Shown here piece by piece: positions 1-40,986 of a stretch of DNA of 40,986 nt. Position 1 is the first letter of the stretch. Each line of letters begins with the position of its first letter. This DNA is from an uncultured Desulfobacterium sp. (lineage in GTDB: Bacteria; Desulfobacterota; DSM-4660; Desulfatiglandales; Desulfatiglandaceae), in assembly GCA_900258555.1 (NCBI GenBank), contig LT984855.1:198043-239028 (forward strand). The letters run 5' to 3'. Under the pieces are notes generated by a model that was given only the letters and a program-made list of their open reading frames with translations, ran no database searches and was not told the DNA's origin. The translations under genes were made by a program, and so were the position numbers.

Positions 1-1
1 C

Positions 2-88
2 TGGAGATCAAAACCCATAGGAAAAGTCGCAAAGAATCTTCCTTTCTTTAAGGAATTGGCCATGATGAATTTCACACAAAAAAATTGA
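2..88 (+). CDS. Open frame from window edge to TGA, same frame as next gene
   Basis: The frame is open from base 2 to a TGA at 86-88. It either encodes the last residues of a gene that begins outside the window, or is the 5' part of the gene annotated at 140-964, which is in the same frame. An ATG at 62 (followed by a second ATG) has a good ribosome site (TAAGGA at 49-54) about 7 bases upstream, which supports a start there with the TGA as codon 9. No family is recognisable in this fragment. Confidence 0.3.
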   Translation, partial: WRSKPIGKVAKNLPFFKELAMMNFTQKN

Positions 89-139
89 CACTACCAGAAA
101 GTCCGACAGTTTGAAGACGGTCTTTCCTGGCCAAAGGAG

Positions 140-964
140 TTGACTGACTTTTTAAATAACGAAATGAGCGAACCAAATGCATTGAATCTTGTATGGAAAT
201 ACATAGGCCGTTACATTTTTCCCTGGGCTGGAAAATCATTTGAGAAAATAAGCGGCAGGAAGCTCACTATGCTTCTTGATGAAAGCCATGATTTGAAAAA
301 GAGATATCCATTGCGGGTCAATGATCTAAAAAACCATTTTGCAAGCAGGCCCCATTACAACCTTGTGCAAAAAATTGAAAAACATTTCCGGCAGGATGAA
401 GGCCAGTTTGGGCCTTATCTGAAAAGCGGTTCATGGGATGACGGAATGAGCAAGGCAGATAAGGAATTCTGGGAAGATGAAGCGGCAAGGCATTGGGTCT
501 TCGGGTGCAACACCATTGATTCACGAATTCTCCCGTTTGATGCTATATTCAGGTCCCTGGACATGAATTACTGCACTCCGGAAAAACCCATACAGGACAT
601 AACCGAGGCAGGTCCCTCGCCCTTTAAGCGCCAAGGCTACATATTCTTAGGCGTCTCAGAACGGGAATCAGTGCTTCAAATGAATAATGGCGCAGAGGGG
701 AAAAAACAGGTCTTCCAGTTTCACTACCGCTATCCAATGATTGGCGGTGTGTTTCCAATAGGTTTCTGTCTTGATGAACTTGTAGAGATTGCACAAGGTC
801 TGTATCTGGGACAGTTGATCTATGCAACGGATCTCATGGAGCCATTTCACAGCTCTGTCGATCCTGATAAATTCAAGTACCGGCTTTTCGGGTACTTTAT
901 GCTCTTGGATAATGATTGGGAATATCACCGTCAGGCAATCAAGCTTGATACGTTTAAGGGCTGA
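140..964 (+). CDS. Hypothetical protein, probably 5'-interrupted by TGA
   Basis: I do not recognise the family. The 274-residue product is soluble, with no signal peptide or membrane segment, and is rich in aromatic residues (many Trp, Phe and Tyr). The only in-frame start after the TGA is TTG at 140, with AAAGGAG directly abutting it, which is too close for a normal ribosome site. The 17 codons between the TGA (86-88) and this TTG are open and read like protein (they include QFEDGLSWPKEL). The native start may therefore be ATG 62 with the TGA replacing a sense codon such as TGG (Trp). As it stands the gene is either a nonsense-mutated pseudogene, carries a sequencing error, or uses the weak TTG. 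The last part (about residues 195-265) is the most ordered-looking, with a GGVFPIGFCLDEL stretch. Confidence 0.55.
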   Translation: MTDFLNNEMSEPNALNLVWKYIGRYIFPWAGKSFEKISGRKLTMLLDESHDLKKRYPLRVNDLKNHFASRPHYNLVQKIEKHFRQDEGQFGPYLKSGSWDDGMSKADKEFWEDEAARHWVFGCNTIDSRILPFDAIFRSLDMNYCTPEKPIQDITEAGPSPFKRQGYIFLGVSERESVLQMNNGAEGKKQVFQFHYRYPMIGGVFPIGFCLDELVEIAQGLYLGQLIYATDLMEPFHSSVDPDKFKYRLFGYFMLLDNDWEYHRQAIKLDTFKG

Positions 965-1267
965 ATCCTGAGATCTGACTTCTAGCTTACTTTTTAAAAG
1001 CGTGACGTTCTAAAGTTTTTAACTTGTGGCTTTGTATACCTAAAGCCAGAATAAAAACATGCAGCGTACAAGCTGCTGATTTTGTTGCCATACAATTCAT
1101 TTAAATTTTGCGGCTTCGAGGTGATCGTACTTGAAATGGGTTAAATTGAGTGTCGGAGTTAGTGACATTAAAATATGAAACAAATCTACAATAGTTTCTA
1201 GATTCATATTTTCATGTACATATTACGCGCCATGAATAATTAAGTTCTGCACCTGTTGTGTTCTTCT
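965..1267. other. Intergenic, no gene seen
   Basis: About 300 AT-rich bases lie between the 3' ends of two convergent genes. I see no convincing ORF, RNA gene or strong terminator hairpin. Confidence 0.5.
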
Positions 1268-1804
1268 TTAGTATCGTGTTACTCCGCCTACGGGGAGAAG
1301 GTTGAAGGGTTTCGAATATAATAGTTGTTTACCTTTAGTCTGATATATATGTAGAAAGCTAGCCATACCGACCACAACTACATCTACACATTTGCCTCCT
1401 TTAGCTATTTTTGTCACCAACAAAGGCCCTCCTCCCTGAGCCAATATCAACCTAGATGGATCTGAAGGATTGAAATAACTGGGATCAGCCGGATATCCCA
1501 TACCTAAGTCCCCCTGAGCGATATCAGTTACGACAATCACTCGTTTGATATCTTTCGGGTTATGTACGCGCCTAAGCATTTCTTCTACAATAATTTTTGT
1601 GCATCCGTCACCAACATTATCCGCTGTCGGCCCATAACCGAACATCCCGATATGTCCAGCCACCATACTAAAGTCATCTTTTATAAAAATTACACCCATA
1701 CAGCTATCCACGGCCGGCAGCTCTATGGTGTCATTTGCAGTGGCAGTGACCACGTAATCTGTAACATTTTGCATGTTTGGTTCAATGCATTTTATGTAAG
1801 CCAT
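1268..1804 (-). CDS. Hypothetical protein downstream of molybdopterin oxidoreductase
   Basis: The family is not recognised. The product is 178 residues, soluble and alpha/beta-like, with Gly-rich turns (AGHIGMFGYG about residues 49-58, AQGGGPLLV in the C-terminal half) and hydrophobic strands such as RVIVVTD and VDVVVVGMASF. The ATG at 1804 is preceded by a purine-rich GGGGG/AGGA stretch. It starts 48 bases after the end of the molybdopterin oxidoreductase gene on the same strand, so the two are probably co-transcribed and may be functionally linked. Cys35 and His51 lie 16 residues apart in a DSCMGV...AGHIGM context. This loosely resembles the Cys/His pair of CheD/CNF-type deamidases, but the resemblance is too weak for an assignment. 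Confidence 0.65.
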   Translation of the reverse strand: MAYIKCIEPNMQNVTDYVVTATANDTIELPAVDSCMGVIFIKDDFSMVAGHIGMFGYGPTADNVGDGCTKIIVEEMLRRVHNPKDIKRVIVVTDIAQGDLGMGYPADPSYFNPSDPSRLILAQGGGPLLVTKIAKGGKCVDVVVVGMASFLHIYQTKGKQLLYSKPFNLLPVGGVTRY

Positions 1805-1852
1805 ATCCTATACCCCCTTATATTGTTAACATGTTTATGGATGCACCTTATG

Positions 1853-3952
1853 TTACGCTTTTTTTCTTATTCGGCACAAGAGTGATTTCAGCAACGGATA
1901 ACCGGTGACGGGATCTATCGAAATATCATTTGTAAGCAAATTGATATTGGAATCCTCCCACCCATGTGATACATTTACAACACCTGGTAAAATATCCTCG
2001 GTGACACGCGCCGTAATCGTCATGGCGCCGATCTCATTTTCCAGAAAAACCTCTTCCCCGTCTTTTACGGACAAGGTCCTGGCGGTAGACGTGTGGATCT
2101 CCGCAAATGCCTTGGGACATTTTTTTCTCAATTTGGGAATATCCCGATACTCAGAGTGCAGGAATTCAAGAATTCTGGCGCCGGTCGTCAGGATCAGGGG
2201 ATATTCTTCGGCCATGGCCGGGTTGGTCACCGGGCTTTCCGGTGATTCATGATAGACCGGGACTGGATCATGGCCCAGCGATTTCAGCGTATCGGATACC
2301 AGTTCAATTTTTCCGGACGGTGTGGAAAAGCCTTTCTTTTTGTAGTATTCAATCATCTTTTCACCATATGTGATCCCTCCGGGTTGTTGCTTTAATTTTT
2401 CGACAGTCACACCGGTGGTTGAAAGGGCATAATCCAGGACCTCTTCAACTCTATTCCAGGGAAATAGATCCGAATGACCCATGCGTTTGCCCAGCTCAAG
2501 CCAGAATTCCATGTCACTTTTGGCCTCACCTGCTTTCATGATCTTTTGGCGCAATGCGATAAAGGGAACGGCATGCAGGGTGCCGTAATAGTCGCAGAGT
2601 TCCACCCTTTCAAGAAAGGTGGCTGCAGGAAGAAACAGATCACACAACTGAGCAGTGGCGGTCATGCGCATGTCCATGACAGCAGTGAATTCAAGAGCCT
2701 TTATCGCCTTTGTCAACTTGTATGAATTCGGCCATGTCAAGACCGGATTGGAGCCCGAAACAATCAATCCGGTTACAGGATAAGGATTCCCGGTCAATAT
2801 CGTATCTGCAAGGGCCATGGCCTGCCCTTCCCCAAAGGCTCGGCCCCAGACTTCATAAAAGAGTGGAAACCGCTCCACACCCAGGGGTTGCCCTTCCATT
2901 TTTTCCGGAAGTCTCAATGGATTCACGCGAAGCTTGCTTGTTGTCACCATTCCGCCTTCCCTGTCCACATTGCCCGTGATGGCGAAAAGAATGGCCAACG
3001 CCCTGCTGTTTTGCAGGCCGTTAATGTGCTGGTCCAGGGAGTTTGTCCCCTGAACAAGGCACGAGGGACTGTTGACTGCAAAGAGACGGGCCGCTTTTTT
3101 AATGCCCCGTGCCGGAACCCACGTTATCTTTTCTACACGTTCAGGGTCATAGGCTGCCACCGACCTTGCAAGTTCATCAAATCCAATCGTCCAGTTCGAG
3201 ACAAAATCCTTGTCATAGATCCCTTCATTGATGATGATATTCAACATCCCCAGGGCCAACGCACCATCTGTGCCCGGACGAATCTGCAGATGGATGTCCG
3301 CCTTCTTTGCTGAGGCGGTCTTTCTGGGGTCAATAACAATGAGCTTTGCGCCCCTTTTAACCGCCTTGTCGATATTTCGCGCAGCAGGAGGATTGGATTC
3401 ATGGGGGTTGTTCCCCCAAACCAGAATGGTCTCGGCCGCGGCAATATCCGCTGCCGGAAACTTACCCAGGGTCAGGATATTGGCAATGATACGACACCGG
3501 TAGCAGATGCTTTCCACTGAAAAGCAATTGGGGGTACCGTATATATCGCAGAAACGGCGTAAGAAACTGACGGTGATATTGCCCCCCAGAAGCACCGGCA
3601 TTCCAATGGCGACTGCCAGCGATTTTGGACCATACCTGACCTTGATGATCTCCAGTTTTTCGGCACAGATATCCAGCGCCTCATCCCAGGAGATCCTCCG
3701 CCAATCGCCGTTTTCTTTCTTCATGGGATAGGTAATACGTTCCCTGGAGTAGATGAAATCTTTCAGAGCAAGCCCTTTTGGACACAGAAAGCCCTCATTC
3801 AGAGGATGATCCCGGTTCCCGCGCACTTTTTCCATTTGACCGTTTTTAATATGGATCTCTATGCCGCAACCCCAGGGGCAGAGTTCGCATGCGGTTCTAT
3901 AAATGCCATCAGGCACGCAGGCCCGAATGTCTGGTATACTGTTTTGGATCAT
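1853..3952 (-). CDS. Molybdopterin oxidoreductase, DMSO reductase superfamily
   Basis: Large catalytic subunit of the bis-MGD molybdenum/tungsten enzymes. The N-terminal 4Fe-4S site is Cys22-x2-Cys25-x3-Cys29-x27-Cys57. The metal ligand is probably Cys150 in the ESICYRCR stretch, so this is a Cys-ligated member like thiosulfate/polysulfide reductases and acetylene hydratase rather than a selenocysteine formate dehydrogenase. The cofactor-binding features WGNNPHESNPP and VIDPRKT follow, and the C-terminal molydop-binding domain covers about residues 580-695. There is no twin-arginine or other signal peptide, so a cytoplasmic enzyme is expected. No electron-transfer FeS subunit or membrane anchor gene is adjacent; the only co-directional neighbour is the unknown 178-residue protein downstream. 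Length (699) is normal for the family. Substrate cannot be assigned. Confidence 0.88.
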   Translation of the reverse strand: MIQNSIPDIRACVPDGIYRTACELCPWGCGIEIHIKNGQMEKVRGNRDHPLNEGFLCPKGLALKDFIYSRERITYPMKKENGDWRRISWDEALDICAEKLEIIKVRYGPKSLAVAIGMPVLLGGNITVSFLRRFCDIYGTPNCFSVESICYRCRIIANILTLGKFPAADIAAAETILVWGNNPHESNPPAARNIDKAVKRGAKLIVIDPRKTASAKKADIHLQIRPGTDGALALGMLNIIINEGIYDKDFVSNWTIGFDELARSVAAYDPERVEKITWVPARGIKKAARLFAVNSPSCLVQGTNSLDQHINGLQNSRALAILFAITGNVDREGGMVTTSKLRVNPLRLPEKMEGQPLGVERFPLFYEVWGRAFGEGQAMALADTILTGNPYPVTGLIVSGSNPVLTWPNSYKLTKAIKALEFTAVMDMRMTATAQLCDLFLPAATFLERVELCDYYGTLHAVPFIALRQKIMKAGEAKSDMEFWLELGKRMGHSDLFPWNRVEEVLDYALSTTGVTVEKLKQQPGGITYGEKMIEYYKKKGFSTPSGKIELVSDTLKSLGHDPVPVYHESPESPVTNPAMAEEYPLILTTGARILEFLHSEYRDIPKLRKKCPKAFAEIHTSTARTLSVKDGEEVFLENEIGAMTITARVTEDILPGVVNVSHGWEDSNINLLTNDISIDPVTGYPLLKSLLCRIRKKA

Positions 3953-4209
3953 TTGTGCCTCGCTGTTACAATAAAAACATGGATCATCATTCGTTCAATA
4001 CCATTTTATGCTATCTTATCAACTTATCAAGCAGGATGGTGGCTTGTCAAAAATACGGGGATGTATGAGATGATTCGCTCGCCGGATGGTCAGTCCATCA
4101 TTAAGTCTTTAATCGGGACGCTCGCACACACGGTCCGATAACGTATGCTAATTGTAAGAAATGGAGGGAGGCTATAAGAAGACATCGAGCTTATGTAGGC
4201 ATTTTCCTA

Positions 4210-4953
4210 TCAGGCCTGATCTTTCAATTCAAAATTAAGAATTCTGCCCGCAAGTTCACTTAAGTCACGGACCCGGTCGCAATCAACATCGCACCAGTCA
4301 TCAAAGGGGTCAATCAGGACAGCTTGAATGCCGGCAGCCCTGGCCCCCACGACATCAATGTTGTAGAGATCTCCCACGTGCAGGGTATTATCCGGATCAG
4401 CATCAGATTGCTCTATTGCATGTAGAAATATGCGCGGATCGGGCTTTTCAAAGCCGACCAGCCGCGAGTCATAGACGGCATCAAAATAGGGTCTAATGCC
4501 TAGACGGACAAGTATGCCCTCAACAGTGCCGTCAGAGTTGCTAACCGCAACGAGCTTGAATCCAATTGCCTTAAGTGCCTTCAATGACTCCAAGACACCA
4601 GGGATTACCGTTGACCACAAGCGATCTGACTCGCCATCAGGTCTCAAAACCGGGGCAAGCCTTTGCGCAATATCCTTGATCTGCCATGAATCGTGCTCAA
4701 CAGCAGCAGACAGGCAGCTTAGGACCGTCTCAAGATAAAAGACGAAGGCGTCTTTGCCCTCTGTTGACCAGCGCTTGAACCCGTCAGATATAATAGGACG
4801 GGCAGCAGCCTCTGCCCTTTGAAGCTCACGGGCCTGACATGCAATACCCAAGTAGGCAAGCTCCTTTGCAATCCATGGAAAATCCATGGCGACTAGCGTA
4901 TTGCCGACATCAAGAAACAGAGTGTTGATTTGAGAATAGAAGGTACTGTTCAT
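4210..4953 (-). CDS. HAD-superfamily phosphatase
   Basis: Haloacid dehalogenase-like hydrolase of 247 residues. Motif I is LDVGNTLV with nucleophile Asp15; the usual second Asp is Gly17, a substitution seen in part of the superfamily. Motif II is Ser138 in VAVSNSDG, motif III is Lys170 in GFEKPDPRIF, and motif IV is the acidic pair Asp195/Asp200 in HVGDLYNID. The helical cap lies between motifs I and II (about residues 25-115). This is the layout of phosphoglycolate phosphatase/YjjG-type small-molecule phosphatases, but the substrate is not predictable. It starts 6 bases after a small membrane-protein gene, so the two are probably co-transcribed. Confidence 0.88.
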   Translation of the reverse strand: MNSTFYSQINTLFLDVGNTLVAMDFPWIAKELAYLGIACQARELQRAEAAARPIISDGFKRWSTEGKDAFVFYLETVLSCLSAAVEHDSWQIKDIAQRLAPVLRPDGESDRLWSTVIPGVLESLKALKAIGFKLVAVSNSDGTVEGILVRLGIRPYFDAVYDSRLVGFEKPDPRIFLHAIEQSDADPDNTLHVGDLYNIDVVGARAAGIQAVLIDPFDDWCDVDCDRVRDLSELAGRILNFELKDQA

Positions 4954-4959
4954 TGCAGC

Positions 4960-5193
4960 CTATTTTTTCTTAAATACCCGGACCGCAACTCGTACAGTGT
5001 AGATTAAAATGACCGTTAAAATCGACGGCAGACGAAATTCCCAGTCTCCCGGCATAAGCAGAAAATCCCAGAAGTAGCCTGGCCCCTCAGCAGGGTACTT
5101 AATGTAGAAATATATATTCCAGAAAATCAAACTCGCGGAAATTGACAGTGCAAACCACACCCATTCGCGAAGGATGGCCTTTGCAAAGGTCAT
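4960..5193 (-). CDS. Small two-helix membrane protein
   Basis: A 77-residue hypothetical protein with two probable membrane helices, about residues 11-32 (WVWFALSISASLIFWNIYFY) and 52-70 (FRLPSILTVILIYTVRVAV), ending in a basic tail. The ATG is preceded by GGGGAAG. It is tightly linked to the HAD phosphatase downstream. Family not recognised. Confidence 0.6.
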   Translation of the reverse strand: MTFAKAILREWVWFALSISASLIFWNIYFYIKYPAEGPGYFWDFLLMPGDWEFRLPSILTVILIYTVRVAVRVFKKK

Positions 5194-5260
5194 GAGGCTT
5201 CCCCATTTTGTTTATCTACACCTGAGCTTATAACCCAGCAGGTCAAAAAAAATATCATTT

Positions 5261-5512
5261 CTAATGCCTGCACTGACAATTTTCTCTAGGCTCTCCACAG
5301 ACCGGGCACATTTGTCTTGATTCCGTGCCCGCCCTCTCTTTATCCATCATTACCTTTGCGCAGATATTCAGATATTCTGACAGGATGAAAAAGACCTCGC
5401 CGTAACTGAGTTCGTATCTTCCAAATATCTCTGCAATGGCTGCATTTGTTTCCTCTTGCGCCCTCTTTACCCTTTTATCCCGGGGGTGCTGCTTTTCAAA
5501 GGTGAAAGACAC
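5261..5512 (-). CDS. Small protein with C-terminal zinc-knuckle motif
   Basis: 83 residues. An N-terminal charged, helical region is followed by a Cys cluster at the extreme C-terminus, CPVCGEPRENCQC (C-x2-C-x6-C-x-C), that probably binds zinc. The start is GTG at 5512 with a clear GGAGG about 10 bases upstream. It lies between the phage-type paralogue pair and the small membrane protein, all on the same strand. Function unknown. Confidence 0.6.
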   Translation of the reverse strand: MSFTFEKQHPRDKRVKRAQEETNAAIAEIFGRYELSYGEVFFILSEYLNICAKVMMDKERAGTESRQMCPVCGEPRENCQCRH

Positions 5513-5544
5513 GGTTTGTATTCCTCCAAGCTGTTACATAAAGC

Positions 5545-5793
5545 CTACCTTACCCTCCAGACCCTTATGCCCTCTTCAGGGTCTCGTTCAGTCATGGTCT
5601 TGAATTCCTTATTGGTCTTTTCCCCGTAGTATCGTGATGAGGGCACAACTTTTCTTTTAAGTTGTTGTATAGACTCCCCTTTCTCCACCCTGAAGAATAC
5701 CGAATCGCCAACATCCATATTAGACCAGGGATATTTTATCCTGGAGTTGACCTCTGGAATAGGCCTGTCCTTTTCAATCTTCCCAATTTTCAT
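5545..5793 (-). CDS. Phage-type small protein, paralogue 2
   Basis: 82 residues, containing YPWSNMDVGDSVFF and ending in RVWRV. The YP(F/W)-x2-M-x-VGDS start and (I/L)RVWR end define a small family that I know mainly from phage and prophage genomes; I recall it as DUF7303, from memory and unchecked. It is clearly paralogous to the next gene upstream (5829-6107): both share YPW, VGDSV, a GESxxxLxxK core, a central YG and the RVWR terminus. No biochemical function is known to me. Confidence 0.65.
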   Translation of the reverse strand: MKIGKIEKDRPIPEVNSRIKYPWSNMDVGDSVFFRVEKGESIQQLKRKVVPSSRYYGEKTNKEFKTMTERDPEEGIRVWRVR

Positions 5794-5828
5794 TGATCAA
5801 TCCTCTATTTTTCATAATCAGATAATCT

Positions 5829-6107
5829 TTAATGTGTCCGCCATACCCTGAGGCCATTTTCCTTGGGCATCAATTTGGATGTAAATGTCTTTCCGGAGAC
5901 TTTTCCGTAAGTGGAAGCCGACCCTGCTATCCTCTTCCTGAGCAGGCGTAATGATTCTCCTCGCTCTGCCTGAAACAGGACTGAATCACCCACCTGCATC
6001 TCAGGCCAAGGATATATGGTTGCAACTGAATGGGACGCCTTCATTTCATTGATTGCCCGCCTTAGTTCAGGCGCAATGCGCTGTCTCTTGGACTTGTCTT
6101 CTGTCAT
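5829..6107 (-). CDS. Phage-type small protein, paralogue 1
   Basis: 92 residues, with YPWPEMQVGDSVLF near the middle and a LRVWR terminus. It is a tandem paralogue of the 5545-5793 gene. The N-terminal 30 residues are basic and hydrophilic. The pair suggests a small piece of phage-derived DNA next to the SOS polymerase operon, though no integrase, attachment site or other phage gene is visible. Confidence 0.65.
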   Translation of the reverse strand: MTEDKSKRQRIAPELRRAINEMKASHSVATIYPWPEMQVGDSVLFQAERGESLRLLRKRIAGSASTYGKVSGKTFTSKLMPKENGLRVWRTH

Positions 6108-6253
6108 ATTTTAATCCCTCGGTCGTCAGGACCCCCTACCCTTTGTCGGAGCCTTATTACAAACAGGACACAATAGACATACGTTTTTTGCGCTATCTTT
6201 TATTTTTTTGGTTACAGATCTTCAACAAATATAGGAGCATAGTCAATATTTTT

Positions 6254-8197
6254 TTAAGCCTTCACAGATTTCCCCTTGAAATAGGGATTCATGCTTGTCT
6301 TTCTTAACCCGCAACCGGAAACCCATAACCCGTCAGAATCCACCCTGTCCGCAAAAGTGATCGCGTCAACCGTAATACTAACCGCCCCCAGATCCTCTTC
6401 TACCTTCCCCTTGAGTATAAAGGGCCGGGCAGCGTTCAGCATGTGACAATATTGCTGATATACCCTGGGAAAGAATACTGCCTCATAAATGCCGGTTTGA
6501 TCCTCAAATGATATGAATTTCATGGCCTCGCCCTTCCTGGTGGTGACGGTCTTGCCTGTGACCAGCCAGCCGATGGTTTTGATAGTCTTTCCCACATAAA
6601 TGCCCATGTCTTTTGCCCGGATATAATCTACACCCCTCAGCTTGTTAAGGTAAAGATCCAAGGGATGGGCGGAGAGGTAAAAACCCAGCGTATCCATCTC
6701 ATATTTCAACACGAGAGATTTTGGGTATTGGCCCTGATAAGCCCCTCGGTTATCAGGCCGGATGGAATCAAGGGTCTTTTCAAAAAGCGTCGGCGTCCTT
6801 TTGTCTTCTTTTTGATGAAAAAATGCAACAGCCTGCCACATGAGCCCGGACCTGGCAGCGCCGCATGAGATGCTGTCAAGGCAACCCGCCTTAATGAGAA
6901 TCCTTGTATCCTCAAAACGCACATGCTGCCATGTCCTGACAAGAAAATCCTTCATGGAAACAAATGGTCCGTTTTTCTCGCGCTCATGAACGATGAACTC
7001 CTTTGCCTCTCTGGATATATCCTTTAGTTGCATAAGGCCTATGCGGATGGACCTGTCTTTCCCGGTGTATTTGATTTCGCTTAGGTTGACATCAGGAGGC
7101 AATACCTTTAGCCCCATGCGTTTTGCCTCCGACAGATACCCGAAGGTGGAATAATAGCCCCCGCCGTTTGAGATCACAGACGCCATGAACTCCGCCGGGT
7201 AATAGGCCTTAAGATATGCAGACTTATACGCGACCAGCGTATAGCTTGCAGAATGTGGTTTACAGAAGCTGTAGCCGTCAAAGCCCATCATCATTTGCCA
7301 TACCTTTTCTATTACCTTTTCGTCCACAGAGCGCTCCCTTGCACCCCGTACAAACATGGCATAAAAGTCCCGAAGCCTCTTTTCCCTGTGTTTCTTATTT
7401 ACCACCTTTCTGAGTGTCTCTGCATCAGCAGGCCCAAAGCCCGCCATGTGAATGGCCGCCTGGCTCAACTGCTCCTGAAAGACCATAACACCCAGGGTCT
7501 CTGCAAGCACCGGTCTTAAAAGCGGGTGGGGTGCATCCCACGGCCTTCCGTGGAGTCTTAATACCCATGTCCTGATGTCCTTGTTTGAGGCAGGCCTTAT
7601 GATGGAGGTGACAACCACATTAAGATGAAAGTGGTCCATTGCCTGATACCTTTCAAGATCAAGACCATGGCTTACCTTTTTCAGCACCTGCCTGGTGGCC
7701 GGGCTTTCGAAATAAAATACGCCGAATGTGTCGCCGTTATAGAAGATCTTTATTGTTTCAGGGTCATCAATCGGGTTTAAGTCCGCATAATCAATCCTGC
7801 GTCCATAGTTTTTCTCCACCAGATCCAGGGTATCCCGGATCACAGCAAGGGTGCGGTTTCCCAGGATATCTATCTTTACAAGGCCCCCTTCTTCCACAGA
7901 GTCCTTTTCCCACTGGAGGACCTGAAGGCCGCTTGCTGAGATCTCCACCGGACAATAGCGCCTTATCTCATCCGGTACCACCACCAGGCCCCCGCAGTGG
8001 GTGGATAGATGCCTAAAATGGTCCTCCAGCCTTGCCGCAGAGCTCAGGATCTCGTCCCAGGGCCTTTTAAATTCTATTCCCCTCATTTTGGGGTTTTTGG
8101 ACAACTCCTGCCATATATCCCTGAGACGCCAGCCATAACCTATCTTATCGGTCACGCGTCCTATTTCCCGGTCTGTAAGCCCGAATACCTTCGCCAC
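6254..8197 (-). CDS. dnaE2: Error-prone DNA polymerase DnaE2, C-terminal fragment
   Basis: C-terminal two thirds of a C-family polymerase: second half of the palm with the third catalytic Asp in VKIDILGN, fingers with VFQEQL and the GYSFCKPHSASY segment, helix-hairpin-helix region, and a C-terminal OB fold (about residues 535-620). Translation from GTG 8197 begins MAKVFGLTD, but reading upstream in this frame restores TFGARSAIREVAK, the expected continuation of the N-terminal fragment. A single missing base near 8229-8231 explains the break. AGGGAGG lies directly before the GTG with no spacer, so independent initiation is doubtful. Together the fragments total about 1035 residues, normal for DnaE2/ImuC. 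Confidence 0.85.
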   Translation of the reverse strand: MAKVFGLTDREIGRVTDKIGYGWRLRDIWQELSKNPKMRGIEFKRPWDEILSSAARLEDHFRHLSTHCGGLVVVPDEIRRYCPVEISASGLQVLQWEKDSVEEGGLVKIDILGNRTLAVIRDTLDLVEKNYGRRIDYADLNPIDDPETIKIFYNGDTFGVFYFESPATRQVLKKVSHGLDLERYQAMDHFHLNVVVTSIIRPASNKDIRTWVLRLHGRPWDAPHPLLRPVLAETLGVMVFQEQLSQAAIHMAGFGPADAETLRKVVNKKHREKRLRDFYAMFVRGARERSVDEKVIEKVWQMMMGFDGYSFCKPHSASYTLVAYKSAYLKAYYPAEFMASVISNGGGYYSTFGYLSEAKRMGLKVLPPDVNLSEIKYTGKDRSIRIGLMQLKDISREAKEFIVHEREKNGPFVSMKDFLVRTWQHVRFEDTRILIKAGCLDSISCGAARSGLMWQAVAFFHQKEDKRTPTLFEKTLDSIRPDNRGAYQGQYPKSLVLKYEMDTLGFYLSAHPLDLYLNKLRGVDYIRAKDMGIYVGKTIKTIGWLVTGKTVTTRKGEAMKFISFEDQTGIYEAVFFPRVYQQYCHMLNAARPFILKGKVEEDLGAVSITVDAITFADRVDSDGLWVSGCGLRKTSMNPYFKGKSVKA

Positions 8198-8202
8198 CTC
8201 CC

Positions 8203-9369
8203 TTATCGCAGACCTTGCCCCGAATGTGTTGTGGCCACCATGGCGGTCCTGCGGTTGCCGTATTTTGCGAATGCATAGTCAATGATCCTATCCCTTTCAT
8301 CCCATGCAAAGTCCACGTCAATATCCGGCGGATCCATGCGGCCAGGGTTTAAAAAACGCTCAAAGAAAAGCCTGTGCCTGATGGGGTCCACATGTGTGAT
8401 CCCCAGGGCATAGGAGACGATGGATGCAGCAGCGCTTCCTCTCCCGCATGAACGGCCGGCCCTCTTTGTGATATCAGCCACCACCAGGAAATAGTGGGCG
8501 AAATTCTTTTCACGGATAATCCTCATCTCATGATCCACCCTGTCCTTTACCTCTCTGGTGATCTTCCCGTAGCGTCTTTTACAGCCTTCAAGGGTCGCCC
8601 TGTATAACCGGTCAAATGCATCAGCGTTATCCATCCGCTCAAAACGGGGAAATATCAACCGGTCAAACTCCCAGTCCCTAAAACATGCATCTGCGATCCG
8701 CACTGTGTTTGATATTGCAATAGGCGCATGGGGGAACTGATCCTCCATCACATTTGCTGCATTAAGGAAATTGTGCTCACGGCAGCAATCCTCATCCGTA
8801 AGTCTGGAAAGCTTGCTGTTCATGGCCACGGCCCTCAATATCCTGTGGAGCTTAAACTGGTTTTTGGTGAGAAGATATACACGGTTTGTGGCGACAGGCG
8901 GAATGTCGCTCCTGCGGGAAAAGGCATAGCATTGGGACATCTGATAGCCAGGGGACATCTCCACAAACAGATCGCTGGTGCTGTCCTTTCTTAAGGCGGT
9001 AAGGAGACGAAAATCATCCGTCAGGATAATCAGCCCCTCGCGTCTTTGTCTGATGGCCCGGATCAGATCAAAGTCCTGATCACAGTGGCGATCAGAGATT
9101 ATCCTTGAGAGGTTTTCATAGCCGTACCGGTTTTTGACCAAAAGGACCGCACGGTTATTGCCTGACAAAAGCTCACTTCCCACAATGGGTTCAATGCCCA
9201 TCTCCCGGGCCGTCTGCACAAAAAAGACAATGCCGTAAAACCCGTTGGTGTCGGTAAGGGCCAGTTTCTTCATCCCCAGTTCCAGGGACTTCCGGCACAG
9301 ATCCTCAATGGAGCCTATGCCCCAGCCCTTGGAATAGTGGGAATGGACGTTTAGATGGATGAAACTCAT
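8203..9369 (-). CDS. dnaE2: Error-prone DNA polymerase DnaE2, N-terminal fragment
   Basis: N-terminal part of a C-family polymerase: PHP domain (HSHYSKGWG at about residues 9-17, then LALTDTNGFYG) and the first half of the palm with GRGSAAASIVSYALGI and the catalytic pair in PPDIDVDF. The frame then runs into MVATTHSGQGLR and a stop at 8203. An extra A in ACAAC would give MVATNTFGARSAIREV, the family consensus, in the frame of the downstream fragment. The ATG at 9369 overlaps the imuB stop as ATGA, so translation is coupled to imuB. Without the second fragment the polymerase lacks its third catalytic Asp. DnaE2/ImuC performs translesion synthesis with ImuB after SOS induction. Confidence 0.88.
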   Translation of the reverse strand: MSFIHLNVHSHYSKGWGIGSIEDLCRKSLELGMKKLALTDTNGFYGIVFFVQTAREMGIEPIVGSELLSGNNRAVLLVKNRYGYENLSRIISDRHCDQDFDLIRAIRQRREGLIILTDDFRLLTALRKDSTSDLFVEMSPGYQMSQCYAFSRRSDIPPVATNRVYLLTKNQFKLHRILRAVAMNSKLSRLTDEDCCREHNFLNAANVMEDQFPHAPIAISNTVRIADACFRDWEFDRLIFPRFERMDNADAFDRLYRATLEGCKRRYGKITREVKDRVDHEMRIIREKNFAHYFLVVADITKRAGRSCGRGSAAASIVSYALGITHVDPIRHRLFFERFLNPGRMDPPDIDVDFAWDERDRIIDYAFAKYGNRRTAMVATTHSGQGLR

Positions 9370-10529
9370 ATGGTTCTTCCACTCTTAATCGCCCCTTGTC
9401 CGTGCTTTTCCCTTATTCGATCAAGGGCCTTTATGACTGCGGAGTTCTTTTCTGAAAGGGGCGACGGCGTATGGAAGAGCGACAGTTGTTTGCTCGGATA
9501 AGTAAAATCAAGGAACCAGACACGGATAAATCGTACCTTCACCCTTCTGTCGCAGAGGTTTAAAAACAGTTGTTCCAACGGGCCATACAGGTCAAAATCA
9601 ATGGTGCTGAAATTAGTCAACCTTATCTGACGCTTTCTCTCCATGTGATCGGAATATCGCATGAAAAGGCCTGCCTTTCCGGGGACAAGGCCATTACCCC
9701 TCAATCTTTGAGAACACCTTTCAACCAGGCCGTAGATAACGCCCAGAAGTCTTTTATCATCGTTTTCATCCTCGGAAAGTGTTATTTCCTCAACCACCAT
9801 CGGCTGTTTTGTCCTGGGATAGACAGGTGTGGGGTCAATCCCCATGGCCCTTTGATGGATGACAGGGGCATGGCTCCCGAAGATAAGTCTGAGCCTGCCC
9901 ACATCCAGACGGGCCAGGTCCCTGACCCTTATGATGTTAAGCTCTTCCAACAGGGCCTTCTGCCTAAGACCTCCTATGCCAGGCACCACACCCACCTTAA
10001 GGGGGGCTATAAATGAATACTCCCTGCCGTGGTCAACATCCAGCACATCCAGCCAGGGTGTTATGCGGGAGGCAATGCTTGAGACCATCTTGTTGATTGC
10101 CACACCTGCTGTCCCGGCAAGACAAAGCCTTGACTTGATCTCCCTGCCGAGACGCCGGCCGGTATCCCTGGGCCTACCCCACAGCCGTTCCGTACCGGTG
10201 ATGTCAATGTATATGTGCCCTGGTCCGGCTGGTTCAAATAGCGGGCTATACCTCCGAACCACATCCTCTATGGCCCTGGAGGCCCTTTTCGTGAGCGCCG
10301 GATCAGGCGCAAGCACAGCCATCCCCGGGCAGAGCTTCATAGCCGTTGAAAGGGCCATGCCCTTAAAAACTCCTTCCTTTTTGGCCTCTCCGGACACGGA
10401 AATCACAAGGCCGCGTTCCGAATGGGCCTGGGCCACAACCACAGGACGGCCCCTGAGCCTCGGAGAACAGACCCGGGCCACGGCAATGGGAAAAGACGGG
10501 ATATGAAAATGGATGATGTGGCGGTTCAC
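9366..10529 (-). CDS. imuB: ImuB, catalytically inactive Y-family polymerase homologue
   Basis: Y-family (DinB-like) fold acting as a scaffold rather than a polymerase. The usual first metal-binding Asp is absent: HIIHFHIPSF stands where DinB has a D-x-D. The SIDE palm motif is replaced by YIDITGTERLWG, as in ImuB proteins. Helix-hairpin-helix features (VPGIGGLRQKALLEEL) and a little-finger domain follow. Near the C-terminus QLSLF matches the beta-clamp binding motif QLxLF, the property by which ImuB brings DnaE2 to the clamp. I place the start at GTG 10529, just before the conserved NRHIIHFH; GTG 10550 or TTG 10592 (the latter overlapping lexA) are alternatives, and the extra residues they add come from a repeated-word tract. 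It ends in an ATGA overlap with dnaE2. Confidence 0.88.
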   Translation of the reverse strand: MNRHIIHFHIPSFPIAVARVCSPRLRGRPVVVAQAHSERGLVISVSGEAKKEGVFKGMALSTAMKLCPGMAVLAPDPALTKRASRAIEDVVRRYSPLFEPAGPGHIYIDITGTERLWGRPRDTGRRLGREIKSRLCLAGTAGVAINKMVSSIASRITPWLDVLDVDHGREYSFIAPLKVGVVPGIGGLRQKALLEELNIIRVRDLARLDVGRLRLIFGSHAPVIHQRAMGIDPTPVYPRTKQPMVVEEITLSEDENDDKRLLGVIYGLVERCSQRLRGNGLVPGKAGLFMRYSDHMERKRQIRLTNFSTIDFDLYGPLEQLFLNLCDRRVKVRFIRVWFLDFTYPSKQLSLFHTPSPLSEKNSAVIKALDRIREKHGQGAIKSGRTI

Positions 10530-10569
10530 GGTACAAGGGACACGGGACACGGTGAACCGTGCACCGTCC

Positions 10570-11172
10570 TCACAAGTACCTGATAACACCAACCACCCTC
10601 CCCTCGATCCGGATGTCCCCCTTTTTGACCTTGATGGGCTCCATGCCCGAGTGTGCCGGGTGCAGTTCTATACGGCCCTTCTTTTTATAGTACTTTTTTA
10701 CGGTCGCCTCGTTTTCTATAAGTGCCACGACGGTCTGACCGTTTTCAGCGTCAGGCTGTTTTTTGACCACCACAAAATCGCCGTCCATTATGCCGTCTTC
10801 CTGCATGGAATTCCCTTTTACCCTGAGGACGAAATGGTCGCCGCCGGCCGCCATAGAAGGGGGGACCTCTATGGCGCTTATATCCTCCACCGCCTCAATG
10901 GGTCTTCCGGCCGCCACCATCCCCAACAAAGGGATCTCAAAGCGTTTTGTCTCCACAGGACTGATCACCTCTATGGCCCGTTTGAGGTTCTTTTCTTTCG
11001 GCAGGCGTATATAGCCCTTTCTCTCAAGGACCTTGAGGTAGGTGGTGACCGTGTTATAGGATTTGAAGCCGAACTCGGAGCAGATCTCGTCAAAGCTCGG
11101 CGACATCTCCCACATCTCGATGTATCGGGAGATAAAGCCTAAGACAGCCTTTTGCCTGTCTGTCAGTTTCAT
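10570..11172 (-). CDS. lexA: SOS repressor LexA
   Basis: Represses SOS genes and cleaves itself when stimulated by RecA filaments. Numbered from ATG 11172: the winged-helix domain is residues 1-65; the cleavage site is Ala88-Gly89 in VAAGRP; the catalytic Ser122 is in KGNSMQEDGI and Lys159 in EATVKKYY. All are at the spacing known from E. coli LexA (84/85, 119, 156). TTG 11178 is also in frame, but AAGGAG at the correct distance points to ATG 11172. It is the first gene of lexA-imuB-dnaE2. A near-consensus promoter overlapped by a perfect inverted repeat lies just upstream, so autoregulation is likely. Confidence 0.95.
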   Translation of the reverse strand: MKLTDRQKAVLGFISRYIEMWEMSPSFDEICSEFGFKSYNTVTTYLKVLERKGYIRLPKEKNLKRAIEVISPVETKRFEIPLLGMVAAGRPIEAVEDISAIEVPPSMAAGGDHFVLRVKGNSMQEDGIMDGDFVVVKKQPDAENGQTVVALIENEATVKKYYKKKGRIELHPAHSGMEPIKVKKGDIRIEGRVVGVIRYL

Positions 11173-11225
11173 GTCCAACTCCTTATTATCAGTTAGATTA
11201 ACCTTAACCCCGCAAGATGGAAAAC

Positions 11226-11250
11226 CTTACAGTTCAACTTATACTGTAAG
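11226..11250 (-). promoter_or_regulatory. Probable LexA operator
   Basis: Perfect inverted repeat CTTACAGT-N9-ACTGTAAG. It covers the -10 box of the lexA promoter, the classic position for an autorepressor site. It matches neither the E. coli (CTGT-N8-ACAG) nor the B. subtilis (GAAC-N4-GTTC) SOS box exactly. LexA binding is inferred from position. Confidence 0.7.
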
Positions 11251-11266
11251 TTTTACTGAATATCAA
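11238..11266 (-). promoter_or_regulatory. Sigma-70 promoter of lexA-imuB-dnaE2
   Basis: On the minus strand, the -35 box TTGATA (11266-11261) and the -10 box TATAAG (11243-11238) are separated by exactly 17 bases. The lexA ATG lies about 65 bases downstream. Confidence 0.75.
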
Positions 11267-11467
11267 GAAAAATATGTGGGTGTTTATTCAATAAATGAGG
11301 ATAGAGATATCAGGAAGGAAAAGCACTACCGGGGATAAAATATGCAATCTTAGAAAACATGGTATTAATCAGGACCTCCGGAATCCTCCAATTACCTGCC
11401 GGTTTATTACCGATCTCCGCAAGATTCATTATAAAATCTTTCTAAATCATGCATGGGACAATAGCGC

Positions 11468-13075
11468 CTACCGGAGTATCATCTCACAATCAATACCCTT
11501 TGCCCTGAGACGGATCGCCAGTTGCTCTGCGGCCAGTCTTGTCTGATATGCGCCTACAAGGAGATCATACCGGCCATTTTGTTCAATGATATATGGACAA
11601 TACCCGGAGTCACGTAAGGATGACATTTTTTGATCCGATTCTTCCTTTGATGTAAAAGAGCCTATTCTTACAGAATAAGGGGTCATTAATATACGGTCAG
11701 CTCTTATGCCATGGGCCTTTTGAAAATCATCAGCCTCGGCCTTTGTTCGGAAGGTACCTATAAAAAGCCTGTACCATTTTCCCTTGTCCGGCAGGGAGAC
11801 ATGCAGCCAGTAAGGGCTAAGCCCCTTTTTTTTCAACTCGGCACTGGATCTCTCCACTTGTCTGAGGCTCTTATGGGAGCCCATGTGCAGTGTGTAAGGG
11901 TAATGCTCTGTCGCCGTGGGTGTTGATTCAACTCCGGCCTTTTGCACAGCAGGTTCTGGAGCCACTTGTTCAGGAGCGGCAGTTTCAGGGACCGGCGCGA
12001 CTTCAGTCGGCTTGATTTCCGCGACCGCTTTCTCCTGGCCGGCTGTCTGACTTTCGGCCTCAATTGCAGGCTGACTTTCAGGCCCTGGGACTTCTTCTTT
12101 TGCAGGAGCAGGTTCAGGGGTTACGACCTCGGGTGGTTTTGTAATTTTTTCCCTCTTAAAGCTGGGGCCGATTTCTGTCACGGAAACAGGTTCCGGCCCT
12201 TTTTTCTTGTTAACTGGCAATACACCTGTCAGCCACAGGGCAATTACCACAGCCGCCGCTGCAACAACAATAGCCCAAAAACTAGCCGGCAGCAAAGATC
12301 TTCTTCTCGCAGATATCCCAGCCAATTCCTTATAGGCGTGTTCGTGGTCTCTTATGGCCTCTGCCGGAGCCCGGCCCGTTTCCGTATCGTCAACAAGGCC
12401 GGAACGAGCAGTCTCACTTATAGGTTCTTCATTTTCATGAGCAGCTGTTTCAATTGACGATATCACTTTATGGTCCCCTTCCACCTTGCGGTGCAGAGCA
12501 GTTATATAAGTAGGCAATTCAAAGGTAGGGTCATGTCTTTTTTTAATTTCGGCAATCTCTTCAGGCGTGATCATGCGCCCTTCCTGCAGTATATAATCAG
12601 GCAGTTCTGCTATGTCAGCAATCTGAAGCAGGGCTGCAAAACCGGATTTTAAGACCCGTTCTGTAACGTGACCCAGTTCCTCGCCCATCTTCAAACGGGC
12701 GATGGCTGAGCTGACAACGCTTGATGAGGACCCAAGGTGATCCGGGACAGCAATCGCAAAGCTAAACAGATCATCAACAAGGTGATTTTCTATGACATGA
12801 CGAAAGAGTCCAATTGCAGGCGCAGGGTCAATCGGCAGGCCTTCCAGTAATCTTTTTCTGATATCTACCACATTTTGATAAATCCTGCTGTAATAAGACC
12901 TGGTTTCATCACTTCCTGCAACTTCGTTGAGGAACTCATCCAGGGCCAAGGCATCCAAGGCGTTTTCAAGATCCGAATCCATATGGGAGCCTTTGGCATC
13001 CGGCTCATTTTGAGGAGCGGGGGTCTTTTTTCTATGCAGGCTGTCTATCGTGATAAAGTCGCTAAATCGCACCAT
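11468..13075 (-). CDS. SPOR-domain membrane protein, DamX-like
   Basis: A cytoplasmic N-terminal region of about 260 residues is followed by one membrane helix (ASFWAIVVAAAAVVIALWL), a long Pro/Glu/Ala-rich periplasmic linker, and two C-terminal SPOR-like repeats. The first starts at YPYTLHMGSHKS and contains WYRLFIGTF; the second starts at YSVRIGSFTSKEE and contains YDLLVGAYQT. SPOR domains bind denuded septal peptidoglycan, so a cell-division or envelope role is expected. I take ATG 13075 as start; it overlaps the end of the ExeA-type gene by 14 bases, while the longest frame starts at 13102. ATPase plus SPOR-protein pairs recall the E. coli DamX/GspA-ExeA arrangement. Confidence 0.75.
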   Translation of the reverse strand: MVRFSDFITIDSLHRKKTPAPQNEPDAKGSHMDSDLENALDALALDEFLNEVAGSDETRSYYSRIYQNVVDIRKRLLEGLPIDPAPAIGLFRHVIENHLVDDLFSFAIAVPDHLGSSSSVVSSAIARLKMGEELGHVTERVLKSGFAALLQIADIAELPDYILQEGRMITPEEIAEIKKRHDPTFELPTYITALHRKVEGDHKVISSIETAAHENEEPISETARSGLVDDTETGRAPAEAIRDHEHAYKELAGISARRRSLLPASFWAIVVAAAAVVIALWLTGVLPVNKKKGPEPVSVTEIGPSFKREKITKPPEVVTPEPAPAKEEVPGPESQPAIEAESQTAGQEKAVAEIKPTEVAPVPETAAPEQVAPEPAVQKAGVESTPTATEHYPYTLHMGSHKSLRQVERSSAELKKKGLSPYWLHVSLPDKGKWYRLFIGTFRTKAEADDFQKAHGIRADRILMTPYSVRIGSFTSKEESDQKMSSLRDSGYCPYIIEQNGRYDLLVGAYQTRLAAEQLAIRLRAKGIDCEMILR

Positions 13076-13862
13076 CCTGGATAACATCCTTGATAATGGC
13101 AAGATTTATAGCCTTCTTCTTTTCGCCGAAACCGACAAGAAAGGCCATGTCGCACAGGTTGTTGATTACGCCGGCAAGCCCCCTGGAGTGCCTGTATATC
13201 ATCTCAATAGCCTGCCTGGTGAACACATTGCTTTTGAGCCCGGCCTTGCGCTGTCGAAAGAATATGTACCTGGCAGTATCATTGAGGTCCAATGGTCTTA
13301 GAAAATAACTGACAGAGACACGTTGACAGACTTGCCTTTGCCTTTTGATATTGTCCAAAAGTCCGGGCTGCCCAAGAAGAAATATGGAGATAAAAGGCAT
13401 GGCGGATGCGTTGAAATTTTGTAAAAGCCTGACTTCCTCCAATGCTGCGGGGCTGAGCAATTGGGCCTCATCAACAATTATAACAATATCCTTGCCTGAC
13501 CTTGCCTTTGCGGTCAGCATCTGTTCCAACGCCCTAATGATTTCAAATCTCTTAGCCGGCACCTCTGTCATACCGAGCTTGTATAAGATATCACGAAGGA
13601 ACTCTGTTGAATCATGGCATGGATTTGATATCTGGGCGATGTCATAGCTGTCTTCTGATAATAGCTTATTTATGAATACCTTCATAAGGGCAGTCTTTCC
13701 ACTCCCGACATCCCCTGTTAACATTGAAAGTGCTTTTTTGTTCCTAGCAGCATATAACAGACGGGTCAGGCCCTCAACGTGAGGAGAGGACATGTAAAAG
13801 ATGTCAGGGTCAGGGATGTTGTCAAATGGAAAACTTTTAAGGCCCCAATATTCCAGGTACAT
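13062..13862 (-). CDS. ExeA/GspA-type AAA ATPase
   Basis: 266-residue P-loop ATPase of the ExeA family. It starts with the family's typical MYLEYWGLKSFPFDNIPDP, with Walker A at residues 50-57 (GDVGSGKT) and Walker B at 125-132 (DIVIIVDE). The C-terminal lid is about residues 190-260. Full-length ExeA also has a membrane segment and a peptidoglycan-binding domain; here those roles are probably supplied by the SPOR protein translated directly after it. In the family, ExeA helps assemble envelope-spanning complexes. A type II secretion operon is not present in this window, so a link to secretion is unproven. Confidence 0.85.
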   Translation of the reverse strand: MYLEYWGLKSFPFDNIPDPDIFYMSSPHVEGLTRLLYAARNKKALSMLTGDVGSGKTALMKVFINKLLSEDSYDIAQISNPCHDSTEFLRDILYKLGMTEVPAKRFEIIRALEQMLTAKARSGKDIVIIVDEAQLLSPAALEEVRLLQNFNASAMPFISIFLLGQPGLLDNIKRQRQVCQRVSVSYFLRPLDLNDTARYIFFRQRKAGLKSNVFTRQAIEMIYRHSRGLAGVINNLCDMAFLVGFGEKKKAINLAIIKDVIQDGAI

Positions 13863-13870
13863 GTTATTCC

Positions 13871-13932
13871 CTTGTCAAAAGGGTTATACGGGTTGCGGGT
13901 TACGCGTTGCGCTTTACGGGTTACGGGTTATT
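13871..13932. repeat. Degenerate repeated-word tract
   Basis: Several overlapping copies of words such as ACGGGTT, GCGGGTTACG and TACGGGTTA between the radical SAM and ExeA genes. Similar tracts occur at about 10521-10570, 32776-32815, 34612-34640 and inside the HU terminator at 36223-36253. Confidence 0.55.
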
Positions 13933-15637
13933 AAACGCCGGAAAATTTTTCTCTTTCCCCCAGGGCCTCGTAACAGCGGGCGATATAAGGAATGGCCTCT
14001 GGTGAATGCCTAAACTTCAAAAGGCAATCAAGCGCCTTTTTAAATTCTCCGGTGTTCATATAATTTATTGCCAGGCACAAGTTCAACTGCTCGCTTTCAG
14101 GAAAATATTTTACACCCTCCATAAGGATCTGGGTTGCCTGGTCCGATTTCCGATCTTGCTGTTTTATCATGCCCAACCCCAGATATGCCCTGTGGTTTAA
14201 CTGATAATTTAGAGAACTTTTAAATAATTGTTCGGCTATTTTAATTTTTTCTTTAATTGCCTCAACCCCTGCATAGTCCCCGTGGCTGAAGGTCATCCCA
14301 AGTCTTGAAAGAAAATCGGCATGAAACGGGATAAGCTCTTTGATGTTGTTCAATTCAATTGAACCGGCAAATTCTGCAAGCCTCCTGTGAAACCCGTCTC
14401 TAAGTTTTTTGCCGAATTCCAGTATCTGTTGCTGGTCCAGTTCCGGATCGGTTTCAAAGTAGAGGATATCTTCTATCTTATTGAGCCATATCTGATCAGT
14501 ATTGCCGGTTCGTTTAAGAAAATCAGAATAGAGCGCGGTCCCCGGGAACAGGTCTAAGATATAGAAGATAGCACTAAGAGGTTTTATATCCCTAATAAGA
14601 TCCAGAGTCTCATCAATGGTGGCCCATGTTTCTCCTGGAGAGCCATAAATAAAATAGACACGGGGTAGTATACCGTAACTTATAGTGAGATCAAAGGCCG
14701 TTTTTATTTGGTCTTTCTTTATGTTTTTATTGAAAACCCCATTTCTTATCTTGTCTGAACCGCTCTCTACCCCATAGCTTATCTGGGTACATCCCGCCTT
14801 TCTCATCCAGAAAAGGGCCTCTTCATTAACATAGTTGACCCTGGATATAGCCACCCATGTGATGTTAAGCCCCTTTTCAATGATCCCCTTGCATATTTCA
14901 ATCACATGCTCTTTCTTAATTGTAAAGGTATCATCGGAAAAAAAGAAAAATGTTATGCCCTTCTTATAAAGCAATTCCAACTGCTCAACAAAATATCCTG
15001 GAGAATGAAACCTGACACTGTTTCCCCAAAAACTTGGAGAACCGCAGAAGGTGCATTTCCCGGGACATCCTCGCGTGGATGCGACGTGTTGATATTCAAA
15101 GTACCTGGCGGGGTTTGGAAGGTCATCAAGCTCAGGGATAAATCCTGCCTCTTCTGTCCTTAGCACAGCACTACCCTGTCTAAATGCTATCCCCTTGATG
15201 TCATTGAGCCCTTCCCTCCCCCCTGCCTCAAGAAACCTAACCAGGCTTAGGAATGTCCTTTCCCCCTCGCCGATTACCACGAAATCCACAGCCTTGAAAT
15301 TGGTGAGCAGGAGTTCCCATAAAAATGTGGCACCGATTCCGCCAAAAATAATCTTTACCTCCGGATTGAGTTCTTTTGCGATTCCGGAGATCTCAATGGC
15401 CCCCCAACGGTTCGCATGGAGTATGGAAAACCCTATGATATCTGGACGCTTTTTCATCAGGGTTTTCCTGATTAACTGGGGCGCCTTATGAACATCATAC
15501 CAATTGAGTATCTCCACGTCATAGTGATTTTCCCTGAGCATTGCCCCCACATAATAAATGCCGATCGGAGGCACACTCACCTCTTCCACATGCAGCCTCG
15601 GCTCAAGGCAATAGGGATAGATTAGGAGTATTTTCAT
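13931..15637 (-). CDS. B12-binding-type radical SAM protein with TPR tail
   Basis: A cobalamin-binding-like N-terminal domain (about residues 1-150, ending in FGGIGAT and VVIGEGE) precedes a radical SAM core with the 4Fe-4S ligands Cys191-x3-Cys195-x2-Cys198 in TRGCPGKCTFCGSP. The C-terminal 150 residues contain tetratricopeptide-like repeats. Class B radical SAM enzymes do methylations or other difficult radical chemistry; this one's substrate is not predictable. The usual D-x-H-x2-G cobalamin ligand motif is only partly recognisable (YDVHKAP). I start at ATG 15637 (MKILLIYPY), because an upstream in-frame start at 15694 would overlap the kinase gene. It lies 7 bases downstream of the histidine kinase. 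Confidence 0.82.
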   Translation of the reverse strand: MKILLIYPYCLEPRLHVEEVSVPPIGIYYVGAMLRENHYDVEILNWYDVHKAPQLIRKTLMKKRPDIIGFSILHANRWGAIEISGIAKELNPEVKIIFGGIGATFLWELLLTNFKAVDFVVIGEGERTFLSLVRFLEAGGREGLNDIKGIAFRQGSAVLRTEEAGFIPELDDLPNPARYFEYQHVASTRGCPGKCTFCGSPSFWGNSVRFHSPGYFVEQLELLYKKGITFFFFSDDTFTIKKEHVIEICKGIIEKGLNITWVAISRVNYVNEEALFWMRKAGCTQISYGVESGSDKIRNGVFNKNIKKDQIKTAFDLTISYGILPRVYFIYGSPGETWATIDETLDLIRDIKPLSAIFYILDLFPGTALYSDFLKRTGNTDQIWLNKIEDILYFETDPELDQQQILEFGKKLRDGFHRRLAEFAGSIELNNIKELIPFHADFLSRLGMTFSHGDYAGVEAIKEKIKIAEQLFKSSLNYQLNHRAYLGLGMIKQQDRKSDQATQILMEGVKYFPESEQLNLCLAINYMNTGEFKKALDCLLKFRHSPEAIPYIARCYEALGEREKFSGV

Positions 15638-15644
15638 TATGCTT

Positions 15645-16847
15645 TCAAATTTCAGAGGCAGGAAGATATATCTCAAAGGCTGTGCCCACCCCAACCTCTG
15701 ATTTTACCTCAATACGGCCACCGTGCTTTTCTATTATTGAATAGCATATTGACAGGCCAAGGCCCATACCCTTTTTGGTCACTCCATCTTTTGACGAATA
15801 ATATGGATCAAAAATCTTTTCAATGACATCTTGGGGCATACCCTTGCCATGATCCGTGACTGAGATCTTCACCTGCTTTTTATATCTCTGGTTACTGTCT
15901 TGCCCTGAATGGAAATTTTCAGCCACAATCTCTACAACGCCTTCCTCATGCATGGCGTCACTGGCATTGACAATCAGGTTGCCGATGGCCTGTTTCATTT
16001 GTTCACTGTCGTAATCCACCTGCCACAGATCATCGGCTACAGAAAAATCGCATCTTGTATTGGAACCGGCAAGGGCCAGGTTTGCACTGTCACGGACAAG
16101 CTTACCAATCGGGCCTGTCTTCTTCACAGGTTCAATCCCCTTTGCAAATGTCATAAACTGCCTTGTCAGATCTTTGGCGCGTTTGCAGGCCTTCTTGGCC
16201 TTAAGCAGGTTTTTGGAGGCCTTTTCCTCTTTGTGAACATACAAAAGGGAAAGGTCAATATTACCCAGGATGGCAGTAAGTAGGTTGTTGAAATCATGTG
16301 CTACTCCCCCTGCAAGCGCCCCCAGCGCCTCCATTTTCTGTGCCTGCTTAAGCCGTGCCTCAAGATTCACCCTTTCCTCTTCAGCACGTTTTCTCTCAGA
16401 TATGTCACGTATCGATCCGACCATACGGTAGGGATTGCCGTCTTTATCAAAAAGCGCCATGCCACGCGAGCTCTGCCAGCGATATTCGCCGGATTCATGA
16501 CGGTGTCTGTACTCCACATCAAAGGGCGCCTTTCCTGCAAGGTGATCCAACAGCATTTTACTCACACGTTCATAGTCATCAGGGTGAATACGGGAAGACC
16601 AGGTGTCTGCCGTCTTCATAGGGACCGGATTTCCGGTCAACCCCAATATCTCTTCGCAGCGGGATGAGGCATAGGTTCGGCTGTTGATAATGTCCCAATC
16701 CCAAATGCCGTCGCTGGTGGCCTCCAGGGCAAGTGTCAGACGTTCTTCACTCGCCCGCAGCCTTTCTTCAATCTGCCTTGCCTTGTCTGTCTTTTCTTCC
16801 AGTTCCTTAATCCTTTGTTCCAATTCCTCGTAGCTAGGCCGCTTCAT
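15645..16847 (-). CDS. PAS-domain sensor histidine kinase
   Basis: Soluble histidine kinase: an N-terminal coiled coil (about residues 5-45), a PAS fold-3 domain (about 35-155, with the HPDD and GEYRWQSSRG features and the exit DISERK), a dimerisation/phosphoacceptor region with the H-box GGVAHDFNNLLTAI, and a HATPase domain with N-box NASDAM, G1 DHGKGM, F-box FDPYYSSK and G2 GMGLGLS. No membrane helix is present. I take ATG 16847 (MKRPSYEEL) rather than 16883. No response regulator gene is adjacent, so it is an orphan kinase here. It is co-directional with, and close to, the radical SAM gene. Confidence 0.9.
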   Translation of the reverse strand: MKRPSYEELEQRIKELEEKTDKARQIEERLRASEERLTLALEATSDGIWDWDIINSRTYASSRCEEILGLTGNPVPMKTADTWSSRIHPDDYERVSKMLLDHLAGKAPFDVEYRHRHESGEYRWQSSRGMALFDKDGNPYRMVGSIRDISERKRAEEERVNLEARLKQAQKMEALGALAGGVAHDFNNLLTAILGNIDLSLLYVHKEEKASKNLLKAKKACKRAKDLTRQFMTFAKGIEPVKKTGPIGKLVRDSANLALAGSNTRCDFSVADDLWQVDYDSEQMKQAIGNLIVNASDAMHEEGVVEIVAENFHSGQDSNQRYKKQVKISVTDHGKGMPQDVIEKIFDPYYSSKDGVTKKGMGLGLSICYSIIEKHGGRIEVKSEVGVGTAFEIYLPASEI

Positions 16848-16962
16848 TATGGGACCCCCGGAAAAATAATAATCACAACTCAAAGAGATATTTCAAGATT
16901 TGTGCCAGAAGAAGCCATAAGAAGAGGCGATTTTTGCCGTGCAGCAATGATAGGTAAACTTC

Positions 16963-17559
16963 TCAAAACTCCTCTATTATCCTTCCCCTTTCGATAAAAT
17001 CGCTGATGTCTCTCTGGCCGTTGCGGTATGCTGCCAGGGCAGTTTCAAGCCTGTCGCTTACAGGGTCGTCTTCACCTAATGCAGACTTCGCTTTTTCTAA
17101 TATCTCCTCCCCCTGAATCAGGTGTTCTGTAATCTCATCCAGAAACTCTTTCCGTTTTTCATGCTTTTGCCTTTCTTCAATAATAATCGGCAAGAGCCTT
17201 TGAATAGAATATTCCACCAGGGCGTCGCGAGGAGCGCCGGACTTTTTTGATGTCTCGCACAAGCAGGCCATGGTCTTTTTGCTAAGCACATATGTCTTTT
17301 GAATACGGGATAACTTATCAAACCCCTCTGTCTCGATCCTGCTTGCTATTAATTTCAGGGATCGGGTATCTTCTATCAAGTGATCAAAAAGTGACTTCTG
17401 TTTTATGCCAAGATGTGAGGCCACAACACTCAAAATATTTATCGCCTGTTCTGTCAGTTTGAATGTCGCCCTTACAGATTGCCTGCCTCTTAGATCAGAT
17501 GACAAAAAATTAGGCAATGAGACCCCGTTATCCGCCTTTCTTTTATTGTTCCTTTTCAT
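16963..17559 (-). CDS. Double ribbon-helix-helix-like protein
   Basis: 198 residues. Two successive segments look like ribbon-helix-helix DNA-binding motifs: about residues 28-63 (RATFKLTEQAINILSVVASH then LFDHLIED) and about 86-123 (QKTYVLSKKTMACLCETSKK then ALVEYSIQRLL). The C-terminal third is charged and probably coiled coil. Two RHH units in one chain would let a monomer form a full DNA-binding fold. It overlaps the upstream 145-residue gene by 17 bases, so the two are a translationally coupled pair. A regulator or antitoxin role is possible but not shown. Confidence 0.6.
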   Translation of the reverse strand: MKRNNKRKADNGVSLPNFLSSDLRGRQSVRATFKLTEQAINILSVVASHLGIKQKSLFDHLIEDTRSLKLIASRIETEGFDKLSRIQKTYVLSKKTMACLCETSKKSGAPRDALVEYSIQRLLPIIIEERQKHEKRKEFLDEITEHLIQGEEILEKAKSALGEDDPVSDRLETALAAYRNGQRDISDFIERGRIIEEF

Positions 17560-17980
17560 TCGGGCTATTCTCCATCAGTTGTTTTACTGCATCCAACAGG
17601 GGTGGTTTAAGCGGCCTCCATTTGGGATCAATGGCCAGGTCTTGCTTCCATCTGAATTCCACCGACTCGTATCTCTCAGGCATTATACGTATTGGGTCCG
17701 CACCATAAATAACCGAGGGATAAAACTCCACCCACAGCATACGCTGGTGAATGATGTTAAACTGCCTCGTTACCGTTGTGGCAAGATGCCCGGCGCAACT
17801 CCTGATCGACACAGTATTGCCGGGAAGATCCGAGACAATCACTACAATCGGTCTTAATAAAACCAGGGAGTTAGACGCTTTCTCCTTTTGATCAAATATG
17901 CGAAGTCTGCAAGTGCCGCTTGCGAGCCTAAGTTTTCCTCCCCAGCCCTTCCAATGATAGACGCCATCGTAGATCAACAT
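17543..17980 (-). CDS. Hypothetical protein, partner of the RHH gene
   Basis: 145 residues, family not recognised. It starts at ATG 17980 with a strong TGGAGGA 9 bases upstream. The N-terminal 50 residues are strand-rich (YHWKGWGGKLRLASGTCRLR, LLRPIVVIVSD). The middle contains CAGHLATTVTRQFNI, and the C-terminus is Pro/Lys-rich and helical. There is no signal or membrane segment. It is the first gene of a coupled pair with the double RHH protein; what the pair does is unknown. Confidence 0.6.
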   Translation of the reverse strand: MLIYDGVYHWKGWGGKLRLASGTCRLRIFDQKEKASNSLVLLRPIVVIVSDLPGNTVSIRSCAGHLATTVTRQFNIIHQRMLWVEFYPSVIYGADPIRIMPERYESVEFRWKQDLAIDPKWRPLKPPLLDAVKQLMENSPNEKEQ

Positions 17981-18125
17981 TTAAATAAAATCCTCCAGAG
18001 CAGCCACACTGAATCTTAAACAATAATATATTAATTTTTTCGATGCGTTAAAGTGAGGATATAAAAAAAGGGAACTAATCGCAAGGCTATTTCTTGACTT
18101 AGAGGGGACTTGGATTTGAAAAGCG

Positions 18126-18153
18126 CCGGGCGGGATTCTCTGATCCCGCCCGG
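18126..18153 (-). terminator. Strong hairpin terminator
   Basis: An 11-bp perfect stem (CCGGGCGGGAT / ATCCCGCCCGG) with a 6-base loop. On the minus strand it is followed by GCGCTTTTC, so it probably terminates the small secreted-protein gene at 18186-18530. Confidence 0.7.
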
Positions 18154-18185
18154 AGGGTTGGATTTTATGTCATACAACAGTACAT

Positions 18186-18530
18186 TTAAAAGCGTCTATC
18201 TCTGTCATGCCAATCCCTATGACGATCTGGCCCGTATGGCCTGTGATAACTTCCATGACCCCTGTAATATTCATGATAATGCCCATGATAATGTCTAGGA
18301 TACGGCCTATGACATCCATACTCGTAATCGCAATCATATGATGGTCTTACACTAATAAACGGCGGAGGAGGCAGAAAAAACGGAAACGGCGGCAACGGGA
18401 CTCTGATATGATCGCTCACAAAAATCACACCGCATCCTGGTCCATAACATTCCAACGACCTGGCCTGTGCTGATGACACAATGGACAAACCCAGTACGAC
18501 TGCAACAAACATAAAAAGATATTTTTTCAT
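18186..18530 (-). CDS. Small secreted His/Tyr/Pro-rich protein
   Basis: 114 residues with a typical signal peptide (MKKYLFMFVAVVLGLSIVSS, cleavage near AQA-RS). The mature part has a Cys pair (CYGPGC), a Pro/Phe block (PLPPFPFFLPPPP), another Cys pair, and a C-terminal third dense in His, Tyr, Arg and Gly (RHYHGHYHEYYRGHGSYHR). Such tails often bind metal ions, which is inference here. AGAGGAG precedes the ATG, and its own strong terminator lies downstream, so it is probably a monocistronic envelope or exported protein. Confidence 0.7.
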   Translation of the reverse strand: MKKYLFMFVAVVLGLSIVSSAQARSLECYGPGCGVIFVSDHIRVPLPPFPFFLPPPPFISVRPSYDCDYEYGCHRPYPRHYHGHYHEYYRGHGSYHRPYGPDRHRDWHDRDRRF

Positions 18531-18721
18531 TTTTCACTCCTCTTATCAAATCATAAAACCCTTAGCATCATGTTAACATGCCGACTTTAACCTCGGAGAC
18601 GATATCACAGGACAAAAAGTTTACATCAAGGAGTAAGGCGAAATTTTGTCTCCTCTTCCAGTAGCAATATTCTGGAAAATCTAGTATGAAGGAAAAAAAC
18701 AAGTCCATCAGGGGGGAATAA

Positions 18722-21637
18722 ATGACCGCAATACACGGTTTTGAACTTCAAAGGGTCCAGGAAATCAAGGAGCTTAGGATCCTGGCCAGACTTTATCGCC
18801 ATGTCAGGACAGGCTGCGAACTGCTGTCTCTTTCCACTGATGATGAAAACAAGGTGTTTGGGGTGACGTTCAGGACCCCGCCCAAAGACTCGACCGGTGT
18901 GGCCCACATCCTGGAGCACTCGGTTTTGTGCGGATCAAGAAAATATCCTGTAAAAGAGCCCTTTGTGGAACTGCTCAAAGGATCTTTAAAGACTTTTTTA
19001 AACGCCTTCACCTATCCGGACAAGACATGCTATCCGGTTGCAAGCCAGAATATTCAGGATTTTTATAATCTTATAGATGTCTACCTTGATGCGGTATTCT
19101 ATCCTCGGCTGACCCCTCAGATCTTCCAGCAGGAAGGCTGGCATTTTGAACTGGATGATCCCTCAGGCCCGATGAACTACAAGGGTGTGGTCTATAATGA
19201 GATGAAGGGGGCATACTCCTCGCCTGACAATGTCCTTTCGGAATATTCACTTCAGTCAGTCTTTCCGGACAACACCTACGGTCTGGACTCCGGCGGAAAT
19301 CCAAAAAACATTCCTGATCTCACCTTTGATCAGTTCACGAAATTCCACAAGACATACTACCACCCGACAAACGGCCGATTCTATTTTTACGGCGATGATG
19401 ACCCGGACAACAGGCTGAAGATAATAGACGATTTTATCAGGGATTTTGAAGCAGCACGAATTGACTCCTCCATCCGATTGCAGGCCCCCTTTCGCGACCC
19501 CAGGCGCATGCACCATCCCTTTATGGTGGGAAAGGGAGAGGAGCCGTTAAAGGGTATGATCACCGTCAACTGGTTGCTGACTGAGACAACCGATATTACC
19601 ACAAACTTTGCGCTTATTATCCTCGAATACATCCTCCTGGGCATGCCGGCCTCGCCCCTTAGAAAGGCCCTGATAGATTCCGGTCTGGGTGAGGATATTA
19701 CAGGAGCGGGACTTGAGACCGATATAAGGCAGATATTCTTCTCCACAGGACTAAAGGGAATAAAGGTTGAAGATGCTGACAGGGTTGAGGCGCTCATTCT
19801 TAACACCCTGAAAGATCTTGCGCAAAACGGCATAGACATAAAGACCATAGAGGCTGCATTAAACACCATAGAATTCCGGTTCAGAGAAAATAACTCCGGG
19901 AGTTATCCCAGGGGCTTGCTCCTCATGCTCCGCGCCCTAACCACATGGCTTTACGATGGCGATCCCTTGGCCCTGTTTGCATTCGAAAAACCCATTGAGA
20001 TGATAAAGGCAGGGGTACAGTCTGATCCAGGCATTTTTGGAGATATGATTAGACGCCTGTTTTTGTCAAACCCCCATCGCACCACCCTGGTATTCACCCC
20101 TGACCCGGAACTCAAAGAAAAAAACGATGGGGATGAAAGACAGCGGCTCGCCGCCGTAAGATCGGCATTTAGTCCCGCTGAACTCGATACAGTTTTAGAA
20201 CAGACCAAAGAGCTGAAGTGCTTGCAGGAAACGCCGGATTCCCCTGAGGCCCTTGCGACCATACCGGTATTGAGGGTTTCTGACCTGGAAAAAAAGAATA
20301 AGACCATTCCCATAGCACATCTTGATCGTCAGGGCGCGCTTGTCATGTTCCACGACCTGTTCACCAATGGCATCGTATACCTGGAAACGGGTTTTGACCT
20401 CCATATGCTGCCTGAAAAATATCTGCCCTATGTTCCCCTGTTCGGCAGGGCGCTTGTTGAGATGGGCACGTTTTCAGAGGATTTTGTCTCCCTGCAGCAG
20501 CGCATAAGCCGAAAGACAGGGGGCATTGTCCCGCAGACATTGATTTCCACTGTCAAAGGCTCCAAGAGGAGCACGGCATGGCTTTTCCTGCGCGGCAAGG
20601 CAATGCTTAACCAGGCAGAGGAAATGACCAATATCATGCGCGATGTGCTACTCGATGTTAAATTGGACAATCAGGAGCGATTCAGACAGATGGTGCTGGA
20701 GGCAAAGGCCCGAACAGAACAAAAATTGGTCCCGAACGGACACGATATTGTAAACTCAAGGATCAAGGCCAACTTTGCTGAGTCCCACTGGGCGCACGAG
20801 CAGATGTCAGGCATAAGCTATCTATTTTTTCTGAGGGATCTTGCAAAGGCTGTGGACGAAGACTGGCCTAAGGTGCTTGAGGTCTTAACCGATATACGCA
20901 AGATACTCGTAAACAGAAATGCAGCGACAGTAAACATCACCATGGAAGAACGTGATTTGCCTGGTTTCGAATCTCATGTAGATAATCTCTTGACAGCCAT
21001 GCCGGCGGCCGCTGTCAATAAAAGGGCCTGGATCATGGGCGGTCATGGCCGATTTGAAGGGCTTACCATTCCTTCCCTTGTAAATTATGTGGGCAAGGGC
21101 GCTGACCTTTACAGCCTGGGTTATCAGTTTCATGCCTCCTCCCTGGTCGTCACACGCTATCTTCGCAATGCCTTTCTCTGGGATCGGGTTCGAGTACAGG
21201 GAGGGGCCTACGGGGCCTTTTGCATGTTTGACCGCCTCTCAGGCGTGCTGAGTTTTGTGTCCTATCGCGACCCCAACCTGAGCAAGACCCTTGAGGCATT
21301 TGACCAGACAGCGGCGTTTCTCCTTAACACAGAGCTTAGCGATGAAGAATTGAATAAGAGTATCATCGGCGCCATCGGAGACATGGATTCACCCATGCTC
21401 CCGGACGCCAAGGGACATGCCTCAATGGTCAGATATCTCGTAGGCGACACAGAGGAGGCGCGTCAGCAGGTGAGGGATCAGGTCCTTGGCGCCTGCAAGG
21501 CGGATTTCAAGGCATTCGGTCGCGAGCTTGAGAAGATAAGGGAAAGAGGCCTTGTAAAGGTTCTAGGGTCTCCCGAGGCCGTAGGACAGGTCCTGGCCGA
21601 AAGACCGGGGTGGCTTGAGGTGGTCAAGGTGCTTTAG
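18722..21637 (+). CDS. M16C metallopeptidase, presequence-protease (PreP) type
   Basis: 971-residue zinc protease of the pitrilysin/insulysin clan. The inverted zinc motif is H62-x2-E65-H66 (HILEH) near the N-terminus, with the third ligand probably the Glu in VVYNEMKGAYSSPDN (about residue 160). Length and four-domain layout fit PreP/Cym1 rather than two-subunit M16B enzymes, and the C-terminal half holds the Arg/Tyr substrate-binding region (RVQGGAYGAF). No signal peptide, so a cytoplasmic peptide-degrading role is expected. A purine-rich GGGGGGAA precedes the ATG. It stands alone, divergent from the small secreted-protein gene. Confidence 0.93.
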   Translation: MTAIHGFELQRVQEIKELRILARLYRHVRTGCELLSLSTDDENKVFGVTFRTPPKDSTGVAHILEHSVLCGSRKYPVKEPFVELLKGSLKTFLNAFTYPDKTCYPVASQNIQDFYNLIDVYLDAVFYPRLTPQIFQQEGWHFELDDPSGPMNYKGVVYNEMKGAYSSPDNVLSEYSLQSVFPDNTYGLDSGGNPKNIPDLTFDQFTKFHKTYYHPTNGRFYFYGDDDPDNRLKIIDDFIRDFEAARIDSSIRLQAPFRDPRRMHHPFMVGKGEEPLKGMITVNWLLTETTDITTNFALIILEYILLGMPASPLRKALIDSGLGEDITGAGLETDIRQIFFSTGLKGIKVEDADRVEALILNTLKDLAQNGIDIKTIEAALNTIEFRFRENNSGSYPRGLLLMLRALTTWLYDGDPLALFAFEKPIEMIKAGVQSDPGIFGDMIRRLFLSNPHRTTLVFTPDPELKEKNDGDERQRLAAVRSAFSPAELDTVLEQTKELKCLQETPDSPEALATIPVLRVSDLEKKNKTIPIAHLDRQGALVMFHDLFTNGIVYLETGFDLHMLPEKYLPYVPLFGRALVEMGTFSEDFVSLQQRISRKTGGIVPQTLISTVKGSKRSTAWLFLRGKAMLNQAEEMTNIMRDVLLDVKLDNQERFRQMVLEAKARTEQKLVPNGHDIVNSRIKANFAESHWAHEQMSGISYLFFLRDLAKAVDEDWPKVLEVLTDIRKILVNRNAATVNITMEERDLPGFESHVDNLLTAMPAAAVNKRAWIMGGHGRFEGLTIPSLVNYVGKGADLYSLGYQFHASSLVVTRYLRNAFLWDRVRVQGGAYGAFCMFDRLSGVLSFVSYRDPNLSKTLEAFDQTAAFLLNTELSDEELNKSIIGAIGDMDSPMLPDAKGHASMVRYLVGDTEEARQQVRDQVLGACKADFKAFGRELEKIRERGLVKVLGSPEAVGQVLAERPGWLEVVKVL

Positions 21638-22048
21638 TATCGCTATACAGGCTGGATTGATCTCTCAATATTTGCCATATCTAATTAACCAAATTTTCGG
21701 GCTTTTTTACTTTGAAAAAGGCATCGTAATCTGACATTATTGCTCAGTTTAGTTATCAATCATAGCACTGCGATCTTTAATTAGGCCTTCGCTGGAACGA
21801 CGAAGCCTTGAGAGGTGAATCACGTGAGCAGGCGATCATTTCGAATTAAAATCAGATAAAATTAAATTATTAAAGTCAAACCGCCATATGGATCGACCAA
21901 AATATAGGGTAATTTTTTGCCAATATATAGAATTAGTTTTCTCATAATGTTGGTATTTTTTTACATAGTTTAGGATATCGCCTATTATTCGTTAATGTAA
22001 GCACCTTACATACCAACAGAAATTAATATGCAACTATTTTTTGTTTTA
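21638..22048. other. AT-rich intergenic region
   Basis: About 410 AT-rich bases between the protease gene and the sigma-54 promoter. I see no ORF. A perfect inverted repeat at 21995-22011 is listed separately. A weak hairpin (GCTTTTTT / GAAAAAGGC, about 21700-21721) could end the protease transcript. Confidence 0.45.
21995..22011. promoter_or_regulatory. Inverted repeat upstream of sigma-54 promoter
   Basis: ATGTAAG-CAC-CTTACAT, a perfect 7-bp inverted repeat about 40 bases upstream of the -24 element. It could be an activator site for a sigma-54 enhancer-binding protein; this is inference from position. Confidence 0.45.
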
Positions 22049-22064
22049 TGGCATGATCTTTGCG
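22049..22064 (+). promoter_or_regulatory. Sigma-54 (-24/-12) promoter
   Basis: TGGCATGATCTTTGCG matches the TGGCACG-N4-TTGCW consensus except for C-to-T at position 6 and the last base. GG and GC are at the required spacing. It lies about 117 bases upstream of the PEP-CTERM gene start. PEP-CTERM genes in other bacteria are known to be controlled by RpoN together with PrsK/PrsR, so this fits. Confidence 0.8.
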
Positions 22065-22531
22065 TTAAAAAAATAAAAGACTTTTCCTGTTATTGAGAAA
22101 GTTAATATCAAAAGGATATATTACCGTCATTCCGGTGTTTCTGGTGCAACCTCTTAAATAATGAATGGGAGGTATTTACTATGAAAAAGAGATCAATAAT
22201 AATATTATATTTTGGCATATTTTTAGTTTTCTTTGGTATAGCCATCCAGGCCGAGGCTCTTCCAATCCCTACACTATTTTTCGATGGAACAGCTACTTAC
22301 ACAACGACGGATAATTTAATCAACGTGAATGCCACCCTCACTGACTATCAGAATCTGTCACTTAGCCCGATACTAACCGGCAGCAGCTTGGTTTTCAGTG
22401 CACTTTTTACCAGTTCTATTTCAGATTCTTTTCTTACAACCGGATTTTTCGGGACTGCTCCTAGTAATCCTGACCTCACAGTTATTGGAGGAGATGAAAA
22501 AGTCCTTTTAAAGGGCGATATTTCTCAACTA

Positions 22532-22832
22532 AACCACCCTCGACTATAAGTCGAGGGGTTTTATGAGGGGTCGATTTCAAATCGACTATCATCAGGAATC
22601 GGCTCCCCTTCTTGCTTTTGAAAATATTGCTGGATCATTTCGTCCGTGCAAAACATCACGAGTCCGTATCGCCACCGCACCAGCCATTCCGCGCTTCAGA
22701 TATTTGTGAAGCCAGATTTGGTGGACTTTGAGGTCTGTTTTGGTATGGGCACCCAGTTGATAACGTCGCATAGCGACATGTATTAACTTTTCTTCGCCTA
22801 AAGGCGAGGGATTTCAACCATCCCTGAAAGGG
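22532..22832 (-). mobile_element. Internally deleted IS200/IS605-family element
   Basis: 301-bp insertion inside the PEP-CTERM gene. It has hairpins near both ends, 22537-22557 (CCCTCGACT / AGTCGAGGG, loop ATA) and 22792-22809 (core CGCC-TAAA-GGCG). Between them, on the minus strand, are the two ends of a Y1 tnpA gene. No target duplication is visible, as expected for this single-strand-transposing family. It is non-autonomous and would need a full TnpA elsewhere to move. Confidence 0.85.
22561..22771 (-). pseudogene. tnpA: Remnant of Y1 (HUH) transposase tnpA
   Basis: From ATG 22771 the frame begins MRRYQLGAHTKTDLKVHQIW and continues KYLKRGMAGAVAIRTRDVL, the typical N-terminus of IS200/IS605 TnpA. 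After a frame change the last 26 codons, ending at TAA 22561-22563, read TDEMIQQYFQKQEGEP..., the typical C-terminus with the helix carrying the catalytic Tyr. The middle, including the HUH metal site, is missing. Only about 65 of the usual 130-150 residues remain. Confidence 0.85.
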
Positions 22833-23173
22833 ACATTAATAATTGAAATAGGATGCTTCACTGATTCTAATATAGGTATTTTTTATTTAGGCAATCTAAC
22901 TGGTCAGTTTTGTCCTACCGGTGGAAGTCTGTTGAGTGATTTTTCATCCCCGTCAAATATGTTTTCATTTCTATTAAACATAAAACCCACTTCCGATCCT
23001 ATTGACTTCAATTCAGATTTCACCGCACAGATAGATGGCCGGGTCTCTTCCTCATATCCGGTACCCGAGCCTGCGACTTGGATTTTGTTTTGCACGTGCA
23101 TTCCAGCAATTATTGGTATGCGTAATAAATATTTTTCAAAATAATAAATAATTAGTTTGGAAAGGGGAGAGTT

Positions 23174-23776
23174 ATGGGGAAGAGAATCAGATCAAGATTA
23201 GGCCTTTTGTTTTCGGTATTGTGTTTACTGTATTTCAGTACCGGTGTCAATGCTGCTGTTCTTAAACCTCAATTAGACATTCAAACCCTCTCCGGAGACT
23301 GGGGGGTATCCGGTGCCGGTAATATTTTGGGCATGGATGCCACGGCCATTTCAATTATTACAGATAATGGCCCGATAGATATCCCCGACGTAGATTTCAG
23401 CCTGACGGCCCAAAATTATAGTTTGACTGGCGGCAATGGTACTACCTCAAATATTTACACATTCAGCAACGGAAGCCTTACGGCTGGATCTCTGCTTACG
23501 GCTGATTTTTCAAATCTGACATTGGCCTTATTTTCGAGTGGTACGGGAATCTTTTATACTGATCTTTCTTACACTGGGGGCAGTCTTATGGGCTCGTACA
23601 CAGGGGGACGTATAGAAGGCAGCTTATCAGCAGCCAATTCATTAAATTTCTCTCCTAGCTTCGCAGCAAATACCACTATTGCAAAGGTCGGTCCGGTAGT
23701 CGTTCCAATCCCGCCGGCTGTATGGCTTCTTGTTTCCGGAATAATCGGGCTTGTTGGAGTTAAGAGAAGATTCTAA
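23174..23776 (+). CDS. Exosortase-sorted surface protein (PEP-CTERM variant)
   Basis: 200 residues. An N-terminal signal peptide (LGLLFSVLCLLYFSTGVNA) leads a Gly/Ser/Thr-rich strand domain with no Cys. The C-terminus is VPIPPAVWLLVSGIIGLVGV followed by KRRF, the VPLPA/PEP-CTERM type of sorting signal: motif, hydrophobic helix, Arg/Lys tail. Such proteins are cut by exosortase or archaeosortase-like enzymes and anchored or released outside. A clear GGGGAG precedes the ATG. It starts 29 bases after the disrupted PEP-CTERM gene and is probably transcribed from the same sigma-54 promoter. A strong terminator follows. Confidence 0.85.
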   Translation: MGKRIRSRLGLLFSVLCLLYFSTGVNAAVLKPQLDIQTLSGDWGVSGAGNILGMDATAISIITDNGPIDIPDVDFSLTAQNYSLTGGNGTTSNIYTFSNGSLTAGSLLTADFSNLTLALFSSGTGIFYTDLSYTGGSLMGSYTGGRIEGSLSAANSLNFSPSFAANTTIAKVGPVVVPIPPAVWLLVSGIIGLVGVKRRF

Positions 23777-23802
23777 ACATCTCCTTGTCATTTACTCTGA
23801 TC

Positions 23803-23834
23803 AAAGGCGAGGTCTAAAAGGCCTCGCCTTTTTT
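23803..23834 (+). terminator. Rho-independent terminator
   Basis: AAAGGCGAGG / CCTCGCCTTT 10-bp stem with a 9-base loop, running into a T tract, 26 bases after the exosortase-substrate gene. Confidence 0.9.
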
Positions 23835-23859
23835 ATTCTTCAGCTTGCCGGTTATTCCA

Positions 23860-23888
23860 TTGACCCTGCAAAATACTTGCTCTATAAT
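23860..23888 (+). promoter_or_regulatory. Sigma-70 promoter of mdh
   Basis: TTGACC (23860-23865), exactly 17 bases, then a perfect TATAAT (23883-23888), about 85 bases upstream of the mdh start. Confidence 0.85.
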
Positions 23889-23947
23889 TTTGCCGCTTAT
23901 TTTTTAACAGTACCTGCCTGGTTTATATCATCTTGAAACCAGGATAA

Positions 23948-24913
<966 letters not shown>

Positions 24914-24925
24914 TCCGATAGTGGA

Positions 24926-25255
24926 TTGGCGATTATAAATCGGCGACGTCCGAATTCAGGGGTGCCCGGCTTGGATGAGGCAGTCGCCATAGACCATCTC
25001 GAGGCATTGGCCCATAAACTGGGTGTGCCTGTCCGCTATGAACGTCTGGACAGTGAAACAGCATTTCCATCGGGCGGGCTTTGCAGGGTGAGGGACAAAC
25101 ACTTCATCATTGTCAATGCCACAGCCGCCCCTGCGGAAAAGTTGCGAACATTGGCCGCAGCCCTTAGGCGCTTTGATCTCAGCGGGATTTATGTTAAACC
25201 GGCTGTCCGGGAGTTGTTGGAAGAAACAGGCGACTGGGGCGACGAAAAGGGATAA
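24926..25255 (+). CDS. Conserved small hypothetical protein downstream of mdh
   Basis: Up to 109 residues, not recognised. The core (LDEAVAIDHLEALAHKLGVP, then GGLCRVRDKHFIIVNATAAP and KLRTLAAALRRFDLSGIYVKP) looks like a compact helix-strand fold without membrane segments or Cys clusters. The start is unclear: TTG 24926 or GTG 24962, neither with a strong ribosome site. It begins 12 to 48 bases after mdh and is probably co-transcribed with it. Confidence 0.65.
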   Translation: MAIINRRRPNSGVPGLDEAVAIDHLEALAHKLGVPVRYERLDSETAFPSGGLCRVRDKHFIIVNATAAPAEKLRTLAAALRRFDLSGIYVKPAVRELLEETGDWGDEKG

Positions 25256-25273
25256 AAAGGATTGGGAAGAATC

Positions 25274-25308
25274 TATCCGTTCCCACCCATTCATCGTGGG
25301 AACGGATA
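25274..25308. terminator. Hairpin between convergent genes
   Basis: A 13-bp perfect stem (TATCCGTTCCCAC / GTGGGAACGGATA) with a 9-base loop, between the plus-strand mdh operon and the minus-strand carboxyltransferase gene. T-runs nearby are weak (CCTTTTT on the minus side, 16 bases away), so it may be a bidirectional terminator. Confidence 0.6.
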
Positions 25309-25319
25309 ACTATCAAACA

Positions 25320-27170
25320 TTACTTTGTTCCGGACAAGACAAACTTCTTGTGTTTCTTGGCAGGCCTGTAGTTAGTTCTGGTATACAGTTCCAGATATTT
25401 CGCCACTGCAAGCTTCATGTTCTTCCTTTCGCAGACCTCCTGTATACCCCTTATGTCGTGAAACAGATCAAGATGGTTATAGATATCGGCTGACAACTCG
25501 TGCAGGTAATCGGAGCGAATAAGCTTTTCATCCACCTTAAACCCGCGGCTTTCCATGACCCTGGGTCCGGCAAAGATCACCAGTGCCCGGGGCTCGGCAA
25601 TAATTACATCTCCCAGGGCCGCGTAACTGGCAATTGCTCCGCCTGTTGAAGGATCAGTCAGGATGGATATATAAGGAAGCCCCTCTCTTTTCAGACGATT
25701 GACGGATTCAATGGTCTTGACCATCTGCATCAGCGCTGATATCCCCTCATAAAGCCTGGCTCCTCCTGAGCAGCACAGACTAATCAGCGGAAGATGCTCC
25801 TCAATGGCAAAGTCTACAAGTCTCCTGAATTTTTCCCCAAACACAACACCCATTGACCCGCCGCAGCAATTGAATGAACCAATGGCCATGGCCACCTGGA
25901 AATGGTTTATACGGGCAGCTCCGACAACGAGGGATTCCTTAAAATTGGACTTGCCTTCCTGCTTTGCCAGGAAATCCCTGTAATAATCGGTGATGAGGTC
26001 CTCTTCCAGCAGGTCATTGACGGTCAGATTTCGATACAGCTCATGAAAACTGCCGGTATCGGCCAGGCAGTCAATCCATCCTGAGGCTCCTAGGATATAG
26101 GAATGTCCGCACTCAGGACAAACATTGAAGTTATCCAGTAAGCCCTGGAGGGAGATGAGCCTCCCGCACCCGCCCTTTGAGACGCTGCATTCAACCAGCT
26201 CCTCTCCGGCATCACCGTGACGGATGTCACCATAACCGTCATAGTCGTCTCCCACCTGGTCCGCGCTTATGTGCTGGATGATCTTGATGTCTGGAGGCGG
26301 TTTTCTGAATGCCTTTTTTATGGGCGTTTCAATATATCTTCTGATATCGTAAAGTGTGCCGGAGCCCTTGTTCAACCCATATTTTTGAGCCCTGGCCTCC
26401 CTTTTTTTGATCAGTTTTTTTATTTTTGCCCTGGACAGATCCTTAACAGCCTTTGTCAGAAAGACCCGAACATTTTCCGCAAATTCATTGGGATTGGCCA
26501 CCTCCTTGGGCGAAGGGACAATCCGGTCAATAACATCCAGGTCTTTGAGATCCTTTGCTGTAGGCTTTAGAATCGTTAGGGCATCTCTTATACGTGTGGC
26601 ATCCCTGAATACAATGGCTGCCATGCTCTCAGGCGGCGCCGTGGCATAAAGGGCGTCGTCCATCTGCCCCCTGATGTCGGTCACCTGAATGGCCAGTGCC
26701 CCGCCGCTCCCGCCTTCTCCAAGGACCAGCGAAACAGTCCTTATCGGGATGGTCAGAAACTCCTTTATCATGTGAGCTATAAAAAAGGCCTGGAAACGCT
26801 GGGCCGATTCCATTGATATATCTGCGCCATAGGTATCCACTATACAAAATATAATCGTATTTTCCGTATCCAGAGTTCTTGCCTTCTTGAGTAGAGTAAG
26901 GATGAGTGAATGATCTTCTGCTGTCAGCATCCCGTAATTCAGTTTTTTCAGGTCCTCGCTGCTCCTTAGATTTTCAGGCTTTGGCTTCTGCTGGGCGATT
27001 ACTATCATCTGGTTATCCATAAAAGAGCAGGTCCCTGCAATGAGTGAGCTCCCAGGGTTTTCAAGCTGCTCAAAACTGGGAAATAACCGGGAAATGATAT
27101 CAGATGCCCTGGGTCTGAACGGGTGTCTGGTTCGTTTTGTAAAGAGTTCTACAAGGTCCGTCTTTGCCAT
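25320..27170 (-). CDS. Fused acetyl-CoA carboxylase carboxyltransferase (alpha-beta)
   Basis: One 616-residue chain carries both carboxyltransferase halves. The N-terminal half (about 1-300) resembles AccA: VDTYGADISMESAQR, LVLGEGGSGGALAI and a Leu-Lys-Pro-Thr-Ala segment. The C-terminal half (about 330-610) resembles AccD: a zinc ribbon with a widened first knuckle (C-x6-C ... C-x2-C in CSVSKGGC and VCPECGH), then SMGVVFGEK, CCSGGARLYEG and DPSTGGAIASYAALGD. The enzyme transfers the carboxyl group from carboxybiotin to acetyl-CoA, the first step of fatty acid synthesis. The alpha-then-beta order is the reverse of the beta-alpha fusions known from other bacteria. It is last of three co-directional genes after nudix and asmA. 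Confidence 0.85.
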   Translation of the reverse strand: MAKTDLVELFTKRTRHPFRPRASDIISRLFPSFEQLENPGSSLIAGTCSFMDNQMIVIAQQKPKPENLRSSEDLKKLNYGMLTAEDHSLILTLLKKARTLDTENTIIFCIVDTYGADISMESAQRFQAFFIAHMIKEFLTIPIRTVSLVLGEGGSGGALAIQVTDIRGQMDDALYATAPPESMAAIVFRDATRIRDALTILKPTAKDLKDLDVIDRIVPSPKEVANPNEFAENVRVFLTKAVKDLSRAKIKKLIKKREARAQKYGLNKGSGTLYDIRRYIETPIKKAFRKPPPDIKIIQHISADQVGDDYDGYGDIRHGDAGEELVECSVSKGGCGRLISLQGLLDNFNVCPECGHSYILGASGWIDCLADTGSFHELYRNLTVNDLLEEDLITDYYRDFLAKQEGKSNFKESLVVGAARINHFQVAMAIGSFNCCGGSMGVVFGEKFRRLVDFAIEEHLPLISLCCSGGARLYEGISALMQMVKTIESVNRLKREGLPYISILTDPSTGGAIASYAALGDVIIAEPRALVIFAGPRVMESRGFKVDEKLIRSDYLHELSADIYNHLDLFHDIRGIQEVCERKNMKLAVAKYLELYTRTNYRPAKKHKKFVLSGTK

Positions 27171-27251
27171 GGTTATAAGCCCTCAAGATATTAAGGTGAA
27201 TTCGCACGCACTGCCGGGATGAAAAAAGGAAGTTAACATGCCGCAGTAAAA

Positions 27252-30200
27252 TTAATCAAGGTATTCCTTGAATGCTGTCGGCTGATCAGCCCTGCTGTCG
27301 TTTTCAGACAGTGGGCCGACCGCCTTTGCCAATCCATCCTTAACCCCTGATATTTTTTTAAATATCCTGCCGGGGGTCTCTAAGAGGCGCTTAAATATGT
27401 TTATTACTCCACCCCCTATTTTCATCACTGATGGGAGCATTTTTACCTCCGGATTAGACCAGTCGCCCCTTATCTGAACAGGATATATGACCACACCTTT
27501 TGGAGCATTTTCCTTCTCCGTCAGGATATAACCTATAATAGGGACCCAACTGATAACGGTGTCGAGGGTTTCAAGGGTTTGGGCCCAGAAGATCAAATCC
27601 TCCCACTTCCTTGTCAGATCCACATCCCCCTGAACTACCGCGTTTAGGATCGGCCCCTTTATTGAAAAATCATCCGTGTGTATCACGCCGTCCTTTATGT
27701 CTGCATGCGCCTCAATGGTCTCAAAAGACAGGCCTTTTTTGGTCAGATCAGGGAGCCTTGTCTTAAAGATGTTCATAATGTTCAAGACATCGAGGATCTT
27801 AAATACTGTCTTGAATGAGCTGGTTATGCATCCATTTTCCATCCCCAGACTTGCATTACCCTTAAGTCCCGCTATCAGCCCTTTGGTGTCGGCTCCTTTA
27901 GAGCTCAGGCTTGACTCCATGTTCAAGGTCCCTTCCAGTGCCTTGCCATCCGTACCTAGACTCTTTAAAAGATCACCGGCAGGCTGAGCTGTCATCTTGA
28001 TGTTTGATATAATATTGATCCTCTCAGGCCCCTGTCTTTTTTTCACATATCCTTTGACCGAAAGGGCACCATGCTCCAGCTGTGCCTCTGCACTGTCCAC
28101 ATAAAGATCTCCTGACCTCAACACACACTTGGCATGCAACGGGCCAAGGTCAAATTTCTTACACTTCCCCCTCTTTGCATTCAAACTGAATTGGAACTCA
28201 GACCTGCCAAGGAGGGTTTTTTCCGAGGCTTCCTGATCTTCAACTGTTGGAGTTTCGGTCTCTTGAGTGTCCTCTGACAATAATGTCTCGTCCGATGTCT
28301 TCTGACCAGAATCAGAACCTTTCTGAATAAAGTCTCCAAAATTCAGGGACTCGGCATCTGCCGTAAGATCCCCTTTTATGAAATCCCAACCCTTCAGCCG
28401 CCCTTTTATATCAATGGGACTTTGTCCCACCTGCATATGAAGGGAACGGATGAGCATCTCCTGCCCTGACAGTTCCAGTTTGAAATTACAATCAGTCACC
28501 GGCGAGGCAAGTCCCTTAAGATCAAACGATATGTCCCGGCCAGACGCATTACCGTTTATCGTAGTCTTTCCCGGCTCTTTAAAGAATGTTCTAAGGTCGG
28601 CATTACACGTCAATAATCCCTTGGGTTTTACTACCCCTCTTTCAGTCCTCACCCCCAGACCTGTCAGGGAAAGTCCTTCTGTTGAGACACTTAGCCATAA
28701 ATCATTCTTATTAGTCAGGTCAAAGGAACCGTTCAATCTAACACCGGCACCATCAAGATCAAGCAACAGATTTTTCAGCCGGACCTCCTTTCCAGGGTAC
28801 AGATCCAGTTCAAAGACAGCCCTGTCGTTCTCCCCCGGGGGGTCTAAAAACATGGTGCCATTGTCCATCACTATATCTTTAATTCGGGCCTCACCCTTAA
28901 AGGCCCAGTGATCATTGATCCTTTCTATCTCTACCTCGCATGGCACGGTGTCCCTGCTGCTTAATGTAGATTTCCCTGTCTTAAAGAAAAGACCCAGCAG
29001 TTCATCTGCCTGGGCGCGGGATGCAATCTTGAACTTGCAGTCCTTCCACCTGTCAGAGGTTTCACCAGAGGCCTGGAATTCAGACTTTCCCCACTTGCCT
29101 CTACCCTGAAACCAGCCCATCTCCTGATTGGAAATCCTCATATCGGCCTCGTCCAGCAAAAGAGGAAGAACAATATTATTGTGCTCAATTAAACATTCTT
29201 TGAATGAGAACTGGCCCTTTATTATCCTTGGCCTTACAAAACCAGGCCCAAGGGCAACTTCAACCTGTCCCTCCATTTTTCCAGACAATGCCTTAAAATC
29301 CTTAAGCGTTTCTCCTGCTGCCTTGGGCAGGAATGAAAGTTCTGTCTGTTTTTTAAGATCATCCAGTTCAAATATCCCGCTACATGTAATGTTGTAAGAG
29401 TGATCCCCGCACAGGGGATTGATCTTAAGCGATGCGCCCTTGACTATTGAGGTCCCAAAAACTGCATTTGATATGGTTAGAAGAAGGCCCTGTTTTTCTA
29501 TGACAACATCTCCCGACACCTTTTCAAACGGCAGGCCTTTTCCGTCCTTGTTAACAACCATATCCTTCCACTCCACCTTCATGGACAACAGATCTCCGTT
29601 CTCAGGAAGACAAAAATGCCTGAATTGTTCCAATGCGCCGTTTAGGGAAAGATCTTTCAGCCTAGCCTCACCGCCGGAACAGATCGGGAAGATATCATAT
29701 TCAACCAGACTGGGAACAACGGAAGTGGGAAAAACCCTCTTGAAGGTCTCAAGGGGCATAAAAGGGCTTTTAACATTAATGGAGATATGGGGATTTTTTA
29801 TATCTTTAAAATCAACCCTCGAATGGGCAATGGCTGAAAATTCCGGGCCCTTAAGCTCAGCCGACGATATTTCAAGCACCTGTTCAAAGTATGATGCATC
29901 GAAAGCCAGTTCAAATGAACTCAGATCGTATTGCTTTGTCCTTCCATGCTCTATTACTGAAAAATGGGCATTCTCCCCTAAAATCTTACCCTGAGCAGAT
30001 ACCGGCCCCCCCAGCCTGGCATTTAGCATTACATCCACCTTTGCCGATCCATTTGAAAACGGCAGAAACGCGGGGCAGGGGAGCAGATTTAAGGGAATCC
30101 TGCCTGTGCTCAGTTCCGCCTTGGCAGATATTTTTTCCAGTCCTTCAGTGATTACGCCGGCAAGGGAAAACATGACGGTCTCGGTATTATAGCTAAACCC

Positions 30201-30758
30201 GCCATTGACCTTCAGTCTCAGCCTGGTAAGGTCTGTCGTATCAGAGTACAGATCGAAATCAAGGCCTTTAAACCCATATGGAAGGCCTTTCACCACCAGG
30301 CATGCATCTTTAATAGAGGCCGATTTGAGGCCGGATAGACCTGCCTCTATCATTTGTCTCAAAACTGTCCCGCCCCCCTCTTTGGTGTAACCGAAGGCCT
30401 TTAGTGTGGGCAGTTCAATCCTTGGTTTAATAATATCTATCCTTAAAGGAACTACACGGCCCTTAAAGAGTTCTATTAAGTTTAAGACTATATTGACCCT
30501 TGACGACTCTATGCGCTCATCTCTCAATCGTGATTTGGCCACGATGTCGCTGGCGCTGAAGCCAAGGCCACCCTTAAAATACAGGCTTAGACCAGTCCCC
30601 TTAATGTCATAAGAGATGGTTTGGCCCAATTGTCCGAAAAGGTATGCCTGTACAGAAGGATTTCTTATCATCATGCCTGAGAAAACCACCAGGCACATGC
30701 ATAAGAGGACAAGGACCAGGATTGTAGTCCAGACAGCCCTTAGTTTTATTAAGGACAT
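27252..30758 (-). CDS. AsmA-family envelope protein
   Basis: 1168 residues with an N-terminal inner-membrane anchor ([18 protein letters not shown]), followed by a long repetitive beta-strand region typical of AsmA/YhdP/TamB proteins, including the C-terminal AsmA-like segment (about 970-1130, with LNIMNIFK and [20 protein letters not shown]). These form long hydrophobic grooves that move phospholipids between inner and outer membrane. A low-complexity acidic stretch (about 830-860, [17 protein letters not shown]) interrupts the strand repeats. Its start overlaps the upstream nudix gene by 10 bases, so the two are translationally coupled. Confidence 0.85.
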
Positions 30759-31189
30759 CTCTTAAAATAATCTCGAAGTATCTTATGGTGATCAAATGCC
30801 AGGTCTTTTGGAATGGAATCCTGATAAAAGATGCCCACATCCTTGGCATCGTCAGATGCCCTGGGTCTTCCTGTGGCCCTGGCCACAAATACAGCGGAAA
30901 TATTGTGTTGTCTCGGGTCCCTTGCAGGGTCGGAATATGCCCCAAGCAGGTACTGGATAACTATCTTTAGGGACGTCTCTTCTTCGGCCTCCCTGACTGC
31001 CGCATGCTCAAGACTTTCACCGTAATCCACAAAGCCGCCTGGCAGAGCCCACCCAAAAGGGGGATTTTTCCTGTCTATGAGCACAATCCCGCCTGTCTCC
31101 ATTTCAATAATGATATCAACCGTTGGAAAAGGATTTCTGTATTTTTCAACAACCTTGCCGCAGTGGGGGCATATCAGACTGTCTTTCAT
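30749..31189 (-). CDS. Nudix hydrolase
   Basis: 146 residues. A short N-terminal Cys pair (C7-x2-C10, CPHCGK) suggests half of a zinc ribbon. The Nudix box runs from G52 to L74 ([11 protein letters not shown], then REAEEETSL): Gly52, Glu58, Arg66, Glu67, Glu70 and Glu71 are in place, and only the penultimate Gly is Ser73. The catalytic glutamates are intact, so activity on a nucleoside-diphosphate compound such as ADP-ribose or an oxidised nucleotide is likely; the exact substrate is unknown. First gene of a three-gene set with asmA-like and accAD. Confidence 0.9.
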
Positions 31190-31439
31190 TTCGTGTCCCT
31201 GATTTAAATAGATGCCATAGGACCTTTAAAGATAGTTTTTCCGTAAAGGCCCTGCGTTGTGCTGGCAGAAATTTATCAGGTTGTGAAGCTTACAGCATTA
31301 TCAGGGTTAAATAAACATTTTTGTCTCCTCGGGGCGGAAATATATTGAGAATTTGCTTTTTTTTCCATATTATTACAATAATCTTTTGCCGAGAATACTA
31401 TAAAGACAGGCTCACCTGATCAATACAATATAACATTCC

Positions 31440-31931
31440 ATGTTCAGTGAGGAGTGCGTGCTAATCATCACGGGCCCGGCACAAATGCATATTGAAGACA
31501 CTCGGGATGTGGTCCTTATTTCAACATCACTTGGCGCTGGAATCGGGCTTGCCGCGTACGACTCAGAGACTAACATCGGGGGAATCCTGCATTTTTTGCT
31601 CCCATCTTCGGCCAACAATAAATTAAGGGCAAAACAAAACCCCCTCCTGTTTGCAGACTCAGGCATTCAAACCTTTTTAGAACAGTTGGAGCAACATGGT
31701 GTCAAGACCCACAGCCTAAAGCTTGTTGCCGCAGGCGCCAGTCATAATATAAACCAGGAAACCCCTTACGATATTGCCCATAGAAATTGCCTGGCGGTAA
31801 AAGCAATACTGGCGGGTTATAGATTGACACCCACACATGAAGATTTCGGAGGGAGTTTTTATCGCGTGCTGAGGATACAGGACAGCCACATCTACGTGGA
31901 AATACCCGGACATGGAGAGAAAAGGATATGA
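31440..31931 (+). CDS. CheD-like protein lacking the catalytic cysteine
   Basis: CheD deamidates glutamines of chemoreceptors and binds CheC. The fold signature is present: a strand, LGxxxGLAAYD, IGGILHFLLPS, then the LVAAGASHNI region matching the family's K-x-x-GGA segment. Where active CheD has LGSC with the nucleophile Cys, this protein has LGAG (Gly34). His51 lies 17 residues later, the same spacing as Cys27-His44 in Thermotoga CheD, so the missing Cys is a real substitution. It is probably a non-catalytic binder. It overlaps the next gene, an HDOD protein, by 4 bases (ATGA), so the two are coupled. Start 31440 has no good ribosome site; GTG 31458 is an alternative. Confidence 0.8.
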   Translation: MFSEECVLIITGPAQMHIEDTRDVVLISTSLGAGIGLAAYDSETNIGGILHFLLPSSANNKLRAKQNPLLFADSGIQTFLEQLEQHGVKTHSLKLVAAGASHNINQETPYDIAHRNCLAVKAILAGYRLTPTHEDFGGSFYRVLRIQDSHIYVEIPGHGEKRI

Positions 31932-32776
31932 AGTCTATCCATGAAATAATAATCGAGGTTGACAGACTGGCTCCTATGCCTCAGGTAATGAATCAGATTA
32001 TGGCCATTGCTGAAGACCCTAACAGCACCATGACGGATATTGCTGAGGTAATTATTTATGATCCTGTTATTACCGGCAGTCTTATAAAGGCATGCAACTC
32101 TGCCTATTATGCCCTGCCAAGAAAGGTAAATTCGGTAAAAGAGGCCATAATGCTCCTGGGATTGGATCAGGTTATTGAATTTGTGCTGATCAAGACCATC
32201 AGTGCATATCTGAAAAAGGGAACTCTCGGCTATGGCCTTAACGAAGGCGAACTATGGCGTTATTCTGTTTCAACCGCCTTGATGGCCAGAGATCTGGCTG
32301 CGCGAAAAGACGCCTCAAACAAACAGTTTATCTTCACTGCCTCACTTCTCAAAGACATTGGAAAAATCGTCCTGGACAGATTTGTCTCAGGGGCGATTGA
32401 AGAAATAGAAGAGCTTGTCTTGAGCAATAGTTACAGCTTCAAGGAAGCGGAGGAAGAGGTTATAGGCCTTGATCACGCAGAACTTGGGGGAATAATCGCT
32501 GAAAAATGGGACTTCAGTCCGGAGCTGACTTACGTGATAAGAAATCATCATATGACTGATCTTTCGGCCATGGAAGACTACGCCACATCCGTTGTATATC
32601 TGGCGGAAATAGTCGCCATGATGACAGGGATTGGCAGCGGAATCGACGGGCTTGCCTATAGATTTTATGAAAATGTCCTTGAAGGGTTGAAGATCACGGA
32701 GGATGATCTTCAGGAAACCATATCCCTGGCTTCGGAACACTATTATAATGTTCTTGATTTGCTCTCCATAACCTGA
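31928..32776 (+). CDS. HDOD-domain protein
   Basis: 282 residues, almost entirely one HDOD domain: LAPMPQVMNQIMAIAEDPNS, then VIIYDPVITGSLIKACNSAYY and VKEAIMLLGLDQVIEFVLI. HDOD proteins are HD-related but usually lack the full metal site, and act as signalling adaptors in motility, biofilm and stress control. Translation is coupled to the CheD-like pseudoenzyme upstream, suggesting that the two proteins act together. A repeated-word tract follows the stop codon. Confidence 0.88.
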   Translation: MKSIHEIIIEVDRLAPMPQVMNQIMAIAEDPNSTMTDIAEVIIYDPVITGSLIKACNSAYYALPRKVNSVKEAIMLLGLDQVIEFVLIKTISAYLKKGTLGYGLNEGELWRYSVSTALMARDLAARKDASNKQFIFTASLLKDIGKIVLDRFVSGAIEEIEELVLSNSYSFKEAEEEVIGLDHAELGGIIAEKWDFSPELTYVIRNHHMTDLSAMEDYATSVVYLAEIVAMMTGIGSGIDGLAYRFYENVLEGLKITEDDLQETISLASEHYYNVLDLLSIT

Positions 32777-32815
32777 AGATCCAAAGGATCAAGGACTCAA
32801 GGGTCAAGTAATCAG
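32776..32815. repeat. Degenerate repeated-word tract
   Basis: Variants of the word TCAAGGACTC / TCAAGGGTC / CAAAGGATC follow the HDOD gene. Same style as the tract at 13871-13932. Confidence 0.4.
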
Positions 32816-32847
32816 AAACAGACTTTTTCAACTGAGGCCTCAAGGAT

Positions 32848-33060
32848 ATGCACATTACACATCTTGATCAGCGCTTCGGCAGCATTGCAGTTAGAAAGGG
32901 ATATATTACCGCTGAGCAACTTGTTGAGGCAATTACGCTTCAGGTAAAAGAAAACGTGGAAGGCAATAAACACAGGCTTATCGGTGCAATTCTCCATGAA
33001 AAGGGATTCATGACAGCAGATCAGATAAATGATGTATTAAAAACCATAATAGAAATGTAA
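32848..33060 (+). CDS. Stand-alone MshEN-like small domain
   Basis: 70 residues. The pattern RFGSIAVRKGYITAEQLVEA and then RLIGAILHEKGFMTADQI matches the repeat found in the N-terminal domain of type II/IV secretion ATPases (MshEN, GspE_N), which binds c-di-GMP in some members. Here it is a free-standing protein without an ATPase. It lies between an HDOD gene and other signalling genes, so a c-di-GMP adaptor role is possible but unproven. A short CAAGGAT precedes the ATG. Confidence 0.65.
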   Translation: MHITHLDQRFGSIAVRKGYITAEQLVEAITLQVKENVEGNKHRLIGAILHEKGFMTADQINDVLKTIIEM

Positions 33061-33104
33061 GGCCCGTGGTTCCGTAGCCATTCCCGGCGCCGGCGATTGT
33101 TGAG

Positions 33105-33707
33105 ATGGGAAGATACAAAAATTTTTCAGAACTCAGGACGCATGAAGAAGAAGGAATGGATTATGAAATCTACGTCAGAAAGGGACTATCTGGAATTGCA
33201 GTCATGGCCCCTCACGGAGGGGGTATAGAGCCCGGCACCACGGATATCGCAGACAGTGTCGCGGGAAACGAACATACTTTCTATTGTTTTAAAGGGATAA
33301 AACCATCGGGCAATTCAAGCCTCCACATCACAAGCTCGGCATTTGATGAACCTAAGGGAATAATTGTGGCGGAAGAGGCCGACTTTGTCATCACAATACA
33401 CGGATGTAGCGGTAAAAATGATAGTATTTACATCGGCGGCAATGATCAAAATTCTATAAAGAGACTTTCTCATGAGCTTGCCCTGGCCGGATTTGCTGTT
33501 ATGGACAAACCAAGGCCGGGCCTGGAGGGAACCAAAAAAACAAACCTCTGTAATCGAGGCAGGACTGGACGCGGGGTGCAGATTGAGATATCCTCGGGAC
33601 TTAGATCAAAGATGCTTAAACAAATAGATAATGACATATTAAACCATAATAAATCATTTATAGTATTCATTGATATTTTAAAACATTTTCTAAAAAATAC
33701 TCTTTAA
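33105..33707 (+). CDS. Poly-gamma-glutamate hydrolase-like (PghP/YmaC family)
   Basis: 200 residues of the family containing phage poly-gamma-glutamate hydrolase PghP. Features: an N-terminal RTHEEEGMDYEI, the zinc-site segment VMAPHGGGIEPGTTDIADSV, SLHITSSAFDEP, a second metal segment ADFVITIHGC, and a C-terminal RTGRGVQIEISSGLR with the Glu. PghP is a zinc carboxypeptidase-like enzyme that phages use to strip capsules; chromosomal copies are known. There is no signal peptide, so export by a standard route is not expected. Confidence 0.8.
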   Translation: MGRYKNFSELRTHEEEGMDYEIYVRKGLSGIAVMAPHGGGIEPGTTDIADSVAGNEHTFYCFKGIKPSGNSSLHITSSAFDEPKGIIVAEEADFVITIHGCSGKNDSIYIGGNDQNSIKRLSHELALAGFAVMDKPRPGLEGTKKTNLCNRGRTGRGVQIEISSGLRSKMLKQIDNDILNHNKSFIVFIDILKHFLKNTL

Positions 33708-33719
33708 ATTAGGATTGAA

Positions 33720-34607
33720 ATGATTAAATTCAAAAAACAGATAATTACTATTGGAATTATTTTTTCCCTTTGTTTGTCTGCGATTGCGTCGTCAAAGGAA
33801 ATCCAACGCAGCTGCCTTTGGAGGGTAACATCAGGGACGAATTCCGTATTTCTCCTGGGTTCTATCCACGTGCTCAAGGACAACAGCACAGCACTTAATC
33901 CGTCAATCGAAAAGGCGTTTAATGACAGCCGGGTGCTGGTGTTTGAGCTAGACCCAAAGGATATGAGCGATGCCAAGGCACAACAGATGCTGCTTGCCAA
34001 GGGTTTGCTGCCCGAGGGCCAGTCGCTGGATAAGGTAATCAGCAAAGAGACATATAACTTGGCCAAGTCAAGGGCAAGCCAGTTGGGTCTTGATATCGCC
34101 ACATTCAACAGGTTCAAACCGTGGCTTTTTGTTATGAGACTTGCTATGGCCAAGATGCAGAGACTTGGATTCAGCAATCAAAAGGGAATAGACACCTATT
34201 TCTACTCCAAGGCCGCCCAATCCGGCAAAATGGTGATTGGGCTTGAAACCTTTGCGCAGCAGATGGACATGCTTGACATCATGTCAACAATGAATCAGGA
34301 CGACCTTGTCCGCCAGGCCATCAAAGATCTGGATGTTATGGAAGAGGAGCTTGGCTCGATTATTGAGGCATGGACAAACGGAGATATAAAAGCGCTTGAA
34401 CAAGTGATCTTTAAGAGCTTTAAGGATTTCCCCCTGATTTATAAGGCACTGATCATTAATCGCAATATAGCATGGGCGGCTAAGATCACCAAACTTCTAG
34501 AAAAAGATGACAACCATATGGTTATTGTCGGGGCTGCACATCTGGCAGGAAAGGACGGTGTGGTGGAATTGCTAAAAAAGAAGGGTTTTGATGTTGAGCA
34601 GTTGTGA
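33720..34607 (+). CDS. TraB/GumN-family protein
   Basis: 295 residues with an N-terminal signal peptide (QIITIGIIFSLCLSAIASS). The family core follows: LWRVTSGTNSVFLLGSIHVL (with His50 in GSIH), VLVFELDP, KGIDTYFYSKA, then VIGLETFAQQMDMLD and the C-terminal VIVGAAHLAGKDGVVELL. TraB/GumN proteins are related to Tiki metalloproteases; the conserved His and Glu residues are present, so peptidase activity in the periplasm is plausible. It starts 12 bases after the PghP-like gene. Confidence 0.88.
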   Translation: MIKFKKQIITIGIIFSLCLSAIASSKEIQRSCLWRVTSGTNSVFLLGSIHVLKDNSTALNPSIEKAFNDSRVLVFELDPKDMSDAKAQQMLLAKGLLPEGQSLDKVISKETYNLAKSRASQLGLDIATFNRFKPWLFVMRLAMAKMQRLGFSNQKGIDTYFYSKAAQSGKMVIGLETFAQQMDMLDIMSTMNQDDLVRQAIKDLDVMEEELGSIIEAWTNGDIKALEQVIFKSFKDFPLIYKALIINRNIAWAAKITKLLEKDDNHMVIVGAAHLAGKDGVVELLKKKGFDVEQL

Positions 34608-34611
34608 GGAA

Positions 34612-34640
34612 GAAGGTACGGGCTTACCGTGTACGGTGGA
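34612..34640. repeat. Repeated-word hairpin between convergent genes
   Basis: GTACGG ... CCGTGTACGG between the TraB/GumN-family gene and the lysozyme-like gene. It can form an imperfect hairpin that may serve as a bidirectional terminator. Same style as the other word tracts in the window. Confidence 0.4.
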
Positions 34641-34650
34641 TGAATGGGGA

Positions 34651-35436
34651 CTAAATATAAATCAGCTCTGCATTGTTATATTCCCTTTGTGCCTTCTCAA
34701 CCATGCTCGCCTCTTCATCCCTTCTATTCAGCAGACCGTCAAGACCTTTGCCCTCCCATAGTCTCTTCATCGCCCTGATCTGAGATGCTATCCCAATCAG
34801 GTCCCTGTTTACAATAAGCCCTGCTATGGCCTTCATTTCGATACGTCTTGGTCCTGACATTGATGAACCCCTGTTGTAAACAAGAGACAGGATGCCTGCC
34901 TGCGCGTCAGCCGGCAGCGACTCTACTCCAGGATATGCGCTTGCAGTCTTTGCAGCATGACGCGGAATGACTGAGACATAAAAGACCGTCATGGCGGCGA
35001 CCAGGGGGATGGAAATCCCGGAAAGCCTGGAGGACTCTCTTTGGGCGGCCTCGCCCTTTAGTCCAGCGGCCTCTGTCAATAGCTCGACAGCAGCATCAGG
35101 AATTTTTCCAGACCAATCCCTTTTTATCTGGGTCGGGGTATTATAGCCCAGATCATAGCCGATTCCTATTGTAACGCCGCTTGAGCCTCCTGGAAATACA
35201 GGTGCAGATAAAAAGCGTTTGTAATAGCCTTCCGAGGAGATCTCAAACCTGACGAGCTGATCGAGCCCTTTTTTTGACACAATCAGTGAATAAACGGAAT
35301 GGACCTGCTGATCGGGTTTTGGCGGCAGAATGTCTTCAATTGCGGTCAGAGTGACAGGCCCCAGCAAGCCATCCGGCTCAATGCCCAGACGCTCCTGTAT
35401 CCTTTTTAGTCTTTGTGTCGTTGATAGCTCAGCCAT
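34651..35436 (-). CDS. Peptidoglycan-binding lysozyme-like protein
   Basis: About 260 residues from ATG 35436. An N-terminal peptidoglycan-binding type 1 motif (LKRIQERLGIEPDGLLGPVT, residues 10-35) is followed by a lysozyme-like domain: FEISSEGYY (candidate catalytic Glu65 or Glu69) and GVTIGIGYDLG, resembling the E...TIGIGH pattern of T4-lysozyme/pesticin-type muramidases (GH24-like). The C-terminal half includes ILSLVYNRGSSM, as in phage endolysins. No signal peptide is seen even from the longer in-frame start at 35472, so export would need a holin or another route. Possibly a domesticated phage endolysin. Confidence 0.72.
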   Translation of the reverse strand: MAELSTTQRLKRIQERLGIEPDGLLGPVTLTAIEDILPPKPDQQVHSVYSLIVSKKGLDQLVRFEISSEGYYKRFLSAPVFPGGSSGVTIGIGYDLGYNTPTQIKRDWSGKIPDAAVELLTEAAGLKGEAAQRESSRLSGISIPLVAAMTVFYVSVIPRHAAKTASAYPGVESLPADAQAGILSLVYNRGSSMSGPRRIEMKAIAGLIVNRDLIGIASQIRAMKRLWEGKGLDGLLNRRDEEASMVEKAQREYNNAELIYI

Positions 35437-35472
35437 AATTTTATTCTGTTCGGTAAGAAAACTATGGTTCAT

Positions 35473-35889
35473 TCCTTATATATTAATAGCATCGCATTAC
35501 TGGTTTTGTAAACAGCTTAAAGGCCCTTACCTGCCCATGCTACCTGAACATTTTAAAAACTTACAAATCCTTCACTAAACCATGTGTAATTTCATTGACT
35601 ATTTGTTTCAGACAGCTTATATTACTGAACCATATTTTTGGATTCTTCTTTTTCGGTTTTTTTATTCAATCAATGATCAACGGACTTTCCTTTGATACTG
35701 AAATGCGAAGCCTGCTATTGCAGGGCTCGCGCAAGAGTCTCTTTCCAAGAGCGGCTGTTTTTTCAAAGAAACATGTTCATCAAAATCAGACGCCAAGTTT
35801 AGGGCCTCGGCCCTTAGGTGAGGAAGGGGAAGACGCTTAAAGGCGCCTTCGGTCTCGTAAAACCATATTAACTTAAAGGAGAAGGAATC
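35473..35889. other. Non-coding region, HU leader
   Basis: About 415 bases between the lysozyme-like and HU genes. It holds a sigma-70 promoter (35595-35623) and a leader of about 260 bases with small hairpins (CCTGC/GCAGG near 35715; the palindrome AAGGCGCCTT near 35840). An 81-codon frame at 35595-35840 has a TTG start inside the promoter and no family resemblance, so I do not call it a gene. Confidence 0.5.
35595..35623 (+). promoter_or_regulatory. Sigma-70 promoter, likely for HU
   Basis: TTGACT (35595-35600), 17 bases, TATATT (35618-35623). The HU start is about 265 bases downstream, so the transcript would have a long leader. Confidence 0.6.
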
Positions 35890-36159
35890 ATGAACAAAGG
35901 GGATTTGATCAATGAAGTGGCAAAGGTCGTTGGCACGAAAAAGGCTGCCCGTCAGGCGGTTGATTGCGTTCTTTCATCTGTTGCCAAGGCCTTGAAAAAG
36001 AAGGATTCTGTAACACTGATAGGTTTTGGAACATTTAAGGTGCTAAGTAGAAAGGCCAGAAAGGGGAGGAACCCGAACACAGGCGAACCGATTAAGATAA
36101 AGGCCAAGAAAATCCCCAGGTTTATACCGGGTAAATCCCTTAAGGATGCGGTGCAATAA
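35890..36159 (+). CDS. HU-family DNA-binding protein
   Basis: 89-residue nucleoid protein of the HU/IHF family. It begins MNKGDLINEVAKV, with GFGTFKVLSRKARKGRNPNTGEPIKI forming the strand pair and DNA-intercalating arm (with the invariant RNPxTG Pro) and ending in PGKSLKDAV. It is Lys-rich, which favours HU over IHF. AAAGGAGAAGG gives a very strong ribosome site. A long hairpin terminator follows. Confidence 0.95.
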   Translation: MNKGDLINEVAKVVGTKKAARQAVDCVLSSVAKALKKKDSVTLIGFGTFKVLSRKARKGRNPNTGEPIKIKAKKIPRFIPGKSLKDAVQ

Positions 36160-36209
36160 CAGCATGACAACCTAGATCTTAAGGCATTGGGTCGAGAGAT
36201 CTCTTTTTA

Positions 36210-36270
36210 GCGGCCGTTTACGGATTGCGACTCACAACCTGCAACTCGCAATACGTGAACGGCCGCTTTT
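36210..36270 (+). terminator. Long hairpin terminator of HU gene
   Basis: GCGGCCGTTTACG pairs with CGTGAACGGCCGC (one T-G pair), and inside it ATTGCGA pairs with TCGCAAT, giving a stem of about 21 bp with a 15-base loop, then TTTT. The inner stem and loop are made of repeated words (TTGCGACTC, CTGCAACTCGCAA), like the other tracts. Confidence 0.8.
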
Positions 36271-36318
36271 CTAAACCCCATAGAGGCTTGGGCGAATCGC
36301 CGCTTTCCTCTTATTTGA

Positions 36319-36699
36319 ATGCATCAATATCTGCACATGAAAATTAATGAACAAAGACAATTTGCACGATTAAAAACCGTCAATTTAATATCGTATATAT
36401 GTATAGATGGAAATTCCAATCCGCTGTATCAGGGAATGGGAAAGACCCTGGACATCAGTAAAGGCGGGCTTCTTATGGAAACAGGCGGCCCTGTCAACTC
36501 GAAATTCATTATTATTACATCTACGAACACAAAAGAAGAATTGATCCAGATCAAAGGTGCGGTTGCTTATTGCAGGCAAAAGGGACCAGGGGTATTTCAT
36601 ACCGGCATCCATTTCATTGAGACAACCGAGAAGATAAATGAGGTTGTTCAGGAGATGATAAGGGTATTCGTCAACACCAAAAAAGTTGATGTCGAATAA
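36319..36699 (+). CDS. PilZ-domain protein
   Basis: 126 residues, essentially one PilZ domain, a c-di-GMP receptor. The N-terminal RQFARLKT corresponds to the RxxxR arginine motif, and LDISKGGLL is the D-x-S-x-G-G motif; both are needed for c-di-GMP binding. Beta strands such as VAYCRQKGPGVFHTGIHFI complete the barrel. ATG 36319 or the in-frame ATG 36337 (MKINEQRQF) could be the start. The next gene downstream makes c-di-GMP, so the two may work in one circuit. Confidence 0.88.
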   Translation: MHQYLHMKINEQRQFARLKTVNLISYICIDGNSNPLYQGMGKTLDISKGGLLMETGGPVNSKFIIITSTNTKEELIQIKGAVAYCRQKGPGVFHTGIHFIETTEKINEVVQEMIRVFVNTKKVDVE

Positions 36700-36737
36700 A
36701 AACCTTAAAATGTCCCTGAATATTTATCCGAAACGAC

Positions 36738-38246
36738 ATGAGTGCATTAAGCAAGCTATTAAATAAAGACATAAAAGTACCATCTCCGCCAAGTATCGCC
36801 ATGAATCTGCTGAAGGCGGTTAAAAATGACGCTTCCACCTACAAAGAGATTGCCGGGATTATATCATCCGATCCTGCCCTGACTGCAAAGACACTGAAAA
36901 TAGCCAATTCGCCTTTTTACGGCCTGTCAAGAAAGATCGACAGTATTGAAAGGGCCATCTCAGTTTTAGGCGTTACCGCATTAAAAAATATCGCCCTTTC
37001 CTTTACCATTTCCCAGGGTTTTAGCGGTAGGAGTTCCGCCCGATTTGACTTTAATTATTTCTGGAAGCGAGCGATTACAGCGGCAATCGGCGCAGAACTC
37101 ACAGCAGCTATGATCGGCAAGAGGAGTGACGACACCTTCGTTACAGGCCTTCTTCAGGATATCGGCATCCTGATCCTATACTATTGTCTGGCGCATGAGT
37201 ATGCCGCTGTGATTGCAGAGAAAAAAACCACGGGACTCCCTATCTCACAATTAGAAAAGGAGATGTTTGGCTTTGACCATCAGGAACTTGGCTCGGAAAT
37301 CCTGAAGGAATGGGGGTTACCGGAAACAATCTCCATCCCGATATATTATCATCACCATGAAAAGAATATACCCGAGCAGTGGGAGAGTCAGTCCCAGGTT
37401 CTCTTTTTATCAAACAAGATCTCATCCCTCTACCATGGCGCTTATTCTTCAAAAAACATTCGAACCATAAGACCCATTCTCCAGACCAGGTACGGGGTTT
37501 CACAAGAGGATTGCGACAACCTGATAGATGCGGTCGCCAATAAGGCAGCAGGAGTGATATCCCTGTTTGAGGTTGAGGCAGGGGAATTGAAACCCTTCTC
37601 AGAGATTCTACAGGAAGCCAATGAAGAGCTTGGAAAACTTAATCTGTCTTATGAACAACTGCTTATCGAGTATAAGGAGGCTAAGCAGAGGGCGGAGCAT
37701 CTGGCAAATGACTTAAAAGAGGCCAACGACAAACTGAGAGAGCTGTCAATAAAAGATGGCCTTACAGGGCTTTATAACCATCGCCATTTTCAGGACCTTT
37801 TCGACACGGAACTGCACCGGTCCAAAAGGTACAAGACACCACTGACATTGATGATGATTGACCTGGACCATTTTAAGGGCATAAATGATGCCTTCGGCCA
37901 TCCTGTAGGCGATAAGGTATTGCAAAGTATTGCAAAGGAGATGATGGAATGCGTTAGGGCTACCGATATTGTCGCCCGGTACGGGGGTGAGGAGTTTGCT
38001 ATTATAATGCCCGGAACAGGCTCCAAGAACGCCGCAATCACAGGGGAACGGCTAAGAAAAGCCATTGAGAAAATGGAAATAGCGGCCGGTGGTTTGATAA
38101 TAAAGACAACGGTAAGCATTGGGGTGGCCACTTATACGCCGGAAGAAAAAGAATGCGTGAAATCCCTGATACTTAATGCAGCGGATAAGGCACTATACAG
38201 CTCCAAGAAAGCGGGAAGGAATAAATTGAGCATAGCAAGCATATAG
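36738..38246 (+). CDS. HDOD-GGDEF diguanylate cyclase
   Basis: 502 residues. The N-terminal HDOD domain (about 10-215: KVPSPPSIAMNLLKAVKNDA, then IAGIISSDPALTAKTLKIANS) is followed by a coiled coil (about 285-340) and a GGDEF domain starting at SIKDGLTGLYNHRHFQ. The active site is RYGGEEF, and RATD five residues upstream is the RxxD product-inhibition site. It should therefore make c-di-GMP with feedback control. No membrane segment is seen, so it is cytoplasmic. It lies 38 bases after the PilZ gene on the same strand. Confidence 0.94.
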   Translation: MSALSKLLNKDIKVPSPPSIAMNLLKAVKNDASTYKEIAGIISSDPALTAKTLKIANSPFYGLSRKIDSIERAISVLGVTALKNIALSFTISQGFSGRSSARFDFNYFWKRAITAAIGAELTAAMIGKRSDDTFVTGLLQDIGILILYYCLAHEYAAVIAEKKTTGLPISQLEKEMFGFDHQELGSEILKEWGLPETISIPIYYHHHEKNIPEQWESQSQVLFLSNKISSLYHGAYSSKNIRTIRPILQTRYGVSQEDCDNLIDAVANKAAGVISLFEVEAGELKPFSEILQEANEELGKLNLSYEQLLIEYKEAKQRAEHLANDLKEANDKLRELSIKDGLTGLYNHRHFQDLFDTELHRSKRYKTPLTLMMIDLDHFKGINDAFGHPVGDKVLQSIAKEMMECVRATDIVARYGGEEFAIIMPGTGSKNAAITGERLRKAIEKMEIAAGGLIIKTTVSIGVATYTPEEKECVKSLILNAADKALYSSKKAGRNKLSIASI

Positions 38247-38258
38247 GATCTTTTGTGC

Positions 38259-38287
38259 TTGCAAAGCCTAGGACTTTTTGTTATTTA
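38259..38287 (+). promoter_or_regulatory. Probable promoter of tRNA-Glu
   Basis: TTGCAA (38259-38264), 17 bases, TATTTA (38282-38287), followed by GGGC and the tRNA 35 bases on. It is moderately close to sigma-70 consensus. Confidence 0.5.
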
Positions 38288-38322
38288 GGGCATGCAAATT
38301 AAGTTCCGTTTTTTCAATTTCA

Positions 38323-38398
38323 GGTCCCATCGTCTAGCGGTTTAGGATACTGGCCTCTCACGCCGGAGACACGGGTTCGATTCCCGTTGGGACTACCA
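38323..38398 (+). tRNA. tRNA-Glu (anticodon CTC)
   Basis: 76 bases including an encoded CCA. The acceptor stem pairs GGTCCCA with TGGGACT (one G-T pair). The D-arm contains CGTCTAGCGG, and the anticodon stem CTGGC/GCCGG encloses the loop CTCTCAC with anticodon CTC at 38357-38359. The T-stem is ACGGG/CCCGT with a TTCGATT loop. Anticodon and GTCTAG D-arm are typical of tRNA-Glu. No integrase or att repeat is seen beside it. Confidence 0.97.
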
Positions 38399-38432
38399 AA
38401 CCTCAAGGAAAACCCTTTTAAAAAAACAAAAA

Positions 38433-39680
38433 ATGAAGCTAAGTAAGTTATTGTCAAAAATCATTGTCTTAATGCCTCTGGTTTTACTGGGGGGGTGTGC
38501 CACATCAACAGATTACAAAAGTAGCGCAGTGCAGTTTCTGTTTTCAGAAAGAGATGATACCGCTAAGTCCGCCCAGATACCGATCTTAACTCTGCCCATG
38601 AACGTGGGAATTGCCTTTGTGCCTGAAACAGGTCACTACCGGACCGGCGATAGCAGAAGGCTTCTACCCACACTTTCAAGCCTCACGGAAAGCGATAGAA
38701 CGGCATTGATGGATGAGATCGGTGCGCAGCTTAAAAAATATGAATTCGTAAAATCAGTTATTCAAATTCCGTCCGAGTATATGGCCGTTAACGGAGGCTT
38801 TGATAATCTGGAGAGGATAAAGACCACTTTTAATGTTGATGTGATCACATTGGTCTCATTCAGTCAATCGCAATTTGTAGATAAAGATATTTCTGCAATA
38901 GCATATCTGACAATAATAGGCGCATTAATAGTCCCGGGAGAGATCAACGACACCCGCACAGTGCTTGATGCTGTCTGTTACCACATCACAGGCCAAAGGA
39001 TGATCCTTGGCGCATCAGGCGACAGTAACATTAGAAGCAGGGCGACCCCCATTAACATCCTGGACCAGATAAGGAAGGACAGCCTGGAGGGGTTCAAACA
39101 GGCGAACAAGAATCTTGCACTAAATCTCAATCAGCAACTTGAGTTGCTTGGCGCTGCAATATGTAACTCGACAGGCGATTTCCAGATTATGTGTGAGCCC
39201 GGCTATTCCGGTGTGGGGAGCCTTAAGAAGGGCGCCGTCTGTTCTGTTGAGCCTCTTCGGGCAGACAAGGTCCTTGTAAAAAAATCTGAAAGGAAACTTT
39301 ACCTTAAGAAGGGGCAAAGAACCCTCAAAGAATACAATATTTCACTTGGCAAAAATCCTGTTGGAGACAAAGAGCGAGAGGGAGATTGCCGCACACCGGA
39401 AGGCATATATATTCTTGACTGGCGAAACAGGAACAGCCATTTTTACAAGGCCATACATATTTCCTATCCTAACAGGGAAGATATAAGCTCAGCAAGATCA
39501 AGAGGTGTGAGCCCCGGCGGCATGGTCATGATACACGGCGTGCCCAACTATTTCAGTTGGACAAAGTGGTATTTCCGCAGCAGGGACTGGACCAATGGCT
39601 GCATCGCCGTATCAAACACCGAAATGGATGAGATCTGGGCATATGTGCCAGACGGTACCATTATAGAAATTCAACCGTAA
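38433..39680 (+). CDS. Rhombotarget-like lipoprotein fused to L,D-transpeptidase
   Basis: 415 residues. The signal peptide ends in the lipobox LGGC with lipidated Cys22. Residues about 25-245 resemble the 'rhombotarget lipoprotein' family (SSAVQFLF, LPMNVGIAFVP, GGFDNLERI, DVITLVSFSQSQF, IIGALIVPGE). Residues about 275-415 are a YkuD L,D-transpeptidase domain: SLGKNPVGDKEREGDCRTPEG, then the catalytic IHG and NGCIAVSN with the nucleophile Cys; the Arg usually two residues after that Cys is absent (Ala-Val). L,D-transpeptidases cross-link peptidoglycan or attach proteins to it. The GlyGly-CTERM tail that often marks rhombosortase targets is missing. No strong ribosome site precedes ATG 38433. 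Confidence 0.85.
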   Translation: MKLSKLLSKIIVLMPLVLLGGCATSTDYKSSAVQFLFSERDDTAKSAQIPILTLPMNVGIAFVPETGHYRTGDSRRLLPTLSSLTESDRTALMDEIGAQLKKYEFVKSVIQIPSEYMAVNGGFDNLERIKTTFNVDVITLVSFSQSQFVDKDISAIAYLTIIGALIVPGEINDTRTVLDAVCYHITGQRMILGASGDSNIRSRATPINILDQIRKDSLEGFKQANKNLALNLNQQLELLGAAICNSTGDFQIMCEPGYSGVGSLKKGAVCSVEPLRADKVLVKKSERKLYLKKGQRTLKEYNISLGKNPVGDKEREGDCRTPEGIYILDWRNRNSHFYKAIHISYPNREDISSARSRGVSPGGMVMIHGVPNYFSWTKWYFRSRDWTNGCIAVSNTEMDEIWAYVPDGTIIEIQP

Positions 39681-39797
39681 AGCTGACTATACTGCGCAAA
39701 TAATTATAACGGTCAATAACCACCCCTTGTTTAACGGTTAACATAACTGCGGAAAAATGACCATTTACCAATCCATGACAACCGCATGGCGTTCAAA

Positions 39798-40898
39798 TCA
39801 GGCCCTAATCCTTCCATCTACTGCTATTAATCCTTTTTCAAATACCTTAACAGGATTGAGATCCAATTCGGCTATTTGAGGAAAATCCTTAAGCAGGAGG
39901 GACAGGCTTACAATGGCGTCAGCAAGAGAAGGGATATCGAAGGGCCTTTTTCCACGGATGCCTTTAAGTAATTGACAACCCTTTATCTCCTCGATCATCT
40001 CATACGCCTCTTCACGGCATATGGGGGCAAGCCTGAAAGATGCATCTTTTAAGGCCTCTGCAAAGATCCCACCGAGCCCAAACATCACCACCGGCCCAAA
40101 ATTACAGTCGCGCTTTCCCCCAAGAATCAATTCCATGCCTCCTGCAATCATTTTCTGGACGATTAAACCGCTTACTTTTGATGCACCAAGACGGTTTTCA
40201 ACTGCATCCATTATTTCAAAGTATGCCTGCTTAAGCTCCTTTTCATCTCTGATATCAGTCTTAACACAGCCCATATCCGACTTGTGAATTATATCAGGCG
40301 AACTGATTTTCATTACAACAGGATAACCTATTTTGGCGGCCTTCAACATCGCATCTTCTAGATCATAGGCAATGAATGGCAGTTCGCACTGGATACCGTA
40401 TGCCATTGCAAGCCGCATGGCAAAGAGGTCATTCGGATACCCAGGGTCAAACTCTGCCATTATTTTCTCTGCCGCTTTCTTATCATTCTTTGTATCACGA
40501 AAAGGAGAACGGATCCTGTTCACGTATCTGCGAAATTTCCACTGTGTGGACAACGCCCCCACAGCGTCTTCCACGGTGTCAAAGATCGGAAAGCCCTTTT
40601 GCCTTTTTAACTGTGCAATAAAAAACGGATTTGAAACTATGTGCATGGCAACAGGCTTTGATAGTTTATTTGAAATGCCTTCCACTTGAGTTACGACCTC
40701 CGGGCATGTAAAAGGCTTGTACATGGGAGGACCGGTGTCAAAAATAGAAAGGATCGCCCCATCCAGCTCATCAAAGGACAAAACCAGATCCAGGATACTC
40801 AGTATATCAGAGTTCTTATAAATTCCGCCGAGATCTAAAGGATTGGCGATCTTATGCAGCCTCCAATTGCCTATTGTGCTGATTCTTTTTAGCCGCAT
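39798..40898 (-). CDS. ADP-forming acyl-CoA synthetase, C-terminal part
   Basis: 366 residues covering the last part of acetyl/acyl-CoA synthetase (ADP-forming): the end of the succinyl-CoA-ligase-like region (IANPLDLGG, SIFDTGPPM) and an ATP-grasp domain (about 150-366: AYGIQCELPFIAYDLEDAML, GYPVVMKISSPDIIHKSD, GGMELILGGKRDCNFGPVVMFGLGG, ELDLNPVKVFEKG). The N-terminal CoA-binding domain, with most of the ligase region and its phospho-His, is absent. The frame stays open upstream to the window edge (29 codons), but those residues do not look like the missing domains. Either the rest is on a separate upstream gene, as in two-subunit enzymes, or this is a truncated or frameshifted gene. Confidence 0.8.
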   Translation of the reverse strand: MRLKRISTIGNWRLHKIANPLDLGGIYKNSDILSILDLVLSFDELDGAILSIFDTGPPMYKPFTCPEVVTQVEGISNKLSKPVAMHIVSNPFFIAQLKRQKGFPIFDTVEDAVGALSTQWKFRRYVNRIRSPFRDTKNDKKAAEKIMAEFDPGYPNDLFAMRLAMAYGIQCELPFIAYDLEDAMLKAAKIGYPVVMKISSPDIIHKSDMGCVKTDIRDEKELKQAYFEIMDAVENRLGASKVSGLIVQKMIAGGMELILGGKRDCNFGPVVMFGLGGIFAEALKDASFRLAPICREEAYEMIEEIKGCQLLKGIRGKRPFDIPSLADAIVSLSLLLKDFPQIAELDLNPVKVFEKGLIAVDGRIRA

Positions 40899-40986
40899 CG
40901 CACATTTGTGTGGGTGCCCCCAATATGTTGTGGTCGGATTATTGTTTTTCTGACCGGAATGAGTTAGCGTAGTTTCAAGGCGATGA

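Follow-up and report, generated by a model that had tools for sequence, protein, structure and literature searches.

CheD (PF03975), known from T. maritima (structure 2F9Z) and B. subtilis, is a glutamine deamidase of chemotaxis receptors, and the catalytic triad of the T. maritima protein consists of Cys27/His44/Thr21 (PMC7022378). In the CheC–CheD pair of both bacteria, CheD is bound by a non-receptor partner, and in B. subtilis what it binds counts for more than what it deamidates (PMC3513319), a separation of binding from catalysis for which the evidence consulted comes from B. subtilis mutants (PMC3513319). The group alpha che clusters of Geobacter include an HD-domain protein (PMC2577667), and HDOD has been termed a domain of unknown function (PMC11004494). 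Proteins with this domain are widespread and influence motility, and their partners are poorly known.

Here we describe, within a 40,986-nucleotide stretch of an uncultured Desulfobacterium sp. genome (the window), a cheD-like gene that lacks the nucleophile Cys and overlaps an HDOD gene. Its product shares with the CheD deamidases the family, the fold, the spacing of the catalytic His and a hydroxyl residue at the Thr position, but it carries Gly in place of Cys, and the gene adjoins one for HDOD rather than those for receptors, CheA or CheC. The pair is orthologous to that of the CheA-CheD-HDOD-CheY-CheX-CheB operons of the Desulfobacterales type, with the same order and the same ATGA overlap, whereas in those operons Thr/Cys/His is kept and the pair lies among che genes. 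Compared with CheC–CheD, the partner gene encodes HDOD rather than CheC, which went undetected in the genome and is rare across the order, and binding between the two proteins is something that we infer. The Geobacter clusters likewise combine an HD-superfamily protein with che genes in former delta-proteobacteria, but, in a comparison made by description only, their protein is called an HD domain, is not tied to CheD and comes with no reported catalytic loss. CheD and HDOD proteins are already known kinds, as are the HD-domain proteins of che clusters in delta-proteobacteria; the conserved CheD–HDOD module and the link between its orphaning and active-site loss appear to be new, and a literature search with most subscription papers outside its scope found no paper naming CheD and HDOD together.

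The CheD-like gene and its HDOD neighbour

The CheD-family reading frame occupies 31440-31931 on the plus strand, giving 163 aa if the ATG at 31440 is used, and matches PF03975 with an E-value of 3e-15 (56.7 bits, with the cut-off at 25). The real start is likely the GTG at 31458, because the ATG at 31440 is missing from the other member of the genus (G001), and a TGAGG motif and the GTG are conserved in both; the gene would then span 31458..31931 (+) and encode 157 aa. From this GTG, Gly34 and His51 of the 163-aa numbering, which we keep below, become Gly28 and His45.

The LGSC nucleophile motif of CheD reads LGAG in the window protein. Alignments place Gly34 (GGA, 31539..31541, +) where other CheDs have the catalytic Cys and identify His51 (CAT, 31590..31592, +) as the retained catalytic His, 17 residues downstream, which is the spacing of Cys27/His44 in the alignment to 2F9Z_C; both the replacement and the exact spacing had been proposed in the first-pass annotation and are borne out. 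Relatives linked to che genes have Thr as the third member of the triad, and the window protein has Ser28 (TCA, 31521..31523, +) at this position. NTAN1 uses Ser at this position (PMC7022378), and Ser28 by itself therefore need not kill CheD activity. An AlphaFold2 model built from a 33-sequence alignment (pLDDT 88, pTM 0.85) has the CheD / CNF1-YfiH-like fold and matches 2F9Z_C (VIA Z 20.9, rmsd 2.0 Å, 153 residues), with NTAN1 next (Z 12). The CheD fold is thus predicted to be kept and the nucleophile gone, and because of this loss the protein should be unable to deamidate glutamines by the known mechanism.

The HDOD gene (31928..32776, +) encodes a 282-aa protein with a strong match to PF08668 (E 1.5e-51, 175 bits, with the cut-off at 22.9) and is, by Pfam and the HDOD tree, the standing partner of this CheD clade. 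At the metal site, Lys142-Asp143 replaces the His-Asp doublet of catalytic HD phosphohydrolases, and most HDODs of the che operons described below have the same replacement. Stop and start codons of the two genes overlap in ATGA (31928..31931, +), as had been seen at first pass, and this junction is the same in 66 of 77 distinct CheD–HDOD pairs. Downstream lies a 70-aa reading frame (32848..33060, +), possibly co-transcribed, with weak similarity to DUF4388 and strong conservation beside the pair in both genus members (82% identity in G001, dN/dS 0.07); it belongs to a small multi-copy family with paralogues elsewhere (28 of 61 related genomes) and is no component of the che operons. A second HDOD signalling locus, comprising a PilZ gene and then an HDOD-GGDEF protein (36319-38246, +), is found about 4 kb from the pair.

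A Pfam scan found no chemotaxis genes among the window proteins that it covered, as the first-pass annotation had stated, and none in the 18-kb locus either; to this must be added that contig C3 of the genome (G000) encodes CheA, CheW, CheB, CheR and two MCPs but not CheD, and that the genome encodes flagellins. The window CheD is the single CheD of this genome. The suggestion of a CheC-like partner fared less well: CheC is unlikely to be the partner, because a Pfam profile search of the genome gave no match to PF04509 and the family is scarce across the order, where 14 of 85 genomes gave a match, mostly a weak one.

CheD–HDOD pairs in che operons of Desulfobacterota

Our homologue search, which covered 61 related genomes, returned one close relative of the window CheD (G001, 75–76% identity) and then a continuum at about 25–36%. 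Most of the top-ranked loci have an HDOD gene immediately 3' of cheD, and Pfam annotation of larger regions gave CheA-CheD-HDOD-CheY-CheX-CheB as the usual order, together with PilZ, CheR or CheZ; in some genomes this che operon adjoins flagellin and FlgK genes. The order is repeated in most of 80 further loci, many of them titled Desulfobacterales, Desulfobacteraceae, Syntrophobacteraceae, Desulfarculales or Deltaproteobacteria, and the CheD–HDOD adjacency spans the family, the order and these loci. The Syntrophobacteraceae and Desulfarculales loci are without HDOD and have CheD followed by CheY. Across the sampled loci, 74 distinct Cys-bearing CheDs have HDOD directly downstream; given this number and the recurrence of the ATGA junction, the pairing exceeds chance.

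In the CheD tree, the window protein falls inside the HDOD-partnered clade (SH-aLRT 95–96), apart from other CheD paralogues, on a very long branch of 2.53 changes per site. This position, the che-operon setting of the relatives and the common junction indicate that the pairing is ancestral and chemotactic rather than new, with a dead CheD freshly joined to HDOD signalling. The window pair has the features of the CheD–HDOD module, though it is not embedded among CheA, CheY, CheX or CheB.

The same che operons hold a second CheD clade, without an HDOD neighbour, in which Gly or Ala replaces Cys in 7 of 14 proteins and several are without the His. The Cys-less members are L119:545-1060 (-), L141:551-1060 (-), L140:7346-7852, L121:9438-9953, L051:14340-14849, L133:8335-8853 and L122:7341-7853, and Cys-less CheD paralogues within che operons look recurrent. 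Membership of the window CheD in this clade was ruled out by the CheD tree. There are also single-chain CheD–HDOD fusions of about 450 aa (L041:13480-14838 (-), L038:9778-11109 (-) and L031:1432-2808), which form a separate clade, keep Cys and His and have Ala aligned at the Thr position.

Active-site loss and the loss of che genes

Alignment did not show the loss of Cys to be common among HDOD-adjacent CheDs, a possibility raised at first pass: Gly at this position is confined to the window, G001 and a third genome, G018, and the other 74 distinct proteins keep Cys. Close homologues that combine Cys with an HDOD neighbour had been named as evidence against a reused fold; those that do so are distant (about 25–36% identity), and the sole close homologue (76%) shares the loss. 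Widespread loss was rejected after DNA-pattern scans, which detected the non-Cys form in 3 of the 85 genomes of the order, the Cys form in 20 of these 85, and the non-Cys form in 2 of the 395 genomes of the phylum, all by a strict pattern that CheDs of the HALGSCLGL type escape; a single-sequence search of genome contigs gave no match.

The state of the triad goes with che linkage. Thr/Cys/His is intact in all 70 distinct HDOD-adjacent CheDs that have a che gene in the locus, and the triad is altered in four of the five pairs that have none (Fisher p 4e-6, with relatedness of genomes ignored). The altered triads read Ser/Gly/His in the window and in G001, Ala/Gly/Tyr in G018 and Ala/Cys/His in G026; the fifth che-unlinked pair, L071, has an intact triad and lies 1.25 kb from a contig end. 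Among well-flanked loci without che genes, therefore, the triad is damaged in four of four and the pair is retained in all. The four damaged orphan pairs probably represent three events, and the loss of catalysis appears to follow the loss of che genes.

Loss of che genes between shared flanks is seen in G018 only, among the orphan loci. Its locus has flanks in common with the intact operon of G019, namely a response-regulator/HD protein, PilZ, an NAD-synthase-like gene and a CheD–HDOD fusion; from between them CheA, CheY, CheX and CheB are gone, and the CheD–HDOD pair and the fusion remain. In addition to the dead CheD, this genome encodes a second, more distant one on a different contig, and both G018 and the window genome still encode chemosensory systems elsewhere. 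In G026, where the pair is present, no CheW-domain protein was matched in the 93% complete assembly.

The two trees differ on whether Cys was lost once or twice. The CheD tree joins G018 with the window protein (SH-aLRT 89), with long branches meeting there; the HDOD tree groups G018 with G005 and G026 and sets the window pair apart from them (93 and 93). We rejected a single loss common to both lineages on the strength of the HDOD tree and the long branches behind the CheD join; two independent losses, one in this genus and one in G018, are more likely than one, though not proven.

Possible roles of the orphan pair

Comparison of the window genome with G001 by the Nei–Gojobori method, which makes the values rough, gave a dN/dS of about 0.17 for CheD (dS 0.83), 0.08 for HDOD and 0.06–0.22 for flanking genes, showing that the window CheD has remained under purifying selection since it lost Cys. 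HDOD retains nearly all conserved columns, and of the CheD columns that relatives conserve at over 90%, about half are lost, including the Thr and Cys of the triad. This pattern is unlike that of a pseudogene and fits a protein that was freed from catalysis and is still needed; the long CheD branch fits weakened constraint as well. We also considered HDOD as a substrate of deamidation, with Glu replacing Gln where CheD is dead, and rejected it, since no convincing Q-to-E column was found (the sole candidate, position 72, is already mixed Q/D/E).

The reading that we favor, with a probability of roughly 60%, is that the window pair is a che-operon relict kept as a deamidase-independent module, in which CheD, itself non-catalytic, would bind or regulate HDOD. 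A binding role is the best reading because a CheD fold without its nucleophile is coupled to HDOD and under purifying selection. In che operons, the pair would connect the adaptation of receptors with HDOD signalling, and HDOD would stand approximately where CheC stands in B. subtilis. The surrounding che genes would then have been lost or left behind and the pair retained, leaving only the HDOD-binding half of the work of CheD, which most likely persists as a stoichiometric partner or regulator made in step with HDOD through translational coupling at the ATGA. The operon neighbourhood and the natural fusions point to direct binding only indirectly, and, by analogy, the precedence of binding over deamidation in B. 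subtilis would fit such a role. Of the original idea that a CheD fold was reused as a binder in HDOD signalling, the non-catalytic role stands on fold, coupling and selection, and a setting foreign to chemotaxis does not stand, as the pair normally sits in a che operon.

Three other explanations rank lower. The best of them, which we consider unlikely, is that CheD acts as a non-catalytic receptor- or CheA-binding regulator for the chemosensory system on contig C3 and that the HDOD neighbour is an inherited layout. That genome does have CheA, CheW, CheB, CheR and two MCPs with no other CheD to serve them, and binding is the main role of CheD in B. subtilis (PMC3513319); however, G026 has kept its pair without a detected CheW-domain protein, G018 has another CheD besides its dead one, and HDOD is more conserved than CheD, with the coupling retained. 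Against the favored reading, orphaning events are few (about three), and CheD could act on chemosensory systems elsewhere in G018 and G000. Less probable again is a decaying CheD frame retained mainly since HDOD translation is coupled to it through the ATGA: the long branch, the loss of about half of the conserved residues and the conserved junction are what such decay would leave, but coupling alone would leave the protein sequence unconserved, and the predicted fold is intact (pLDDT 88) and selection after Cys loss (dN/dS 0.17, dS 0.83) resembles that on the neighbours. An altered enzymatic activity with another nucleophile, such as Cys117 of the RNC motif common to the window CheD and G001, is very improbable despite the retained His and the Ser at the Thr position, as Cys117 lies away from the nucleophile position and G018 has Leu at the residue 117 position and has also lost the His.

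Beyond the favored reading of the window pair as a retained HDOD-binding module, we offer, at slightly less than even odds, the broader proposal that CheD and HDOD form a conserved signalling complex whose function depends on neither chemotaxis nor deamidation, so that upon che loss catalysis decays and the complex continues to be selected. If true, CheD would have served ancestrally in these bacteria mainly to control an HDOD protein. A conserved and translationally coupled CheD, found inside and outside che operons, is a concrete candidate partner for this poorly understood output domain, and recurrent decay of the CheD active site upon che loss is a natural experiment that separates binding from catalysis.

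Elsewhere in the window, a DnaE-type DNA polymerase III alpha gene (6254-9369, -) is split into two abutting frames that jointly cover the polymerase domains and adjoins an ImuB/DinB-like gene (9366-10592); the cause may be a frameshift or an assembly error, or the gene may be genuinely divided.
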